Program-made: the position numbers and the translations under genes
The notes under the pieces: model-generated
The model's input: only the letters and a program-made list of their open reading frames with translations
Told to the model about the DNA's origin: nothing
The model's database searches: none
In this document: piece after piece, positions 1 through 64,000 of the stretch
Layout of the letters: each line of letters opens with the position of its first letter
Position numbering within the stretch: the first letter of the stretch is position 1
Assembly: GCF_900103255.1 (NCBI RefSeq)
Contig: NZ_FMWS01000008.1
Span: 1 to 64,000, forward strand
Source: Gilliamella bombi
Lineage (GTDB): Bacteria > Pseudomonadota > Gammaproteobacteria > Enterobacterales > Orbaceae
Reading direction: 5' to 3'
Length of the DNA: 64,000 nt

Positions 1-153
1 TAATATTTTGGCGAGGATCACAATCTCCAAACTGTGGTGGTGCGAAGGTGCTAGTATAAATCACCTTTCTACTTTCTTCACTCCACCGTGTTTAAAATTG
101 CACTTCATGTTTGAACCCAGGAATAAATGAAATTAATGATATGTCCGAGTTAA

Positions 154-306
154 GAGGAAACTGAGTGGATCCTTCTTAATGTTACTTGTATCATTGAAGA
201 TTATAATAACTATAAGAAGGCTTTGTTAGTGATAATTGATTTCTTAAAAGAAGATTTAAAAAATCCAACTTTTATTGAGTATTCATTTTTTATTAATTTT
301 TAAATA
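154..306 (+). pseudogene. Possible decayed coding fragment
   Basis: A stop-free stretch of about 50 codons without a start codon runs into a stop at 304-306. Its translation (ending SFFINF, with an internal IIDFLKEDL) has a protein-like composition. A short open stretch just upstream in another frame (MSELRGN, from about 141) could belong to the same gene after a frameshift. I do not recognise the family. The small acidic product and the neighbouring lipoprotein cluster would fit a remnant of an immunity-type protein, but that is a guess. The rest of bases 1-323 shows no convincing gene. Confidence 0.25.
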
Positions 307-323
307 AAAATATTAAGTTATTT

Positions 324-971
324 TTATTCTTCATCTTTAGTTTTTAAAGTAATTAATTTTGTTTTATTAATTCCCGTTTCATAACTATTGTTACTATTAT
401 AATAAGTTGCTCTGGCACTGTGTAATATCTGACTATTCAGTGAAATTTTTTTATAGTATTGCTCAAAACGTTGATCATAAGCCCAATCTGGGATATTAGT
501 ATAATGATAGTTATAATCTATCCATTTACCTGTGTCGACCTGAAAACCTCCTCTTATCATTTCTATATTGTAAGTGTCGTTCACTTTGTCAATGATGATA
601 TCGCCAAAGCAAAAAGCACCTTTATTACCAACAAAATATTTTTTACCTTCATTAGTTAATTGATATCTTAATCCTTCAATTTTGGTGGGGGATCTAGGCA
701 GGGTGGTTATATCTGTATTGGCATCATAAAATTGGGCTGTGATGTTTTTGATTTTTAAGAATTTGAGATCGACAAATAGGTCGAGTATTTCAGTTTGTTT
801 ATCGAAAAACACATCGTTAGGAAAGATGTTTTGGTTATTTGGCAGGAAATAACATAATGCACGATTATCTTCTCTACTTAAAGTTTCTTGTAGCGATTGC
901 TTATAATCTACATTATTGCAACCAAATAGTAGTAAGCTGAAAGTAGTTATCAGTGGATATTTTAGATTCAT
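324..971 (-). CDS. Predicted lipoprotein, paralogue of the upstream one
   Basis: A 215-residue protein starting at ATG 971. A TTG further out at 986 would overlap the upstream gene, so the ATG is preferred. The N-terminus is a lipoprotein signal with hydrophobic core and lipobox LLFGC, so the mature protein should be lipid-anchored at the inner or outer membrane. The middle (EGKKYF...FCFGDIIIDKV) aligns by eye with EGKKYY...FCFGKVIVKSV of the gene at 977-1612, so the two are tandem paralogues. It is the last gene of a leftward cluster. Function unknown; duplicated periplasmic lipoproteins of this size are often immunity or envelope-stress proteins, which is only inference here. Confidence 0.75.
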   Translation of the reverse strand: MNLKYPLITTFSLLLFGCNNVDYKQSLQETLSREDNRALCYFLPNNQNIFPNDVFFDKQTEILDLFVDLKFLKIKNITAQFYDANTDITTLPRSPTKIEGLRYQLTNEGKKYFVGNKGAFCFGDIIIDKVNDTYNIEMIRGGFQVDTGKWIDYNYHYTNIPDWAYDQRFEQYYKKISLNSQILHSARATYYNSNNSYETGINKTKLITLKTKDEE

Positions 972-976
972 GATAA

Positions 977-1612
977 TTAATCCCAATAGTTTTTAACAAT
1001 TAAGCCAATACCACGGCTATAGAGCTTTTTTGTTTGTTCATCATAATAAAACCTTACGGTATCGGTTTTTAATTCATTTTGGGGCATTAATTTGGGGGGT
1101 AATTTATCAATAACATATTGATATTCAATTTCAATATAATTGCTATATGGCGTTATTTTGGTTACCGACTTGACAATCACTTTGCCAAAACAAAATCCTG
1201 ACGAACTCAAGTTAGGCCATTTTCTATAGTATTTTTTGCCTTCTTCGGTAAGGTTATAGATATAAACGATGCGATTTTTATCCATTCCGCTAATTTCAAT
1301 TTGTTCTGTTAGCAAGCCTGCTTCTGTTAACGTTTGTAATAGGATCAATGTGTCAGAGTCGTATCGTCTATCAAATATGTAATAAGGCGCAGTCATTACT
1401 ATTGATATGCATTTTATTGGTTCGCCATTACCGTTTATGGTGTCAAATCGTTGTTGGATTTCGTTTTGCCATTGTTGTTCAGTTAAATTAAAAACCTCGG
1501 GCAGTTTTTCGAGTTCGGATTGGCTTTGTTGTGGCGGAGCATCACACGCATTTAGAGTGAGTCCGATTATTGTTACAGCTATTGTGCTGAGAAGATATTT
1601 TATTAATTCCAT
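977..1612 (-). CDS. Predicted lipoprotein of the same family
   Basis: A 211-residue protein with signal peptide and lipobox LNAC followed by DAPPQQ. The core contains the EGKKYY and GFCFGKVIVKSV segments shared with its downstream neighbour. The start codon overlaps the last ten bases of the large exported-protein gene, which suggests translational coupling. Only five bases separate its stop from the ATG of the next lipoprotein. No enzymatic motif is visible. The conserved internal cysteine in FCFG and an early one in IKCIS or ALCYF may form a disulfide in the periplasm, an inference from conservation between the paralogues. Confidence 0.75.
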   Translation of the reverse strand: MELIKYLLSTIAVTIIGLTLNACDAPPQQSQSELEKLPEVFNLTEQQWQNEIQQRFDTINGNGEPIKCISIVMTAPYYIFDRRYDSDTLILLQTLTEAGLLTEQIEISGMDKNRIVYIYNLTEEGKKYYRKWPNLSSSGFCFGKVIVKSVTKITPYSNYIEIEYQYVIDKLPPKLMPQNELKTDTVRFYYDEQTKKLYSRGIGLIVKNYWD

Positions 1613-3687
1613 AAGGTTTTTCCCTCTTTTATTGGGTATCGGTTTTCCCTGAAGGAAAATAACTCATGGTAACTATTTAATTCAGTTTGCGTAGGATATC
1701 TTTCAAAGAGTGTGGTTATCGGTAGTGGAAAGCAAAATTCTTTATCTAAATAAATAAATTTATTGGCAGATAATGCCGAGTCTTTTATTGATAATTTGCT
1801 GCAAGGATAAGTCGAGCTGATATCGGCCTTTTCAAAAACCTTAATGCGATTAAACCAATCAAATTCCATTGGCTTAAAATCGTTATAATCGTCGTAATAA
1901 TCGTTTTTAAACACAATGATGTGGTCTTTGGCAAATTTTATATATTCGATAATTTGACTGGTTCTGTTTTGATCGCTTTCTGCTATGTGATATCGATAGC
2001 CGAATTTTAAACTTTGGTTTTCAAAATCAAATTCAGGGTCGATTAACCATTCAAATTTTTGATAGTCTTTGTATTCTTTATAATCTTCTATTCTTGAAGA
2101 AATTTTTGTTTTTAAATTTTCGATGTTGGTTTTGTCATCAAATAACTTTTTGACTTCAAGTAAGTCAATAAATCCGAGTTTATAAACATTTATACATAAT
2201 CGGTTTTGATTGTCATAAGCTGGCGCAACAAACCTGTCACAATGTTCTGTGTTAGATGGGTTATATTTTTCACTATATATATATCCTTCAGGTATACTTA
2301 GTTCTGCGATACCTTCAATTTTAGTTGTGTTGGGACCTGTAAGATAAATATCACCTTTTTCGAATGTAAATGGATTGGTATTTTTGTTGGATTGAATTTG
2401 TGTAAAATAGCGGCTGATTTCGGGAACTTTATCTTTTGGTATTTCAATCGCTTTACTTTCTTGCTCTTTATGTCGATAACTGTTGTCGTTATCGGTTTTT
2501 GCTGATTGAATATAACGATCTAAAAGACATTCTCGCTCTAAGTCTGTTGGCCAAACTATTTTATTTTCCTTATTTTTTAATACTTTAAAATTACGGTTGC
2601 AAAAGTTGTATTGTGCCTGACCGACGATATCTTCATAAAATAAAATATTACCATTTATATCCAAAATTTTTAATAACTCTTTTTCATCCTCACTTTGATT
2701 TTTGGGTGCGGCTTTTTGGGCATAATAAAGTTTTTCCTTACCAACATCTTTAACTGTATAATAATCATATTCACCAAGTGTTTTACCTTTGATATCAATA
2801 AGGTGATATTTTTTAGAATTATAATTATTTTTTACCCAACTTACTGTACCGTATAAAGGAGAAATGCTATCAAACTGATTTTCATAATGCATTTTCCCAT
2901 CATAGTCATATAATTGATAAACACGATAACTATCTTGATAATTGCCTATCCAAAAATAACCAGCGGAAAGATTGTTTTTGTAATCATTATCTCGATTAGT
3001 ATCCCATGCTTTAGATCCAACATCGGTTTCTTTGCCTGTTTTGCTATTAATTAAATATTGGCTATTATTTTTTTTACATAGCTGCATGATTTTATCAGAT
3101 GTGATTATTTTGCATTGTGAATTTAAGTTTGTTTGGGATTGAGATTTTTTTATTTGCGCTTTTGGGGGAAGTTTTTTGAAAAATTCACCTTGTAGATTTA
3201 AATAACCAATCTCATCATTTTTAGTAGTAACTTTTGCATAACCATCAATGAACGGATTGATTTTTTTATAATAAATTCCTTTTGGTGTAATTAAATTACC
3301 ATCGGTATCAATGACAACTGATAAATGTGTATCTTGGTAATAATAGGCTATTCGTTCGGCGCCCAAATAAGTTAAGTTATTTTTGATTTTAAACTTTAAT
3401 ATGTTGCCTTTTTTTTCAAAAGCAAATTTAAAATTATCTATCTTTTTTATATTGCTGTAGAGGAGGTTATTGCTACTGTTGGTTAACTGCACAATCCAAT
3501 AATGATCTTGGTATTTTATTGAGTCAATTTCTTGGCTGTTATCGATAATAACTGTGCCGTCACGATCAAAAAGTAGATTGTTATAAGTTATATAGCGACT
3601 AGCATCATCAGAGAATGCTAAGATTGGGAATAAAATTAAGCTTAAATTTGTTAGATATCGGGCAGATTTTATTATTTTGTTATTCAT
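1603..3687 (-). CDS. Large exported protein with WG-like repeats
   Basis: A 694-residue protein with a Sec signal (hydrophobic stretch ending ILAFS, likely cleaved near residue 26) and no further membrane segment. The N-terminal two thirds contain repeated beta units of the kind I...DG.A.V....G.G.L...G, for example FIDGYAKVTTKNDEIGYLNLQGE, characteristic of WG-repeat proteins. The C-terminal third has no repeats and is rich in charged and aromatic residues. It sits between a truncated lipoprotein gene 12 bases upstream and two related lipoproteins downstream, so the four genes look like one transcription unit. The function is unknown; the repeat domain suggests a protein-binding surface in the periplasm or outside the cell. 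Confidence 0.7.
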   Translation of the reverse strand: MNNKIIKSARYLTNLSLILFPILAFSDDASRYITYNNLLFDRDGTVIIDNSQEIDSIKYQDHYWIVQLTNSSNNLLYSNIKKIDNFKFAFEKKGNILKFKIKNNLTYLGAERIAYYYQDTHLSVVIDTDGNLITPKGIYYKKINPFIDGYAKVTTKNDEIGYLNLQGEFFKKLPPKAQIKKSQSQTNLNSQCKIITSDKIMQLCKKNNSQYLINSKTGKETDVGSKAWDTNRDNDYKNNLSAGYFWIGNYQDSYRVYQLYDYDGKMHYENQFDSISPLYGTVSWVKNNYNSKKYHLIDIKGKTLGEYDYYTVKDVGKEKLYYAQKAAPKNQSEDEKELLKILDINGNILFYEDIVGQAQYNFCNRNFKVLKNKENKIVWPTDLERECLLDRYIQSAKTDNDNSYRHKEQESKAIEIPKDKVPEISRYFTQIQSNKNTNPFTFEKGDIYLTGPNTTKIEGIAELSIPEGYIYSEKYNPSNTEHCDRFVAPAYDNQNRLCINVYKLGFIDLLEVKKLFDDKTNIENLKTKISSRIEDYKEYKDYQKFEWLIDPEFDFENQSLKFGYRYHIAESDQNRTSQIIEYIKFAKDHIIVFKNDYYDDYNDFKPMEFDWFNRIKVFEKADISSTYPCSKLSIKDSALSANKFIYLDKEFCFPLPITTLFERYPTQTELNSYHELFSFRENRYPIKEGKTLWN

Positions 3688-3699
3688 AATAATTGATTG

Positions 3700-3984
3700 T
3701 TATAAAAATAGGATTGTTTTGCGATTAAATATAAGTCGGTTAAATAGATCCAAATGTTGATTAAGTTGATTATTTACCCAAACTTTTGTTATAGATTGTT
3801 TAGAATAGGTTAATTGTTTAGTTTGATAAGGAAATAAGATATTTCCTAAATAAAAACAGATTTGATTATCTTTACTTGGAATCTTTTGAAGATAATATGT
3901 CTTTATATTTTCCAATAATGTATTATCAATAGATTTTAGATTTGAATCTTCACAGCCTAATAAAAAAGCAAATGCCTTTTTCAT
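3700..3984 (-). CDS. Short lipoprotein, probably a truncated third paralogue
   Basis: A 94-residue product starting at ATG 3984 with a very short export signal and lipobox FLLGC. The segment NQICFYLGNILFPYQ resembles the early RALCYFLPNNQNIFPNDV region of the 215-residue lipoprotein, but the product stops before the EGKKY...FCFG half that both full-length paralogues carry. It is the first gene of the leftward cluster. Either it is a degraded copy that lost its 3' half when the large gene arrived beside it, or a short family member that works on its own. Bases 3985-4260 upstream are very AT-rich and should hold the cluster promoter, which I could not place. Confidence 0.55.
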   Translation of the reverse strand: MKKAFAFLLGCEDSNLKSIDNTLLENIKTYYLQKIPSKDNQICFYLGNILFPYQTKQLTYSKQSITKVWVNNQLNQHLDLFNRLIFNRKTILFL

Positions 3985-4266
3985 TCTTCATTATTGGTCA
4001 ATTTATTGCAAAATCGATGTTATTTGTCATGGAACTTTTATTATTAGTGTTTATTTAAAATTGACTCACTTTATATAACTTATATTCCATTACATTATCT
4101 ATTATGCTATAAATTTATACCTATTCCTCGGTTAATTATATATTGATTAGGATTATAAAATAATTAATTTAATTGAATAAGGTTAGCAGAAATTAACATA
4201 ATGTAAATAAATTTTTTATAGATAAGTTTCTATTAATTGGAAAGAAGACGCGTTATAAAAATCACT

Positions 4267-4297
4267 TTGCTCATAGTCAAAAAATAAAGCCTATGCT
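4267..4297 (+). promoter_or_regulatory. Candidate moaA promoter
   Basis: TTGCTC (4267-4272) and TATGCT (4292-4297) with a 19-base spacer lie about 120 bases before the preferred moaA start. The spacing is long and the match moderate. The long leader leaves room for RNA-level control. Confidence 0.35.
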
Positions 4298-4361
4298 AGA
4301 CTAAATCAAACTCTGAAGCTTTTTTACCTAAGTGATATTTTCATATGGTGGATTAGCCGCG

Positions 4362-4384
4362 GTATAACGCAGAAATGGTTATGC
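4362..4384 (+). promoter_or_regulatory. Hairpin in moaA leader covering an alternative ATG
   Basis: GTATAAC (4362-4368) pairs with GTTATGC (4378-4384) around a nine-base loop, and the upstream in-frame ATG at 4375 lies inside the loop. Together with homology, this argues for initiation at 4417. I could not match the leader to the molybdenum-cofactor riboswitch, so its role is open. Confidence 0.4.
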
Positions 4385-4416
4385 TTCCCGATTTGGATAA
4401 GGTGTTTAATGTATAT

Positions 4417-5391
4417 ATGCAATTAGTTGATAATTATCAGCGTCGATTTCAATATCTACGTTTGTCGATTACCGAGCTGTGTAATTTTCAGTGTCAGTAC
4501 TGTTTACCAAGTGGTTATCAGCCTAACAAGGAACATAAATTTTTGTCGCTCAGTGAGATTAATAATGTTGTTGCAACATTTACTGAACTTGGTGTGCGTA
4601 AAATTCGGTTAACGGGTGGCGAGCCTACTTTGCGTCGCGATTTTATTGATATCTTATCACTCATATCTTCCTATTCCAGTGTGAAAGAACTCGCTATTAC
4701 GACCAATGGTTCGCGTTTATTAAAGAATATTCACCATTGGCATCAAGCTGGTTTAAATGCGATTAATATTAGTATTGATAGTTTTTCTCCCCATTTATTT
4801 AAATTAATTACTGGTCAAGATAAGCTTAAAGAATTACTGCAGTGTGTTGATAAATCGTTAGAAGTAGGTATAAAAAAAGTCAAAATTAACACTGTTTTGA
4901 TGAAAAACATGAATGATAATTTAAATGATTATTTGTTATGGATTAAAAATATTCCAGTAGAGTTGCGTTTTATTGAACTTATGGAAACAGGCGAAAGCAA
5001 CGATACATTCAATCGTTATCACTTGTCTGGTAGTTTTATTGAAAAACAACTAATTGCGCAGGGTTGGGAGTTACAACCCAAAAAAACATTATCAGGTCCT
5101 GCTAAGATTTATGGGCACAGCGATTATCAAGGAAAAATTGGTTTGATTATGCCCTATTCAAAAGATTTTTGTAAAAGTTGCAATCGATTACGTGTATCAT
5201 CTATCGGTAAATTACATTACTGCCTATTTGGTGATGCGGCGGTTGATTTACGTGATTTGTTGGAAAGCTCAGAACAGAAACGACAATTAAAAGCAAGAAT
5301 TCTTGCTTCATTAATGATTAAACCAGAAAAGCATTTGTTACATAATCATCGTGTAGGGCTCACCCCTAATTTATCTTATATCGGTGGATAA
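4417..5391 (+). CDS. moaA: GTP 3',8-cyclase MoaA (molybdopterin synthesis)
   Basis: A radical-SAM enzyme that with MoaC converts GTP to cyclic pyranopterin monophosphate, the first step of molybdenum cofactor synthesis. It shows the N-terminal CxxxCxxC cluster motif (CNFQCQYC), the GGEP SAM-binding motif, the C-terminal second cluster (FCKSCNRLRVSS...CLF) and the essential C-terminal Gly-Gly. Start at ATG 4417 gives 325 residues and aligns with E. coli MoaA; an upstream ATG at 4375 would add 14 residues unlike the family. No other moa gene is nearby, so the rest of the pathway is elsewhere. The last 21 bases overlap the 3' end of the convergent gluQ. Confidence 0.93.
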   Translation: MQLVDNYQRRFQYLRLSITELCNFQCQYCLPSGYQPNKEHKFLSLSEINNVVATFTELGVRKIRLTGGEPTLRRDFIDILSLISSYSSVKELAITTNGSRLLKNIHHWHQAGLNAINISIDSFSPHLFKLITGQDKLKELLQCVDKSLEVGIKKVKINTVLMKNMNDNLNDYLLWIKNIPVELRFIELMETGESNDTFNRYHLSGSFIEKQLIAQGWELQPKKTLSGPAKIYGHSDYQGKIGLIMPYSKDFCKSCNRLRVSSIGKLHYCLFGDAAVDLRDLLESSEQKRQLKARILASLMIKPEKHLLHNHRVGLTPNLSYIGG

Positions 5392-6261
5392 TTGGCTGTT
5401 TTGTTTTGGGACATTGTCAATTTGCCAATGTTGTATAGCCCAATCTAGTAACTGTTTTTGAGTGGCGTCTTGCCAATCTTCTGGCACACATTGCCCTAGA
5501 AACTGTAAAGCCTGGACGGTTAACGCTTTAAAATTGTTTAAATCAATCGGGCTAGCATGATTTTGTTTTGATAGTTTATTGCCATTTTTATCTAATACTA
5601 GTGGTAAATGGCAGTAACTTGGCACAGAAAAACCAAGCAGTTGATATAGTGAGATTTGTTTTGCAGTAACAGGTAAAAGATCCGCGCCACGAACAATTTC
5701 GGTAATTCCTTGTTCATGATCGTCTAAAACTACCACTAAGTTATAGGCAAATAAGCCGTCTTTGCGGTGAATAATAAAATCTTCTTGCGCACTTGCTTTT
5801 TCAACTGTTTGTAAGCCACGAATCTGATCTTTAAATTGAAAAATAGGATGATTTTGTTTTAAACGTATAGCAACTTGTTGCTTATTATTGATAGATAAAT
5901 GTCGTTCACGACAAAAGTTATCGTAAATACCATTTGTTAGGTTTTGAATTCGTTGTCTAGTACAGTCACAATAATAGGCTTGTTGTTTATCTATTAGTGT
6001 TTTTAAAACAGTGCGGTAACGCTCACGGCAAGATGATTGATACAAGACTGTATCATCCCAATATAAATTAAGCGCTTCAAGCGTTTTTAATATAAGTGAT
6101 GATGCCCCTTTGACTTCTCGTGGTGGGTCGATATCTTCGATACGGACAAGCCATTTACCACGACAAGATTTAGCTTGGAGATAACTACCAAGAGCCGTTA
6201 CCAACGAACCAAAATGTAATGGCCCTGATGGTGAAGGGGCAAAACGACCGATATAATGCAT
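5371..6261 (-). CDS. gluQ: Glutamyl-Q tRNA(Asp) synthetase
   Basis: A 296-residue class I glutamyl-tRNA synthetase paralogue lacking the anticodon-binding domain. It attaches glutamate to the queuosine base at position 34 of tRNA(Asp). Visible features are the nucleotide-binding PSPSGPLHFGSL (HIGH region), the zinc-site segment CDCTRQRI...FCRERH and KLSKQNH (KMSKS region). The gene lies 33 bases downstream of dksA, as in enterobacteria where the pair is cotranscribed and read-through is limited by a terminator. Its end overlaps the convergent moaA, so the two transcripts share complementary 3' ends. Confidence 0.93.
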   Translation of the reverse strand: MHYIGRFAPSPSGPLHFGSLVTALGSYLQAKSCRGKWLVRIEDIDPPREVKGASSLILKTLEALNLYWDDTVLYQSSCRERYRTVLKTLIDKQQAYYCDCTRQRIQNLTNGIYDNFCRERHLSINNKQQVAIRLKQNHPIFQFKDQIRGLQTVEKASAQEDFIIHRKDGLFAYNLVVVLDDHEQGITEIVRGADLLPVTAKQISLYQLLGFSVPSYCHLPLVLDKNGNKLSKQNHASPIDLNNFKALTVQALQFLGQCVPEDWQDATQKQLLDWAIQHWQIDNVPKQNSQLSTDIR

Positions 6262-6294
6262 AGGTCTGATTTGGAATGATAGATAAAACTGGGA

Positions 6295-6750
6295 TCACAT
6301 ACCCATTTGTTTTTCGCGAAGTTCAGCAAGCGTTTTACAATCGATACATAAATCGGCTGTTGGTCTTGCTTCTAAACGGCGAATTCCAATTTCAACACCA
6401 CAAGATTCACAATAACCAAAATCGTCTGATTCGATTTTCTTTAACGTTTTTTCAATTTTTTTGATGAGTCTTCTTTCTCTATCTCGAGCGCGTAATTCAA
6501 GGCTGAATTCTTCTTCTTGTGTTGCTCGGTCAGCCGGATCTGGAAAGTTCGCTGCTTCATCTTGCATATGCGTAACTGTTTTTCCCATTTCACCTTGTAG
6601 CTGAGTTAGCCAAGCTTCTAAAATAAGTTTAAAATGTTTCAATTGCTTAGGGTTCATGTACTCCTCGTCTTTTGCCTCTTTATAAGGCTCAAGCCCAGCA
6701 ATTGAAAGCAGGCTAAGAGAAGATGTATTTACTTTTTGTTCCTTTTTCAC
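6295..6750 (-). CDS. dksA: RNA polymerase-binding transcription factor DksA
   Basis: A 151-residue protein, the usual DksA length, with a long coiled-coil region (residues about 35-110, including the [11 protein letters not shown] tip with its acidic pair) and a C-terminal four-cysteine zinc finger (CESCG...CIDCK). It binds the secondary channel of RNA polymerase and acts with ppGpp to repress rRNA and activate amino-acid promoters. It lies between folK upstream and gluQ downstream on the same strand. In E. coli the order is dksA-gluQ-pcnB-folK; here folK precedes dksA and pcnB is absent. Confidence 0.96.
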
Positions 6751-6886
6751 TGCAATCCCCTTAAGTAAAGATTATTTGAAAGCGCTAAACTATAGCAATA
6801 ATTCAGCCTTTGGCAAATTTTTTTTATCATTTTTATAATTAAAAAATAAAAAAAATAGTACAACTATATGTTATTAATAAAGATAA

Positions 6887-7372
6887 TTAATTATTCCACT
6901 TTTTTAATCCATTTTCAGGGCATTTAGCTACCAAATCGTACAATTTGTCGTTATCGGGGAAAATAAGTTCAGGACTGATATCAAATAGTGGATAGAGGAC
7001 AAATTCTCTATTTTTCATATGATAATGAGGGATAGTAAGTCTTTCATTATTAATGACTAAGTCATCATAAAGTAAAATATCTAAATCTAGGGTTCTAGCA
7101 CCCCAACGATTATCTTTGCGTACGCGTCCTTGTGCTTTTTCAATTGCTTGTAGTTCATCAAGCAATGCTATAGGTGATAAGCTTGTCGTCAGTTTAATTA
7201 CTGCATTAAGATAATCATTTTGATCTTGTGGCCCTAAGGGCTTACTTCGGTAAAATGGTGAAATATCTACCACTTTTGTGCTAGGCAAACAGCGTAATGA
7301 TTCAATAGCACGATTAGCTTGTGCAAACGGATCTTCAAGGTTGCTCCCTAAAGCAACATAACAAATTGACAT
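6887..7372 (-). CDS. folK: 6-hydroxymethyl-7,8-dihydropterin pyrophosphokinase
   Basis: FolK transfers pyrophosphate from ATP to hydroxymethyldihydropterin in folate synthesis. The starting sequence MSICYVALGSNL, the VRKDNRWGARTLDLDILLYDD segment with its catalytic arginines and metal-binding aspartates, and the PHYHMKNREFVLYPL motif identify it. I start at the ATG near 7372, giving 161 residues as in E. coli, rather than a TTG 21 codons upstream. There are 136 bases to dksA. In E. coli its partner upstream is pcnB, which is not in this window. Confidence 0.93.
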   Translation of the reverse strand: MSICYVALGSNLEDPFAQANRAIESLRCLPSTKVVDISPFYRSKPLGPQDQNDYLNAVIKLTTSLSPIALLDELQAIEKAQGRVRKDNRWGARTLDLDILLYDDLVINNERLTIPHYHMKNREFVLYPLFDISPELIFPDNDKLYDLVAKCPENGLKKWNN

Positions 7373-7476
7373 AATTAGACTTATTTTTTGTGATGTTAAA
7401 TACAATTGATGGCAATATCTTAGCACATAAAACAATTGCCAAGAATGATTATATAAATAGATTCATGCTTATGACT

Positions 7477-7504
7477 TTGTGTTATAAAAATATAACCATA
7501 TAAT
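7477..7504 (+). promoter_or_regulatory. Promoter of the MmgE/PrpD-family gene
   Basis: TTGTGT (7477-7482) and a perfect TATAAT (7499-7504) with a 16-base spacer stand about 100 bases before the start codon. The surrounding region is extremely AT-rich. Confidence 0.5.
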
Positions 7505-7606
7505 CTTTAACTTTTTATTTATTTTTTACTATGTTACTTATGGTAAAGCAAATTATTTTATTAAATGGTTATTTTTATTAATTATTGTATTTATTGAGAA
7601 TATAAA

Positions 7607-8965
7607 ATGAATTTAGGTCAACAATTAAGCATTTTAATAAAAAATACTTCAATAATCAGTGATCCTCAAGTTATTGATTGCGCTATCAAGGGGATAACCG
7701 ATTATTTTGCCTGTAGTTTACAAGCTCGTCAGGAAGATGATGTTCATAAATTACTAGCATGGATAGCAGATGAGGGTGGAAATACTAGAGCTTTGCTGAT
7801 TGGTCAAAAAAAGTTAGCTACGGCAAGGCAAGCAGCACTTTTTAATGGCTTCCAAGCGCATTGTTTAGATTATGATGATGTACATTCAGATGTTAGAGGC
7901 CACCCCTCAGCCGTTATTTTATCCGCTCTTATTGCTAGTGTTCGATTAGATAGTATTGAACAAAAGGTTGATAGTAGGCGTTTTTTAACGGCTTATGTTA
8001 TTGGTATCGAAGTGATGGCTTTGTTGGGTAAAAGTGTTAATCCACAGCATTATGAAAAAGGTTGGCATGCAACTATTACTTTGGGTGGAATTGCTGCCAC
8101 TGCTGCTATTTGTTATCTCTATGATGAACCTTTTTTATCACAGGCATTAACATTAGCAGCTACACAAGCATCAGGAATGCGTTTGTTAATTGGTACTCCG
8201 ATCAAATTTTTACATGCAGGACTAGCAGCACAGCATGCTGTACAATCTGTTGAATGGTTAAGAGCTGGTATACATGCCGATCAAGATTTTTTAGATGATA
8301 AATTAGGTTTTTTGGCTATTTATGGGCAAGGTAATACACATTTTGATTTAAGTCATTGGGGTAAAACTTGGAAGATTGTGGATCCCGGATTATGGTTTAA
8401 AAATTATTCTTATTGTTCAGCTGCTGCTTATATTGCTGATGCAGGTCAATTACTTTACCAAAATCCTAGCTTTGAATTTGATAATATTAATAATATTGTT
8501 ATTTATTTTGCACCGCCAAATAGTGATGCTGCACTGATATATAAAACCCCTTCATTGACGCAGCAAGGACGTTTTTCGGCTGAATATGTTTTAGCATTAA
8601 CTCTTTTAGGATTGCCACTTAGTTTTGAGCAGTTTTCATCACAACCTATTTCAAATGCAATAAAACAATTAATGCAGAAGATGAAACGAAGTTATCAAAC
8701 GCAACTTACGCCACATCCAGAAGCTTATAATGGGCGTTATGTGATTATTGATATTTTTCTTAAAAATGGTAAAAAGATAAGTCAGCGTATTGATATTCCC
8801 AAAGGTTCTCCTAAAAACCCATATAGCCAAACTGAAATGTCGTTAAAATTGCATTCAGCGATTCAAGATCAAACTAAAGCAGAGCAATTATTAACAGACA
8901 TTCATAAACTAGCAAAAGGTTTAGATTTTCGTCAATTTCTATTATCTTATTTATTTACTCTTTAA
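7607..8965 (+). CDS. MmgE/PrpD-family enzyme (epimerase or dehydratase)
   Basis: A 452-residue member of the MmgE/PrpD superfamily, which includes 2-methylcitrate dehydratase, cis-aconitate decarboxylase and iminodisuccinate epimerase. Family hallmarks are the FQAHCLDYDDVHSDVRGHPSA block (residues about 85-105), KGWHATITLGGIAATAA, and GTPIKFLHAGLAAQHAV. There is no neighbouring methylcitrate gene (prpB, prpC), which argues against a PrpD role. The tail-to-tail neighbour is an operon with a fumarase-superfamily lyase and an amino-acid importer; iminodisuccinate epimerase acts with just such a C-N lyase in Agrobacterium. I therefore favour an epimerase for an N-substituted aspartate, but substrate and reaction are inferred. 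Confidence 0.85.
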   Translation: MNLGQQLSILIKNTSIISDPQVIDCAIKGITDYFACSLQARQEDDVHKLLAWIADEGGNTRALLIGQKKLATARQAALFNGFQAHCLDYDDVHSDVRGHPSAVILSALIASVRLDSIEQKVDSRRFLTAYVIGIEVMALLGKSVNPQHYEKGWHATITLGGIAATAAICYLYDEPFLSQALTLAATQASGMRLLIGTPIKFLHAGLAAQHAVQSVEWLRAGIHADQDFLDDKLGFLAIYGQGNTHFDLSHWGKTWKIVDPGLWFKNYSYCSAAAYIADAGQLLYQNPSFEFDNINNIVIYFAPPNSDAALIYKTPSLTQQGRFSAEYVLALTLLGLPLSFEQFSSQPISNAIKQLMQKMKRSYQTQLTPHPEAYNGRYVIIDIFLKNGKKISQRIDIPKGSPKNPYSQTEMSLKLHSAIQDQTKAEQLLTDIHKLAKGLDFRQFLLSYLFTL

Positions 8966-9002
8966 ATATTAAATTATTATCATTAGTTAGTATAGTTTTT
9001 AA

Positions 9003-9755
9003 CTAAATTTCAAAATCAATTTCGTCAGTTAGCTGGCGTAAAAATCGTTGCGTAATTTCATTTTGAGGATTATCGATGACTGATTTTGCTGATCCCTCTT
9101 CGATAATCATTCCTTCAGCCATAAAGATAATTCTATCTGCAACGTACTTAGCAAACTCCATTTCATGAGTTACTATAATCATAGTAATACGTTCTTTTGC
9201 TAGCTGTAGCATGACTTGCAATACTTCGTGTACTCGTTCAGGATCGAGTGCAGAAGTCGGTTCATCAAATAATAATACATTTGGTTTAACAGCTAAAGCT
9301 CTTGCAATTGCAACACGTTGTTGTTGACCACCCGATAAAGTGATGGGATATTGTGTTGCGTATGGCAACATACCGACTCGTTCTAATAATGATAATCCTT
9401 GTTGTTTTGCTTTGGTTTTATCCATTTTTTGACCAACAATTAATGGATAAGTTATATTTTCTAATGCTGTTTTATTTTTAAATAAATTATAGTGTTGAAA
9501 AACCATAGCGGACTGTTTTCGTAAGTTGCTTTCTTCTTTAATACTATAATGCTTACTATTAAGTGATACAGTTCCTATTTTGATAGTGCCTGTATTTGGT
9601 TTTTCTAGTAAATTTAAACAACGTAACAGAGTTGATTTTCCTGAGCCTGATGGGCCAATAATGGCAACAACTTCACCTTGTTTTATATTTAAGTTGATGT
9701 CTTTTAATACTTCATTATTTGCAAAACGTTTAGATAAATGCGAAACAGAAATCAT
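9003..9755 (-). CDS. Amino-acid ABC transporter ATP-binding protein
   Basis: The ATPase of a polar amino-acid importer, 250 residues from ATG 9755; an upstream in-frame start would run back into the permease gene. Walker A GPSGSGKST, Q-loop FQHYNLF, signature LSGGQQQR and Walker B LLFDEPTSALDP are intact. It is closest in style to the cystine/polar amino-acid transporters (TcyN, GlnQ type). It is the last gene of the five-gene leftward operon, 11 bases after the permease, and ends 37 bases from the convergent MmgE/PrpD gene. Confidence 0.92.
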   Translation of the reverse strand: MISVSHLSKRFANNEVLKDINLNIKQGEVVAIIGPSGSGKSTLLRCLNLLEKPNTGTIKIGTVSLNSKHYSIKEESNLRKQSAMVFQHYNLFKNKTALENITYPLIVGQKMDKTKAKQQGLSLLERVGMLPYATQYPITLSGGQQQRVAIARALAVKPNVLLFDEPTSALDPERVHEVLQVMLQLAKERITMIIVTHEMEFAKYVADRIIFMAEGMIIEEGSAKSVIDNPQNEITQRFLRQLTDEIDFEI

Positions 9756-9766
9756 AACCTTACTCC

Positions 9767-10438
9767 TTAACGATGATAAGGTATACTGAGCTTTTGCTCT
9801 AATTGTTTTTGTATCCAAGAATAGGCAACAACAGTTAGCCAGTAAACAATACCTACAGCTAAATAGGTTTCGAAGTAGAGGAATGAGTTAGCAGTTAACA
9901 TTTTCCCCGATGCTAATAGTTCTTGCACGCCAACAAAAAAGGCAACAGATGAATCTTTAAGTAATGAAATGAACATATTGCCGGCGTTTGGTAGAGCATT
10001 GACCATAGCTTGTGGTAGTATAATACCTCGATAAACTTGTATTTTACTTAAACCAACGGTTATTCCTGCCTCTTTCTGCCCCTGATCAACGGACTTTAAA
10101 CTTGCTCGGAAAATTTCAGCTAAATAGGACGAATATTTTAAACTGAAGCAGATAATGGCTGCTGTTGTAGCGCCCATTTGTTTTAAAACAGGAAAAATTT
10201 GTGGTAATCCGTAATAAATAATAAACAGTAAAACAACAGAAGGTATTCCTCGAAACAGTGAAATAAACAGTGCAAAAAACGAATCGATAATGATTATTTT
10301 ATTGCTACGTAATAGTGCAATCGCAAGTCCAAATATAATGGCAAACATAATCGATATGATGGTAATAAAAAGTGTAACAGGCAGATAAGGTAATATCTGC
10401 GGAAATACACTTAAAAAATAGTTTACATTAAAATTCAT
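9767..10438 (-). CDS. Amino-acid ABC transporter permease
   Basis: A 223-residue inner-membrane protein of the His/Glu/Gln/Arg permease family with about five transmembrane helices and the EAA cytoplasmic loop (residues about 133-160, EAGITVGLSKIQVYRGIILPQA) that contacts the ATPase. Its start overlaps the stop of the binding-protein gene by four bases (ATGA). With only one permease gene in the operon, the channel is presumably a homodimer. Confidence 0.92.
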   Translation of the reverse strand: MNFNVNYFLSVFPQILPYLPVTLFITIISIMFAIIFGLAIALLRSNKIIIIDSFFALFISLFRGIPSVVLLFIIYYGLPQIFPVLKQMGATTAAIICFSLKYSSYLAEIFRASLKSVDQGQKEAGITVGLSKIQVYRGIILPQAMVNALPNAGNMFISLLKDSSVAFFVGVQELLASGKMLTANSFLYFETYLAVGIVYWLTVVAYSWIQKQLEQKLSIPYHR

Positions 10439-11217
10439 AGGGTAATATCTTCACCAAAATATTTAATTGCAAGGTTTTTCAATGTGCCATTGGTGCGTAA
10501 CTTTTCGATGGCTTGATTGAATTTTTCACGTAGTGCTTGGCCTTTTTCATCTTTACTAAATGGAAAAGCAACGTGCTCAATAGTAATTGGCTCACCCACT
10601 AATTTAAACGGTAGGTTTTTACGCTTAATTTCAGCCAGTAATATTGGCTTAGAATTGACATAACCATCAACTCGTCGATACTCCGTGTCATACATTGCAC
10701 CATCTCGTGTTTCATAGGTCTTGATTGTTATTTCGTTGTTAGGAAAGGCTTTTTTTAGATTGTTTATATGATTTGAGCCTAGCACACCGGCAATGGTTTT
10801 ACCTTTAAAATCAGATAATTGCTTAATATCGTTGTTATCTTTGTGGGTAACAACTTGGCTACCGTAAAGGCTATAGGTATTGGAAAAATCATATTTGGCT
10901 TGACGAGCATCTGTAACCGCAACTGCATTGGCAATAGTATCTAAACGCCCTGAATCAAATTGCCCCATTAAGCCACCAAATTCAGCAATGATCCATTCGA
11001 CTTTATAGCCTAATTCGTTAGCAATTGCTTCAGTAACTTCAACATCAAATCCGACTAAATTGCCATCTTGTTTATAACCGTTTGGATAGCTTTGTCCTGT
11101 GGAGCCCACTTTAATGACATTTTGCTCTGTTACTTGGTGATTGGATTTATTATCACAACCAATTAAGGCTAGGCTAGTTAATAAAAGAGCGGACAGTAAC
11201 TTGCTTATTTTTTTCAT
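10435..11217 (-). CDS. Amino-acid ABC transporter substrate-binding lipoprotein
   Basis: A 260-residue SBP_bac_3 (cluster 3) binding protein. It carries a lipoprotein signal with lipobox LALIGC, so it is membrane-tethered despite the Gram-negative setting. The GFDVEVTEAIANELGYKVEW and FDSGRLDTIANAV segments are typical of cystine/polar amino-acid binders. The start overlaps the GNAT gene by four bases (ATGA) and the stop overlaps the permease start in the same way, so the genes are translationally coupled. The ligand cannot be read from the sequence; context suggests the substrate of the lyase in the same operon. Confidence 0.9.
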   Translation of the reverse strand: MKKISKLLSALLLTSLALIGCDNKSNHQVTEQNVIKVGSTGQSYPNGYKQDGNLVGFDVEVTEAIANELGYKVEWIIAEFGGLMGQFDSGRLDTIANAVAVTDARQAKYDFSNTYSLYGSQVVTHKDNNDIKQLSDFKGKTIAGVLGSNHINNLKKAFPNNEITIKTYETRDGAMYDTEYRRVDGYVNSKPILLAEIKRKNLPFKLVGEPITIEHVAFPFSKDEKGQALREKFNQAIEKLRTNGTLKNLAIKYFGEDITL

Positions 11218-11738
11218 TGTTTATTACTCCTTTTTTTCCATTCGGTATAGTTTTTGTGATTTAAGATTTTTTCAAAATAAAGTGTGGTATGATCGAGTGT
11301 TAAATTAGCTTGCCCTATTTTTTTATAGCCTCTATTAATATAAGTTTGGGCAAGCCATGGATGATTTGCAGCAGTGCCTAACGTGACAGCAGGTAATTTT
11401 AGTTGGTTAATTAGAATTTGCTGTTCAACAAAATCCCATAATGCATTACCATAACCTTTGCCTTTATATTGTGGTGCTGTTGCAAACCAACCTAAATGCG
11501 GTAACCCATAAGGTCCTGGGTTATTACCCCATGGAAAGCGAATACTTAAGGTTGATAGTAGATCACCTTCTTTTTCAAATAGATACACGGCATTGGAATT
11601 AATATGGTCAGCAATTTGCGATTGCGTGACTGTTGCTGCGGCAAAATGGATGCCTAATTGAGTGGTGGATTGATAAGCATTATGCAATAGCGCCTGATAA
11701 GCAGGAATGTCTTTATGAGTGATTAAGCGAAAGCTCAT
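11214..11738 (-). CDS. GNAT-family N-acetyltransferase
   Basis: A 174-residue GCN5-related acetyltransferase starting at ATG 11738, four bases inside the upstream lyase stop (ATGA overlap). The acetyl-CoA binding motif A is seen as LGWFATAPQYKGKGYGNALWDFVEQ (RxxGxG/A-like, here YKGKGYGNAL), followed by the motif B region ending INRGYKKIGQ. The acceptor is unknown. Placed between a C-N lyase and an amino-acid importer, it may acetylate the imported compound or a by-product to trap or detoxify it. Confidence 0.82.
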   Translation of the reverse strand: MSFRLITHKDIPAYQALLHNAYQSTTQLGIHFAAATVTQSQIADHINSNAVYLFEKEGDLLSTLSIRFPWGNNPGPYGLPHLGWFATAPQYKGKGYGNALWDFVEQQILINQLKLPAVTLGTAANHPWLAQTYINRGYKKIGQANLTLDHTTLYFEKILNHKNYTEWKKRSNKQ

Positions 11739-13096
11739 GCTAATACTCCACACTGTTCAGCATATTGAATAACTTGTGCTACTTTTTCAGGTGCAGAGCC
11801 AATATAGCTAATTGGATCTAACCAAGTATCAAGTTCCGATGCGGTCAATATTTGGTTCAATCTTGGATCTTCTAATAATATCTCTTTAAATGGACGATTT
11901 TGTTCAAATGCTTTCATGGCGCTTTGGTAAACTAAATTATGTGCAGTTTGTTTGCCTAATCGTTTGCCGATTTCAAACATCACTTTTTCAGATAGTAGTA
12001 AACCATTTTGTAGTGATAAATTGATCAACATTTTTTCTGCATTGATTTTAAGTCCTTTAAGTACGGCAAGGGCTGTCTGTAATTGTGCTGAAATATAAAG
12101 GTTAATTTCTGGTAGTGCGATCCATTCGGCTCGCCAACTCATGGCATCGCGTTCATGTTCAACTTTCATTGATTCGTGAATTAATGCGACACTTTTTAAA
12201 AGTGGAGCTGTCAAACTGGCTAAACCTTCTAATGCCGCTGGGTTGCGTTTATGCGGCATGGTAGTTGAACCTATTTTTCCTTCCGAGAACGGTTCTTCAA
12301 CTTCGTTAATTTCGGTACGCATTAAGTTGTAAAATTCATTGCCCATTTTACCTAATGTGCCACTAATTAGCGCAATGACTGATGCATATTCAGAAAAACG
12401 GTCACGAGCTGCTTGCCAACCGATATTAGGGGTATTTAGTCCCAGTATTGTTAAAGCACGCGTTTCAACTTGTGGTCCTAACTTGCCCATTGAGGCATAA
12501 GTACAAATTGCACCACTAATATTACCGACTAATACTCGCTGTTTGATTTCACTTAAACGTTGTAAGTGCCGAATAAATTCATCTAACCATACGGCAAGTT
12601 TAAAACCAAAGGTTGTAGGGAGTGCTTGCATGCCATGGGTTCGTCCAACCATGGGTAAATACTGATACTTTTTAGCTAAACGTTTTAGTTCTAGTGCCAC
12701 TAGTTTGCTATCGCGTTCAATTACAGTAAAAGATTGTTTTAATTGTAAAACAGTTGCAGTATCGACGATATCTTGTGTAGTTGCGCCGTAATGAATATAT
12801 TGACCCGCATCACCGACTTGTTTTTGCAGTGCATTAATTGTTGACATTAACGAATGTTTGGCTTTAGCTGCTTCTTCGGCAATTTGTTCAATTGATAATT
12901 TAGATGCATCGGCTTTGGATATGATTGAATTGGCTGCTTCAATTGGAATAACGCCTAACTCGCCTTCCGCTTTAGCTAAAGCAACTTCGACATCAACCTG
13001 TTTTTGCAAGCGATTTGTCTCAGACCAAATTGCTCTCATTTCGTTAGTACCAAAGTTATTGCCCAAAATTAAAAAATCTAAAATATGTGACGCCAC
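11735..13096 (-). CDS. Fumarase/aspartase-superfamily C-N lyase
   Basis: A 453-residue lyase of the adenylosuccinate lyase/carboxymuconate cycloisomerase branch. It has the superfamily signature GSTTMPHKRNP, the YGATTQD block and the VGRTHGMQALPTTFG block with the catalytic histidine. I start at GTG 13096 (MASHILDF...), preceded by a GAGG ribosome site; a TTG at 13132 would add 12 unsupported residues. It is first in an operon whose later genes import a polar amino acid, and aspC lies upstream. This is not housekeeping purB, given the context; cleavage of an N-substituted aspartate to fumarate plus an amine is the favoured reading. PcaB-like cycloisomerase is the alternative. Confidence 0.82.
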   Translation of the reverse strand: MASHILDFLILGNNFGTNEMRAIWSETNRLQKQVDVEVALAKAEGELGVIPIEAANSIISKADASKLSIEQIAEEAAKAKHSLMSTINALQKQVGDAGQYIHYGATTQDIVDTATVLQLKQSFTVIERDSKLVALELKRLAKKYQYLPMVGRTHGMQALPTTFGFKLAVWLDEFIRHLQRLSEIKQRVLVGNISGAICTYASMGKLGPQVETRALTILGLNTPNIGWQAARDRFSEYASVIALISGTLGKMGNEFYNLMRTEINEVEEPFSEGKIGSTTMPHKRNPAALEGLASLTAPLLKSVALIHESMKVEHERDAMSWRAEWIALPEINLYISAQLQTALAVLKGLKINAEKMLINLSLQNGLLLSEKVMFEIGKRLGKQTAHNLVYQSAMKAFEQNRPFKEILLEDPRLNQILTASELDTWLDPISYIGSAPEKVAQVIQYAEQCGVLA

Positions 13097-13313
13097 CAAA
13101 CTATCCTCAATAATTGTTACTATCTTACTCAATAATTATTAGTAATTATTGCAGTATCGTCTAATAATCTGTTTTTCTATTGATATAACCAAATGGAATA
13201 AATACTAATGAGAAGGGGGGAGGTGTAAGTAATCATTAGAATAATTTTTGATTAATAAGGATATGTATGCCAAAGTTAAACCTGTTTTTTATAGTAAAAA
13301 AACATATTAATTT

Positions 13314-13342
13314 AAAGGGGAAAGTAAATAGAAACCCCCTTT
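13314..13342 (-). terminator. Candidate aspC terminator hairpin
   Basis: AAAGGGG (13314-13320) pairs with CCCCCTTT (13335-13342) around a 14-base loop, about 45 bases beyond the aspC stop. The stem is strong but the uridine tail is poor on both strands. The rest of the 290 bases between aspC and the lyase holds nothing clear. Confidence 0.4.
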
Positions 13343-13385
13343 ATTTGAGCGCTTCTATTGTTATGACTGTTTATTATTAAAATTT

Positions 13386-14561
13386 CTATAGTACTTCAAC
13401 AATTGATTCGCAAAGTCTGGACATGTTATCTAATGTCATACCAGCCACGTTGATACGTCCTGAGTTTACGATGTAAATGCCATAATTATTACGCAATTTT
13501 AGCACTTGTTCTTCGTTCAAGCCACTGAACGAAAACATGCCATTTTGTTTGGCAATAAAACTAAAATCCTGATTTGCACCTTTGTCTTGTAAGGTTTTTA
13601 CAAATAGTTGTCGCATGCGGTGAATACGTTGACGCATACTTGTTAATTCATCGATCCACTCTTCTTTTAATTCTTCATTGTTTAATATATAAGAGACGAT
13701 TTTAGCACCATGGGCAGGAGGGTTTGAGTAATTAGCTCGAATAATTGTTTTGACTTGACTAAAGGCTCGATCGGCAATTTCAGCATTTGCCGCAATTAAT
13801 GTAAATGCTCCCACTCGTTCGTTATATAAACCGAAATTTTTAGAATATGAACTTGCAATAAGTAGTTCTGGATGATTATTGGCAAATAACCGTAACCCAT
13901 AAACGTCTTCTTCTATACCTTGTCCAAAGCCTTGGTAAGCTAAATCAAACAGTGGTAACCAACCATTTTTTAAGGCAAGATCCGATATAGCTTGCCATTG
14001 TTCTGGGGTTGGATCGATACCCGTTGGGTTATGACAGCATCCATGGAATAATACCGCTTCGCCAGCGGTAACTTGGTTTAAGCTACTCATCATGGCATCA
14101 AAATCAAGAGTGTGCGTTTGTGCACTGTAATAATGGTATTCGCGTACTTCAAGGCCTGCCATTTGGAATACACTACGATGATTTGGCCAAGTTGGATTAC
14201 TAACCCAAACTCGTTTTATTTTGGTTCGACGAGCTAAAAAGTCTGCCATAATGCGTAAAGCCCCTGTTCCTCCAGGTGCTTGTGCAGTTCTTGCTCGTTC
14301 ATTTTCACTACCAAAAAGCAAAGTTTGCGTTGCAATATTGAAGGATTTGAGACCGTCAATAGGAAAGTAACTTTTTGTGGTTTCGTCATTTAGTAACAAA
14401 TGCCCTGCTTTTCTGATACTTTCTAAAATAGGGGTTTTGGTCGTTTCATCTTTATAAATACCGACACTTAAATTAATTTTATTGGTGCGTTCATCTTTAT
14501 TATAAAGGTCTGCTAGCCCTAAAATGGGATCGGCTGGTGCTGCTGTCAAATTTTCAAACAT
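13386..14561 (-). CDS. aspC: Aspartate aminotransferase
   Basis: A 391-residue class I PLP aminotransferase, close to E. coli AspC from its first residues ([20 protein letters not shown]). The PLP-binding lysine lies in [15 protein letters not shown], with [13 protein letters not shown] and the C-terminal SGRINVAGM arginine region also present. It interconverts aspartate/2-oxoglutarate and oxaloacetate/glutamate and can take aromatic amino acids. It is a single-gene unit between the lyase operon and syd. It could channel aspartate or fumarate carbon from the neighbouring pathway, though it is a housekeeping gene in its own right. Confidence 0.93.
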
Positions 14562-14679
14562 AATCCACCTATTTAATTGATTATTATTACTGCATTATAT
14601 ACACATTATTTTGTAAGTTACAATTTCAAATAGGTATACGATAAAATAGATTTTTGTAAAATTTTTAACGTTCTTATAG

Positions 14680-15213
14680 TTACTGAAAAACTGTAAGTTG
14701 ATTAAAAAATGAAATCAAATCATTAGTTAATGTCGTTAGTTCTCCTGTAATTAAGTCCTCTTTTACTATTTCGCCCGTTAAATTGTTTAATGAAATTATT
14801 TTTGTGCTGTCATCCGTCGTAGCTATAAAAATGGTTGCTGTTCGTTTTAATCTTTTTTGTTGGGATAAATGAGCTATTAAATTTTGTTCTAAAGTTGAAA
14901 AGTCATCATCGTTCCATGCTTGAATTAAGGTTAAATGTGTGTCGGTAAATTTAGCCGTCATATTGCCAGCATATTGTGTACCATAAAAAATGTGAGCAGA
15001 GGGATGTAAAATGATACCAATAACTTGTTCAACAATCGAGAGATCTCTTGGTGGTTCTAATAAAAATGGTTGCCAAAATACCGTGAGATGGTCCGTTTTT
15101 AAAATACAAGGCGAGGGGATGGCATGTAGTTCTTCGCTTTGTGGTGCGTATTTGAATTGCTCAATCCAACGAGTAGTAAAATTAAGTAAGGCAGTTTTAT
15201 TGGCAGAGTTCAT
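14680..15213 (-). CDS. syd: SecY-interacting protein Syd
   Basis: A 177-residue cytosolic protein that docks at the membrane through SecY and in E. coli monitors or unfolds aberrant SecYEG. It is recognised by the block LHAIPSPCILKTDH...VFWQP, the PPRDLSIVEQ segment and HPSAHIFYGTQYAGNM. Length matches E. coli Syd (181). It stands alone, 118 bases upstream of aspC on the same strand. Confidence 0.88.
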   Translation of the reverse strand: MNSANKTALLNFTTRWIEQFKYAPQSEELHAIPSPCILKTDHLTVFWQPFLLEPPRDLSIVEQVIGIILHPSAHIFYGTQYAGNMTAKFTDTHLTLIQAWNDDDFSTLEQNLIAHLSQQKRLKRTATIFIATTDDSTKIISLNNLTGEIVKEDLITGELTTLTNDLISFFNQLTVFQ

Positions 15214-15955
15214 AAACAGATATATCTCATATTTAAATTATAATGTCATTTTATTGTAATTATACTGATTAGGATTCGTTATGCATAATTGCATCGGTGT
15301 TTTATTTTTAGTTAATGGGATAATTAGTAAGAAAAAATTTTGTAAAAAAGTTTCAGGTAACTATGTGTTTCAGTAAAAAATTTAAGCAAATTAAATAAGT
15401 TATTTATTGTGTGATTAAAGCAAGTTGAATATAGCTAAAAATGAATTCTTAACTGTTTGTAAAACAGCCAGTTTAATTTGCTTGCTATCCTTGACTGAAA
15501 CGTTAATAATAGTGACGGATAATTTTATCCTTGTAATGCAGCAATGGCGTTAGACATTACAGTTTTTCAAAATAAAATAGCGTAAGTAGAATCATTATAA
15601 TTAGATAATATGTTTATTTTAAACAATTGCATAAAGATTTAGTTTATTTGCTAAAGCCGTTAAGAAACATAGGTTTGCAAATTAGCCATATTAATAGTGT
15701 CAATAAATTATACAATTAGGTTTTTTTAAATATTTAGTGCTTTTTAATTTAGCATGTTACTTAATGTATGATATTGATGTTGTGTAAGCGGTATCAGGTT
15801 CACATAAAATAATAACAAAAATAACATAAATAAAATAATGAATGCTGTATACCAATATTTAGTTAAGTACCATTATTCATCATTGTTAAAATAATCACTT
15901 ATCAATAATAAGATTCTACCTACTGTTAATTAAGATTAATCAAGAGTGTAGAATA
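15214..15955 (+). promoter_or_regulatory. Long syd-rne intergenic region, likely rne leader
   Basis: This 742-base stretch is very AT-rich and has no plausible gene. It separates the divergent syd and rne. In E. coli the rne transcript has a structured 5' UTR of about 360 bases through which RNase E controls its own mRNA; a long leader here fits the same role. Short inverted repeats are visible (CTGTTT/AACAG near 15450; ATGAAT/ATTCAT between about 15838 and 15880), but I could not identify the autoregulatory hairpin or a firm promoter. Confidence 0.45.
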
Positions 15956-18646
15956 ATGAAAAGAATGCTAATCAATGCAACCCAGCAAGAAGAGCTGCGA
16001 GTTGCGCTTGTTGATGGTCAACGATTGTATGATTTAGATATCGAAAGCCTTGGACATGAACAAAAAAAAGCGAATATTTATAAAGGTAAAATCACTAAAA
16101 TCAATCCAAGTTTAGAAGCTGCTTTTGTTTCGTATGGTGGTGAGCGTGATGGTTTTTTACCTTTAAAAGAGATTGCTGAAAGCTATTTCCCATCTAATAT
16201 TTCTGGTCGTCGTAGTATTAAACATCTACAGGAAGGTCAAGAAGTCCTTATCCAAATTGAAAAAGAGATTCGTGGCAAAAAAGGTGCGGCTTTAACCACC
16301 TATATTAGTTTAGCTGGTAGCTACTTGGTGTTGATGCCTAATGATCCTCGTGCTGGCGGTGTTTCGCGCCGTATAGAAGGTGAAGAAAGAGCAGATCTTA
16401 AGCGTATTATTGATGCAATTGAAAAGCCAAAAGGCATGGGTGTTATAGCTCGAACGGCGGGTGTTGGTAAAAGCCAAGAGGAGTTGCAACAAGATTTAGA
16501 TGCATTAGTTAACTATTGGACAGCAATTCAAAACGAAGCCAAAAAACATCCTGCACCAAGCTTGATTCATAAAGAAAGTGATATCATTACTCGTGCGTTT
16601 CGTGATTATTTGCGTGATGATGTTGGTGATATTTTAATTGATAATCCTAAAGTACTTGAGATTGCTAAAAAACGTTTAGCTGATTTGGGACGAGTTGAGT
16701 ATATCGGTCGCTTAAAGCTTTATGAGGGTGATGTGCCATTATTTAATCATTTCCAAATTGAGGGGCAGATTGAATCGGCATTCCAGCGAGAAGTTCGCTT
16801 ACCTTCTGGTGGTTCAATTGTTATTGATGCCACAGAAGCGCTTACAGCAATCGATATTAACTCGGCTAAATCCATTCGTGGTAGTGATATTGAAGAAACA
16901 GCATTTAATACTAACCTTGAGGCAGCCGAAGAAATAGCTCGTCAACTACGCTTACGTGATTTAGGTGGTTTGATTGTTATCGATTTTATTGATATGACAC
17001 CAGTCCGTAATCAGCGTGAGGTAGAAAACCGCTTAAAAGAAGCGATGAAAACCGATCGTGCACGAATTCAAACCACGCGAATTTCACGCTTTGGTTTACT
17101 TGAAATGTCGCGCCAACGTTTAAGCCCTTCATTACGCGAAGCAACGCATCACATTTGCCCTCGTTGTCAAGGTACAGGTACAGTTCGGGACAATAACTCA
17201 TTGTCTTTATCTATTCTTCGATTGATTCAAGAAGAAGCAATGAAAGATAATACAGTACAAATCGATGTTATTGTTCCTGTGCCAATAGCAAGCTACTTAC
17301 TCAACGAAAAACGTCGTGCTATCACCAATATTGAAAGTATGCATCCTGATGTCAAAATTGTGATTGCTGGCGATGAAGAGATGGAAACCCCATTGTATAA
17401 GGTGATTCGTAAGCGTAGAGGCGAAGAAACAGATGTACTGAGTTATAATCTTCCAAAATTGATTCGTGAACTTGAGGAAGAAGAAGAAGAGCAACAAGCT
17501 GTTGAAGTTATTGTTGAACAAGCTGTATTATCTGGACCTAAAGTTGAAGCTTGTGCAACACCAAAAGAAAAGGTAGAGTCAAAAACTAAAAAATCAGGCG
17601 GTCTGTTTAGTGGATTATTTGGTAAATTACGTAAACTGTTTGTTACTGAAAAAGTAGAACCACAGCCAGAAGTTAAAACAAGACCGACTAAAAGACGGGA
17701 TAATCAACGTTCAAACAATCGACGTCAACGTAATCACCGAAATAACAATGCTGCTAATAATGGTAATTTTGTTGCAGCAGGCAATATTGACGAGGTTAAA
17801 GAATCAAGTCGAAATAATAATCGCAGAGCTAAACAAAATAGTAATTCAAATGCTAATTTGTCAAACTCTGAAAACAATCTTAAGGCAGATAGAGTTGTCG
17901 AGGAAGTGGTACAACCAAAACTGCGTGAGGCTAAGCCAAGACGCCAACAACGAGCATTAACTAAAAGTGTTCGTGTGAAAAATAGTAATACTACTGCCAC
18001 GGTGCAGACTGAACAAGAACGAGTAATTATCCCTTCTTTATTATTACCTGTTATTGTCTCAGAATCAGCTGAGGGCAATATTGTATCGGAAATTCAACCG
18101 AAACGTCAGCGTCGTACTTCAAGACATTTACGAATGAATGGCCAACGTAATAAACGCCGTGTTCGTAATGTAGAACTAAAACAGTCTCCAATACCATTGC
18201 CGTTTGCTGCAGCATCATTGGAATTAGCTTTAGGTCGTGTTGTTGTTGATTACAGTCAAATAGCTAATTATGAACCACATAATGTGGTACCTGTCATTCC
18301 ATCGCTTTTACTTCCTGTTATTGTTAAAAATGAGGAAGATGTAAATAGAACTGCTAGTGTTGATGAGGTATCAAAAGCTCCGTTATTTGTAAGTGTTCAA
18401 GAGGATTTTAACGTTAGTGAGAAAAATGATAATGATCTTGTAATTAATGATTCACACTCGATAGGTTATTCCTCATCAGCAATGACTAAAGCACCTGCAC
18501 CAGAATATATGACTTATGATGTTGAAATAAAATCGCGTGAAGAATCAGATTATCATTTTGAAGGTAAAGGTAATGCTGGTGGTTTAAGTGCTCAGGATCA
18601 TGCTTATGCCGCAGCAAGTAAACCAGTAATACTGGATAATCAATAA
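15956..18646 (+). CDS. rne: Ribonuclease E
   Basis: The endonuclease that starts mRNA decay and matures rRNA and tRNA, 896 residues against 1061 in E. coli. The catalytic half (1 to about 510) has the S1 domain, the DNase I-like site with aspartates near 300 and 343 (AIDIN, VIDFIDM) and the zinc-link CPRCQGTG at 401-408. Residues 548-566 (GLFSGLFGKLRKLF core) form a likely amphipathic membrane-targeting helix. The C-terminal scaffold is disordered, rich in Arg and Asn, and carries IPSLLLPVIV twice (692-701 and 781-790). The short scaffold suggests an altered set of degradosome partners. Confidence 0.95.
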   Translation: MKRMLINATQQEELRVALVDGQRLYDLDIESLGHEQKKANIYKGKITKINPSLEAAFVSYGGERDGFLPLKEIAESYFPSNISGRRSIKHLQEGQEVLIQIEKEIRGKKGAALTTYISLAGSYLVLMPNDPRAGGVSRRIEGEERADLKRIIDAIEKPKGMGVIARTAGVGKSQEELQQDLDALVNYWTAIQNEAKKHPAPSLIHKESDIITRAFRDYLRDDVGDILIDNPKVLEIAKKRLADLGRVEYIGRLKLYEGDVPLFNHFQIEGQIESAFQREVRLPSGGSIVIDATEALTAIDINSAKSIRGSDIEETAFNTNLEAAEEIARQLRLRDLGGLIVIDFIDMTPVRNQREVENRLKEAMKTDRARIQTTRISRFGLLEMSRQRLSPSLREATHHICPRCQGTGTVRDNNSLSLSILRLIQEEAMKDNTVQIDVIVPVPIASYLLNEKRRAITNIESMHPDVKIVIAGDEEMETPLYKVIRKRRGEETDVLSYNLPKLIRELEEEEEEQQAVEVIVEQAVLSGPKVEACATPKEKVESKTKKSGGLFSGLFGKLRKLFVTEKVEPQPEVKTRPTKRRDNQRSNNRRQRNHRNNNAANNGNFVAAGNIDEVKESSRNNNRRAKQNSNSNANLSNSENNLKADRVVEEVVQPKLREAKPRRQQRALTKSVRVKNSNTTATVQTEQERVIIPSLLLPVIVSESAEGNIVSEIQPKRQRRTSRHLRMNGQRNKRRVRNVELKQSPIPLPFAAASLELALGRVVVDYSQIANYEPHNVVPVIPSLLLPVIVKNEEDVNRTASVDEVSKAPLFVSVQEDFNVSEKNDNDLVINDSHSIGYSSSAMTKAPAPEYMTYDVEIKSREESDYHFEGKGNAGGLSAQDHAYAAASKPVILDNQ

Positions 18647-18653
18647 ATAGATT

Positions 18654-18690
18654 AAAACACGGTGGCGTGGTTATGTTGCCGTGTTTTAAT
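18654..18690 (+). terminator. rne terminator
   Basis: AAAACACGG (18654-18662) pairs with CCGTGTTTT (18679-18687), followed by AATTAATT. This is a rho-independent type hairpin immediately after rne and 30 bases before sapB. Confidence 0.75.
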
Positions 18691-18717
18691 TAATTATAAT
18701 AGCGATAAAGATAAATA

Positions 18718-19653
18718 ATGATTATCTATATTTTCAAGAAAATAGTAACGTTTTTGTTTATTATCTGCGTATTAGCTCAGATTAGTTTTTGTTTAGTTTA
18801 TTTTAGCCCTCACTCAACATTTAACATTAATAATTTAAGCTTTTTGGATGCCTACAGTGCTTTTTTTAAACAGTTACTGCAAGGTCAATTCAGATTGTTA
18901 ACTGGAGAAACAGTGCCGTTTCTCCATACACTATTGGCTACATTTGAACTGTGCATTCTTGCTTTATTCGTTGCTTTGCTGATTGGATTGCCATTGGGAA
19001 TTTTTCTTGGACTTAGTAATATTCATTGGTTAAATAATATTATCCGTTTAGGATCTTTATCTTTGTATTCTTGCCCTATAGTTATGGTTGTTATTATTGT
19101 TATGTATTGGTTATCGCCAACTTGGTCGATATCGATGAATTTTAATGTATCGTCATCAGTAGCTGGAACTTCGTTATTGGATCTTTTAATTTCATCAAAA
19201 ACAGATAAATGGCATATGATATTGGGCCAACTTCACTATTTGTTTTTGCCGATCATTATGTTAGCTATTCAACCAAGCATTATGACTATTCAACTCGTTA
19301 GCCAGAATGTAAGAAATACATCACGACAGAATTTTATTAAAATGGCGATTATTCGTGAACGATCACCGTTTAAAATTTTACGCCGCCATTTATTACCTAA
19401 TTCCATTCCTGCAACTATTCCACAGCTGACTTATAATACGACAACACTACTTTTTTCAACTATGGTAATTGAAATTTTATTTAATCGAGTAGGATTGGGG
19501 CAATGGGTGATGCTTGCTTATCATCATCATAATTATTTTGTTATTTCTATTGCCATTTTAGCCTGTGGCACTGTCATCAGTTTGTTAACGTTATTGGGCG
19601 AAATTTCGGCGGTAGTTATTTATCCTTTACGTCATAAGGAACATTATGTCTAG
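18718..19653 (+). CDS. sapB: Peptide ABC transporter permease SapB
   Basis: A 311-residue DppB/OppB-type inner-membrane permease with an N-terminal helix and about six transmembrane segments. The conserved cytoplasmic loop (RQNFIKMAIIRERSPFKILRRHLLPNSIP) contacts the ATPases. The N-terminus, MELCIL-like segment (FELCILAL) and end ([10 protein letters not shown]) match E. coli SapB. Sap imports antimicrobial peptides, haem or putrescine, depending on species. In E. coli and Haemophilus sapA precedes sapB; here the rne terminator does, and no binding protein is encoded. The start overlaps nothing upstream; the stop overlaps sapC by eight bases. Confidence 0.9.
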   Translation: MIIYIFKKIVTFLFIICVLAQISFCLVYFSPHSTFNINNLSFLDAYSAFFKQLLQGQFRLLTGETVPFLHTLLATFELCILALFVALLIGLPLGIFLGLSNIHWLNNIIRLGSLSLYSCPIVMVVIIVMYWLSPTWSISMNFNVSSSVAGTSLLDLLISSKTDKWHMILGQLHYLFLPIIMLAIQPSIMTIQLVSQNVRNTSRQNFIKMAIIRERSPFKILRRHLLPNSIPATIPQLTYNTTTLLFSTMVIEILFNRVGLGQWVMLAYHHHNYFVISIAILACGTVISLLTLLGEISAVVIYPLRHKEHYV

Positions 19654-20506
19654 GCGAGCAAGATTGCTTAAAAATGTCAATTTAAGCTTTAATCGGTTGC
19701 ATAGTAATCTCTACTTAGTTGTTGGCCTTTATGGCATATTGGCGCTTGCCTTTGTGGCATTATCAACCAAATGGTTCTTTCATGCTCATTTAAACCCTAT
19801 TTACCCAACTTCATTACCACCTGCTTGGTGGTCTAATGGTGATATTAATCATGTATTAGGTACTAACGCTAAAGGACAAGATATTTTTGATTATTTGTTA
19901 ATTGGTTATCGCTCAACTATGTCAATGACCTTAAAGGCGGTTTTTTATGTGGTAGTCATTGGTGGGTTAATCAATTATTTAATGTTTTTTATATCATTTA
20001 TACGCCCTTTTATATTATTTGTTTTTAAATTTTGTATGGTAGTACCACCGTTACTTGGTGTGATTGTTATTAGCTTATTATTAGAAGATGACATTACTAA
20101 TATTTTATTGGTAATAGGGTTATCTTATACGCCACGCTTTATTTATAATATTCATCAGCGTGCCATCAATGAATGGAATAAAACATATATTACGGCCTAT
20201 AGACTTGATGGATTATCTTCCTTTACAATTTTTAATCATTATATTTTACCTAATATTTTACCTATTTATTTGACTGAAATTGTTTCGCTATTTGGTTCGA
20301 TTATTTTAACTATTACTACTATAACTTTTTTAGGTTTTGCTAATGATGTTTCTCGACCAGATTTAGGTATGATGATGTTTCAAATGAAAGATATCATTGC
20401 AACTAATTATTTAGCCTTTTTATCTCCGGGAATTGCGGTTTCTGCTACAATTATTTTGGTTTATTTATTCAATTTTGGATTATATGGCCGTCGAGCAGGA
20501 ACTTAA
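19646..20506 (+). CDS. sapC: Peptide ABC transporter permease SapC
   Basis: A 286-residue DppC/OppC-type permease partner of SapB, with five to six membrane helices and the loop [29 protein letters not shown] for ATPase docking. The [29 protein letters not shown] segment matches SapC proteins, whose equivalent is [25 protein letters not shown]. It overlaps sapB by eight bases and is followed two bases later by sapD, so the four sap genes are one operon. Confidence 0.9.
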
Positions 20507-20508
20507 TT

Positions 20509-21498
20509 ATGGCATTGTTAGATATTCGGAATTTAACCATTGAGTTTATTACACCAGATGGTCTTTTACGTGCAATTGATCGTGTAAATTTAAAGTTGTC
20601 AGAAGGTGAAATTCGAGGTTTAGTTGGTGAGTCAGGATCTGGAAAAAGCCTTATCGCTAAAGCTATTTTAGGTGTGACTAATCACAATTGGAAGATTTCA
20701 GCTGATCGATTTTATTTTAATGACATTGATTTACTTAAACTCACTCCTAGACAGCGCCGAAAAGTCATTAGTGCCAATATATCGATGATATTCCAAGAAC
20801 CACAATCTTGCTTAGATCCTTCCATGAAAGTAGGACAACAGTTAATTAGTGCAATTCCAAGAAGGACATTTAAAGGGCATTGGTGGCAAAGGTTATTTTG
20901 GCGTAAACATCGAGCGATTGAGTTATTGCATCGGGTAGGAATTAAGAATCATAAGGAGATATTAAAATCTTATCCGTTTGAATTGACTGAAGGTGAATGT
21001 CAAAAAGTCATGATTGCAATTGCGTTGGCTAATCAGCCTAAGCTACTTATTGCTGATGAGCCGACAAATGCGATGGAAGCAACTACAGAAGCACAAATTT
21101 TTAGGTTGCTAGCTAGTATGAATCAAAATGTGGGTACCACTATCTTATTTATTAGTCATGATCTGCAAATGGTTACCAGATGGACTGATCGTATCAATGT
21201 TTTATATTGTGGACAGACAGTTGAAGTTGCTGATAGTAAAGATTTAATTAAATCGCCTTATCATCCTTATACTCAGGCGCTAATTTATGCAATTCCTGAC
21301 TTTGGTAAAGCGATGCCGCATAAAAGTCCTTTAAATACTTTGCCTGGAGTGATCCCATCATTAGAACACCTACCAATAGGTTGTCGATTAGGTCCTCGTT
21401 GTCCATATGCCCAGAAAAAATGTATTTTGGCGCCAGAATTGATACCGATAAAAGATCATTTCGTAGCCTGTCATTTTCCGTTAAATACTGATGAGTAG
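20509..21498 (+). CDS. sapD: Peptide ABC transporter ATPase SapD
   Basis: A 329-residue OppD-like ATPase. It has Walker A GESGSGKS, the Q-loop [11 protein letters not shown], the unusual SapD signature ELTEGECQK in place of LSGGQ, Walker [13 protein letters not shown] and H-loop ISHD. The C-terminal oligopeptide-transporter extension carries the cysteine cluster [15 protein letters not shown]...ACHF, likely an iron-sulfur or metal site. E. coli SapD (TrkE) also supports potassium uptake through Trk. It lies between sapC and sapF. Confidence 0.93.
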
Positions 21499-21520
21499 CC
21501 ATAAATAATAGGAATATACG

Positions 21521-22333
21521 ATGAATCCAATATTAAGAGTGCGTAACTTATCTAAGCAATTTAAAATTCCTAAAGGATTTCTGGGACATTTATACATTAA
21601 TGCAGTGAAGCCATTATCGTTTTCTCTTAATGAAGGTAAAACGCTTGCAATTATCGGACAAAATGGCTCTGGCAAATCGACACTCGCAAAAATGTTAGTT
21701 GGTATGATAAAGCCTGATAGTGGAGATATCTGGATTGACGGTAATAAAGTTCAATACGGCGATTATAGCTATCGTTGTCAACTAATTCGTATGATATTTC
21801 AGCATGTAGAAAGTTCATTTGATCCACGATTACGTATTGGGCAATTGCTTGAAATCCCATTAAAGTGTAATGCTAATTATGATGCTCATGAACGTGAAAA
21901 GTTAATTAGAGATGTATTGAAGCAAGTTGGATTGTTACCTGAACATGCCTCTTATTATCCTTCAGTGATGGCTGCGGGGCAAAAACAGCGAGTGGCATTA
22001 GCTCGAGCATTGATTTTAAAACCTAAAGTGATAATTTTAGATGAAGCATTAGCTGCACTTGATATTTCGATGCGTTCACAAATTGTTAATTTAATGCTGA
22101 TGTTACAAGCTGAACAAAATATCTCTTATGTATATGTTACTCAAGATATTGGGATGATGAAACATATCAGCGATGAAATTTTAGTTATGCATAATGGCGA
22201 ATTGGTTGAATATGGTAATACTGCTGAAGTATTAGCTTCACCGCTGAGTGATATTACCCAAAAATTAATTAATAGCTATTTTGGTGAAGCGCTTACTGCA
22301 GATACTTGGCGTACCGATACTCGTACTTTTTAA
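21521..22333 (+). CDS. sapF: Peptide ABC transporter ATPase SapF
   Basis: A 270-residue OppF-like ATPase pairing with SapD. Walker A is GQNGSGKST. The signature is degenerate (MAAGQKQR) as in other SapF, Walker B is VIILDEALAALD and the C-terminus FGEALTADTWR matches E. coli SapF. The Q-loop region reads FQHVESSFDPRL, different from the usual DPSTSLNPR, but the glutamine is kept. It is the last sap gene; no clear terminator follows. Confidence 0.92.
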   Translation: MNPILRVRNLSKQFKIPKGFLGHLYINAVKPLSFSLNEGKTLAIIGQNGSGKSTLAKMLVGMIKPDSGDIWIDGNKVQYGDYSYRCQLIRMIFQHVESSFDPRLRIGQLLEIPLKCNANYDAHEREKLIRDVLKQVGLLPEHASYYPSVMAAGQKQRVALARALILKPKVIILDEALAALDISMRSQIVNLMLMLQAEQNISYVYVTQDIGMMKHISDEILVMHNGELVEYGNTAEVLASPLSDITQKLINSYFGEALTADTWRTDTRTF

Positions 22334-22446
22334 TTAACAAATCTATCGGAGTGATTTTGATTTTTGCATGAAGTAATACACATTTCTTTAGAATGTTTGT
22401 TAATTTGTAATTTGATTATTCTGATGATTTTGTTAAATAAAAAATC

Positions 22447-22475
22447 TCGACAAATAAATTAAAAGATACTATATT
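22447..22475 (+). promoter_or_regulatory. metA promoter
   Basis: TCGACA (22447-22452) and TATATT (22470-22475) are separated by 17 bases, each one mismatch from consensus. Transcription would start near 22482, inside the Met-box array, about 60 bases before the start codon. Confidence 0.65.
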
Positions 22476-22476
22476 T

Positions 22477-22500
22477 AGCTATATAGATTTCTAGACGTCT
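22477..22500 (+). promoter_or_regulatory. MetJ operator (tandem Met boxes)
   Basis: Three abutting eight-base units: AGCTATAT (22477-22484), AGATTTCT (22485-22492) and AGACGTCT (22493-22500). The last is the perfect MetJ consensus and the middle one matches six of eight. MetJ binds such tandem boxes with S-adenosylmethionine. Lying directly behind the -10 element of the metA promoter, the array should block transcription when methionine is plentiful. Confidence 0.8.
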
Positions 22501-22544
22501 ATTTTGATGTTTAAAAATTACTTACCGATTTAGGAGTTTTTGTT

Positions 22545-23477
22545 ATGCCTATTTGTATTCCTGACTCATTACCTGCGGTTGATGTATTACGTAATGAGAA
22601 TGTATTTGTTATGACTTCATCGCGTGCTAATACCCAAGAAATTCGACCTCTTAAGCTTCTTTTTTTAAATTTAATGCCTAAAAAAATCGAAACAGAAAAC
22701 CAATTTTTACGCTTACTTTCTAATTCGTCTTTACAAGTTGATATTCAGTTATTACGTATTGATCAGCGAGAGTCTAAAAATACGCCTATTGAACATTTAA
22801 ATAGTTTTTATTGTGATTTTGATGATATTTGTGAGCAAAATTTTGATGGGTTAATTATAACAGGTGCCCCACTAGGGAAAGTGGCTTTTTCCGATGTTGT
22901 GTATTGGTCTAAGTTAGCCAAAATTATTACTTGGGCAAAGGATCATGTTACTTCAACTATGTTTGTTTGTTGGGGTGTTCAAGCTGCTTTGAATGTCTTA
23001 TATGATTTACCAAAATTTACTCGCACGCAAAAGTTATCGGGTGTTTTTCAGCATCATATTGTGCAATCTAATGCGATTTTAACACGCGGTTTTGATGATA
23101 CCTTTTGGGCTCCTCATTCTCGTTATGCTGATTTTCCAATTGATAAAATAAAAACATATACCGATTTAACTATTTTAGCTGAGTCTGATATTACCGGTCC
23201 TTATTTAATGGCTACAGCTGATAAGCGAATGGTGTTTGTAACAGGTCATCCTGAATATGATTCTTCAACGTTGGCAAATGAATATTATCGAGATTTAAAT
23301 GCAGGTATTCATCCTGATATGCCATATAATTATTTTCCTGATAATAATCCTCATTTAACACCAAAAGCCACATGGCGTAGCCACGCTTACCTATTATTTA
23401 GTAATTGGCTCAACTATTATGTTTACCAGTTAACTCCATTTGATTTAACTACTCGAAATTTAACGATTGATGACTAA
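22545..23477 (+). CDS. metA: Homoserine O-succinyltransferase
   Basis: The first committed enzyme of methionine synthesis, acylating homoserine. It has 310 residues against 309 in E. coli. The nucleophile is Cys142 in [12 protein letters not shown], and the His-Glu pair is in VTGHPEYDS. MetA enzymes use succinyl- or acetyl-CoA depending on a few residues that I did not resolve, so acetyl transfer remains possible. It is a single gene under its own MetJ-regulated promoter. Confidence 0.94.
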
Positions 23478-23632
23478 TAAAGGTTAGCCGCATCTTATAA
23501 TCAAATTTTGTTAGGTTGTTGCTAGATTTATTTAACAATAACCTATTTAAATAGGATCTTACAATGCCAAATATTAAATAATAATTGGTAAAACTTGCGA
23601 AATATTATCTAAATGTAATTTTAGTTATATAA

Positions 23633-24067
23633 CTAGACTTGTAACCAGAATGTTACAGGACCATCATTAATCAATGATACTTGCATGTCAGCTGCAAATT
23701 GGCCTGTTTGAGTTGTTATTTTTTGTTGGCATTGTTCTACAAAAAATTGGTAAAGCCTATTTGCTTCATCGGGTTTAGCGCCTTTTGTAAAGCTTGGTCG
23801 CATTCCTTTTTTAGTGTCTGCAGCTAGGGTGAATTGAGAAACAACTAATATTTCGCCATTAGCTTGGTTAACATTTAAATTCATTTTTCCTTCATTATCG
23901 CTGAAAATACGATAACCTAAAACTTTATCACATAAACGAATTGCTTTTTGTTCGTCATCATCTTGCTCAACTCCCAGGAAAATCAGTAAACCCTGATTAA
24001 TCTGTCCAATGATATTATTGTCTATTGTCACACTAGCTTGTTTTACTCGTTGGATTAAGGCGATCAT
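23633..24067 (-). CDS. dtd: D-aminoacyl-tRNA deacylase
   Basis: A 144-residue homodimeric proofreading enzyme that removes D-amino acids, and glycine mischarged on tRNA(Ala). Family motifs are SQFTLAADT and the GPVTFWLQV tail with the cross-subunit Gly-cisPro. It lies seven bases downstream of yihY, the same pair as in E. coli. Confidence 0.94.
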
Positions 24068-24074
24068 AATTTAA

Positions 24075-24917
24075 TTACTCTGGTAAAGAAGGGTTGTTAA
24101 CAATATGTTTTTTTTGTCTATTATAGTCAGTTAAGGTTGCTGCAAATTCGGCCCCAAACAAGACAATGCACCAAGAAAAATAGATCCAAACTAACATAAT
24201 GGGGATTGATGATACTACTCCGTAAATAAGTTGATATGTTGGAAACGAAGTAACATATAGTGCAAATGCGCGTTTACCTATTTCAAATAATGCTGCAGCG
24301 ACAAACGCTCCAATCATCGATTCTTTTAAAGGTACAGACTCGGTCGGGATAATGCTATAAAGTAGCCAAAATCCAATCATAGAAATACTAAATGGTAAGC
24401 AATTAAGTAGTATATTACCCGTTGTTGCGGTAGATAGCCATTTCAATGAAAAAATATAAGAGCTAATTGCTATACTAGAACCAATTAAAATTGGGCCTAA
24501 GGTTAGTATTGTCCAATACATGGTTAGATTGTACATGAAGGAACGTTTGCGTTTAGTTTGCCAAATATGATTAAGTGCTGTATTAATTGAGTTGATAAGC
24601 AACAGTGATGTAACAATCAGACCAATTACACCAACAAAGGTCATTTTTTTTGTATTGGAGATGAATTGTTCTAAATAATTTTGAATGGTGTCACTCGCCG
24701 TTGGAACAAGATTGTTATAGATTAATTGTTTCAATAAATGGCTAATTTCATCAAACATAGGAAAAGCTGAAAGTAAAGAAAAAATAACGGTAATAAGTGG
24801 AACTAGTGCTAGTATAGTGGTATAAGCAAGTCCCGCAGAAGATGTTGTTAGCCGGTCATGGTTGATACGATTCCATAACATTTTTATAAAAATCTGTATT
24901 TGCGTCATTGATCTCAT
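24075..24917 (-). CDS. yihY: YihY/BrkB-family inner-membrane protein
   Basis: A 280-residue membrane protein with about six helices. It keeps the family segments LAYTTILALVPLITVIFSLLSAFPMF, NTALNHIWQTKR and FPTYQLIYGVVSSIPIMLVWIYFSWCIVLFGAE. It was once annotated as RNase BN, which is wrong; its function is unknown. Two ATGs are possible (24917 and 24908) and neither has a strong ribosome site. It follows ftsN by 14 bases. Confidence 0.88.
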   Translation of the reverse strand: MRSMTQIQIFIKMLWNRINHDRLTTSSAGLAYTTILALVPLITVIFSLLSAFPMFDEISHLLKQLIYNNLVPTASDTIQNYLEQFISNTKKMTFVGVIGLIVTSLLLINSINTALNHIWQTKRKRSFMYNLTMYWTILTLGPILIGSSIAISSYIFSLKWLSTATTGNILLNCLPFSISMIGFWLLYSIIPTESVPLKESMIGAFVAAALFEIGKRAFALYVTSFPTYQLIYGVVSSIPIMLVWIYFSWCIVLFGAEFAATLTDYNRQKKHIVNNPSLPE

Positions 24918-24931
24918 CGGCTTTTTATATT

Positions 24932-25555
24932 CTAGTTAGAAATAACACAATTATTAATCCCATTACTATTTAATAAGTTTAATGTGATATCGGCTTCTTT
25001 TTTACTGGTATAAGGTCCTACTGTGACTCGATATAATTGGCCTGAAGAAATATTGCCACTAACCCCAGTCATTGCAAGCTTAGCTTTTAGTTTATCAGCA
25101 TTCGATTTATCTTTAAATGCTCCACATTGCAATAGCCATTTGTTTGTAATAGCTTGTGTTGGTTGTGATGTTACATTTGATGTTTGGTTTTGCGTTGTTG
25201 CTTCTTTTTTAGAAGACGTCACACTGCGTGAATTATTAACAAAGCTATTTAGGATTTGCTCTCTTTCACTAGCAATTGAACTTGACGCGGAACCATAATT
25301 AGCATTAGGAGTTTCTAATTCCTTAAGGTATGTCCAACGCTCTTGAGGTTGTTCAGGTAAAGTTATTGAAGGAGGTTGAGTTTTTGTTTTTGGCGGTTCA
25401 GCGGTTTTTTTAGGTGTATTATTTGCAACAAAATAGAGAATAGCAGAAAATAAAATAATGATTATAATAGCCAAAAATATCATAAAATTAGGCTTATTTC
25501 GTGACTTACTTTTTTTTGATTGGCTCTTTTTTCTGACATAATCACGCTGAACCAC
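24932..25555 (-). CDS. ftsN: Cell division protein FtsN
   Basis: A 207-residue bitopic protein beginning at GTG 25555 with MVQRDYVRKK, as in E. coli (MAQRDYVRR). It has a cytoplasmic basic tail, one membrane helix (about 25-45), the essential E-domain segment QERWTYLKELE (about 72-82) that activates FtsQLB/FtsWI, and a C-terminal SPOR domain (about 140-207, LLQCGAFKDKSNADKLKAKL) binding denuded glycan. The linker is short and lacks the long Gln-rich tract of E. coli FtsN (319 residues). The upstream rpsT terminator separates it from rpsT. Confidence 0.9.
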   Translation of the reverse strand: MVQRDYVRKKSQSKKSKSRNKPNFMIFLAIIIIILFSAILYFVANNTPKKTAEPPKTKTQPPSITLPEQPQERWTYLKELETPNANYGSASSSIASEREQILNSFVNNSRSVTSSKKEATTQNQTSNVTSQPTQAITNKWLLQCGAFKDKSNADKLKAKLAMTGVSGNISSGQLYRVTVGPYTSKKEADITLNLLNSNGINNCVISN

Positions 25556-25606
25556 AATAAACTCTCTTTTTAATAATATTGTGTAAAATAAAACTAGTAT
25601 ATAAAT

Positions 25607-25634
25607 AAAAAAAGTGGCTTACACCACTTTTTTT
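25607..25634 (-). terminator. rpsT terminator
   Basis: A-tract plus GTGG (25607-25617), loop, then CCAC plus T-tract (25624-25634). The A and T tracts on both sides make it a rho-independent terminator in either direction. It lies about 40 bases after rpsT and 50 before ftsN. Confidence 0.85.
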
Positions 25635-25672
25635 CGTATTTCTTTAACTATGTTAGTTAAAAAATTAATGTA

Positions 25673-25936
25673 TTAAGCCAACGCTTTAATTTGTTTGATT
25701 AAATTTGCTTTATGACGTGCAGCTTTATTTTTGTGAATTAAGCCACGAGCCGCTTGACGGTCAACAACTGCTTGCATGTCTTTGAATGCCACTTCAGCTG
25801 TTTGTTTATCACCAGCTGCAACAGCTGCGTAAACTTTCTTAATATAAGTACGCATCATTGAACGGTTACTAGCATTATGTTTACGGCGTTTTTCGGATTG
25901 AACCGCACGCTTCTTAGCTGATTTGATATTAGCCAA
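25673..25936 (-). CDS. rpsT: 30S ribosomal protein S20
   Basis: An 87-residue basic protein of the small subunit ([22 protein letters not shown]...[10 protein letters not shown]). The start is taken at UUG 25936, giving exactly the E. coli length; E. coli rpsT also begins with UUG, which is linked to its autogenous translational control. A GGGAG ribosome site lies at a suitable distance. A second TTG two codons upstream is less likely. It is a single-gene unit divergent from pgk. Confidence 0.95.
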
Positions 25937-26160
25937 AGTCAACTCCCAAGTTTAGATAAAAATTACATATTAATAAGGTGGCAAAATATGCCTTAATTTC
26001 TTCCTATTGTCAATGGCGTTACATAAAAAAATATGTTGGTAGTTTTTGTATTTATTATTAATGTTTATTATTTGCACAGCAATCCCTATAACCTAAAAAG
26101 AATTTTTATGTTAGAATAGCGTAAGTTTTATTTTATTTATATTTTACAAGGGGAAGTATC

Positions 26161-27324
26161 ATGTCTATTATTAGAATGCAAGATCTTGATCTAAAAGGAA
26201 AACGCTTATTTATTCGCTCAGATCTTAATGTGCCGGTCAAAAATGGTAAGGTAACTTCCGATGCGCGTATTAAAGCATCACTACCTACTATTGAAGAAGC
26301 CATCAAAAAAGGTGCTAAAGTAATGGTTACCTCTCATATTGGCCGTCCAACAGAAGGTGAGTATAATCCAGAGTTCTCTTTACAACCTGTTGTTGATTAT
26401 TTAAAAGAACACGTGTCATTCCCTGTTCGTTTAGTAAAAGATTACCTCAATGGTGTAGATGTAAAAGAAGGCGAATTAGTTGTACTTGAAAACGTTCGTT
26501 TCAATGTAGGCGAAGGTAAAGATGATGAAGCTTTGTCTAAAAAATACGCTGCTCTTTGTGATATTTATGTAATGGATGCATTTGGTACAGCTCACCGAGC
26601 TCAAGCTTCGACTCATGGTGCTGGTAAATTTGCGCCAGTGGCTTGTGCTGGGCCATTGTTAGCAGCTGAACTTGATGCGTTAGGTAAAGCATTAGATAAT
26701 CCAGCAAGGCCAATGGTTGCTATCGTTGCCGGTTCTAAGGTATCAACAAAATTAACCGTACTTGATTCTTTATCAAAAATTGCTGACCAAATTATTGTTG
26801 GTGGCGGTATTGCTAATACTTTTATTGCCGCTGAAGGTTATAATGTAGGTAAGTCTCTTTATGAAGCAGACTTAATTCCAGAAGCTAAAAAATTAATGGC
26901 TAACTGTGAAATCCCAGTTCCAACTGATGTTCGTGTTGCAACAGAATTTAGTGAAACAGCAACAGCGACTGAAAAATCAGTTAAAGATGTTAAAGAAAAT
27001 GAACAAATTCTTGATTTAGGTGATAAATCAGCAGAAGTATTAGCAAATATTATCAAAAATGCTAAAACCATTTTATGGAATGGTCCAGTGGGTGTTTTTG
27101 AATTTCCTAATTTCCGTCGTGGTACTGAAATTGTGGCCAAAGCAATTGCCGATAGCGAAGGTTTTTCAATTGCTGGTGGTGGGGATACATTAGCTGCAAT
27201 CGATCTATTTGGTATTGAAGATAAAATCTCTTATATTTCAACTGGTGGCGGGGCTTTTCTTGAATTTGTTGAAGGTAAAAAACTACCCGCTGTTGCGATG
27301 TTAGAAGCTAGAGCAAAGGCCTAG
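26161..27324 (+). CDS. pgk: Phosphoglycerate kinase
   Basis: A glycolytic kinase of 387 residues, as in E. coli. The substrate-binding RSDLNVP and SHIGRP motifs, GSKVSTKL, the nucleotide loop GGGIANTF and the GGGDTLAAI end are intact. A GGGGAAG ribosome site precedes the ATG. It is followed by a hairpin and fbaA; epd, the usual first gene of this cluster, is absent (rpsT is divergent upstream). Confidence 0.97.
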
Positions 27325-27339
27325 TATTTGAGTTCAGTA

Positions 27340-27371
27340 AAAGGATGAGATAATTACTCATCCTTTAATTT
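27340..27371 (+). terminator. Hairpin between pgk and fbaA
   Basis: A perfect ten-base stem, AAAGGATGAG (27340-27349) with CTCATCCTTT (27357-27366), is followed by AATTTTT. It is a rho-independent-like element that may attenuate read-through into fbaA or protect the pgk mRNA 3' end. Confidence 0.65.
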
Positions 27372-27397
27372 TTATAAATAAATTTATAGGTAATAAA

Positions 27398-28477
27398 ATG
27401 GTTACTAAGATTTCTGATGTTGTTAAACCTGGTGTTGTCACTGGTGATGATGTTCAAAAAGTATTTCAAATCGCTCGCGAAAATAACTTTGCATTACCTG
27501 CGGTTAACTGTGTTGACACAAATACTATCAATGCCGTTATTGAAACAGCCGCAAAAGTAGGTTCTCCTGTTATTGTTCAGTTTTCTAACGGTGGAGCTCA
27601 ATTTATTGCTGGTAAAGGCCTAAAATTAGAAGGTCAAGAATGTGCTGTGTTGGGTGCTATTTCTGGTGCAAAACATGTTCATCTTATGGCTGAAAAATAT
27701 GGAGTCCCTGTTATTGTTCATACTGATCACTGCGCTAAAAAATTACTTCCATGGGTTGATGGGTTACTGGATGCAGGCGAAACTCATTTTGCTAAAACAG
27801 GTAAACCATTATTTTCATCTCATATGATTGATCTTTCAGAAGAGTCATTAAAAGATAATATTGATATTTGTTGTCAATATCTTGCTCGTATGTCAGCAAT
27901 GAAAATGACTTTAGAGTTAGAGCTAGGATGTACTGGTGGTGAAGAAGATGGTGTTGATAATAGTCATATGGATAGCTCAGCACTTTATACTCAACCGGAA
28001 GATGTAGCTTATGCTTATGAACGTTTAAGTGCTATCAGTCCTCGTTTTACTATTGCAGCTTCATTTGGTAATGTGCATGGAGTTTATAAACCAGGTAATG
28101 TTAAATTAACGCCAAAAATTTTAGATAACTCACAAAAATATGTATCTGAAAAATATAATCTACCAGCTAAATCATTAAACTTTGTATTCCATGGTGGATC
28201 AGGTTCTACACCGGAAGAAATTGCTGAAGCAGTTAGTTATGGTGTAATTAAAATGAATATTGACACAGATACGCAATGGGCTAACTGGTCAGGTATTTTA
28301 GATTACTACAAAGCAAATGAAGCTTATTTACAGGGGCAATTAGGTAACCCTGAAGGTGTTGATGCTCCAAATAAAAAATACTACGATCCTCGCGTATGGT
28401 TACGTAAGGGACAAGATTCTTTAGTTACTCGTTTAGAACTTGCATTTAAAGAGCTTAACGCTGTAGATGTTCTTTAA
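27398..28477 (+). CDS. fbaA: Class II fructose-bisphosphate aldolase
   Basis: A zinc-dependent aldolase of 359 residues (E. coli 359). Zinc histidines and catalytic aspartate are in VHTDHCAKK, with further ligands in the TLELELGCTGGEEDGVDN region, FGNVHGVYKPG and VFHGGSGS. It cleaves fructose-1,6-bisphosphate in glycolysis. It sits between the pgk hairpin and a strong terminator, so it can be expressed with pgk or alone. Confidence 0.97.
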   Translation: MVTKISDVVKPGVVTGDDVQKVFQIARENNFALPAVNCVDTNTINAVIETAAKVGSPVIVQFSNGGAQFIAGKGLKLEGQECAVLGAISGAKHVHLMAEKYGVPVIVHTDHCAKKLLPWVDGLLDAGETHFAKTGKPLFSSHMIDLSEESLKDNIDICCQYLARMSAMKMTLELELGCTGGEEDGVDNSHMDSSALYTQPEDVAYAYERLSAISPRFTIAASFGNVHGVYKPGNVKLTPKILDNSQKYVSEKYNLPAKSLNFVFHGGSGSTPEEIAEAVSYGVIKMNIDTDTQWANWSGILDYYKANEAYLQGQLGNPEGVDAPNKKYYDPRVWLRKGQDSLVTRLELAFKELNAVDVL

Positions 28478-28497
28478 TTTTTATGTAATTTAGGATT

Positions 28498-28522
28498 AAA
28501 GCAAGGTATTTGCCTTGCTTTT
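28498..28522 (+). terminator. fbaA terminator
   Basis: AAAGCAAGG (28498-28506) pairs perfectly with CCTTGCTTT (28513-28521), 20 bases after the fbaA stop. Confidence 0.75.
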
Positions 28523-28547
28523 GATTTATCTATACTTAAATTAAATC

Positions 28548-28576
28548 TTGCATTTTCAATTAAGTTATAGGATAAT
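28548..28576 (+). promoter_or_regulatory. rplK promoter
   Basis: TTGCAT (28548-28553) and GATAAT (28571-28576) with 17 bases between them, about 90 bases before rplK. It would drive the L11 operon, which here lacks the upstream secE-nusG genes. Confidence 0.65.
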
Positions 28577-28580
28577 TCTG

Positions 28581-28664
28581 CCCTCATTTAACTTAGGGGA
28601 GCTGTCTATTTATTAATAATTATTATTAATAGAGGCGTTTGCACCCAAGCAAAGGAAACTAGAA
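28581..28664 (+). promoter_or_regulatory. rplKA leader, candidate L1 operator
   Basis: The leader contains CCCT...AGGGG (28581-28599) and a perfect nine-base inverted repeat TATTAATAA/TTATTAATA (28611-28619 and 28623-28631). L1 represses rplKA by binding the leader in E. coli. Whether one of these folds mimics the 23S site for L1 is inference. Confidence 0.4.
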
Positions 28665-29093
28665 ATGGCAAAAAAAGTACAAGCTTACATCAAGTTGCAA
28701 GTTGCAGCTGGTGCAGCAAATCCTAGTCCACCAGTTGGTCCAGCACTTGGTCAACATGGTGTGAATATTATGGAATTCTGTAAAGCATTTAATGCTAAAA
28801 CAGAAAGCATGGAAAAAGGATTACCAATTCCTGTTGTAATTACAGTTTATTCTGACCGTTCATTTACATTTGTAACTAAAACACCTCCAGCAGCTGTTTT
28901 GTTAAAGAAAGCGGCTAAAATCAAGTCTGGTTCAGGTGAACCTAATAAGAAAAAAGTAGGTAAAGTAACAAGTGCACAAATTCGCGAAATCGCTGAATTG
29001 AAAGCTGCAGATATGAATGGTGCGACCATTGAAACGATGATGCGTTCTATTGAAGGAACAGCTCGTTCAATGGGCTTGGAAGTGGAGGGTTAA
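28665..29093 (+). CDS. rplK: 50S ribosomal protein L11
   Basis: A 142-residue protein of the GTPase-associated centre, needed for stringent-response sensing by RelA. It has the N-terminal [22 protein letters not shown] segment and the RNA-binding C-terminal domain. It is the first gene of the rplKA unit, three bases before rplA. Confidence 0.97.
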
Positions 29094-29096
29094 TTC

Positions 29097-29798
29097 ATGG
29101 CTAAATTATCTAAGAAGGCTAAACTTATCCGCGAAAAAGTAAACGCAACTAAACAATATGAAATCAATGAAGCAATTACTTTATTAAAAGAATTAGCTAC
29201 AGCGAAATTTACAGAAAGTGTTGATGTTGCTGTTAATTTAGGTATTGATTCACGTAAATCAGATCAAAATGTTCGTGGTGCGATCGTTCTTCCTCATGGT
29301 ACTGGACGTAGCGTGCGTGTTGCTGTCTTTACTCAGGGTGCAAATGCAGAGGCTGCAAAAGAAGCTGGTGCTGAATTAGTGGGTATGGACGATCTTGCAG
29401 ATCAAATCAAAAAAGGCGAAATGGATTTTGATGTCGTAATTGCATCACCTGACGCTATGCGCGTTGTTGGTCAATTAGGTCAAATTTTAGGACCACGTGG
29501 TTTAATGCCAAATCCTAAAGTTGGAACTGTAACTCCTAACGTTGCAGAAGCTGTAAAAAACGCTAAAGCTGGTCAGATCCGTTACCGTAATGATAAGAAC
29601 GGTATTATCCATACTACTATTGGTAAAGCTGATTTTGATGCAGATAAGCTTAAAGAAAATTTAGAAGCATTACTTGTTGCGTTGAAACGTGCAAAACCAG
29701 CCTCTTCTAAAGGTGTATTTATTAAGAAAGTTAGCCTTTCTACTACAATGGGTGCTGGTGTTGCTATTGATCAAGCAACATTAAATGCAACTGTTTAA
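29097..29798 (+). CDS. rplA: 50S ribosomal protein L1
   Basis: A 233-residue L1-stalk protein; binds 23S rRNA and, as an autogenous repressor, its own mRNA leader. Hallmarks are the [23 protein letters not shown] region and [14 protein letters not shown]. It follows rplK directly, and the L10 leader comes after it. Confidence 0.97.
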
Positions 29799-29829
29799 TT
29801 ATTATTTATAATTAAATAGAGAAATCGGT

Positions 29830-30029
29830 TGGTGTCTGGCCTTAACCAGACCCCGTCCAAGACCGTAGGTGTGGTTGTTGTGTGACTACTTAATTTTCCT
29901 ACGTAGACGGTGACAGAACCTGATAAGATATAATAGAAGGATTCTGCTCATCGTGGTTGTGCTAGCTATATTTGTAGCTAGCTTGAATAAGTCTAGGCTT
30001 TTGCCTAGTATAATCCAGGAGCAATACCA
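29830..30029 (+). promoter_or_regulatory. Ribosomal protein L10 leader
   Basis: About 200 bases before rplJ contain the conserved blocks CCGTCCAAGACCG (from 29853), TCCTACGTAGACGGTGACAG and a GC-richer hairpin GCTAGCT...AGCTAGC, in the same order as in the E. coli L10 leader. The L10-(L12)4 complex binds this RNA and represses translation of rplJ and rplL. The conserved blocks pair at long range, CCGTC with GACGG and CGTAGG with CCTACG. Confidence 0.88.
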
Positions 30030-30527
30030 ATGGCACTAAATCTTCAAAATAAACAAGAAATTGTTGCTGAAGTCAATGAAATCGCCAAAGGTGCGCTATC
30101 TGCAGTTGTTGCTGATTCTCGAGGCATAACTGTAGAAAAAATGACTGCATTACGTAAATCTGCTCGTGAAGCGGGTGTTTATATGCGTGTTGTTCGTAAT
30201 ACGCTATTACGCCGTGTTGTTGAGGGCACTCAATATGAGTGTTTAAAAGATACGTTTGTTGGTCCAACTCTAATTGCATTTTCAAATGAGCACCCAGGTG
30301 CTGCAGCGCGTATTTTTAAGGCGTTTGCGAAAGAAAATGAAAAATTTGAGATTAAAGCCGCAGCCTTTGAAGGTGAGTTGATTACTGCAGCGAATATTGA
30401 TCGCTTAGCAACATTACCTACATATGAAGAAGCATTAGCTCGCTTGATGTCAACCATGAAAGAAGCCGCAGCTGGCAAATTGGTTCGTACTCTTGCAGCG
30501 GTTCGCGATCAAAAAGAAGCTGCTTAA
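30030..30527 (+). CDS. rplJ: 50S ribosomal protein L10
   Basis: A 165-residue base of the ribosomal stalk ([32 protein letters not shown]). Its C-terminal helix binds two L7/L12 dimers. A GGAG site precedes the ATG. It forms the autoregulatory complex that acts on the leader immediately upstream. Confidence 0.97.
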
Positions 30528-30585
30528 TTGGCGGTTTGATTGTGAATTTTATTAATTAAAAAATGTAAATTTGGGAAACTATATT

Positions 30586-30954
30586 ATGTCTATCACTAAA
30601 GAACAAATTTTAGATGCAGTTGCTGAAATGTCTGTTATGGATGTTGTTGAGCTTGTATCAATGATGGAAGAAAAATTTGGTGTTTCTGCAGCAGCAGCTG
30701 TAGCCGTAGCCGCAGCAGGTCCAGCTGAAGCAGCAGAAGAGAAAACTGAATTTGATGTAATCTTAAAAGATGTTGGTGCTAATAAAGTAGCTGTTATCAA
30801 AGCAGTTCGTGGTGCAACTGGTTTAGGCTTAAAAGAAGCTAAAGACCTTGTTGAATCAGCTCCAGCAACAGTTAAAGAAGGCGTTAGCAAAGCCGATGCT
30901 GATGAACTTAAGAAAGCACTTGAAGAATCTGGTGCAGTTGTCGAGCTTAAATAA
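30586..30954 (+). CDS. rplL: 50S ribosomal protein L7/L12
   Basis: A 122-residue acidic stalk protein with N-terminal dimerisation domain, an Ala-rich hinge ([19 protein letters not shown]) and a C-terminal factor-binding domain ([12 protein letters not shown]). The start is ATG 30586 with a GGGAA site; the frame is open five codons upstream but without support. Confidence 0.97.
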
Positions 30955-30955
30955 G

Positions 30956-31006
30956 TTTATCGATATTCCGATAAATGGCTGGGGGTTTTATACCTCCAGC
31001 CTTTTT
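30956..31006 (+). terminator. rplL-rpoB attenuator
   Basis: A small hairpin (TTTATCG/CGATAAA, 30957-30974) is followed by a strong GC-rich stem GGCTGG/CCAGCC (30977-30982 and 30996-31001) and a T-run. As in E. coli, partial termination here would set the lower rpoBC level relative to the ribosomal proteins. Confidence 0.8.
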
Positions 31007-31120
31007 GCGCTATAATAAGTTAAAGAATTTTATTTGAAGATTATCAATAAAAAATAATAAAGAAATAGTATATTTATTAAGCCTAATCAATTGATATTTA
31101 TAGATATTTTCGATGAGGTG

Positions 31121-31151
31121 TCAGGTGTATCAGTTGGCGATAACACCCTGA
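31121..31151 (+). promoter_or_regulatory. Hairpin in rpoB leader
   Basis: TCAGGTGT (31121-31128) pairs with ACACCCTGA (31143-31151) with one bulged base. In E. coli an RNase III site lies in the same interval, so this may be the processing stem. No other feature is seen between the attenuator and rpoB. Confidence 0.45.
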
Positions 31152-31199
31152 TGAATATTTAATCATGCTAAAATAGCAGATAAGCAAGTTGAGGAACTA

Positions 31200-34100
31200 A
31201 TGGTTTACTCTTATACCGAGAAAAAACGAATTCGTAAGAATTTTGGTAAGCGTCCACAAGTCTTGGATATACCGTATCTTCTTTCTATTCAACTTGATTC
31301 GTTCCAGAAATTTATTGAGCAAGATCCAGAAGGACAATATGGCTTAGAAGCTGCATTCCGTTCAATATTTCCGATAAAAAGTTATAGTGGTAACGCTGAG
31401 TTACAGTACGTGAGCTTTATGATGGGCGAACCTGTGTTTGATGTTAAAGAATGTCAAATTAGAGGGATCACTTACTCAGCACCGTTGCGCGTAAAATTAC
31501 GTTTAGTTATTTATGATAAAGATGCGCCAGAGGGAACAGTTAAAGATATTAAAGAGCAAGACGTCTATATGGGCGAAATTCCTTTAATGACAGACAATGG
31601 TACATTTGTGATAAACGGTACAGAGCGTGTAATCGTATCGCAATTACATCGTAGTCCAGGTGTGTTCTTTGATAGTGATAAAGGTAAAACGCACTCTTCT
31701 GGTAAAGTTTTATATAATGCTCGGATTATTCCTTATCGTGGTTCTTGGCTTGATTTTGAATTTGATCCAAAAGATAATCTTTTTGCTCGTATTGACCGTC
31801 GTCGTAAACTTCCAGCAACAATTATTTTACGTGCATTAGGTTATGAAACAGAAGAAATTTTAGATATTTTCTTTGAAAAAACTATTTTTGAAGTTAGCAA
31901 ATCTAAGTTAAAAATGGATCTTATTCCAGAGCGTTTACGTGGTGATACAGCACTATTTGATATTGAGTCAAAAGGTAAAGTTTACGCTGAAAAAGGCCGA
32001 CGTATTACAGCTCGTCACATTCGTGAGTTAGAAAAAGATAAAGTTAGCAAAATTGATGTACCAGTTGAATATATTGTTAACAAAGTTCTTGCTAAAAATT
32101 ATGTTGATGAAGAAACAGGTGAGGTAATTGCTTTTGCCAATACACCGATTTCATTAGAACTATTACTTCAATTAACGAATGCGGGCTATAAAAAAATAGA
32201 AACATTATTCACTAATGATTTAGATCATGGTGCATTTATTTCTGAGACATTAAATGTTGATTCAACTCGTGACCGACTTGGAGCATTAGTTGAAATTTAT
32301 CGCATGATGCGTCCAGGTGAGCCACCTACAAAAGAAGCAGCTGAAGCGTTATTTGATAATTTATTCTTTTCTGAAGAACGTTATGATTTATCTGCTGTTG
32401 GTCGAATGAAGTTTAACCGTTCATTAGGGCGTGATGACATTGAAGGTGAAAGCGTTTTAACGAAAGATGATATCGTTGACGTAATGAAGAAATTAATTGC
32501 TATTCGTAATGGTCACGGTGAAGTTGATGATATCGACCATTTAGGTAATAGACGTATTCGTAGTGTTGGTGAAATGGCAGAAAACCAATTCCGTATTGGT
32601 TTAGTTCGTGTTGAACGAGCAGTGAAAGAACGCTTATCTCTAGGTGATCTTGATTCACTAATGCCACAAGATATGATTAATGCTAAACCAATTTCAGCAG
32701 CGATTCGTGAATTCTTTGGTTCAAGTCAGTTATCTCAGTTTATGGATCAAAACAACCCATTATCCGAAATTACGCATAAACGTCGTATTTCAGCTTTAGG
32801 ACCAGGTGGTTTAACGCGTGAGCGAGCAGGATTTGAAGTGCGTGACGTACATCCAACGCACTATGGGCGTGTATGTCCAATCGAAACGCCTGAAGGTCCA
32901 AACATTGGTTTGATTAATTCATTAGCAGTTTATGCTCGTACCAATGAGTATGGATTTTTAGAAACACCATATCGTCGTGTTATTGATGGCATTGTAACTG
33001 ATGAAATTAATTATCTATCAGCGATTGATGAAAGTGAATTTGTAATTGCTCAAGCAAACTCAAATCTTGATGAAAATGGTCGTTTTAAAGAAGATTTAGT
33101 AACTTGTCGTTTAAGTGGTGAATCAGGTTTATATAGTCCTGAACAAATTCATTATATGGACGTATCAACACAACAAATTGTATCTGTTGGTGCTTCATTG
33201 ATTCCATTCCTTGAACATGATGATGCGAACCGTGCCTTAATGGGTGCGAACATGCAACGTCAAGCAGTACCAACCTTAAAAGCTGAAAAGCCGTTTGTTG
33301 GGACTGGTATGGAACGTGCAGTAGCTGTTGACTCGGGTGTAACAGCGGTTGCTCGTCGTGGTGGTACAGTTCAATATGTTGATGCATCGCGTATTGTGGT
33401 TAATGTTAATGCTGATGAAATATATGCTGGTGAAACAGGTATTGATATTTATAACTTAACTAAATATACACGGTCTAACCAAAATACTTGTATTAACCAA
33501 ATTCCATGTGTGGAGTTGGGAGAAAAAGTTGAACGTGGTGATGTACTTGCAGATGGTCCATCTACTGACTTAGGTGAATTGGCATTAGGGCAAAATATGC
33601 GAGTGGCATTTATGCCATGGAATGGTTATAACTTTGAGGATTCTATTTTAGTTTCTGAAAAAGTGGTACAAGACGACCGTTTTACCTCGATTCATATTCA
33701 AGAGTTATCTTGTATTTCTCGTGATACAAAATTAGGTGCAGAAGAAATTACGGCGGATATTCCAAACGTAGGTGAAGCAGCACTGTCTAAACTTGATGAA
33801 TCAGGTATTGTATACATCGGTGCTGAAGTAAAAGGTGGCGATATTCTGGTTGGTAAAGTGACACCTAAAGGTGAAACTCAATTAACGCCAGAAGAAAAAT
33901 TGCTACGTGCTATTTTTGGTGAAAAGGCATCTGACGTTAAAGATACCTCATTACGTGTGCCAAATGGTGTTTCAGGTACTGTTATTGATGTTCAAGTGTT
34001 TACTCGTGATGGCGTAGAAAAAGATAAACGTGCAATTGAAATCGAAGAGATGCAACTCAAGCAGGCGAGAAAAGATTTAACTGAAGAACTTAAAATCTTA

Positions 34101-35228
34101 GAAGCTGCATTGTTTGCTCGAATTCGTGATGTATTAATTTCAGGTGGAATCAAAGCGGATAAATTAGATGCTTTACCACATCAAAAATGGCTAACAATTG
34201 GTATTGCAGACGAAGATAAACAAGCTCAATTAGAACAGTTGGCTGAACAGTACGACGAAATAAAAACAGAGTTTAACAAAAAACTTGAAGCTAAACGTAT
34301 GAAGATTACTCAAGGCGATGATCTACAGCCTGGCGTTCTTAAAATCGTTAAAGTTTACTTGGCAGTTAAACGTCAAATTCAGCCTGGTGATAAGATGGCT
34401 GGTCGTCATGGTAACAAAGGGGTTATTTCAAAAATTAATCCAATTGAAGATATGCCATATGATGAAAAAGGTCGTCCAGTTGATATCGTATTGAATCCGC
34501 TAGGTGTTCCGTCCCGTATGAATATTGGACAGATATTAGAAACTCATTTGGGTATGGCTGCTAAAGGTATTGGTCAGAAGATCGATGCTATGCTAAAAGA
34601 ACAGCAAGAATTAGCTAAATTACGTGAATTTATTCAAAAAGCGTATGATCTTGGTTTAGGTGCTGCGCAAAAAGTTAATGTTGCACAATTCACTGATCAA
34701 GAAGTGATGACTTTAGCACAAAATTTACGTAATGGTATGCCATTAGCAACACCTGTATTTGATGGTGCTAAAGAGCAAGAAATTAAGGCATTACTTGAAC
34801 TGGGTGACTTACCAACTTCTGGTCAAATTACTTTGTATGATGGTCGTACAGGTGAAAAATTTGAACGTCCAGTTACTGTAGGTTATATGTATATGCTCAA
34901 ATTGAATCACTTAGTTGATGACAAAATGCATGCTCGTTCTACAGGTTCATACAGTCTGGTTACTCAACAACCATTGGGTGGTAAAGCTCAATTTGGTGGT
35001 CAACGTTTTGGTGAGATGGAAGTGTGGGCACTTGAAGCATATGGTGCAGCTTATACCTTACAAGAAATGTTAACTGTTAAATCAGATGACGTAAACGGTC
35101 GAACTAAGATGTATAAAAATATTGTAGATGGTGATCATCGTATGGAGCCTGCGATTCCAGAATCATTTAATGTACTATTAAAAGAGATTCGTTCGCTAGG
35201 TATAAATATAGAGTTAGATGAAGAGTAA
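31200..35228 (+). CDS. rpoB: RNA polymerase subunit beta
   Basis: 1342 residues, the exact E. coli length. Recognised by the start [28 protein letters not shown], the rifampicin region ([27 protein letters not shown]), which appears wild type, and the [13 protein letters not shown]-like motif ([14 protein letters not shown]). It forms one side of the catalytic cleft. Transcribed with rpoC, 90 bases downstream. Confidence 0.99.
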
Positions 35229-35318
35229 TTTTCTCTAACTTAAATGATTTCTATTTATAGGGATAACTTATTAGTAATAATAAGTTATCTAATTGGTTTA
35301 ACTCCATAGGAGTCAATT

Positions 35319-38300
35319 GTGAAAGACTTATTAAAGTTTCTAAAAGCACAAACAAAAACTGAAGACTTTGATGCTATCAAGATAGGCCTTGCTTCTCCTG
35401 ATATGATTCGTTCATGGTCTTTTGGTGAAGTCAAAAAACCTGAAACAATCAATTATCGTACGTTCAAACCTGAACGTGATGGGTTGTTTTGTGCACGTAT
35501 TTTCGGACCAGTAAAAGATTATGAATGTTTATGTGGAAAATATAAACGTCTAAAACACCGTGGTGTTATTTGTGAAAAATGTGGAGTTGAAGTAACTCAA
35601 GCTAAAGTACGTCGTGAACGTATGGGGCACATTGAACTTGCATCTCCAACTGCTCATATCTGGTTTTTAAAATCATTACCTTCTCGCATCGGCTTATTAC
35701 TTGATATGCCACTTCGCGATATTGAACGAGTGCTTTATTTTGAGTCATTTATGGTTCTTGATGGTGGCATGACTAATTTAGAGCGAGGTCAGATTTTAAC
35801 TGAAGAGCAATATCTTGACGCGTTAGAAGAGTTTGGTGATGAGTTTGATGCTCGTATGGGTGCTGAAGCTATCCAAGAATTATTGCGTAATATTGATGTG
35901 CAAGCAGAATGTGAAGCTCTACGCGATGAGCTAGCAACTACTAATTCTGAAACTAAGCGTAAAAAACTAACTAAACGTATTAAGATTATTGAAGCATTTA
36001 TTCAATCAGAAAACAAACCTGAATGGATGATCTTAAATGTATTACCTGTGTTGCCACCAGATTTACGTCCATTGGTTCCACTAGATGGTGGGCGTTTTGC
36101 AACATCAGATCTAAATGATCTTTACCGTAGAGTTATTAACCGTAATAACCGTTTAAAACGTTTATTGGATTTAGCTGCACCAGATATTATTGTACGTAAT
36201 GAAAAACGTATGTTACAAGAATCTGTTGACGCATTATTAGATAATGGTCGCCGAGGTCGTGCGATTACAGGTTCTAACAAACGCCCATTAAAATCCCTTG
36301 CTGATATGATCAAAGGTAAGCAAGGTCGTTTCCGTCAAAACCTGTTAGGTAAACGTGTTGACTATTCGGGTCGTTCTGTAATTACTGTAGGTCCATACTT
36401 GCATTTGCATCAGTGTGGTTTACCAAAGAAAATGGCACTTGAATTATTCAAACCATTTATTTATGGGAAATTAGAACGTCGCGGTTATGCAACAACCATT
36501 AAAGCTGCGAAGAAAATGGTTGAGCGTGAAGATGCAATTGTTTGGGATATCTTAGATGAAGTTATTCGTGAACATCCAGTATTATTAAACCGTGCTCCAA
36601 CATTACATAGATTAGGTATTCAGGCATTTGAACCTATCCTAATTGAAGGTAAAGCGATTCAATTACACCCACTAGTTTGTGCGGCATTTAATGCTGACTT
36701 TGATGGTGACCAAATGGCGGTTCACGTTCCATTAACGTTAGAAGCTCAGTTAGAAGCACGTGCGTTAATGATGTCAACCAACAATATTCTTTCACCTGCA
36801 AGTGGAGAACCTATTATCGTTCCTTCTCAGGACGTGGTTTTAGGTCTTTACTATATGACTCGTGATAAAATTAATGCCAAAGGCGAAGGCATGGTATTAA
36901 CTGGTCCTAAAGAAGCTGAAAAGCTATACCGTTTAGGTCTAGTTGAATTACATGCTAAAGTTAAAGTTCGTATTACTGAAAGCCAACGAAATAGTGTAGG
37001 TGAGTGGGAAGATACTACCTCGATTGTTGATACAACTGTTGGTCGTGCAATTTTATGGTTAATTATGCCAAAAGGAATGAACTTCTCTGTTATTAATCAA
37101 CCTCTTGGTAAAAAAGCGATTTCTAAGATTTTAAATATTTGTTATCGCCAATTAGGTATGAAAGATACGGTAATTTTAGCCGACCAAATTATGTACACTG
37201 GATTTGCTTATGCAGCACGTTCAGGGGTATCTGTTGGTATTGATGATATGGAGATTCCAGCTAAGAAATCACAAATCATCAATGAAGCTGAAATTGAAGT
37301 TGCTGAAATTCAAGAGCAATTCCAATCAGGTTTAGTAACTGCTGGTGAACGTTATAATAAAGTTATCGATATTTGGGCTGCAGCTAATGAACGTGTTGCT
37401 AAAGCCATGATGGATAACCTATCAACTGAAAAAGTCATTAACCGTGAAGGTGAGGAAGAAGTTCAATCTTCTTTCAATAGTATTTACATGATGGCCGACT
37501 CAGGTGCACGTGGTTCTGCTGCACAGATTCGTCAGCTTGCCGGTATGCGTGGTTTGATGGCAAAACCAGATGGTTCGATTATCGAAACACCAATCACAGC
37601 GAACTTCCGTGAAGGATTAAACGTACTTCAGTACTTTATTTCTACTCATGGTGCGCGTAAAGGTCTTGCCGATACTGCATTAAAAACCGCAAACTCAGGT
37701 TACTTAACTCGACGTTTAGTTGACGTTGCACAAGATCTAGTGGTAATCGAAGACGACTGTGGCACCTTAGAAGGTGTGGTCATGACCCCAGTTATTGAAG
37801 GTGGTGATGTTAAAGAACCACTTCGTGAGCGTGTATTAGGTCGAGTCACAGCTGAAGATGTATTAAAACCTGGTAGTGCAGATATCTTAATTCCACGTAA
37901 TACTTTACTTGATGAAAGTAAATGTGACTTACTTGAAGCTGAATCGGTAGATAGCGTTAAAGTACGTTCAGTCGTTTCGTGTGATACTGATTTTGGTGTT
38001 TGTGCAAAATGTTATGGACGAGATTTGGCTAGAGGTCATTTGGTTAATAAAGGTGAAGCCATCGGCGTTATTGCTGCGCAATCAATTGGTGAACCAGGTA
38101 CTCAGTTAACCATGCGTACGTTCCATATTGGTGGTGCGGCATCGCGAGCTGCTGCTGAATCAAGTGTGCAAGTTAAAAACAAAGGTAGTATTAAATTAAC
38201 TAATGCTAAATTTGTAACTAACCCAGATAAGAAATTGGTTATTACTTCGCGTAATGCTGAATTAACTATTATTGATGAATTAGGTCGAATGAAAGAAACC

Positions 38301-39536
38301 TATAAAGTTCCTTACGGTTCGATTTTAAGTAAAGGTGATGGTGTAACAGTTGATGCGGGTGAAACCGTTGCTAACTGGGATCCGCATACAATGCCAGTTA
38401 TTTCAGAAGCAAAAGGTTTTGTTCGTTTTGTTGATATGGTTGATGGACAAACTATTACTCGCCAAACTGATGAGTTAACTGGTTTATCATCTATTGTGAT
38501 ATTAGACGTAGCTGAACGTACTGGGGTGGGTAAAGATTTACGTCCAGCAATTAAAATTGTTGATGCTGAAGGTAAAGATATTTATCTTACTGGTACAGAA
38601 ATGCTTGCACAATACTTTTTACCAGGTAAAGCGTTAGTACAGTTAGAAGATGGTGCAGAAATCAATATTGGTGACACACTTGCTCGTATTCCACAAGCAT
38701 CTGTTGGTACCAAAGATATCACCGGTGGTTTACCACGTGTTGCTGACCTATTTGAAGCTCGTAAACCAAAAGAGCCTGCTATTTTAGCTGAAATTGATGG
38801 TATCATTTCATTTGGTAAAGAAACGAAAGGTAAACGTCGTTTAATTATCACTCCGTTAGATGGTAGTGAACCATATGAGGAAATGATTCCAAAATGGCGT
38901 CAACTTAACGTATTTGAAGGTGAACAAGTTGGTCGTGGAGATGTAATTTCTGATGGACCTGAATCGGCTCATGACATTTTACGTCTACGTGGTGTTAATG
39001 CTGTAACACGTTATATTGTAAACGAGGTTCAAGAAGTTTATCGTCTACAAGGTGTAAAAATTAACGATAAACACATTGAAGTTATTGTGCGCCAAATGTT
39101 ACGTAAAGCAACAGTTATCCATCCTGGTGGCTCTCGCTTGCTTGAAGGCGAACAACTTGAAGTTTCACGCTTGAAGATTATCAACCGTGAACTTGAGGCT
39201 CAAGGTAAAGAACCAATTGTTTATTTACACGATCTACTTGGTATTACCAAAGCATCATTAACGACTGAATCGTTTATTTCTGCAGCTTCGTTCCAAGAAA
39301 CGACTCGCGTCTTAACAGAGGCAGCGGTAGCTGGTAAAAATGACGAATTACGTGGCTTAAAAGAAAACGTAATTGTTGGTCGATTAATTCCAGCTGGTAC
39401 AGGTTATGCTTACCATAAGGAACGTTTACGTAAACGAGCAATGCCATCGACTGATGAGATTCAAACAACAATTTCAGCTGAAGAAGCTACAGCTAATTTA
39501 GCTGAGTTACTAAATTCTGCTGAAGAAAATCAATAG
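35319..39536 (+). CDS. rpoC: RNA polymerase subunit beta'
   Basis: 1405 residues (E. coli 1407). It has the N-terminal zinc site ([20 protein letters not shown]), the catalytic magnesium motif NADFDGDQM, the trigger loop/bridge helix region and the second zinc cluster ([13 protein letters not shown]). It completes the rplJL-rpoBC transcript and is followed by a clear terminator. Confidence 0.99.
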
Positions 39537-39557
39537 TCTCATTAGATTTGATTCATA

Positions 39558-39586
39558 AATAGCACGCATAGCGTGCTATTTTTTTA
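39558..39586 (+). terminator. rpoC terminator
   Basis: A perfect ten-base stem, AATAGCACGC (39558-39567) with GCGTGCTATT (39571-39580), three-base loop and T-run. Strong rho-independent terminator ending the RNA polymerase operon. Confidence 0.92.
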
Positions 39587-39624
39587 TATGATGACTAAAA
39601 GTCATAAATATAAAAAGTATAGGC

Positions 39625-39729
39625 ATGTATGTTGTAATGAATCGTCTTTACCTTTCACAAGAGAAAATAGAAGAAAGCTATGCGCTGTTTTCTACAGAGT
39701 GGATGTCTAAAGTGGATTTTAAAGCTTAA
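39625..39729 (+). pseudogene. Possible remnant or very small ORF (34 aa)
   Basis: ATG at 39625 opens a 34-codon frame whose product begins MYVVMNRLYLSQE, reminiscent of the N-terminus of antibiotic-biosynthesis-monooxygenase-fold (ABM) proteins, and then stops. I see no continuation in other frames. It is probably a decayed gene left between rpoC and the next operon. The remaining 39730-40190 is AT-rich and carries only regulatory candidates. Confidence 0.3.
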
Positions 39730-39986
39730 GTTAATTTTGCACAATTTGCTCATAGTCTTCATAATATAAATAGCTAAGTATAAAAAGATTAATTTTTTAA
39801 ATATTAAAAAAATCAAATAAAATCAATAGTAAACCTGAGCGTTTTTGGAAAAATAAACTAATTTTTTAATTTTTACCTATTTTTTACAATGTTTGAATAT
39901 TATCCTCAATGTATAAATGACAGTATTATCTAATTAATCAAATTATAGAAATTGTATTTTTAAATGTATTTGTGAAGGTCGGGTTT

Positions 39987-40002
39987 TATGATCTAAATCA
40001 CA
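39987..40002 (+). promoter_or_regulatory. Candidate CRP site
   Basis: TATGA-TCTAAA-TCACA matches the CRP consensus TGTGA-N6-TCACA at nine of ten positions. It lies about 190 bases upstream of the first gene of the sugar-acid operon. A second TGTGA half-site occurs about 15 bases before it. Catabolite control would suit this operon. Confidence 0.55.
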
Positions 40003-40190
40003 AAATTGAACATAGATTTAATCAATAAATAGTTGTATCAAGAGTAACAATTCTTGCTTATTGCTGTATTTAGCAAACTTTATAATAAATTTCCTCTTGC
40101 AGACGGAAAAATTCTCTATCCACATTAAGCCTTGATTGATTTACGCTTATTCTATCCAATTCAAAAAACAATAAGAGATATGTATTAGCT

Positions 40191-40520
40191 ATGAACCCAA
40201 TAAAATTTCGAATGATCGAGGATAATTTAGAACCAGAGTTAGTTACTGAACAAACCATTACGATCATCAATAGTTGGTTAGTACAGCATCAAATCATACA
40301 AAATGATGTTCAAAAAGCGATGTTATTTTCACATGTAAAAGCTATGGTTGAAAGGGCCAAAACATTAGAAACATTACCTGAAGTCGACCCTGGGTTATTT
40401 GATGAACTTTCAGAAGAATCTTTAGAACTGGCAAGAAAAACAATAAACTTATTTGATAATTTACCGATAGAAGAAGCATATTTATTGGCAGTTCATTATG
40501 AAGTAGCTAAAGCAAATTAA
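40191..40520 (+). CDS. Stand-alone PRD-like protein
   Basis: A 109-residue, mostly helical, acidic protein without a DNA-binding domain. Its pattern (helices around FSHVKAMVERAKTLE and PIEEAYLLAVHYEVA, with His at conserved-looking positions) resembles a single PTS-regulation domain as found in BglG and LevR-type regulators. It is first in the operon, 46 bases before the SFCGS gene, while a full PRD regulator ends the operon. It may be a phosphorylatable co-regulator or a sensor part of the transport system; its function is not established. Confidence 0.65.
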   Translation: MNPIKFRMIEDNLEPELVTEQTITIINSWLVQHQIIQNDVQKAMLFSHVKAMVERAKTLETLPEVDPGLFDELSEESLELARKTINLFDNLPIEEAYLLAVHYEVAKAN

Positions 40521-40566
40521 ACGATTACTAGACAAGTAAAAAACAATAATTAATAGGAGAAATATT

Positions 40567-40935
40567 ATGGCAGAAGTAGTTATTGTTATCGGCGATAGAA
40601 TGGGAAAAGGGCAAAAAATTGCGGAGGGAATTAACTCAGTAGAAGGTTGTCGTGCAATCGTCATTCCAGGTATGGCAGCAGATATGAAATTAGGTGATGT
40701 AATGAATAAAGAAAATGCCGATTTGGGCCTTTCATTTTGTGGTAGTGGTGGAGCTGGTGCTATTACTGCACAAAATAAATATGGCTATTCACAACGCCAT
40801 GGTATGCGATCAATTGAGGAAGGTGAAACAGCTATTAATGACGGCTGTAAAGTTCTTGGTTTTGGTTTTATGGACACGGAAGAATTAGGACAACGTGTAG
40901 CAAAAGCATTTCTTAAAAAATATTCACGTTCATAA
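40567..40935 (+). CDS. Glycine-rich SFCGS family protein
   Basis: A 122-residue cytosolic protein of the family named for its LSFCGSGGAGAIT motif (residues about 58-70). It begins with a beta strand and a glycine turn (VVIVIGDRMGKGQ), suggesting a small Rossmann-like fold, and has a single conserved cysteine. Size and topology recall PTS EIIB proteins, but homology to them is not shown. The family occurs only in clusters like this one in distant bacteria (Enterococcus, Aeromonas, enterobacteria). A GGAG site precedes it, and the DUF4312 gene follows after 13 bases. Confidence 0.85.
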   Translation: MAEVVIVIGDRMGKGQKIAEGINSVEGCRAIVIPGMAADMKLGDVMNKENADLGLSFCGSGGAGAITAQNKYGYSQRHGMRSIEEGETAINDGCKVLGFGFMDTEELGQRVAKAFLKKYSRS

Positions 40936-40948
40936 ACGGTAAATAAGA

Positions 40949-41245
40949 ATGAAAAAAACAGAACAAATACTTGTTAGAGTAAAAGGTCATGGTGATTCTA
41001 AGCAGCGAGCTTTTGCTATAGCTTTAAGTCAGGTTCAGAAAGAAGTACTCAAAAACATTAATAATATTATGTTGCGAATAGAACCAATTGATATTCAAGT
41101 TGTATCAGCAATAGAAAAGATAACAACAGAACGTTTTTTGTTTATCTTTTTGCCAAGGAAAAAGACATTTTATGAAATCACGCTTGATGTATCTGTTAAC
41201 GTAATTTTTATTGATTTAAATGATATTAAATTTACTTCAAAATAA
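40949..41245 (+). CDS. DUF4312 family protein
   Basis: A 98-residue protein without signal or membrane segment. It opens with EQILVRVKGHGDSKQRAFAIALSQVQKEVL and ends in beta-rich hydrophobic sequence (FYEITLDVSVNVIFIDL). The family has no known function and always accompanies the SFCGS, DUF4311 and DUF4310 genes. The likely role is a cytosolic subunit of the putative transporter encoded by the next two genes. Confidence 0.82.
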   Translation: MKKTEQILVRVKGHGDSKQRAFAIALSQVQKEVLKNINNIMLRIEPIDIQVVSAIEKITTERFLFIFLPRKKTFYEITLDVSVNVIFIDLNDIKFTSK

Positions 41246-41265
41246 CATAACGTAAAAGGGAAGTT

Positions 41266-42018
41266 ATGGAAATTTTAATTATTGCATTCAAGTCTATTAT
41301 TATCGGCGGACTTTGTGGTTTTGGGGTCGGTGCGGGAGCTGCTCGAATGTTTCATGCGCCAACTTATCAAGGGATGGGTGCGTTTCGGACATTAGGTGAA
41401 CTTAATTCTTGTGAAGGTGATCCTGCAGCGCACTTTTCATTTGGTTTAGGGTTTTTTTTTAATGCGTGGGCTTCATCGGTTGCTGCTGGTTCTTTTACTC
41501 AAGACGTTGATCATCGCATCATCCCTAACTGGGGTGGAGCTTTATTGATGATAAAAAATCGTAATCTTGCAGAAACCTTACATGATCCTAAAAAAATGGC
41601 ATTTGCTTGTGCATTTATTGGGATGATTGTGGTGTTATTTTTAAATACAACCACTTCAGTTATTCCTGATTCGCTAAAAATTACTGCAACGAAGGTTCTT
41701 GTTCCTGCCGCTAACTTGTTAGTTGCAACGGTTATGCCTGTTATTTTCTGGTTAGCCGCTCTAGATGCAGGGCGTCGTAGTGGATTTTGGGGAACGTTAT
41801 TTGGTGGGCTTGCACAGTTAATTATGGGCAATGCAGTACCAGGGTTGGTGTTGGGTATATTGATTGGCAAAGGTGTAGATGATAGTGGCTGGAACCGTGT
41901 GATGAAAATCATGTTAGTTGCTGTCATTATTTTATTTGTTATGAGTGGATATTTCCGTGGTTTTGATTTGAAGATGATTAACTCGTTTAGAGATGGTTTA
42001 TCTTATTGGTTTAAATAA
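41266..42018 (+). CDS. DUF4311 family membrane protein
   Basis: A 250-residue polytopic membrane protein with about six hydrophobic segments, rich in Gly and Ala. A long conserved polar stretch lies between the first helices (FHAPTYQGMGAFRTLGELNSCEGDPAAH) and could line a substrate site. Function unknown. It precedes the DUF4310 gene by 14 bases; the pair probably forms a two-component membrane domain, as seen for split EIIC/EIID proteins, though no sequence link to those is claimed. Confidence 0.83.
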   Translation: MEILIIAFKSIIIGGLCGFGVGAGAARMFHAPTYQGMGAFRTLGELNSCEGDPAAHFSFGLGFFFNAWASSVAAGSFTQDVDHRIIPNWGGALLMIKNRNLAETLHDPKKMAFACAFIGMIVVLFLNTTTSVIPDSLKITATKVLVPAANLLVATVMPVIFWLAALDAGRRSGFWGTLFGGLAQLIMGNAVPGLVLGILIGKGVDDSGWNRVMKIMLVAVIILFVMSGYFRGFDLKMINSFRDGLSYWFK

Positions 42019-42032
42019 TATAGGGACACATT

Positions 42033-42686
42033 ATGAATACACAAACAATGGTCAATAAAAGTTTTTGGTATGCCGATTGGTCTTTCCCTATTATTTGTGG
42101 GCTATTATCTGCCGGTATTTTTGCTGGAACGCATACATTCTATGTGTACGGTATTGGTGCATTTAATGAAATTGCATTTGTTGCTATGCTCAAATCAGGA
42201 ATGACCACTGGCGATTATGGCGCTGTTGCGGCTTTTGGTGCTAGTTTTTTATTTGCTCGTGTTATTGAGGGTTCCTTGGTCGGCATTTTAGATATCGGTG
42301 GTGCATTGCAAACAGGTATTGGGCTTGGTGTACCTGCGTTACTGCTAGCTGGCGGCTATACTTTACCTATTGAAAATTTTTTTGCAGCGTTAGCAACTGG
42401 ATTGATATTAGGTGTGCTTATAGGCTTAATTATTATTATTATCCGTAAATTCACTGTCAATAGTGGTGGTGGTTCGACTTTTGGTGCTGATGTCATGATG
42501 GGGGCAGGTAATGCATCAGGACGATTTCTTGGTCCTATGATTATTTTATCTGCGATGGTTGCTTCAATTCCTATTGGTACCGGTTCATTATTGGGGGCGC
42601 TACTTTTTTATGTATGGAAAAAACCAATCACAGGTGGAGCTATTTTAGGTGCTATGATTTTTGGTGGTATATTTCCAATTTTATAA
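42033..42686 (+). CDS. DUF4310 family membrane protein
   Basis: A 217-residue polytopic membrane protein with about six hydrophobic segments. Conserved-looking polar motifs are GIGAFNEIAFVAMLKSGMTTGDYG and NSGGGSTFGADVMMGAGNASG. It is the partner of the preceding DUF4311 protein in all clusters of this type that I know. There is no ABC ATPase, no PTS EIIC signature and no classical secondary-transporter motif in the operon, so the energy source of the putative transporter is unknown. The gap of 58 bases to the enzyme genes is the largest within the operon after the start. Confidence 0.83.
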   Translation: MNTQTMVNKSFWYADWSFPIICGLLSAGIFAGTHTFYVYGIGAFNEIAFVAMLKSGMTTGDYGAVAAFGASFLFARVIEGSLVGILDIGGALQTGIGLGVPALLLAGGYTLPIENFFAALATGLILGVLIGLIIIIIRKFTVNSGGGSTFGADVMMGAGNASGRFLGPMIILSAMVASIPIGTGSLLGALLFYVWKKPITGGAILGAMIFGGIFPIL

Positions 42687-42744
42687 TATTAGTTATTCCC
42701 CTCTGTAATTTATTAAATTGCAAAGAGGGGATTCGGAATAAATT

Positions 42745-43899
42745 ATGTATGATTTAATTATAAAAAATGCCAAACAAATTGATGAATCAGTAACAGATAT
42801 TGCTATTCATCATGGAAAGATTGTTGCGATTGCTAGTTCTATTACAGACCAATCTGAGCGTGTCTTAGATCTACAAAATAAGCACTATGTCAGTGCCGGA
42901 TGGATTGATTCACACACCCATTGTTTTGCTCGTTCACCTATTTATCATGATGAGCCTGATTTGATCGGCGTTAAAGCTGGTGTTACCGCGGTTGTTGATG
43001 CTGGTAGCATTGGAGCTATCGATGTAGATGAGTTTTATCAATTAGCTCAGCAAGCAAGTACACATGTTTACTCTTTCTTAAATATTTCTAAAATCGGGTT
43101 ATTAAGGCAAAGTGAACTGGCCGATTTACAAAATATTGATTTATCATTATTTGATTCGGCATTAGCTAAGTATCCCGATTTTATTATTGGGATCAAAGTG
43201 CGAATGAGCCGTAGTGTAGTAGGTGGAAATGGCATTTTACCCTTAATTAAAGCTAAAGAAATGCAAAAAAAGAGTGGTTTACCTTTAATGATCCATGTTG
43301 GCAATAATCCTCCAGAGCTTGATGAAATTGCTGATTTGTTAACAAAAGGTGACATTATTACACATTGTTTTAATGGTAAACCCAATCAAATCTTTGATAA
43401 ACAAAATAAACTGCGTGGTTCAATTAAACGAGCAATTGAACGTGGTGTGATATTGGATGTCGGTCATGGTGGTGAAAGTTTTAGTTTTTCAGTAGCAGAA
43501 CGAGCTAAATGCTTAGATATTTATCCTAATACTATTAGCTCTGATATTTATTCTAAAAACCGTTTACAGGGACCAGTTTTTAGTCTGGCTAATGTGATGA
43601 CAAAGTTTATCTGTCTTGGTTATAGTCGAAAAAGAATCATTGATAGTGTGACGAAAAATGTGGCACAAGTTTTGCAACTTAAAAATAAAGGTGTTTTATC
43701 GGTTGGTTATGATGCAGATTTGACTATTTTTGATATTAGACAGCAAACAGTTTCATTATTAGATTCAGAAGGTGAAGTTAGACAAAGTGATGAGCAATTT
43801 GTTCCTCTAGCCTCTATTGTTGCTGATGAGAAAAACCATTTGATACGAATTGAAATAACAGAAGAAGGTAGTAAAAATGAGCTCAGAATCTCAAACTGA
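42745..43899 (+). CDS. Amidohydrolase/deacetylase family metallohydrolase
   Basis: A 384-residue cytosolic TIM-barrel amidohydrolase with a complete binuclear metal set: His57 and His59 (DSHTHC), Lys151 (GIKVRMS, presumably carboxylated), His184 (MIHVGN), His207 (ITHCFNG) and catalytic Asp267 (SSDIYSKN). Such enzymes hydrolyse N-acyl or cyclic amide bonds. In this operon the sensible role is removing an N-acyl group from an amino-sugar acid before the ammonia-lyase step. Its 3' end overlaps the next gene by 23 bases. Confidence 0.87.
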   Translation: MYDLIIKNAKQIDESVTDIAIHHGKIVAIASSITDQSERVLDLQNKHYVSAGWIDSHTHCFARSPIYHDEPDLIGVKAGVTAVVDAGSIGAIDVDEFYQLAQQASTHVYSFLNISKIGLLRQSELADLQNIDLSLFDSALAKYPDFIIGIKVRMSRSVVGGNGILPLIKAKEMQKKSGLPLMIHVGNNPPELDEIADLLTKGDIITHCFNGKPNQIFDKQNKLRGSIKRAIERGVILDVGHGGESFSFSVAERAKCLDIYPNTISSDIYSKNRLQGPVFSLANVMTKFICLGYSRKRIIDSVTKNVAQVLQLKNKGVLSVGYDADLTIFDIRQQTVSLLDSEGEVRQSDEQFVPLASIVADEKNHLIRIEITEEGSKNELRISN

Positions 43900-45016
43900 A
43901 AAAGATGTTTACAGTAAATATAACCTAAAAAAGGTAATTAATGCATCAGGACGAATGACAATTTTAGGTGTTTCAACGCCAAGGCCTGAAGTGGTCGATA
44001 CTGTATCCCATGGGCTAAATGAATATTTTGAAATTAAAGATTTGGTTGATAAAACAGGCCAATATATTGCTAAATTGCTTAATGTTGAAAATGCGGTGGT
44101 AGTATCATGTGCTTCTGCTGGTATTGCCCAAGCTGTTGCTGGATTAATTATTAAGGATGATCGCGATTTATTATTTAATTTACATTCATCTGACAAATAT
44201 GTCCCCCGTGAAATCATTGTTCCTAAAGGTCATAATGTTAATTTTGGTGCACCAATTGGCACAATGGTTTCTTTAGGTGGAGGGATTATTGTTGAAGCTG
44301 GTTATGCCAACGAGTGTAAGCCTGAGCATATTGAATCACTAATTAATCCAGATACTGCCGCAATTTTATATATTAAGTCACATCATTGTGTACAAAAAAG
44401 TATGTTGTCGGTTGCACAAACAGCAGCAATTGCAAAAAAACATAATGTCCCATTAATTGTTGATGCAGCGGCAGAAGAAGATTTACAAACTTATTATCAG
44501 CAAGGCGCAGATTTGGTTGTTTATAGTGGTGCTAAAGCAATCGAAGGGCCAACTAGTGGTTTGGTTATTGGTCGTCATCAGGCGGTGGAATGGTTAAAAC
44601 TACAATCACAAGGTATTGGCCGACCAATGAAAGTAGGAAAAGAAGGTATTTTAGGATTAACAAAAGCTATTGAACTTTATATTACTGATAAAAAGACTGA
44701 AACAGGACAGCAAATGGTGACTAAAATGACGCCATTTATTGAAAGCCTAAATACACTTGATGGAGTATCAGCCAGAGTCGTTTGGGATGGCGCAGGACGT
44801 GATATTGCGCGTGCAGAAATAACGTTTGATGCAAGTGTAATAGGTAAATCTGCAATTGAGATAGTTGACCTGATGAAAAAAGGCGAAATAGCAGTGTATT
44901 TCAGAGAATATAAAGCCAATGAAGGTAAAGTTGATGCCGATGTGCGTAGTGTAACATCAGCCCAACTCGATATTATTTACAACAAAATCAAAAATATTAT
45001 TCAAGGAGCAAAATAA
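43877..45016 (+). CDS. DgaE-like PLP-dependent ammonia-lyase
   Basis: A 379-residue fold-type I PLP enzyme related to selenocysteine synthase SelA, with the PLP lysine at about Lys220 (VYSGAKAIEGPTSG) and the cofactor aspartate in VDAAAEEDL. Its best-known relative, Salmonella DgaE, eliminates ammonia from D-glucosaminate-6-phosphate to give 2-keto-3-deoxygluconate-6-phosphate. The adjoining KDGP aldolase supports the same chemistry here. A GAAGG site lies inside the upstream gene; the stop touches the next start (ATAATG). Confidence 0.87.
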   Translation: MSSESQTEKDVYSKYNLKKVINASGRMTILGVSTPRPEVVDTVSHGLNEYFEIKDLVDKTGQYIAKLLNVENAVVVSCASAGIAQAVAGLIIKDDRDLLFNLHSSDKYVPREIIVPKGHNVNFGAPIGTMVSLGGGIIVEAGYANECKPEHIESLINPDTAAILYIKSHHCVQKSMLSVAQTAAIAKKHNVPLIVDAAAEEDLQTYYQQGADLVVYSGAKAIEGPTSGLVIGRHQAVEWLKLQSQGIGRPMKVGKEGILGLTKAIELYITDKKTETGQQMVTKMTPFIESLNTLDGVSARVVWDGAGRDIARAEITFDASVIGKSAIEIVDLMKKGEIAVYFREYKANEGKVDADVRSVTSAQLDIIYNKIKNIIQGAK

Positions 45017-45756
45017 TGCAACTGACTCCAAATTATTATAATGATCGTGTTTGTTTAAATGTTTTAGCAAATTCAATCGATAATGCAAAAGAGATTTATG
45101 AAGCGGCACAAAGTCATGTAGTTGTTGGTATCTTATCTAAAAACTATTCAGATAATGAATCGGCGATTGAGGATATGCAAAAATACGCCGCAGCTATCGA
45201 TAATGCTATTTCTGTGGGGCTTGGTGCAGGTGATCCAAATCAGTCAACTATGGTGTCTGAAATTTCAGCGGTACTTCAACCACAGCATATTAACCAAGTC
45301 TTCACGGGTGTTGCGACTAGCCGAGCATTGTTAGGACAAAAACAAACAATCATTAATGGTTTAGTTTCGCCGACAGGTAAAGTTGGTTTAGTTAATATTG
45401 CAACTGGACCTTTAAGCTCAAATTCGCCAGCAGGAGTTATTCCAGTGGAAACAGCTATCGCTTTACTGAAAGATATGGGCGGCAGTTCAATAAAATATTT
45501 TCCTATGGGAGGTCTAAAACATAAAGATGAATTTGAGTATGTGGCTAAGTGTTGTGCTGAGTACGATTTCTATCTTGAGCCGACAGGTGGAATTGATTTA
45601 GATAATTATGAAGCAATTTTAAAAATTGCCTTAGATGCAGGTGTAAAAAAAATTATTCCACACATCTATAGTTCTATTATTGACAAAGCGACTGGTGCAA
45701 CGCGAACCAATGATGTCAAACAACTTTTAGCTATCACACAAAAACTAGTAGGATAA
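45016..45756 (+). CDS. DgaF-like 2-keto-3-deoxygluconate-6-phosphate aldolase
   Basis: A 246-residue aldolase of the KDGP family. The SSIKYFPMGGLKH segment carries the probable Schiff-base lysine and phosphate site, and LEPTGGIDLDNY resembles the second active-site block of KDPG aldolases. It would cleave the DgaE product to pyruvate and glyceraldehyde-3-phosphate, feeding glycolysis (pgk, fbaA are in the same window). It directly abuts the lyase gene and the regulator gene, so all are cotranscribed. Confidence 0.87.
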   Translation: MQLTPNYYNDRVCLNVLANSIDNAKEIYEAAQSHVVVGILSKNYSDNESAIEDMQKYAAAIDNAISVGLGAGDPNQSTMVSEISAVLQPQHINQVFTGVATSRALLGQKQTIINGLVSPTGKVGLVNIATGPLSSNSPAGVIPVETAIALLKDMGGSSIKYFPMGGLKHKDEFEYVAKCCAEYDFYLEPTGGIDLDNYEAILKIALDAGVKKIIPHIYSSIIDKATGATRTNDVKQLLAITQKLVG

Positions 45757-47679
45757 ATGATGTCATCTAAAGTGCTTTTCTCTTATCAGCGATTAGCGTA
45801 TTTATTTGATACTATAAAAAAAGAGACACTACCTCAGCAAGAGTTAGCTAATCGCTTTTCAGTATCTACTCGCACAATTCGTACTGATGTTTCAGCACTT
45901 AACGATGTTTTACGTAGTTATGGTGCTCAAGTTGATTATACTAAAAATGTAGGATATCAACTTGTAGTAACCGATCCAGTCAGTTATGCTCAATTGCCTA
46001 TTACTCAAGCAATTGAGCAAGTACCAAGAACTAGTAAAGAAAGGGTTTCGGCTTTATTGATTGCTTTTTTAACACAGTCCAATTCTGTGAAATTGGATGA
46101 TATCGCTGATGAGTGGTTTTTAAGTCGCAGTACTTTACAAAATGATGTTATTGAGGTTAAACAATATTTAGATAAGTACAATTTATCTCTTGAAAATCGT
46201 CCTTATTATGGGATGTACTTAGTTGGAGAGGAGTCATCAATTCGAGCATGTTTAACTGATATATTGTGGCAACGTCATATGGCAGAAGATACTATAAACG
46301 TAAGCAGGCTTCGTCAGACAATATTAAATGATATTGATTTAGATTATCTTGAAAAGATTTTACAAAACCAACTTGAACGTTTTGAACTAAAGTTAAATGC
46401 TGAAGGACAGGGATATTTGCTTTACAGTTGCGCTGTATCTATTACTCGTATTACTCAAGGTTATGAGCTGCTTGAATATCAAGTTGATCAAATTAATACA
46501 ACAGTTATTAGTGCTGCACGTGAAATTTCAGAAGAGTTTTCATATTTTTTAGGCAGTGTACTTTGTGATGCGGAATTTAATTATCTGTGTGTACAAATTA
46601 TTTCTCGAATAATAACAGAATCCCCAAATCAAGCAAAAAGTTTGGCGTTAGTTGAGCATATATTATCTTATATTAATGATACATATCACTATAATTTATG
46701 GGATGATACTAAATTACGCCAAGATATGCTGATTCATACGTCATCAATGTTATCTAGGATAAAATATCAAATAAGAACAACCAATCCTTTATTGCATGAA
46801 ATTAAACAATATTATCCATTTGCTTATGATATTACGCTTTCTGCGTTAACTAATACAGAAAAGTACACCGAATCAAAAATGACAGAAGATGAAATAAGTT
46901 ATTTAGCCTTACATATTGGTGTAGCATTGGAGCGAAATTATAGTGCAGGGCATGAAAGATTTGCACAAATTCTATTAGTTAGTGAGCTCAGTAACTCAAC
47001 TTTGCGTATGGTTGAATCAAAAATTAAGAGAGATTTTCCGCATATCCAAATTAATCGTACACTTTCCTATCGAGAGTATGAGCAATTAACACAAATAGAA
47101 GAGGATTTTGTTGTATCAACTGTTCGCTTAACCGAAAAAGACAAACAAATTGTCAAAATAGCACCATTTCCGACAGCTTATCAGCTTGAACAATTAGGGC
47201 GATTGGCAATGGTTGATCGAAAAATGCCTTATATTATTGAACGTTTTTTTGATGAAAAGTTCTTTATTATTATTGATAAACCAATGACACAAAAAGAGAT
47301 TTTTAAAAGTATTTGTGTAAGGCTTGAACAATCAGGATATGTTGGTAGTGATTTTTATCCATCAGTTGTTGAGCGTGAAAAAATAGTCTCTACATTATTA
47401 GGTGAAAATATTGCTATTCCTCATTCAGTTGGATTGTTGGCAAGAAAAACTGTAGTTACGACTATTTTAGCACCACAAGGTATTGTTTGGGATAAAAATG
47501 AAGTTGCACATGTTATTTTTTTATTAGCAATTAGCAAAGATGAATATGAAGATGCTATGCGAATATATAATTTGTTTGTAAACTTTGTCAAAGAAAAGTC
47601 TACCAAACGTTTATTAGATAGCAGAACTTTTGATGATTTTCGAGCGATTATGAAAGATAGTTTGTGCCGATTATCATAA
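45757..47679 (+). CDS. BglG/MtlR-type regulator with PRD and EIIA domains
   Basis: A 640-residue regulator: N-terminal HTH_11 (LPQQELANRFSVSTRTIRTDVSAL), a second HTH (DDIADEWFLSRSTLQNDV), two PRDs (about 170-400, second with YLALHIGVALERN), an EIIB-like segment (about 405-490) whose cysteine is replaced (LLVSELSNS), and a C-terminal EIIA(Fru/Mtl) domain with His556 in GENIAIPHS. PTS phosphorylation of PRD and EIIA histidines should tune activity. It probably activates this operon. Its start follows the aldolase stop immediately; annotation as an antiterminator is less likely given its DNA-binding HTHs. Confidence 0.88.
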   Translation: MMSSKVLFSYQRLAYLFDTIKKETLPQQELANRFSVSTRTIRTDVSALNDVLRSYGAQVDYTKNVGYQLVVTDPVSYAQLPITQAIEQVPRTSKERVSALLIAFLTQSNSVKLDDIADEWFLSRSTLQNDVIEVKQYLDKYNLSLENRPYYGMYLVGEESSIRACLTDILWQRHMAEDTINVSRLRQTILNDIDLDYLEKILQNQLERFELKLNAEGQGYLLYSCAVSITRITQGYELLEYQVDQINTTVISAAREISEEFSYFLGSVLCDAEFNYLCVQIISRIITESPNQAKSLALVEHILSYINDTYHYNLWDDTKLRQDMLIHTSSMLSRIKYQIRTTNPLLHEIKQYYPFAYDITLSALTNTEKYTESKMTEDEISYLALHIGVALERNYSAGHERFAQILLVSELSNSTLRMVESKIKRDFPHIQINRTLSYREYEQLTQIEEDFVVSTVRLTEKDKQIVKIAPFPTAYQLEQLGRLAMVDRKMPYIIERFFDEKFFIIIDKPMTQKEIFKSICVRLEQSGYVGSDFYPSVVEREKIVSTLLGENIAIPHSVGLLARKTVVTTILAPQGIVWDKNEVAHVIFLLAISKDEYEDAMRIYNLFVNFVKEKSTKRLLDSRTFDDFRAIMKDSLCRLS

Positions 47680-47822
47680 TAAATGAAAAGACCAAAATAA
47701 CTACTTTTATACTGAAATATGGGTGTTTCCTGAAAGAACTTTACAAGAAAAAAATTATCATTAACAAAATGAATATTAAAGTAATAATCAACAACTAAAA
47801 CAAATTATATTGTGTGATCCCA

Positions 47823-47851
47823 TTGACGAAACCTTGATTTAAAGGTAATAT
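47823..47851 (+). promoter_or_regulatory. yceD-rpmF-plsX-fab promoter
   Basis: TTGACG (47823-47828) and TAATAT (47846-47851) with a 17-base spacer, followed by CGCGCC near the start point, a GC-rich discriminator of the kind found at stringently controlled promoters. It lies about 70 bases before yceD. Confidence 0.7.
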
Positions 47852-47868
47852 GCGCGCCTTATGGCATT

Positions 47869-47887
47869 GTGTAGTTTTTAACTACAC
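47869..47887 (+). promoter_or_regulatory. Perfect hairpin in yceD leader
   Basis: GTGTAGTT (47869-47876) and AACTACAC (47880-47887) with a three-base loop. It is followed by an A-run and then a T-run, so it would not terminate efficiently rightward. It sits just inside the predicted transcript and could stabilise the 5' end or bind a regulator. Confidence 0.5.
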
Positions 47888-47920
47888 CAAAAAATTTTTT
47901 TAAGGTAGTATGCATATCTT

Positions 47921-48430
47921 ATGCAAAATAAATTACCATTTACTATTGACCCGATTAAATCGGCACAAAAACGACTTGATTATATTGGATATTATCCACT
48001 TCAAGCGGTAAATAGGGTTGATAACCCAAAAAGTGATATTGAATGTAGTTTGTCTTTTTATTATGATGAACAAAAACTCTGCATTATCAATATTGATGCA
48101 AAATTAACGTTAGAACAAACTTGTCAACGTTGTTTTAAACCTTTTGTCACTGAAGTTCATGTGACGAATAAATTTAGTCCTGTTAAGAGCGATGCTCAAG
48201 CAGAGACGCTACCGGAACATTATGAACCCGTTTTGATGAACGAGTTTGGTGAAGTAGATATATTAGCGTTACTTGAGGACGAAATTATTCTCTCGTTACC
48301 AATTGCGCCGGTACATGATAGTAAACACTGCGAAGTGTCAGAGGCAGATATGGTATTTGGTGAAATTCCTACTGAGAATGAAAAAACAAATCCATTTGCA
48401 ATTTTAGTTAGTTTAAAGAATAAGGGGTAA
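47921..48430 (+). CDS. yceD: YceD family 23S rRNA accumulation protein
   Basis: A 169-residue DUF177 protein. E. coli YceD is linked to 23S rRNA accumulation and always precedes rpmF. Visible hallmarks are the TCQRCFKP cysteine pair (residues about 67-70) and the acidic [20 protein letters not shown] block. Ends 4 bases before rpmF. Confidence 0.92.
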
Positions 48431-48434
48431 ATCC

Positions 48435-48602
48435 ATGGCTGTTCAACAGAATCGTAAAACTCGTGCAAAACGTGGTATGCGTCGTTCTCATGATGCATTA
48501 ACTGTTGCTAATATCTCAGTTGATGAATCAGGTAAAACACATTTGCGTCATCACGTAACCGCTGATGGTTATTATCGTGGTCGTAAAGTGATTTCTAAAT
48601 AA
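48435..48602 (+). CDS. rpmF: 50S ribosomal protein L32
   Basis: A 55-residue protein ([21 protein letters not shown]... ending GRKVISK) nearly identical to E. coli L32 at both ends. It lacks the zinc cysteines of the C+ form, so it is the zinc-independent type. Too short for default gene-length cut-offs, but unambiguous by sequence and by its place between yceD and plsX. Confidence 0.96.
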
Positions 48603-48635
48603 TTATTTAGTAATTAGAAATCCTCAGGTGACATT

Positions 48636-49682
48636 TTGGATAATCTAACCATTGCGTTAGATGCTATGAGCGGGGACTTCGGTCCTCGTGTTGTTGTTCC
48701 TGCTGCAATACAAGCACTAAATAATTATCCAACTCTTTCAATCTTTCTGGTAGGCTGTCTAACAGAAATTAATCTTTTTTTGCCTAAAGAAAATTCAAAG
48801 TTAATTACCCAATACCAACAAGAAGGTCGATTGATGTTGATGGAATCGACATCAGTAATAGCTAATGATATGAAACCTTCTTATGCAATTCGTCATAGTC
48901 AAGGATCTTCTATGAGAATTGCGCTTGAGTTAGTTAAAGATAATAAAGCTCAAGCATGTGTAAGTGCTGGTAATACTGGTGCGTTAATGGGGCTGTCAAA
49001 ACTACTTTTGCATTCATTGACTGGTATAGATCGTCCTGCACTTGTTGCTATAGTTCCAGCATTAAATAATCAAAATACAGTAGTATTGGATTTAGGAGCT
49101 AATGCCGAGTGTGATAGTGATATGTTAGTTCAGTTTGCGATAATGGGTGAAATTTTAGCTAAAACAGTGCTTAATATTGAATATCCTCGTGTTGCATTAC
49201 TTAATATTGGTGAAGAAGACATTAAAGGTTTGGATAAAATTCGCGCGGCTTCTGCTATTTTGAAATCAAATAACCAAATTAATTATATCGGTTATTTAGA
49301 AGGTAACGAACTTTTAACAGGTAAAACCGATGTACTTGTTTGTGATGGTTTTGTGGGTAATGTAACGTTAAAAACAGTAGAAGGTTTAATAAAAATTTTT
49401 ATGTCTTCTTTTAAATTATCGTTAGGTCATCATTCACTATTATTGAAATTATTGAGTAAATGGCTACAAAGGAAAATTGCAAAAAATTTTGGTTATTTAG
49501 ATCCCGGACGATATAATGGTGCTTGCTTGCTTGGACTTCGAAGTATTGTGATTAAAAGTCACGGTAGTGCCAATCAAAAATCATTTTATGCAGCAATAGA
49601 ACAAGCTATTTTGGCTATACAAACAAATATACCTGAGAAGATTGCAGCGAGCCTTTCTTCCGCACTACCCAAGAGCGAATAA
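48636..49682 (+). CDS. plsX: Phosphate acyltransferase PlsX
   Basis: A 348-residue peripheral membrane enzyme that makes acyl-phosphate from acyl-ACP for phospholipid synthesis. It starts at TTG 48636, preceded by an AGGTG site, giving the family start [14 protein letters not shown]. Other motifs are [10 protein letters not shown] and [10 protein letters not shown]. It is cotranscribed with rpmF and fabH, linking ribosome and lipid supply. Confidence 0.95.
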
Positions 49683-49686
49683 TTAG

Positions 49687-50640
49687 ATGTATACAAAGAT
49701 ATTAGGAACTGGGAGTTATCTTCCAAAACAGATAAGAACTAATGCAGATCTTGAAAAAATGGTTGATACCAGTGATGAATGGATCACAACGCGTACTGGT
49801 ATTAAAGAAAGACGTATCGCAGCGCCAGATGAAACAGTAACGAGCATGGCTTATGAAGCTGCTATAAATGCAATTGAAATGGCCAATATCGATAAAGAAG
49901 AAATAGGTATGATTATTGTTGCAACAGCAACTTCGGGCAATGCATTTCCAAGTTCTGCAACAGAATTACAAGCTAAATTAGGTATTGGTGATGTCGTTGC
50001 TTTTGACGTGTCAGCTGCTTGTTCTGGGTTTATTTATGCGCTTGATATTGCTGACAAATATGTTAAAAGTGGTGCAATTAAAAATGCTTTAGTTGTTGGT
50101 TCTGACATGTTAACCCGTGGTGTTGATCCAAATGATCGAGGCACCATTATCATTTTTGGGGATGGTGCAGGAGCGGTTGTTGTCGGCGCATCAGAAGAAC
50201 CAGGTATTATTGCTTCGCATCTTCATGCTGATGGTCGTTATGGTGATCTATTAAAATATCCATATGTTGATCGCCGTAATATGAATGATCCTGTTTATAT
50301 GACAATGCATGGCAATGAAGTGTTTAAAGTGGCAGTTAAAGAGCTGTCAAATTTGGTTGACGAGCTTTTAACTGAGAACACGCTCAACAAAGCAGATTTA
50401 GATTGGTTAGTCCCCCATCAAGCTAATTTAAGAATTATTTCTGCAACCGCAAAACGCCTAGATATGGATATGAATAAAGTTATTGTCACATTAGATAAGC
50501 AGGGCAATACTTCTGCTGCTTCTGTGCCTTGTGCTTTAGATACTGGTGTAAGAGATGGACGAATTCAACGAGGTCACCTAATTTTATTAGAAGCCTTTGG
50601 TGGCGGATTTGTTTGGGGATCTGCACTAGTTAGATTTTAG
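49687..50640 (+). CDS. fabH: 3-oxoacyl-ACP synthase III
   Basis: A 317-residue initiating condensing enzyme joining acetyl-CoA with malonyl-ACP. The catalytic triad is Cys112 (SAACSGF), His in VPHQANLRI and Asn in GNTSAAS. Length is as in E. coli. Four bases after plsX. Confidence 0.96.
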
Positions 50641-50675
50641 TTTATGAAGTATTTTTAATGATCAAGGATTTAAGA

Positions 50676-51611
50676 ATGACCAAATTTGCAATGGTATTTC
50701 CAGGACAAGGCTCTCAAGCTGTCGGTATGTTAAAAGATCTTGCTGATAATTTTCCGATTGTCAAATCAACATTTGATGAAGCTTCTGATGTGTTAGGTTA
50801 TGATTTGTGGGATTTAGTACAAAAAGGCCCTGTTGAAGAACTAAATAAAACATGGCAAACACAACCAGCACTACTTGCTTCATCTGTTGCAATATTTAGA
50901 ATCTGGCAAAGTGTTAATGGTACTCAACCTGATTTTATGGCTGGTCATAGTTTAGGCGAATATTCTGCTTTAGTTTGTGCAGGCGTGATTGAGTTTAAAG
51001 ATGCGATTAAATTAGTCGAATTACGCGGAAAATTAATGCAAGAAGCCGTGCCAAGCGGCACAGGTGCAATGTATGCTATTATTGGATTAGATAACGAATC
51101 AATTAGCAAAGCATGTGAACAAGCGGCTCAAGGGCAGATTGTTGCGCCAGTTAATTTTAATTCACCTGGTCAAGTAGTTATTGCTGGTAATAAGGAAGCT
51201 GTTGAACGTGCAGGCTCACTATGTAAAGATGCGGGTGCTAAGCGTGCATTACCGCTTGCTGTTAGCGTACCATCACATTGTGCGTTAATGAAGCCAGCAG
51301 CTGACAAATTAGCGACTACATTAAACGATATTGAATTTAACACACCAAAGTTTGCTGTTATCAATAATGTTGATGTTAAAGTTGAAACGTCTGCAGAAAA
51401 AATTAAAACTGCATTAATTGCTCAGCTTTACAGCCCTGTACGTTGGACTGAAACTGTTGAGTATATGGCAAAACAAGATGTAAAACTTTTAGTTGAAATG
51501 GGGCCAGGGAAAGTATTAACTGGATTAACTAAACGTATTGTTGATACACTTTCTGGTCTTGTGGTTAATGATAAAGTATCATTAGAAACGGCATTAGAAA
51601 ACACAAAGTAA
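50676..51611 (+). CDS. fabD: Malonyl-CoA-ACP transacylase
   Basis: A 311-residue enzyme loading malonyl groups on ACP. The nucleophile is Ser92 in GHSLGEYSAL; MVFPGQGSQ opens the fold. The start is ATG 50676 with an AAGG site rather than the in-frame ATG six codons upstream, by comparison with E. coli. It sits between fabH and fabG. Confidence 0.95.
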   Translation: MTKFAMVFPGQGSQAVGMLKDLADNFPIVKSTFDEASDVLGYDLWDLVQKGPVEELNKTWQTQPALLASSVAIFRIWQSVNGTQPDFMAGHSLGEYSALVCAGVIEFKDAIKLVELRGKLMQEAVPSGTGAMYAIIGLDNESISKACEQAAQGQIVAPVNFNSPGQVVIAGNKEAVERAGSLCKDAGAKRALPLAVSVPSHCALMKPAADKLATTLNDIEFNTPKFAVINNVDVKVETSAEKIKTALIAQLYSPVRWTETVEYMAKQDVKLLVEMGPGKVLTGLTKRIVDTLSGLVVNDKVSLETALENTK

Positions 51612-51630
51612 AATGGTAAAAGGGGTAGTT

Positions 51631-52365
51631 ATGAACCTATCAGGAAAAATTGCTTTAGTTACGGGCGCAAGTCGTGGAATTGGTAAAGCAATTGCAGAAA
51701 AATTAGTTGCTTGTGGCGCAACTGTTATTGGTACGGCAACAACAGAAAAAGGTGCTGAAGCTATTAGCCATTACTTAGGAGCAAATGGTAAAGGTCTTGC
51801 TTTAAATGTGACAGATGAAACATCAATTGAGTCAGTTATTGGTGCAATTAAGGCTGAATTTGGTGATATTGATATTTTGGTTAATAACGCAGGTATTACT
51901 CGTGATAATTTATTAATGCGAATGAAAGAAGACGAATGGCAAGATATTTTGAATACAAATTTAACATCTGTTTTTCGCTTATCTAAAGCATTATTGCGCA
52001 CAATGATGAAAAAACGCTATGGAAGAATTGTAACCATTGGCTCAGTAGTAGGCACAATGGGAAATGCGGGCCAAGCTAACTATGCTGCAGCTAAAGCTGG
52101 ATTAATTGGTTTTAGTAAATCATTAGCACGTGAAGTTGCATCACGAGGTATTACTGTTAACGTGGTTGCACCTGGTTTTATCGCAACTGATATGACCAAT
52201 GCATTAACCGATGAACAAAAATCTTTAACATTAGCACAAGTTCCTGCTGGACGATTAGGTGAACCAACAGAAATAGCTAATGCAGTAGCATTTTTAGTAT
52301 CAGATGAAGCATCTTATATTACTGGTGAAACTTTACATGTCAATGGTGGCATGTATATGGTGTAA
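51631..52365 (+). CDS. fabG: 3-oxoacyl-ACP reductase
   Basis: A 244-residue short-chain dehydrogenase using NADPH, near identical in length and sequence to E. coli FabG. TGASRGIGKAIA binds the cofactor; the Ser-Tyr-Lys active site is in IGSVVGTMGNAGQANYAAAKAG. Start ATG 51631 follows an AGGGG site; a frame-open ATG at 51613 overlaps the region just after fabD and is less likely. Confidence 0.96.
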   Translation: MNLSGKIALVTGASRGIGKAIAEKLVACGATVIGTATTEKGAEAISHYLGANGKGLALNVTDETSIESVIGAIKAEFGDIDILVNNAGITRDNLLMRMKEDEWQDILNTNLTSVFRLSKALLRTMMKKRYGRIVTIGSVVGTMGNAGQANYAAAKAGLIGFSKSLAREVASRGITVNVVAPGFIATDMTNALTDEQKSLTLAQVPAGRLGEPTEIANAVAFLVSDEASYITGETLHVNGGMYMV

Positions 52366-52515
52366 TTGGTTAGAATAGTGTAAAATGAGCCATTATTTTA
52401 ACGTTTTGAACAAAAACTAAGCAATTGGGTTGGAAAATGATTGGCATCTTTTTCAACATTTTATAAACTTACATTCACCGCCACTTTCGGCGATTTTTAT
52501 AGGAAAAAAAAGAGT

Positions 52516-52749
52516 ATGAGCACTATTGAAGAGCGAGTTAAGAAAATTATTGTTGAGCAACTTGGTGTAAAAGAGGAAGAAGTTAAAAACGAATCTTCTT
52601 TCATTGAAGATCTTGGCGCTGACTCTCTTGATACAGTTGAATTAGTTATGGCTTTAGAGGAAGAATTTGATACTGAAATTCCTGACGAAGAAGCTGAAAA
52701 AATTACAACTGTTCAATCTGCAATTGATTATATTACTGCAAATCAATAA
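52516..52749 (+). CDS. acpP: Acyl carrier protein
   Basis: A 77-residue acidic carrier with the phosphopantetheine serine in [11 protein letters not shown]. Start ATG 52516 matches E. coli AcpP ([12 protein letters not shown]); the longer frame from 52441 has no homology. The 150-base gap after fabG contains a small stem CGCC/GGCG (52479-52492) followed by a T-run just before the ribosome site, perhaps an expression-tuning element for this very abundant protein. Confidence 0.97.
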
Positions 52750-52769
52750 GGTTAGTAGAGTTTTTATGA

Positions 52770-52795
52770 TAGGCGGTCAAATGATCGCCTAGTTT
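52770..52795 (+). terminator. Weak acpP-fabF hairpin
   Basis: TAGGCG (52770-52775) pairs with CGCCTA (52787-52792), followed by a short, imperfect T-rich tail. Likely a partial terminator that lowers fabF relative to acpP. Confidence 0.5.
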
Positions 52796-52910
52796 GTATT
52801 TATATCTTTAATTATTAAATTAAAAACAAGTCGGTATAAATCTTTAGAAAACTCAAAATAAAATTTTTCAATGATTCAAATTTCATTTCAATCCTTTCCT
52901 GGAGGGCAAT

Positions 52911-54155
52911 GTGTCTAAACGCAGAGTTGTTGTTACTGGAATGGGCATGATATCTCCTGTAGGTAATACAGTTGAATCCACTTGGCAAGCTTTATTAGCT
53001 GGGCAAAGTGGTGTTGAACTCATAGAGCACTTTGATACAGCCCCTTTCGCAACGCGCTTCGCAGCGATGGTTAAAAACTTTAATGGCGAAGATTATAATA
53101 TTTCACGCAAAGATGCACGTAAAATGGATTATTTTATCCAATATGGCATTGCTGCAGGTATGCAGGCAATGCAAGATGCAGGCATTGAAATCACGAATGA
53201 AAACGCAGAACGAATCGGTTGTGCTATAGGTTCTGGTATTGGTGGGCTTGGGTTGATTGAAGAAAACCACAGTGCATTAGTAAATGGTGGACCACGCAAA
53301 ATTAGCCCGTTTTTTGTACCATCAACAATTGTTAATATGATTGCAGGTCACTTATCTATTATTTATGGATTAAAAGGACCGAGTATTACTATTGCAACAG
53401 CTTGTTCTTCAGGTGTTCATAATATTGGTCATGCTGCACGCATGATTGCTTATGGTGATGCAGATGCGATGTTAGCGGGTGGTGGCGAAAAAGCGAGTAC
53501 CCCATTGGGTATCGGTGGTTTTGGTGCAGCCCGTGCTTTATCAACTAATAACGACAATCCTAAAGCAGCAAGCCGTCCTTGGGATAAAGACCGTGATGGT
53601 TTTGTGTTGGGTGATGGTGCAGGAATCATGTTCTTAGAAGAATATGAACATGCCAAAAAACGCGGAGCTAAGATTTACGCTGAACTAGTTGGATTTGGTA
53701 TGAGTGGTGATGCTTATCATATGACTTCACCACCAGCCGATGGTAGTGGTGCGGCCTTAGCAATGAAATGTGCACTTCGTGATGCAGGTATTGCTCCAGA
53801 TCAGGTTGGTTATATTAATGCTCATGGTACATCGACCCCCGCTGGTGATAAGGCTGAAACCCAAGCGGTAAAAAGTATTTTTAAAGAAAATGCTAGCAAA
53901 GTGATGGTGAGTTCAACTAAATCTATGATAGGGCATTTATTGGGTGCAGCTGGTGCAGTTGAGTCAATTTTCACTGTCCTAGCATTACGTGATCAAGCTG
54001 TTCCGCCGACAATTAATCTTGATAATCCTGATGAGGGATGTGATCTTGATTATGTTCCTCATACAGCGCGTCAGGTTAAAAATTTAGAATATGCACTTTG
54101 TAACTCTTTTGGTTTTGGCGGAACCAATGGTTCGGTCCTATTTAAAAAAATATAA
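52911..54155 (+). CDS. fabF: 3-oxoacyl-ACP synthase II
   Basis: A 414-residue elongating condensing enzyme that extends palmitoleate and mediates thermal control of membrane fluidity in E. coli. Starts at GTG with a GGAGGG site. Cys in TACSSGVHN, His in [11 protein letters not shown] and His in [10 protein letters not shown] form the active site. It closes the fab cluster; pabC, which follows in E. coli, is absent. A hairpin CCCATCA/TGGTGGG (about 54169-54190) follows its stop. Confidence 0.96.
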
Positions 54156-54402
54156 TTTTAATTATTTTCCCATCACTAAAAATGGTGGGAATTTATTCAT
54201 CTCTTGTTAATGTGTTGTCAATAATAGTCCATTTTTATTAAGTAAAAATGTAGCGTATTCCTCATTTTTCTAACATTCTATTTGGTAAATTGAATGTTAA
54301 AGCTTGTTTTATATTTATATCAACAAATATATTTTCTCCTTGATTGAAGACGATATGTTTAGTGTATGTTCAAATTTTATTCTTATATTTTAGAAGCTTT
54401 AA

Positions 54403-54674
54403 ATGTGGCGGATGCCTGTTGCTCATGCCATTCATAATGGCTTTACTGTATCAGAAACAACGCATGATTATTGGCTGGAGAAACAGTAGCGATAGGTACA
54501 TTGGTAATGTTAATCGATAGTAATTCAGATATGATTGAAACTGTATATAATTTCTGCGAATCTGTCGGTTTATCAACCATGCTGGCTGAATTTGGCTTAG
54601 CTAATACCAGTGATGAAGAGTTGATGAAAATCGTTATAAAAGTAGCAACTACAGAGGGACTACGTCGTAAATAG
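54403..54674 (+). pseudogene. gldA: Glycerol dehydrogenase fragment, frameshifted
   Basis: The first part (MPVAHAIHNGFTV...THDYW, from ATG 54412) and, after a shift near 54475, the second part (AGETVAIGTLVMLIDSN...LAEFGLANTSDEELMKIVIKVATTEG) together match the C-terminal zinc-binding region of GldA-type iron/zinc alcohol dehydrogenases, where the E. coli sequence has AAHAVHNGLT...HGEKVAFGTLTQLV. The N-terminal two thirds and the last ~35 residues are missing. Upstream bases 54156-54402 hold no recognisable remainder, only an inverted repeat TAACATTC/GAATGTTA (54271-54299). Confidence 0.75.
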
Positions 54675-54853
54675 TTTTGCACTTTTTTAGATTAATTGTG
54701 CTAACTTTAAATGTACTCTGGTTGGTTTTTTACATCAAGAATTTTTATTTCTTTTACATTTTGTTGTAAGTTCATGTAGGTAAAGAGAATAAGAATATTC
54801 TTCTTGCTTGTGTTATAATTCAAAGCTAATTTTATCCTTCATTTCTGGTAATT

Positions 54854-57800
54854 ATGGCAGAACCAAAATTTATTCATCTTCATTTACATAGTGATTTCTC
54901 TATGATTGATGGAATTGCTAAGGTAGGTGCATTAGTAAATGAAATGAGCAAGTTGCAGATGCCTGCATTTGCGATCACTGATTTTACTAATCTTTGTGGA
55001 CTGGTTAAGTTTTACGGCTCAGCAATGTCAAAAGGTATTAAACCTATCATTGGTGCAGATCTCGCTATTAGAAGTTCTCAATTGCCTGATGATATTTATC
55101 ATCTAACTCTGTTAGCAGCTAATAATCAGGGATATCAAAATCTTACTTTATTGATTTCTAAAGCTTATCAGCGAGGATACATTGGAGATTTGCCTGTTGT
55201 TGATAATGAGTGGTTAATTGAGCATCGAGAAGGGTTAATTGTATTAGCTGGACGAGAAAGTGATATTGGTATCGGTATCGTTCGCAATAATCAAACTATT
55301 ATTGAGCATGCTATTAATTTTTACCTTGAAAATTTTAATGAGCATTTTTATTTTGAGCTAGTACGGACTAAACGAATCAATGAAGAGCTATTTATTCATA
55401 GTGCAGTAAGATTGGCTGAACAGTATCAATTACCCGTGGTTGCTTCTAATGATGTTCGTTTTTTAAAAGCTTCAGATTTTGAAGCTCACGAAATTCGTGT
55501 TGCTATTCATGATGGGAATACACTTGAAGATCCTTCCCGACCTAAAAATTACTCATCAGAGCAATATTTACGATCTGAACAGGAAATGTGTGAACTATTC
55601 TCTGATATACCAGAAGCGCTTGAAAATAGTGTTGAAATAGCAAAGCGCTGTAATGTAACCATCCGGTTAGGTGAATATTTTTTACCTAAATTTCCTACTG
55701 GTGATATGTCGACCGAAGATTTTTTGGTGCATAAATCGCGTGAAGGTTTAGAAGAAAGACTTGAGTTTTTATTTCCCGATCCAGAAGTTAGAAAACAAAG
55801 AAGACCTGAATATGATGAGCGTTTAGAAACAGAATTAACGGTTATTAATCAGATGGGTTTTCCTGGATACTTTCTAATTGTTATGGAATTTATTCAATGG
55901 TCGAAAGATAATGATATTCCCGTGGGACCTGGGCGTGGTTCAGGTGCGGGTTCACTAGTTGCGTATGCTTTAAAAATTACCGATTTAGACCCACTGGCGT
56001 TTGACTTACTTTTTGAACGATTTTTGAATCCAGAACGTGTTTCAATGCCTGATTTTGATGTCGACTTTTGTATGGAAAAGCGAGATCTAGTAATTGATCA
56101 TGTTGCTGATATGTATGGTCGTGATGCAGTCTCTCAAATTATTACTTTTGGGACTATGGCGGCTAAAGCGGTAATCAGGGATGTTGGCCGAGTACTTGGA
56201 CATCCTTATGGCTTTGTTGATCGGATTTCCAAATTAATTCCCTTAGATCCGGGAATGACATTGGTTAAAGCTTTTGAAGTTGAGCCTCAACTTCAGGAGT
56301 TATACGATAATAATGAAGAAATTAAATCATTAATTGATATCGCACGTCAATTAGAAGGTGTAACTAGAAATGCAGGTAAGCATGCTGGGGGCGTTGTAAT
56401 TTCACCAACTAAGATTACAGATTTTTCGCCAATTTATTGTGATCCAGAAGGAAATCACCCAGTAACCCAGTTTGATAAAAATGATGTTGAATATGCAGGC
56501 CTTGTTAAATTTGACTTTTTAGGACTAAGGACATTAACCATTATTGATTGGGCAATCAAAATGATTAATGAACGTCAGTTAAGAGAAGGAAATAAACCTA
56601 TCGATATTACTCGAATTCCTCTCGATGATCAGGCGTCATTTGATTTGTTATTGAAAGCCGAAACAACAGCTGTGTTCCAACTTGAATCTCGAGGTATGAA
56701 AGACTTAATAAGGCGATTAAAACCCGACTGTTTTGAGGATATGATCGCTTTAGTTGCCTTATTTAGACCAGGTCCGTTACAATCAGGTATGGTAGACAAC
56801 TTTATTGACCGTAAACATGGCAGAGAAGAAGTTTCCTATCCTGATATTAAATATCAACATGAATCATTAAAACCTATCTTAGAACCAACATACGGTATTA
56901 TTTTGTACCAAGAACAAGTCATGCAAATTGCTCAGACTTTGTCGGGTTATACATTAGGTGGTGCGGATTTATTACGTCGAGCTATGGGGAAGAAAAAACC
57001 TGAGGAAATGGCAAAGCAACGCTCTGTTTTTAAAGAAGGTGCAGAAAAGCAAGGTATCGATGGTGAGCTTTCCATGCGCATTTTTGATTTAGTGGAAAAA
57101 TTTGCTGGTTATGGTTTTAATAAATCTCATTCAGCAGCTTATGCGCTTGTTTCTTATCAAACATTATGGTTAAAAACTCATTATCCATCAGAATTTATGG
57201 CTGCAGTTATGACTGCCGATATGGATAATACTGATAAAATTGTCGGTTTGGTTGATGAATGCTTACGGATGGGATTAAAGGTTAATCCACCAGATATTAA
57301 TAGTGGTCTTTATCACTTTCATGTGAATGATAAAGGTGAGATTGTTTATGGGATTGGGGCTATAAAGGGTGTCGGTGAAGGTCCTATTGAGGCAATTGTT
57401 GAAGCACGTAATAGTGGTGGATATTTTAAAAATATATTCGAACTTTGTGCTCGAACAGATATGAAAAAGATCAACCGTCGTGTACTTGAAAAACTTACTA
57501 TGGCAGGGGCATTTGATAAATTAGGCCCTCACAGAGCAGCTATTTTGCATAGTATTAATGATGCAATGCAGGCAGCGGATCAATATGCAAAAGCTCAAGA
57601 TATTGGTCAAGAAGATATGTTTGGAGTCTTAGCGGAAGAACCTGAACAAGTTGAGCATGCTTATGCTGCGGTACCTGAATTACCCGATCAAGTTTTGCTT
57701 GATGGAGAACGTGAAGCTTTAGGGCTTTATTTAACAGGGCATCCTGTAACGCAATATTTAAAAGAATTAAATCGTTATACTGGTGGATTGCGAATTAGTG

Positions 57801-58333
57801 AAGCATCTCCGACAGGCTGGGGAAAAACAGTTACTTTTGCAGGTATTGTCACTGATGCTAGGACTCGAATTACTAAAAAAGGTAAAAAAATTGGTTTGTT
57901 TACTTTAGATGATCGTTCAGGTCGTATTGATGGTATGCTTTTTGCAGAATCTTTGGAAAATTTTGGACATTTACTCGTAAAAGATAAGATCTTAATTGTT
58001 ACAGGCCAAGTTAGTAATGATGATTTTAATGGTGGTTTTAAAATGTCAGTGCGAGATATTGTTGATCTAAAAGATGCCCGTACTAAATATGTAAAAGGAC
58101 TGTCCATTACATTAACAGAAAGCGAAGCAAATCAAGCAATATTGCAACGTTTACAACAACTTTTAGAACCTTATCGCCATGGTAGTGTGCCTGTTAGCTT
58201 ATATTATCACCGGGGTGATTCGGTTGTTAGGATTCAATTCGGTACGACATGGAGGGTTATTCCAGAGGACGCTATGATTATTGAATTAAAGACACTTATT
58301 GGTATTGATCGTATTGAATTTGAGTTTGAATAA
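54854..58333 (+). CDS. dnaE: DNA polymerase III subunit alpha
   Basis: The replicative polymerase, 1159 residues (E. coli 1160). PHP domain at the N-terminus ([16 protein letters not shown]), palm aspartates in [10 protein letters not shown] (about 400), the [16 protein letters not shown] motif, tandem helix-hairpin-helix and a C-terminal OB domain ([20 protein letters not shown]). Here it is preceded by the gldA remnant rather than rnhB. accA follows after 244 bases that contain nothing recognisable beyond AT-rich sequence and perhaps the accA promoter. Confidence 0.98.
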
Positions 58334-58577
58334 GAAAATAAACTTATTAATAGTAGTCTGGTTGATTAATTAAATTTATTAAATAATGTTACTTTAATTA
58401 AATGTAAGTGGTATAACATTTTGAATAGTTGAAGTCTAATAATATAAATTTAGGTGACTTCAATGAGTATTACATAGTAGAATTGGATTAATTTTATTTT
58501 AAGAATTAGCCAGTATACTGTATTAGATGTGTATTTTTTTAAAATACCAAATAAATTAAGAGGCAATTACAAGCGTT

Positions 58578-59537
58578 ATGAACAATTTTTTGGAATTTGA
58601 AAAGCCGATAGCGGAATTAGAAGCAAAAATTAATTCCTTAAAGAATATTGATTCGCAACAAGTTGAATTAGATATTAATTTAGATAAAGAGATTAAGCAA
58701 TTACATAAAAAAAGTCGAGAATTAACAAAAAAAATATTTGCTAATTTAACTCCCTGGGAAATTGCGCAACTAGCTAGACATCCAAATCGTCCTTATACAT
58801 TGGATTATCTGAAAGAAATTTTTACTGATTTTGATGAATTAGCTGGTGATAGGGCTTATGCCGATGACAAAGCAATTATTGGTGGAATAGCTCGTATTGA
58901 TGGAAGATCTGTGGTGGTTATTGGGCATCAAAAAGGTCGAGAAACAAAACAGAAAATTTATCGGAACTTTGGTATGCCCGCTCCAGAAGGGTATCGTAAA
59001 GCTTTACGATTAATGCAATTAGCGGAGCGTTTTAAATTACCAATTATTACTTTTATTGATACTCCAGGTGCTTATCCTGGTATTGGTGCCGAAGAGCGAG
59101 GTCAAGCAGAAGCTATTGCTCGTAATTTAAGAGAAATGTCACGTCTTAAAGTACCAACTATTTGTACAGTAATTGGAGAGGGAGGCTCTGGGGGCGCTCT
59201 TGCTATTGGGGTTGCAGATAAAGTTAATATGCTTCAATATAGTACTTATTCTGTCATATCGCCAGAAGGTTGTGCTTCGATTCTATGGAAAAGTGCCGAT
59301 AAAGCACCAGTTGCAGCTGAAGCTATGAATATGACTGCAGATAAATTACTAAAATTGAATCTTATTGATTCAATTATACCTGAGCCTCTGGGTGGTGCAC
59401 ATCGTGATTATGCTGTCGTATCTGCTTCACTCAAAACACAATTACTTAGTGATCTTAATGAACTTGAAAGTATGGATTTATCTGTATTATTAGAAAGAAG
59501 ATATCAACGTTTGATGAACTATGGTTACGTAAGGTAA
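58578..59537 (+). CDS. accA: Acetyl-CoA carboxylase carboxyltransferase alpha
   Basis: A 319-residue subunit that with AccD transfers carboxyl from biotin to acetyl-CoA, the first step of fatty acid synthesis. The N-terminal helical region ([18 protein letters not shown]) and the crotonase-like core with [15 protein letters not shown] and [15 protein letters not shown] are typical. Follows dnaE as in E. coli; dgkA follows after 21 bases, likely cotranscribed. Confidence 0.96.
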
Positions 59538-59558
59538 TTTTAAATTTGGAATATTGTA

Positions 59559-59927
59559 ATGAAAAAATCGACAGGCTTACTACGTATCCTTAAAGCAACA
59601 AAATATTCTTTAAAAGGCTTAAAATCGGCGATCAAACATGAAGCTGCATTTCGCCAAGAGTTAATTCTATTAGTTGTGGCTTATATTGTTGTAATGCTAA
59701 TTGATTTCTCTATTTATGAACGTATTTTGCTACTTGGTTCAATTGGAGTGGTGATGATTACTGAGTTAATAAATAGTGCAATTGAGTGTGTAGTTGATCG
59801 TATTGGCTCTGAAAGGCATGATTTATCTGGCCGAGCAAAGGATTATGGCTCGGCGGCGGTATTTTTGTCGTTATTATTGACTATTATTTTGTGGATTTAT
59901 CTATTTTCTTGTCATTTTTCATCATGA
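59559..59927 (+). CDS. dgkA: Diacylglycerol kinase
   Basis: A 122-residue trimeric membrane kinase recycling diacylglycerol to phosphatidate. Three transmembrane helices and an amphipathic N-terminus. Active-site motif ELINSAIECVVDRIG and the RAKDYGSAAVF segment are intact. Next to accA it extends the lipid theme. Bases 59928-60099 downstream hold only short inverted repeats (for example CTATTCT/AGAATAG near 59990-60006). Confidence 0.93.
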   Translation: MKKSTGLLRILKATKYSLKGLKSAIKHEAAFRQELILLVVAYIVVMLIDFSIYERILLLGSIGVVMITELINSAIECVVDRIGSERHDLSGRAKDYGSAAVFLSLLLTIILWIYLFSCHFSS

Positions 59928-60099
59928 TTTTTGATTTAAACGTAGGTTTTCCTGAAAGTTTTTGACAATAGTTTAATCGCAAAAAACTATTCTTAAACTA
60001 GAATAGGATTGGTTTTCCAATAAAAATTTATAAAAATATTATTATAATTACGCTGTAAAATAAAAATAACAACGCTTTTGTAGGAAAATACAGGGTTAT

Positions 60100-60725
60100 T
60101 TACACTTTATGGTTAAAATAATCCTCTAAAAACTTATAAGGCGTTTTTTTCGAAATCGCTTTATGGGGTTTAATTGTATTATAATAGTTAATAAATCGTT
60201 TAATACTTTGTTTTCTATCTTTTTAATAGCCAAATATTTTCTGATTATTCTACATTTCCATTAAAGATCGTATCACGCTTTTGAGCTTTCCCATTCGTTT
60301 GTGGACAGGCTAGTTTCGTGAATTCTTGATGGATACGATGGTTGTTACACGTTTTAACAAATAGCTCTTCACCAGTGCCTTGATATTCATGTCCATTTTT
60401 GGAATAAATACATTCAATGATAAAGGATATTGGGTTAACACATTGTTTATATAAATAGTGCTGAATTAAATCGGGATTTATTGGGGTAAATGCCTGCATA
60501 AAAGTTCATGTGAAAAATCATCAATACTGACCGACAAATAAATACTCTCGCATTTTTTGTTTGGTTTCGTTTTTAAGCAAAGATAAAGGTAAACGTTTAG
60601 CATCAACTATAGCATTTACCCAGATAGGTTTTGTTATAGCGTTTAGCTTGTCGCCTTAATTTAACTTCAATGGACTTTCCGACTTTAACCAGACGTTTAA
60701 TTTTTATATGTAAATGATGCAACTA
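60100..60725 (-). mobile_element. Decayed IS481-type transposase
   Basis: Translating the minus strand in several frames gives consecutive pieces of one DDE transposase: a basic region (VGKSIEVKLRRQAKRYNK), the first catalytic strand (YLSVSIDDFSHEL), a central open frame at 60245-60499 with YSKNGHEYQGTGE and KLACPQTNGKAQK, and the C-terminus (FINYYNTIKPHKAISKKTPYKFL, stop at 60100). At least three frameshifts or stops interrupt it, so it is inactive. No terminal repeats or target duplication could be recognised. IS481 is favoured over IS3 from the ACPQTNGKA motif. Confidence 0.78.
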
Positions 60726-60743
60726 TTGGTTATCAATTATAGA

Positions 60744-61823
60744 TTAAGTTAATTGTATAGACTGAATTACCATATCTTTATCAATACCATCTATCACTTC
60801 AGCATGACCAATTTTAGTTGGTATAACAAGCCTTAATTGCCCAGATAATACTTTTTTGTCTCGTAACATATGTGGCAGATAAGATTCAATTGACATTTTT
60901 TGGGGTCTGTTAACAGGTAGTTTAGCGCGAATTAATAAGTTCTTAATTCGTTCAATATCAGTTTGATCCAATTTACCAAGTAATTTGGCTGTTTGTGCAG
61001 CCATTAGCATACCAACACTGACAGCTTCGCCATGTAGCCAATTTCCATAGCCTAGTTCTGCTTCTATGGCATGCCCATAAGTGTGACCAAGATTTAAGAT
61101 TGCTCGCATGTTTTGTTCTGTTTCGTCAGCAGCAACCACTTGTGCTTTGAGTTCACAGCAATGGTAAATACAGTAGCTTAATGCATTAACATCTAGGTTT
61201 AGTAAATCGTTGATGTGTTCTTCAAGCCAATCAAAAAATTTAGCATCTAAAATAATGCCGTATTTTATAACTTCGGCAAGTCCAGCCGAAAGCTCTCTTT
61301 GTGGTAATGTTTTTAAACAACTGAGATCAATCACTACCGACTGTGGTTGATAAAATGCGCCAATCATATTTTTACCCAGTGGGTGATTAATCGCTGTTTT
61401 ACCTCCTACCGAGGAATCAACCTGTGATAGTAGCGTTGTAGGCACTTGAATAAACTTAATTCCACGTTGATAAGCTGAGGCGGCAAATCCTGCAATGTCA
61501 CCAATCACACCTCCACCTAGTGCTATAAGTATACTACTGCGAGTATGATTGTTTGCCAGTAACGTTGTCAAAATGCTATTCCATGTTTCCATGGTCTTAT
61601 ATTTTTCACCATCAGGAACAACAACTGAATCGGTTTTTACACCATGCTTTTCAAGCATATCAATTAGTGTTTGTAAATAAAGTGGGGCTATGGTTTCATT
61701 GGTAGCAATGAGTACGCGTTGCCCTGCTTGGAGTTTAAAATGTTGAAATTCACTTAGTAGATTTTCACCAATTGTGATTGGATAACTGCGTTTAGCTAGC
61801 GCTACATTTAATGTTTTTTGCAT
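60744..61823 (-). CDS. aroB: 3-dehydroquinate synthase
   Basis: A 359-residue NAD-dependent enzyme of the shikimate pathway making dehydroquinate from [23 protein letters not shown] binds NAD; zinc ligands are in the HGEAVSVGM and [12 protein letters not shown] segments. Start ATG 61823 gives the E. coli-like length; the frame is open 26 codons further but unlike the family. aroK, its usual upstream partner, is absent; nadE is divergent. The decayed IS lies directly downstream. Confidence 0.95.
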
Positions 61824-61943
61824 ATTAATTTCCAGACAGGTCAAAGTGGATTTATTGTTGCATGTTAGCGATAAAAAAGTGGCAGTGCAACTTAGAATCA
61901 TTTAAACTTATTGATAATTTTGATTTGTGATATTAAATTTTAT

Positions 61944-63548
61944 ATGTCTTTATCTATTGTTTTAGCACAAAAAAACTGGTGTGTGGGCGACATTGAAGGG
62001 AACGTTCAGCAGATTATTGAATTGATAAATAGCCACTCATCCGATGATCTTATTATTTTTCCAGAACTTGCTTTGTGTGGTTATCCACCCGAAGATTTAA
62101 TTTTTCGTTCTGATTTTAAAGCTCGTTGCCAAAAAGCATTATCGTTGATTCAACAAGCGAGTCGGTACTGTGCAGTTATTGTTGGACATCCGCATTGGCA
62201 AGATCAAAATATTTATAATGCCCTTTCATTTTTTTATGATGGCGAATTGTTAGCTCGCTATCATAAACAGCGATTACCTAATTATGATGTATTTGATGAA
62301 AAGCGTTACTTTACGGCTGACAATCAAACTTGCGTAGTTGATTTTAAAGGTAAAAGGATTGGTTTACTAATTTGTGAAGATCTTTGGCAATTTGAGCCAG
62401 TTGATAATATCCATAAGGCTCAGGCTGATTTTGTTGTGGCTATTAACGCTTCGCCTTATGACTGCGACAAGCAGAAAAATCGTCGAGAGTTAGTTAAACA
62501 GCATGTTAAACGAACAGGTTTACCTTTCATTTATGTTAATCAAGTGGGTGGTCAAGACGAGCTGGTGTTTGATGGCGGATCATTTGTTTGTAATGAGCTT
62601 GGTGAAATTGTTTGTCAGCTAAAATCATTTGAAGAGCAAGTTTCTTCTTTTGAATATGGTGTAAATCATCAGGCGATAATTGATAATAATGGAAATGATC
62701 AATTAGCTTCAGTTTATGATGCATTGGTACTTGCAACTCGCGATTATGTTACTAAAAATGGCTTTCAAGGTGCAGTATTAGGGCTTTCTGGAGGGATTGA
62801 TTCAGCTTTAACCCTTGCTATTGCAGTTGATGCGCTAGGAAAAGATAAAGTGCAGGCAGTGATGATGCCATTTCGTTATACAGCCGATATTAGTATTGCT
62901 GATGCCAAAGAAGAAGCTGAAATATTAGGGGTTGAATTTGATATTATTTCGATTGAGCCAATGTTTGATGCGTTTATGGCATCGTTAAGTCCAATGTTTG
63001 TTGGTACGCCAAAAGATACTACTGAAGAAAATCTTCAAGCACGTTGTCGTGGTGTTGTTTTAATGGCACTATCAAATAAACGGCGCAGGCTGGTGCTGAC
63101 AACGGGTAATAAAAGTGAAATGTCGGTAGGTTATGCAACTCTTTATGGCGATATGGCTGGTGGGTTTGATGTTCTGAAAGATGTGCCTAAAACCATGGTT
63201 TTTGCATTGTCAAAATATCGGAATACTCGTTCTTATGTTATTCCTGAAAGAGTGATCACTCGCCCTCCATCAGCAGAGTTGGCTCCAGATCAAAAAGATG
63301 AAGACAGTTTACCGCCTTATGATATTTTAGATGGAATTTTGAAAGGTTATGTCGAACTTGATCTTTCCGTTGAACAACTTATTGCGCAAGGTTATGATGA
63401 AGCAACTGTAAGGCGTGTTATTAAATTGGTTGATATAAATGAGTATAAACGTCGCCAATCAGCGGTCGGTCCGAAAATAACAGCTCGTAACTTTGGCAAA
63501 GGTCGCCGTTATCCTATTACTTCTGCTTTCGGATTTAAAAATTGGTGA
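61944..63548 (+). CDS. nadE: Glutamine-dependent NAD+ synthetase
   Basis: A 534-residue two-domain enzyme: N-terminal nitrilase-type glutaminase with Glu-Lys-Cys triad (IFPELALCGYPPED, YHKQRLPNYDVF, LLICEDLWQ) and C-terminal NAD synthetase with the PP-loop LGLSGGIDSAL. It amidates nicotinate adenine dinucleotide using glutamine. This differs from the short ammonia-dependent NadE of E. coli. Start ATG 61944 (MSLSIVLAQKNW) is preferred. glnB follows 24 bases later, suggesting control by PII. Confidence 0.94.
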   Translation: MSLSIVLAQKNWCVGDIEGNVQQIIELINSHSSDDLIIFPELALCGYPPEDLIFRSDFKARCQKALSLIQQASRYCAVIVGHPHWQDQNIYNALSFFYDGELLARYHKQRLPNYDVFDEKRYFTADNQTCVVDFKGKRIGLLICEDLWQFEPVDNIHKAQADFVVAINASPYDCDKQKNRRELVKQHVKRTGLPFIYVNQVGGQDELVFDGGSFVCNELGEIVCQLKSFEEQVSSFEYGVNHQAIIDNNGNDQLASVYDALVLATRDYVTKNGFQGAVLGLSGGIDSALTLAIAVDALGKDKVQAVMMPFRYTADISIADAKEEAEILGVEFDIISIEPMFDAFMASLSPMFVGTPKDTTEENLQARCRGVVLMALSNKRRRLVLTTGNKSEMSVGYATLYGDMAGGFDVLKDVPKTMVFALSKYRNTRSYVIPERVITRPPSAELAPDQKDEDSLPPYDILDGILKGYVELDLSVEQLIAQGYDEATVRRVIKLVDINEYKRRQSAVGPKITARNFGKGRRYPITSAFGFKNW

Positions 63549-63554
63549 TCTTGA

Positions 63555-63911
<357 letters not shown>

Positions 63912-63917
63912 TTTAAA

Positions 63918-64000
63918 TTACTGAATGTCAGGTCGTTCTTGTTTGAGTAGCTCAGAAGTCACAATACCTTGGATCGAACAAATAAGAAGGTTCATATTTG
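63918..64000 (-). CDS. Possible C-terminal end of a leftward gene
   Basis: On the minus strand an open frame enters from the window edge and ends at a stop at 63918-63920. The visible tail reads LLICSIQGIVTSELLKQERPDIQ. It is too short to identify, and the frame may be chance. Confidence 0.3.
   Translation of the reverse strand, partial: NMNLLICSIQGIVTSELLKQERPDIQ

Follow-up and report, generated by a model that had tools for sequence, protein, structure and literature searches.

One of the known systems closest to the locus analyzed here is the dga system of Salmonella, in which the substrate of the DgaE lyase is a 6-phosphate (PMC9529869). The gene families found at our locus also make up a cluster (EF_0829-EF_0839 and AHA_3910-3917; TIGR03577-TIGR03583) that is already catalogued, as "hypothetical equivalogs." Because this listing is of long standing, the cluster is uncharacterized rather than unseen; a literature search found no paper on its function. 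Here, a member of this cluster from the gut bacterium Gilliamella bombi is compared with the dga system and with the yhf operon of E. coli. The conserved cluster probably mediates the import and phosphorylation of an N-acetylated amino-sugar acid through an unusual, PTS-dependent route, followed by degradation of the acid.

RESULTS

The window, a 64,000-nucleotide stretch of G. bombi contig NZ_FMWS01000008.1, contains nine consecutive, tightly spaced open reading frames on the forward strand. Genes 1 to 6 are separated, in order, by 46, 13, 20, 14, and 58 bp; the hydrolase and lyase genes overlap by 23 bp and the lyase and aldolase genes by 1 bp, and the gap between aldolase and regulator is 0. 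A sequence-only reading had described a nine-gene operon, and the ORF coordinates, together with the Pfam and NCBIfam identities that confirmed the gene names, bear this out. The features are as follows.

39987..40002, + strand: CRP-like site TATGATCTAAATCACA, ~190 bp ahead of gene 1 (PRD)
40191..40520, + strand: stand-alone PRD protein, 109 aa, EF_0829 type (TIGR03582); proposed phosphoryl carrier
40567..40935, + strand: SFCGS protein, 122 aa (TIGR03577/PF14272); proposed EIIB-like Cys carrier
40949..41245, + strand: DUF4312 protein, 98 aa (TIGR03578/PF14189)
41266..42018, + strand: DUF4311 membrane protein, 250 aa (TIGR03580/PF14188), with hydrophobic segments; putative permease half
42033..42686, + strand: DUF4310 membrane protein, 217 aa (TIGR03579/PF14187), with hydrophobic segments; putative permease half
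42745..43899, + strand: cog3964-type metallohydrolase, EF_0837 type (TIGR03583); proposed N-deacetylase
43877..45016, + strand: DgaE-type PLP ammonia lyase (TIGR01437)
45016..45756, + strand: DgaF-type KDPG aldolase (PF07071/TIGR03581)
45757..47679, + strand: PRD/EIIA transcription regulator, 640 aa, with PRD, PTS_EIIA_2, Mga, and HTH_11 domains

The upstream element TATGATCTAAATCACA has one mismatch to TGTGA-N6-TCACA. Sites with ≤1 mismatch lying ≤350 bp upstream were found in 25 of 96 relatives, compared with 1.1% of shuffled regions, often at a similar distance from the operon. The regulator has H327 and H386 in its PRD and H556 in its EIIA domain.

Conservation of the operon was then considered. 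The cluster is not confined to the G. bombi genome, since at least 498 loci encode a relative. The order PRD-SFCGS-DUF4312-DUF4311-DUF4310 is kept in ~100 loci of Proteobacteria and Bacillota, and this five-gene core is nearly always accompanied by the deacetylase, DgaE-type lyase, and KDPG aldolase with intact catalytic residues. The PRD and SFCGS proteins form a single ORF in one locus (L117). Another complete permease, which the sequence-only reading had named as a finding that would count against it, does not routinely accompany the operon. One exception is E. faecalis, whose operon also encodes a PTS EIIC, MupG, and a kinase of the PfkB family; the others are two Bacillota loci, where genes for KdgT (a permease), PdxA, and a kinase of the DUF1537 type lie upstream. 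The operon map of the other loci shows just the cassette genes, with a lactonase gene added in some. In 11 enterobacterial loci, this gene (PF10282) is located within the operon, and the start of its product resembles a signal peptide; its presence fits an aldonic acid or lactone as the substrate. No cassette copy was present in the E. coli genomes searched (the sole match spanned 77 to 86 bp), and a scan of IMG/VR for DUF4311 returned none. Weak DUF4311 matches outside the cluster were rejected: L013 is a DjlA-like glycine-rich protein, which L014 resembles, and L111 is an MFS protein.

Candidate phosphorylation sites were examined in the PRD and SFCGS proteins. H48 and H102 of the stand-alone PRD are invariant in 29 aligned members, and C58 is invariant in the SFCGS alignment. 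As modeled, SFCGS has the RpiB/LacAB fold with the active-site Cys of that family: a fold search gave a Foldseek E value of 3e-5 to RpiB/LacAB (PF02502) and a VIA Z score of 12.6 (rmsd 3.2, 119 residues), with the top 22 rows of RpiB/LacAB type, and the hhalign comparison to RpiB gave a P value of 9e-6. The best SFCGS score (from genome G454) was 23.7 bits, below the curated PF02502 cutoff of 24.7 bits, and the RpiB active-site His-Asn motif is absent from the SFCGS alignment. SFCGS had no match to the EIIB, EIIC, or EIID Pfam families at E≤1.

Both proteins have counterparts in yhf operons. The cassette PRD is homologous to the yhf PRD, in which the first His is kept in 12/12 proteins and the second is missing in some, and SFCGS is homologous to YhfU (DUF2620; hhalign P of 2e-6). 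The C-terminal half of YhfT weakly resembles DUF4310 (P of 0.012), the comparison of DUF4311 with YhfT was not significant, and DUF4312 has no similarity to YhfU. In yhf operons, the membrane protein is still accompanied by the PRD and the Cys-protein even though the regulator is of the YhfZ type and the enzymes differ from those of the cassette, which argues that the PRD and Cys-protein belong to the permease. Given the homology of the PRD and SFCGS to the yhf PRD and YhfU, the PRD, Cys-protein, and membrane protein make up a reusable module.

DUF4312 looks, in its structural model, like a dodecin-type beta-alpha-beta-beta fold, on the basis of one structure match (2cz8; 65/66 residues, Z of 7.3, rmsd of 2.6); the dodecin Pfam family did not match the DUF4312 alignment. 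The DUF4311 model was of low confidence (pLDDT of 69), and its fold search gave no confident match; EIIC, Man-PTS, and ECF S-component structures were not among the matches listed, although so weak a model could have missed them. Because this model is weak and matches nothing, the proposed transport role rests on hydrophobicity and context. DUF4311 shows weak similarity to DUF2232 membrane proteins (P of 8e-4), and a comparison of DUF4311 with DUF4310 as an internal duplication was not significant. No member of the DUF4310, DUF4311, and DUF4312 alignments matched the EIIB, EIIC, or EIID Pfam families at E≤5, and none of the nine window proteins matched the ECF ATPase or EcfT families. In group II ECF transporters, the ATPase and EcfT may be encoded elsewhere. 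The comparison with EIIC/EIIB and ECF folds proposed by the sequence-only reading yields an RpiB-like SFCGS and a dodecin-like DUF4312 as models, neither like a known EIIB/EIIC or ECF part.

Dedicated PTS components are encoded beside some of these operons. On a Bartonella plasmid, an HPr-EI fusion gene lies 65 bp after the regulator, and in one Bacillota genome (G558), HPr and then EI follow the operon on the same strand after 314 bp. An HPr gene also ends a yhf operon (G754). Three unrelated loci (two cassette and one yhf-type) therefore have their own HPr, and the two cassette loci have EI as well. An EI domain was found in 9/9 cassette genomes tested and on the Bartonella plasmid; since all cassette genomes tested also contain classical EIIC genes, and thus other PTS permeases, EI presence is a weak and unspecific marker. 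The operons of the window, of Klebsiella, and of Bartonella contain no kinase gene. The idea of a new transporter is partly supported: the four SFCGS/DUF proteins stand in place of a classical permease, but independence from the PTS is unlikely. The PTS itself is probably not what the module replaces: HPr and EI are linked, EI domains occur in the genomes, DgaE and DgaF need a 6-phosphate, and the operon has no kinase.

The catabolic enzymes are well conserved. Ligands of the binuclear site of the metallohydrolase (H57, H59, K151, H184, H207, and D267) are each kept in ≥98% of 88 sequences, confirming that the site is intact, and the cog3964 amidohydrolases 2ICS, 2OGJ, and 8WZY match it over the full length with a similar metal site. 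Ornelas et al. reportedly found in 2013 that acetyl-(R)-mandelate is hydrolyzed by cog3964 relatives, which also act weakly on N-acetyl-D-serine. D-Glucosaminate has the R configuration at C2. In the lyase, the H169/H170 pair and PLP K220 align with Salmonella DGL (7lc0) and are conserved; its score of 371 bits is below the equivalog cutoff for D-glucosaminate-6-P ammonia lyase (NF047797; 600 bits). The aldolase scores above the DgaF equivalog cutoff (NF047796; 393 versus 300 bits). With catalytic residues kept, the initial description of the two as DgaE- and DgaF-like holds. The substrate of the operon is most likely N-acetyl-D-glucosaminate or a stereoisomer.

DISCUSSION

In the route that we propose, phosphate would move from EI and HPr to the stand-alone PRD (H48, perhaps H102) and from the PRD to C58 of the RpiB-fold SFCGS, which would phosphorylate the substrate while the DUF4311/DUF4310 pair releases it inside; DUF4312 may be an assembly or coupling part. 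In the cell, the metallohydrolase would take the N-acetyl group off N-acetyl-D-glucosaminate-6-P (or a stereoisomer), the DgaE-type lyase would form KDPG by elimination of ammonia, and cleavage by the aldolase would produce pyruvate and glyceraldehyde-3-phosphate. We give roughly even chances to a catabolic operon that is under CRP and PTS control, acts on an N-acetylated 2-amino-aldonic acid, and has a nonclassical PTS permease. More tentatively, a categorically new PTS permease class common to the SFCGS/DUF43xx and yhf operons is possible, with no subunit related to a known enzyme II: the stand-alone PRD would be the His phosphocarrier instead of EIIA, the RpiB-fold protein would be the Cys phosphocarrier instead of EIIB, and DUF4311 plus DUF4310 (or YhfT) would be the translocator.

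Counting for a PTS permease are the ~100-locus core, the linked HPr/EI, the yhf module, the invariant H48, H102, and C58, the single ORF in L117, the lack of a kinase in the window operon, and the lactonase. Counting against it, SFCGS and DUF4312/4311/4310 are not homologous to known EIIB, EIIC, or EIID; HPr/EI genes occur at only 2 of ~100 cassette loci, where they might act on the PRD regulator and not on uptake; the E. faecalis operon has an EIIC and kinase, two Bacillota loci have KdgT and a kinase, and some yhf PRDs lack the second His; and the lyase falls short of the D-glucosaminate-6-P lyase cutoff (371 versus 600 bits).

Some of these observations would suit a non-PTS secondary transporter or channel formed by the membrane pair, with the PRD and SFCGS only sensing the PTS state and regulating it negatively or positively; the substrate would then be phosphorylated by a kinase encoded elsewhere in the genome. 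PRDs are known as regulatory phosphorylation domains, SFCGS lacks an EIIB fold, DUF4311 is weakly linked to DUF2232 membrane proteins, and kinases are found in the E. faecalis operon (PfkB) and upstream of two Bacillota operons (DUF1537 type). We consider this rather unlikely, given the kinase-free window, Klebsiella, and Bartonella operons, the dedicated HPr and EI in two lineages, and the invariant active-site Cys of SFCGS. That Cys, aligned with the catalytic residue within an RpiB/LacAB fold, could also mean that SFCGS is a true isomerase or epimerase of sugar phosphates and prepares the lyase substrate, leaving DUF4312/4311/4310 alone as the permease; the missing His-Asn motif and the position of YhfU beside YhfT among other enzymes, a placement that links the protein to the membrane part rather than to any single pathway, make this improbable. 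It is also quite improbable that the proteins form a membrane-bound sensor or assembly complex while the substrate enters by another permease: no transporter fold was recognized, and the E. faecalis EIIC and the upstream KdgT genes would fit, but such extra permeases are exceptions among loci that otherwise hold the cassette genes alone or with a lactonase.

If a PTS permease is correct, proteins now annotated as "unknown" would represent a new class of phosphorylating sugar importer, and a regulatory PRD would be able to act as a transport phosphocarrier. The yhf operon of E. coli, an orphan that is home to relatives of the uptake parts, would gain a possible role, and there would be a way for gut and plant-associated bacteria to catabolize N-acetylated amino-sugar acids (e.g., oxidized chitin ends).

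Compared with known systems, the G. bombi operon is a member of the EF_0829-EF_0839/AHA_3910-3917 cluster, to which E. faecalis adds the PTS EIIC, MupG, and a kinase. Like the E. coli-type yhf operon, the cassette places a PRD and Cys-protein beside a membrane protein, along with enzymes of the SelA-like PLP and amidohydrolase types; the yhf operon has one ~430-aa membrane protein (YhfT) instead of two, other catabolic enzymes, and no DUF4312 that we found. SFCGS shares its predicted fold and active-site Cys with RpiB/LacAB isomerases, but it falls below their Pfam cutoff, is without the His-Asn motif, and would serve a pathway that requires no isomerization. With the Salmonella dga system, the operon shares a DgaE-type lyase (His pair and PLP Lys), a DgaF-type aldolase, and PTS-linked catabolism; it differs in its extra deacetylase, in a lyase below the equivalog cutoff, and in having PRD/SFCGS/DUF4312/4311/4310 where dga has a mannose-type enzyme II.

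The cassette and its distribution

The nine-gene operon on the plus strand (40191-47679) was as the sequence-only reading had described it in its ORFs, their order, and their tight spacing, and the family names given there matched the Pfam and NCBIfam assignments. The cluster has already been catalogued: five of its families are NCBI "hypothetical equivalogs" named from Enterococcus EF_0829-EF_0833 and Aeromonas AHA_3910-3914, and NCBIfam lists the hydrolase as the EF_0837 type and the aldolase as the EF_0839 type. No functional description of the cluster was found in the literature searched.

A pattern scan of GTDB genomes yielded at least 498 loci, and DUF4311 scored above its cut-off in 12/398 sampled genomes of the window's own phylum and in 7/398 of the phylum to which a Lactobacillales MAG belongs. 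Across about 100 loci, the order PRD-SFCGS-DUF4312-DUF4311-DUF4310-hydrolase-DgaE-DgaF was conserved nearly everywhere, with the PRD/EIIA regulator either before or after this set and the hydrolase placed first in some Bacillota loci. Grouping by DUF4311 identity gave 7 to 17 clusters at 80 to 90%, so that independent lineages are far fewer than loci; Gilliamella intestini carries a DUF4311 identical to the window's.

In the Aeromonas caviae copy (L018:9732-10343), an in-frame deletion fuses the start of DUF4310 to DgaF, and the hydrolase and lyase are lost. In genome G673 (locus L117, 10634-11383 and 9605-10321), PRD and SFCGS form one ORF and DUF4311 contains an in-frame TAG where relatives carry Trp; this copy is perhaps decaying. 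The DgaF aldolase was not found in the BLAST map of Xenorhabdus cassettes L047, L060, L061, L065, and L073, where a housekeeping KDPG aldolase may substitute. A HAD-type phosphatase gene (PF08282) ends the operon after DgaF in loci L113, L115, and L118.

Regulation, catabolic enzymes, and candidate substrate

The CRP-like site proposed upstream (39987-40002) proved to be conserved, with sites of at most one mismatch in 25/96 relatives, among which related Gilliamella copies are not independent, versus 1.1% of shuffles. H327, H386, and H556 are present in the PRD/EIIA regulator. The site and the regulator with its histidines fit a sugar operon controlled by the PTS.

The hydrolase gave matches over its length to 2ICS, 2OGJ, and 8WZY, and its binuclear site, previously called intact, keeps all metal ligands. 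Its relatives reportedly cleave acetyl-(R)-mandelate and, weakly, N-acetyl-D-serine. The DgaF-like aldolase exceeds its equivalog cut-off. The DgaE-type lyase matches the Salmonella D-glucosaminate-6-phosphate ammonia lyase (DGL; 7lc0), whose PLP lysine and pair of active-site histidines it retains, but it scores under the DGL equivalog cut-off; therefore, its exact substrate may differ. In 11 enterobacterial loci, the operon also contains a lactonase gene (PF10282) whose start resembles a signal peptide, in agreement with an aldonic acid able to form a lactone. N-acetyl-D-glucosaminate would be the leading substrate candidate, with deacetylation presumably carried out by the hydrolase.

Predicted folds of the soluble components

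In Providencia stuartii (locus L052), SFCGS and DUF4312 naturally occur in a single ORF, for which a confident model was obtained (pLDDT 87). The SFCGS half is predicted to have the RpiB/LacAB fold (Foldseek E, 3e-5; VIA Z, 12.6), to which all 22 best structure matches belonged. This assignment was further supported by profile comparison with RpiB (P 9e-6) and by near-cut-off matches of SFCGS genes in two genomes to PF02502. The active-site cysteine of RpiB is matched in the alignment by C58, which is invariant; the His-Asn motif, however, is absent, making SFCGS unlikely to be a normal isomerase. For the DUF4312 half, the topology is that of a dodecin and a single structure match was obtained, to the dodecin 2cz8 (Z 7.3, 65/66 residues); DUF4312 is tentatively regarded as dodecin-like. 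The stand-alone PRD has two invariant histidines.

A module shared with yhf operons and its probable link to the PTS

In yhf operons, the DUF2620 (YhfU) gene adjoins YhfT genes, and in Cetobacterium and most Bacillota loci examined, a stand-alone PRD gene lies between a YhfZ-type regulator and the YhfU and YhfT genes, with different enzymes behind them. Profiles of 12 and 13 sequences were compared, with block-shuffled and reversed controls. SFCGS matched YhfU from end to end (P 2e-6; controls, 0/60), and the cassette PRD matched the yhf PRD (P 4e-7; controls, 0/60). For the membrane proteins, YhfT versus DUF4310 gave P 0.012, which does not prove a relationship, and YhfT versus DUF4311 gave no match; the C-terminal half of DUF4311 (41266-42018) weakly matched DUF2232 (PF09991) membrane proteins (P 8e-4; controls, 0/50), and PF09991 matched 26/28 DUF4311 members at E<=5 (best, 2e-4). 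Because the regulator and the enzymes vary but the PRD and the Cys-protein continue to accompany a membrane protein, we infer that both are parts of the permease.

HPr or EI genes adjoin such operons in three cases. In Bartonella sp. HY406, the cassette is on a plasmid and an HPr-EI fusion gene lies 65 bp past the regulator; in a Bacillota-type genome (G558), HPr and then EI genes follow on the same strand, 314 bp past the last operon gene; and in genome G754, HPr (L162:15743-16000) is the last gene of a yhf operon. With HPr and EI genes numbering from one to a few in each genome, chance is, on a rough estimate, unlikely to have produced three linkages among a few tens of lineages. An EI domain was present in 9/9 cassette genomes tested, which by itself is weak support since classical EIIC genes were likewise present in 9/9.

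A phosphorylating importer accounts for the HPr/EI linkage as well as for two further points: the window operon encodes no kinase, and the Salmonella lyase takes a 6-phosphate as its substrate. Phosphate would pass from HPr to a PRD histidine, to the SFCGS cysteine, and then to the substrate. Counted against this are E. faecalis, where PTS EIIC, MupG, and a PfkB kinase share the cassette operon, and two related Bacillota loci (L113 and L115) with KdgT, DUF1537-type kinase, and PdxA genes upstream of the cassette (in L113 at 331-3688, with a 464-bp gap). These extra genes could mean that the species concerned use other substrates or a different entry route.

The proposal of a new transporter class in place of the PTS permease was partly supported: a classical permease does appear to be replaced, but the linked HPr/EI genes argue against replacement of the PTS itself. 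The membrane fold and the phosphoryl transfer ascribed to the module are putative. Of the new findings, three carry the most weight: the HPr/EI genes linked to the operons, the RpiB-like fold predicted for SFCGS, and the PRD/Cys-protein module held in common with the yhf operon.
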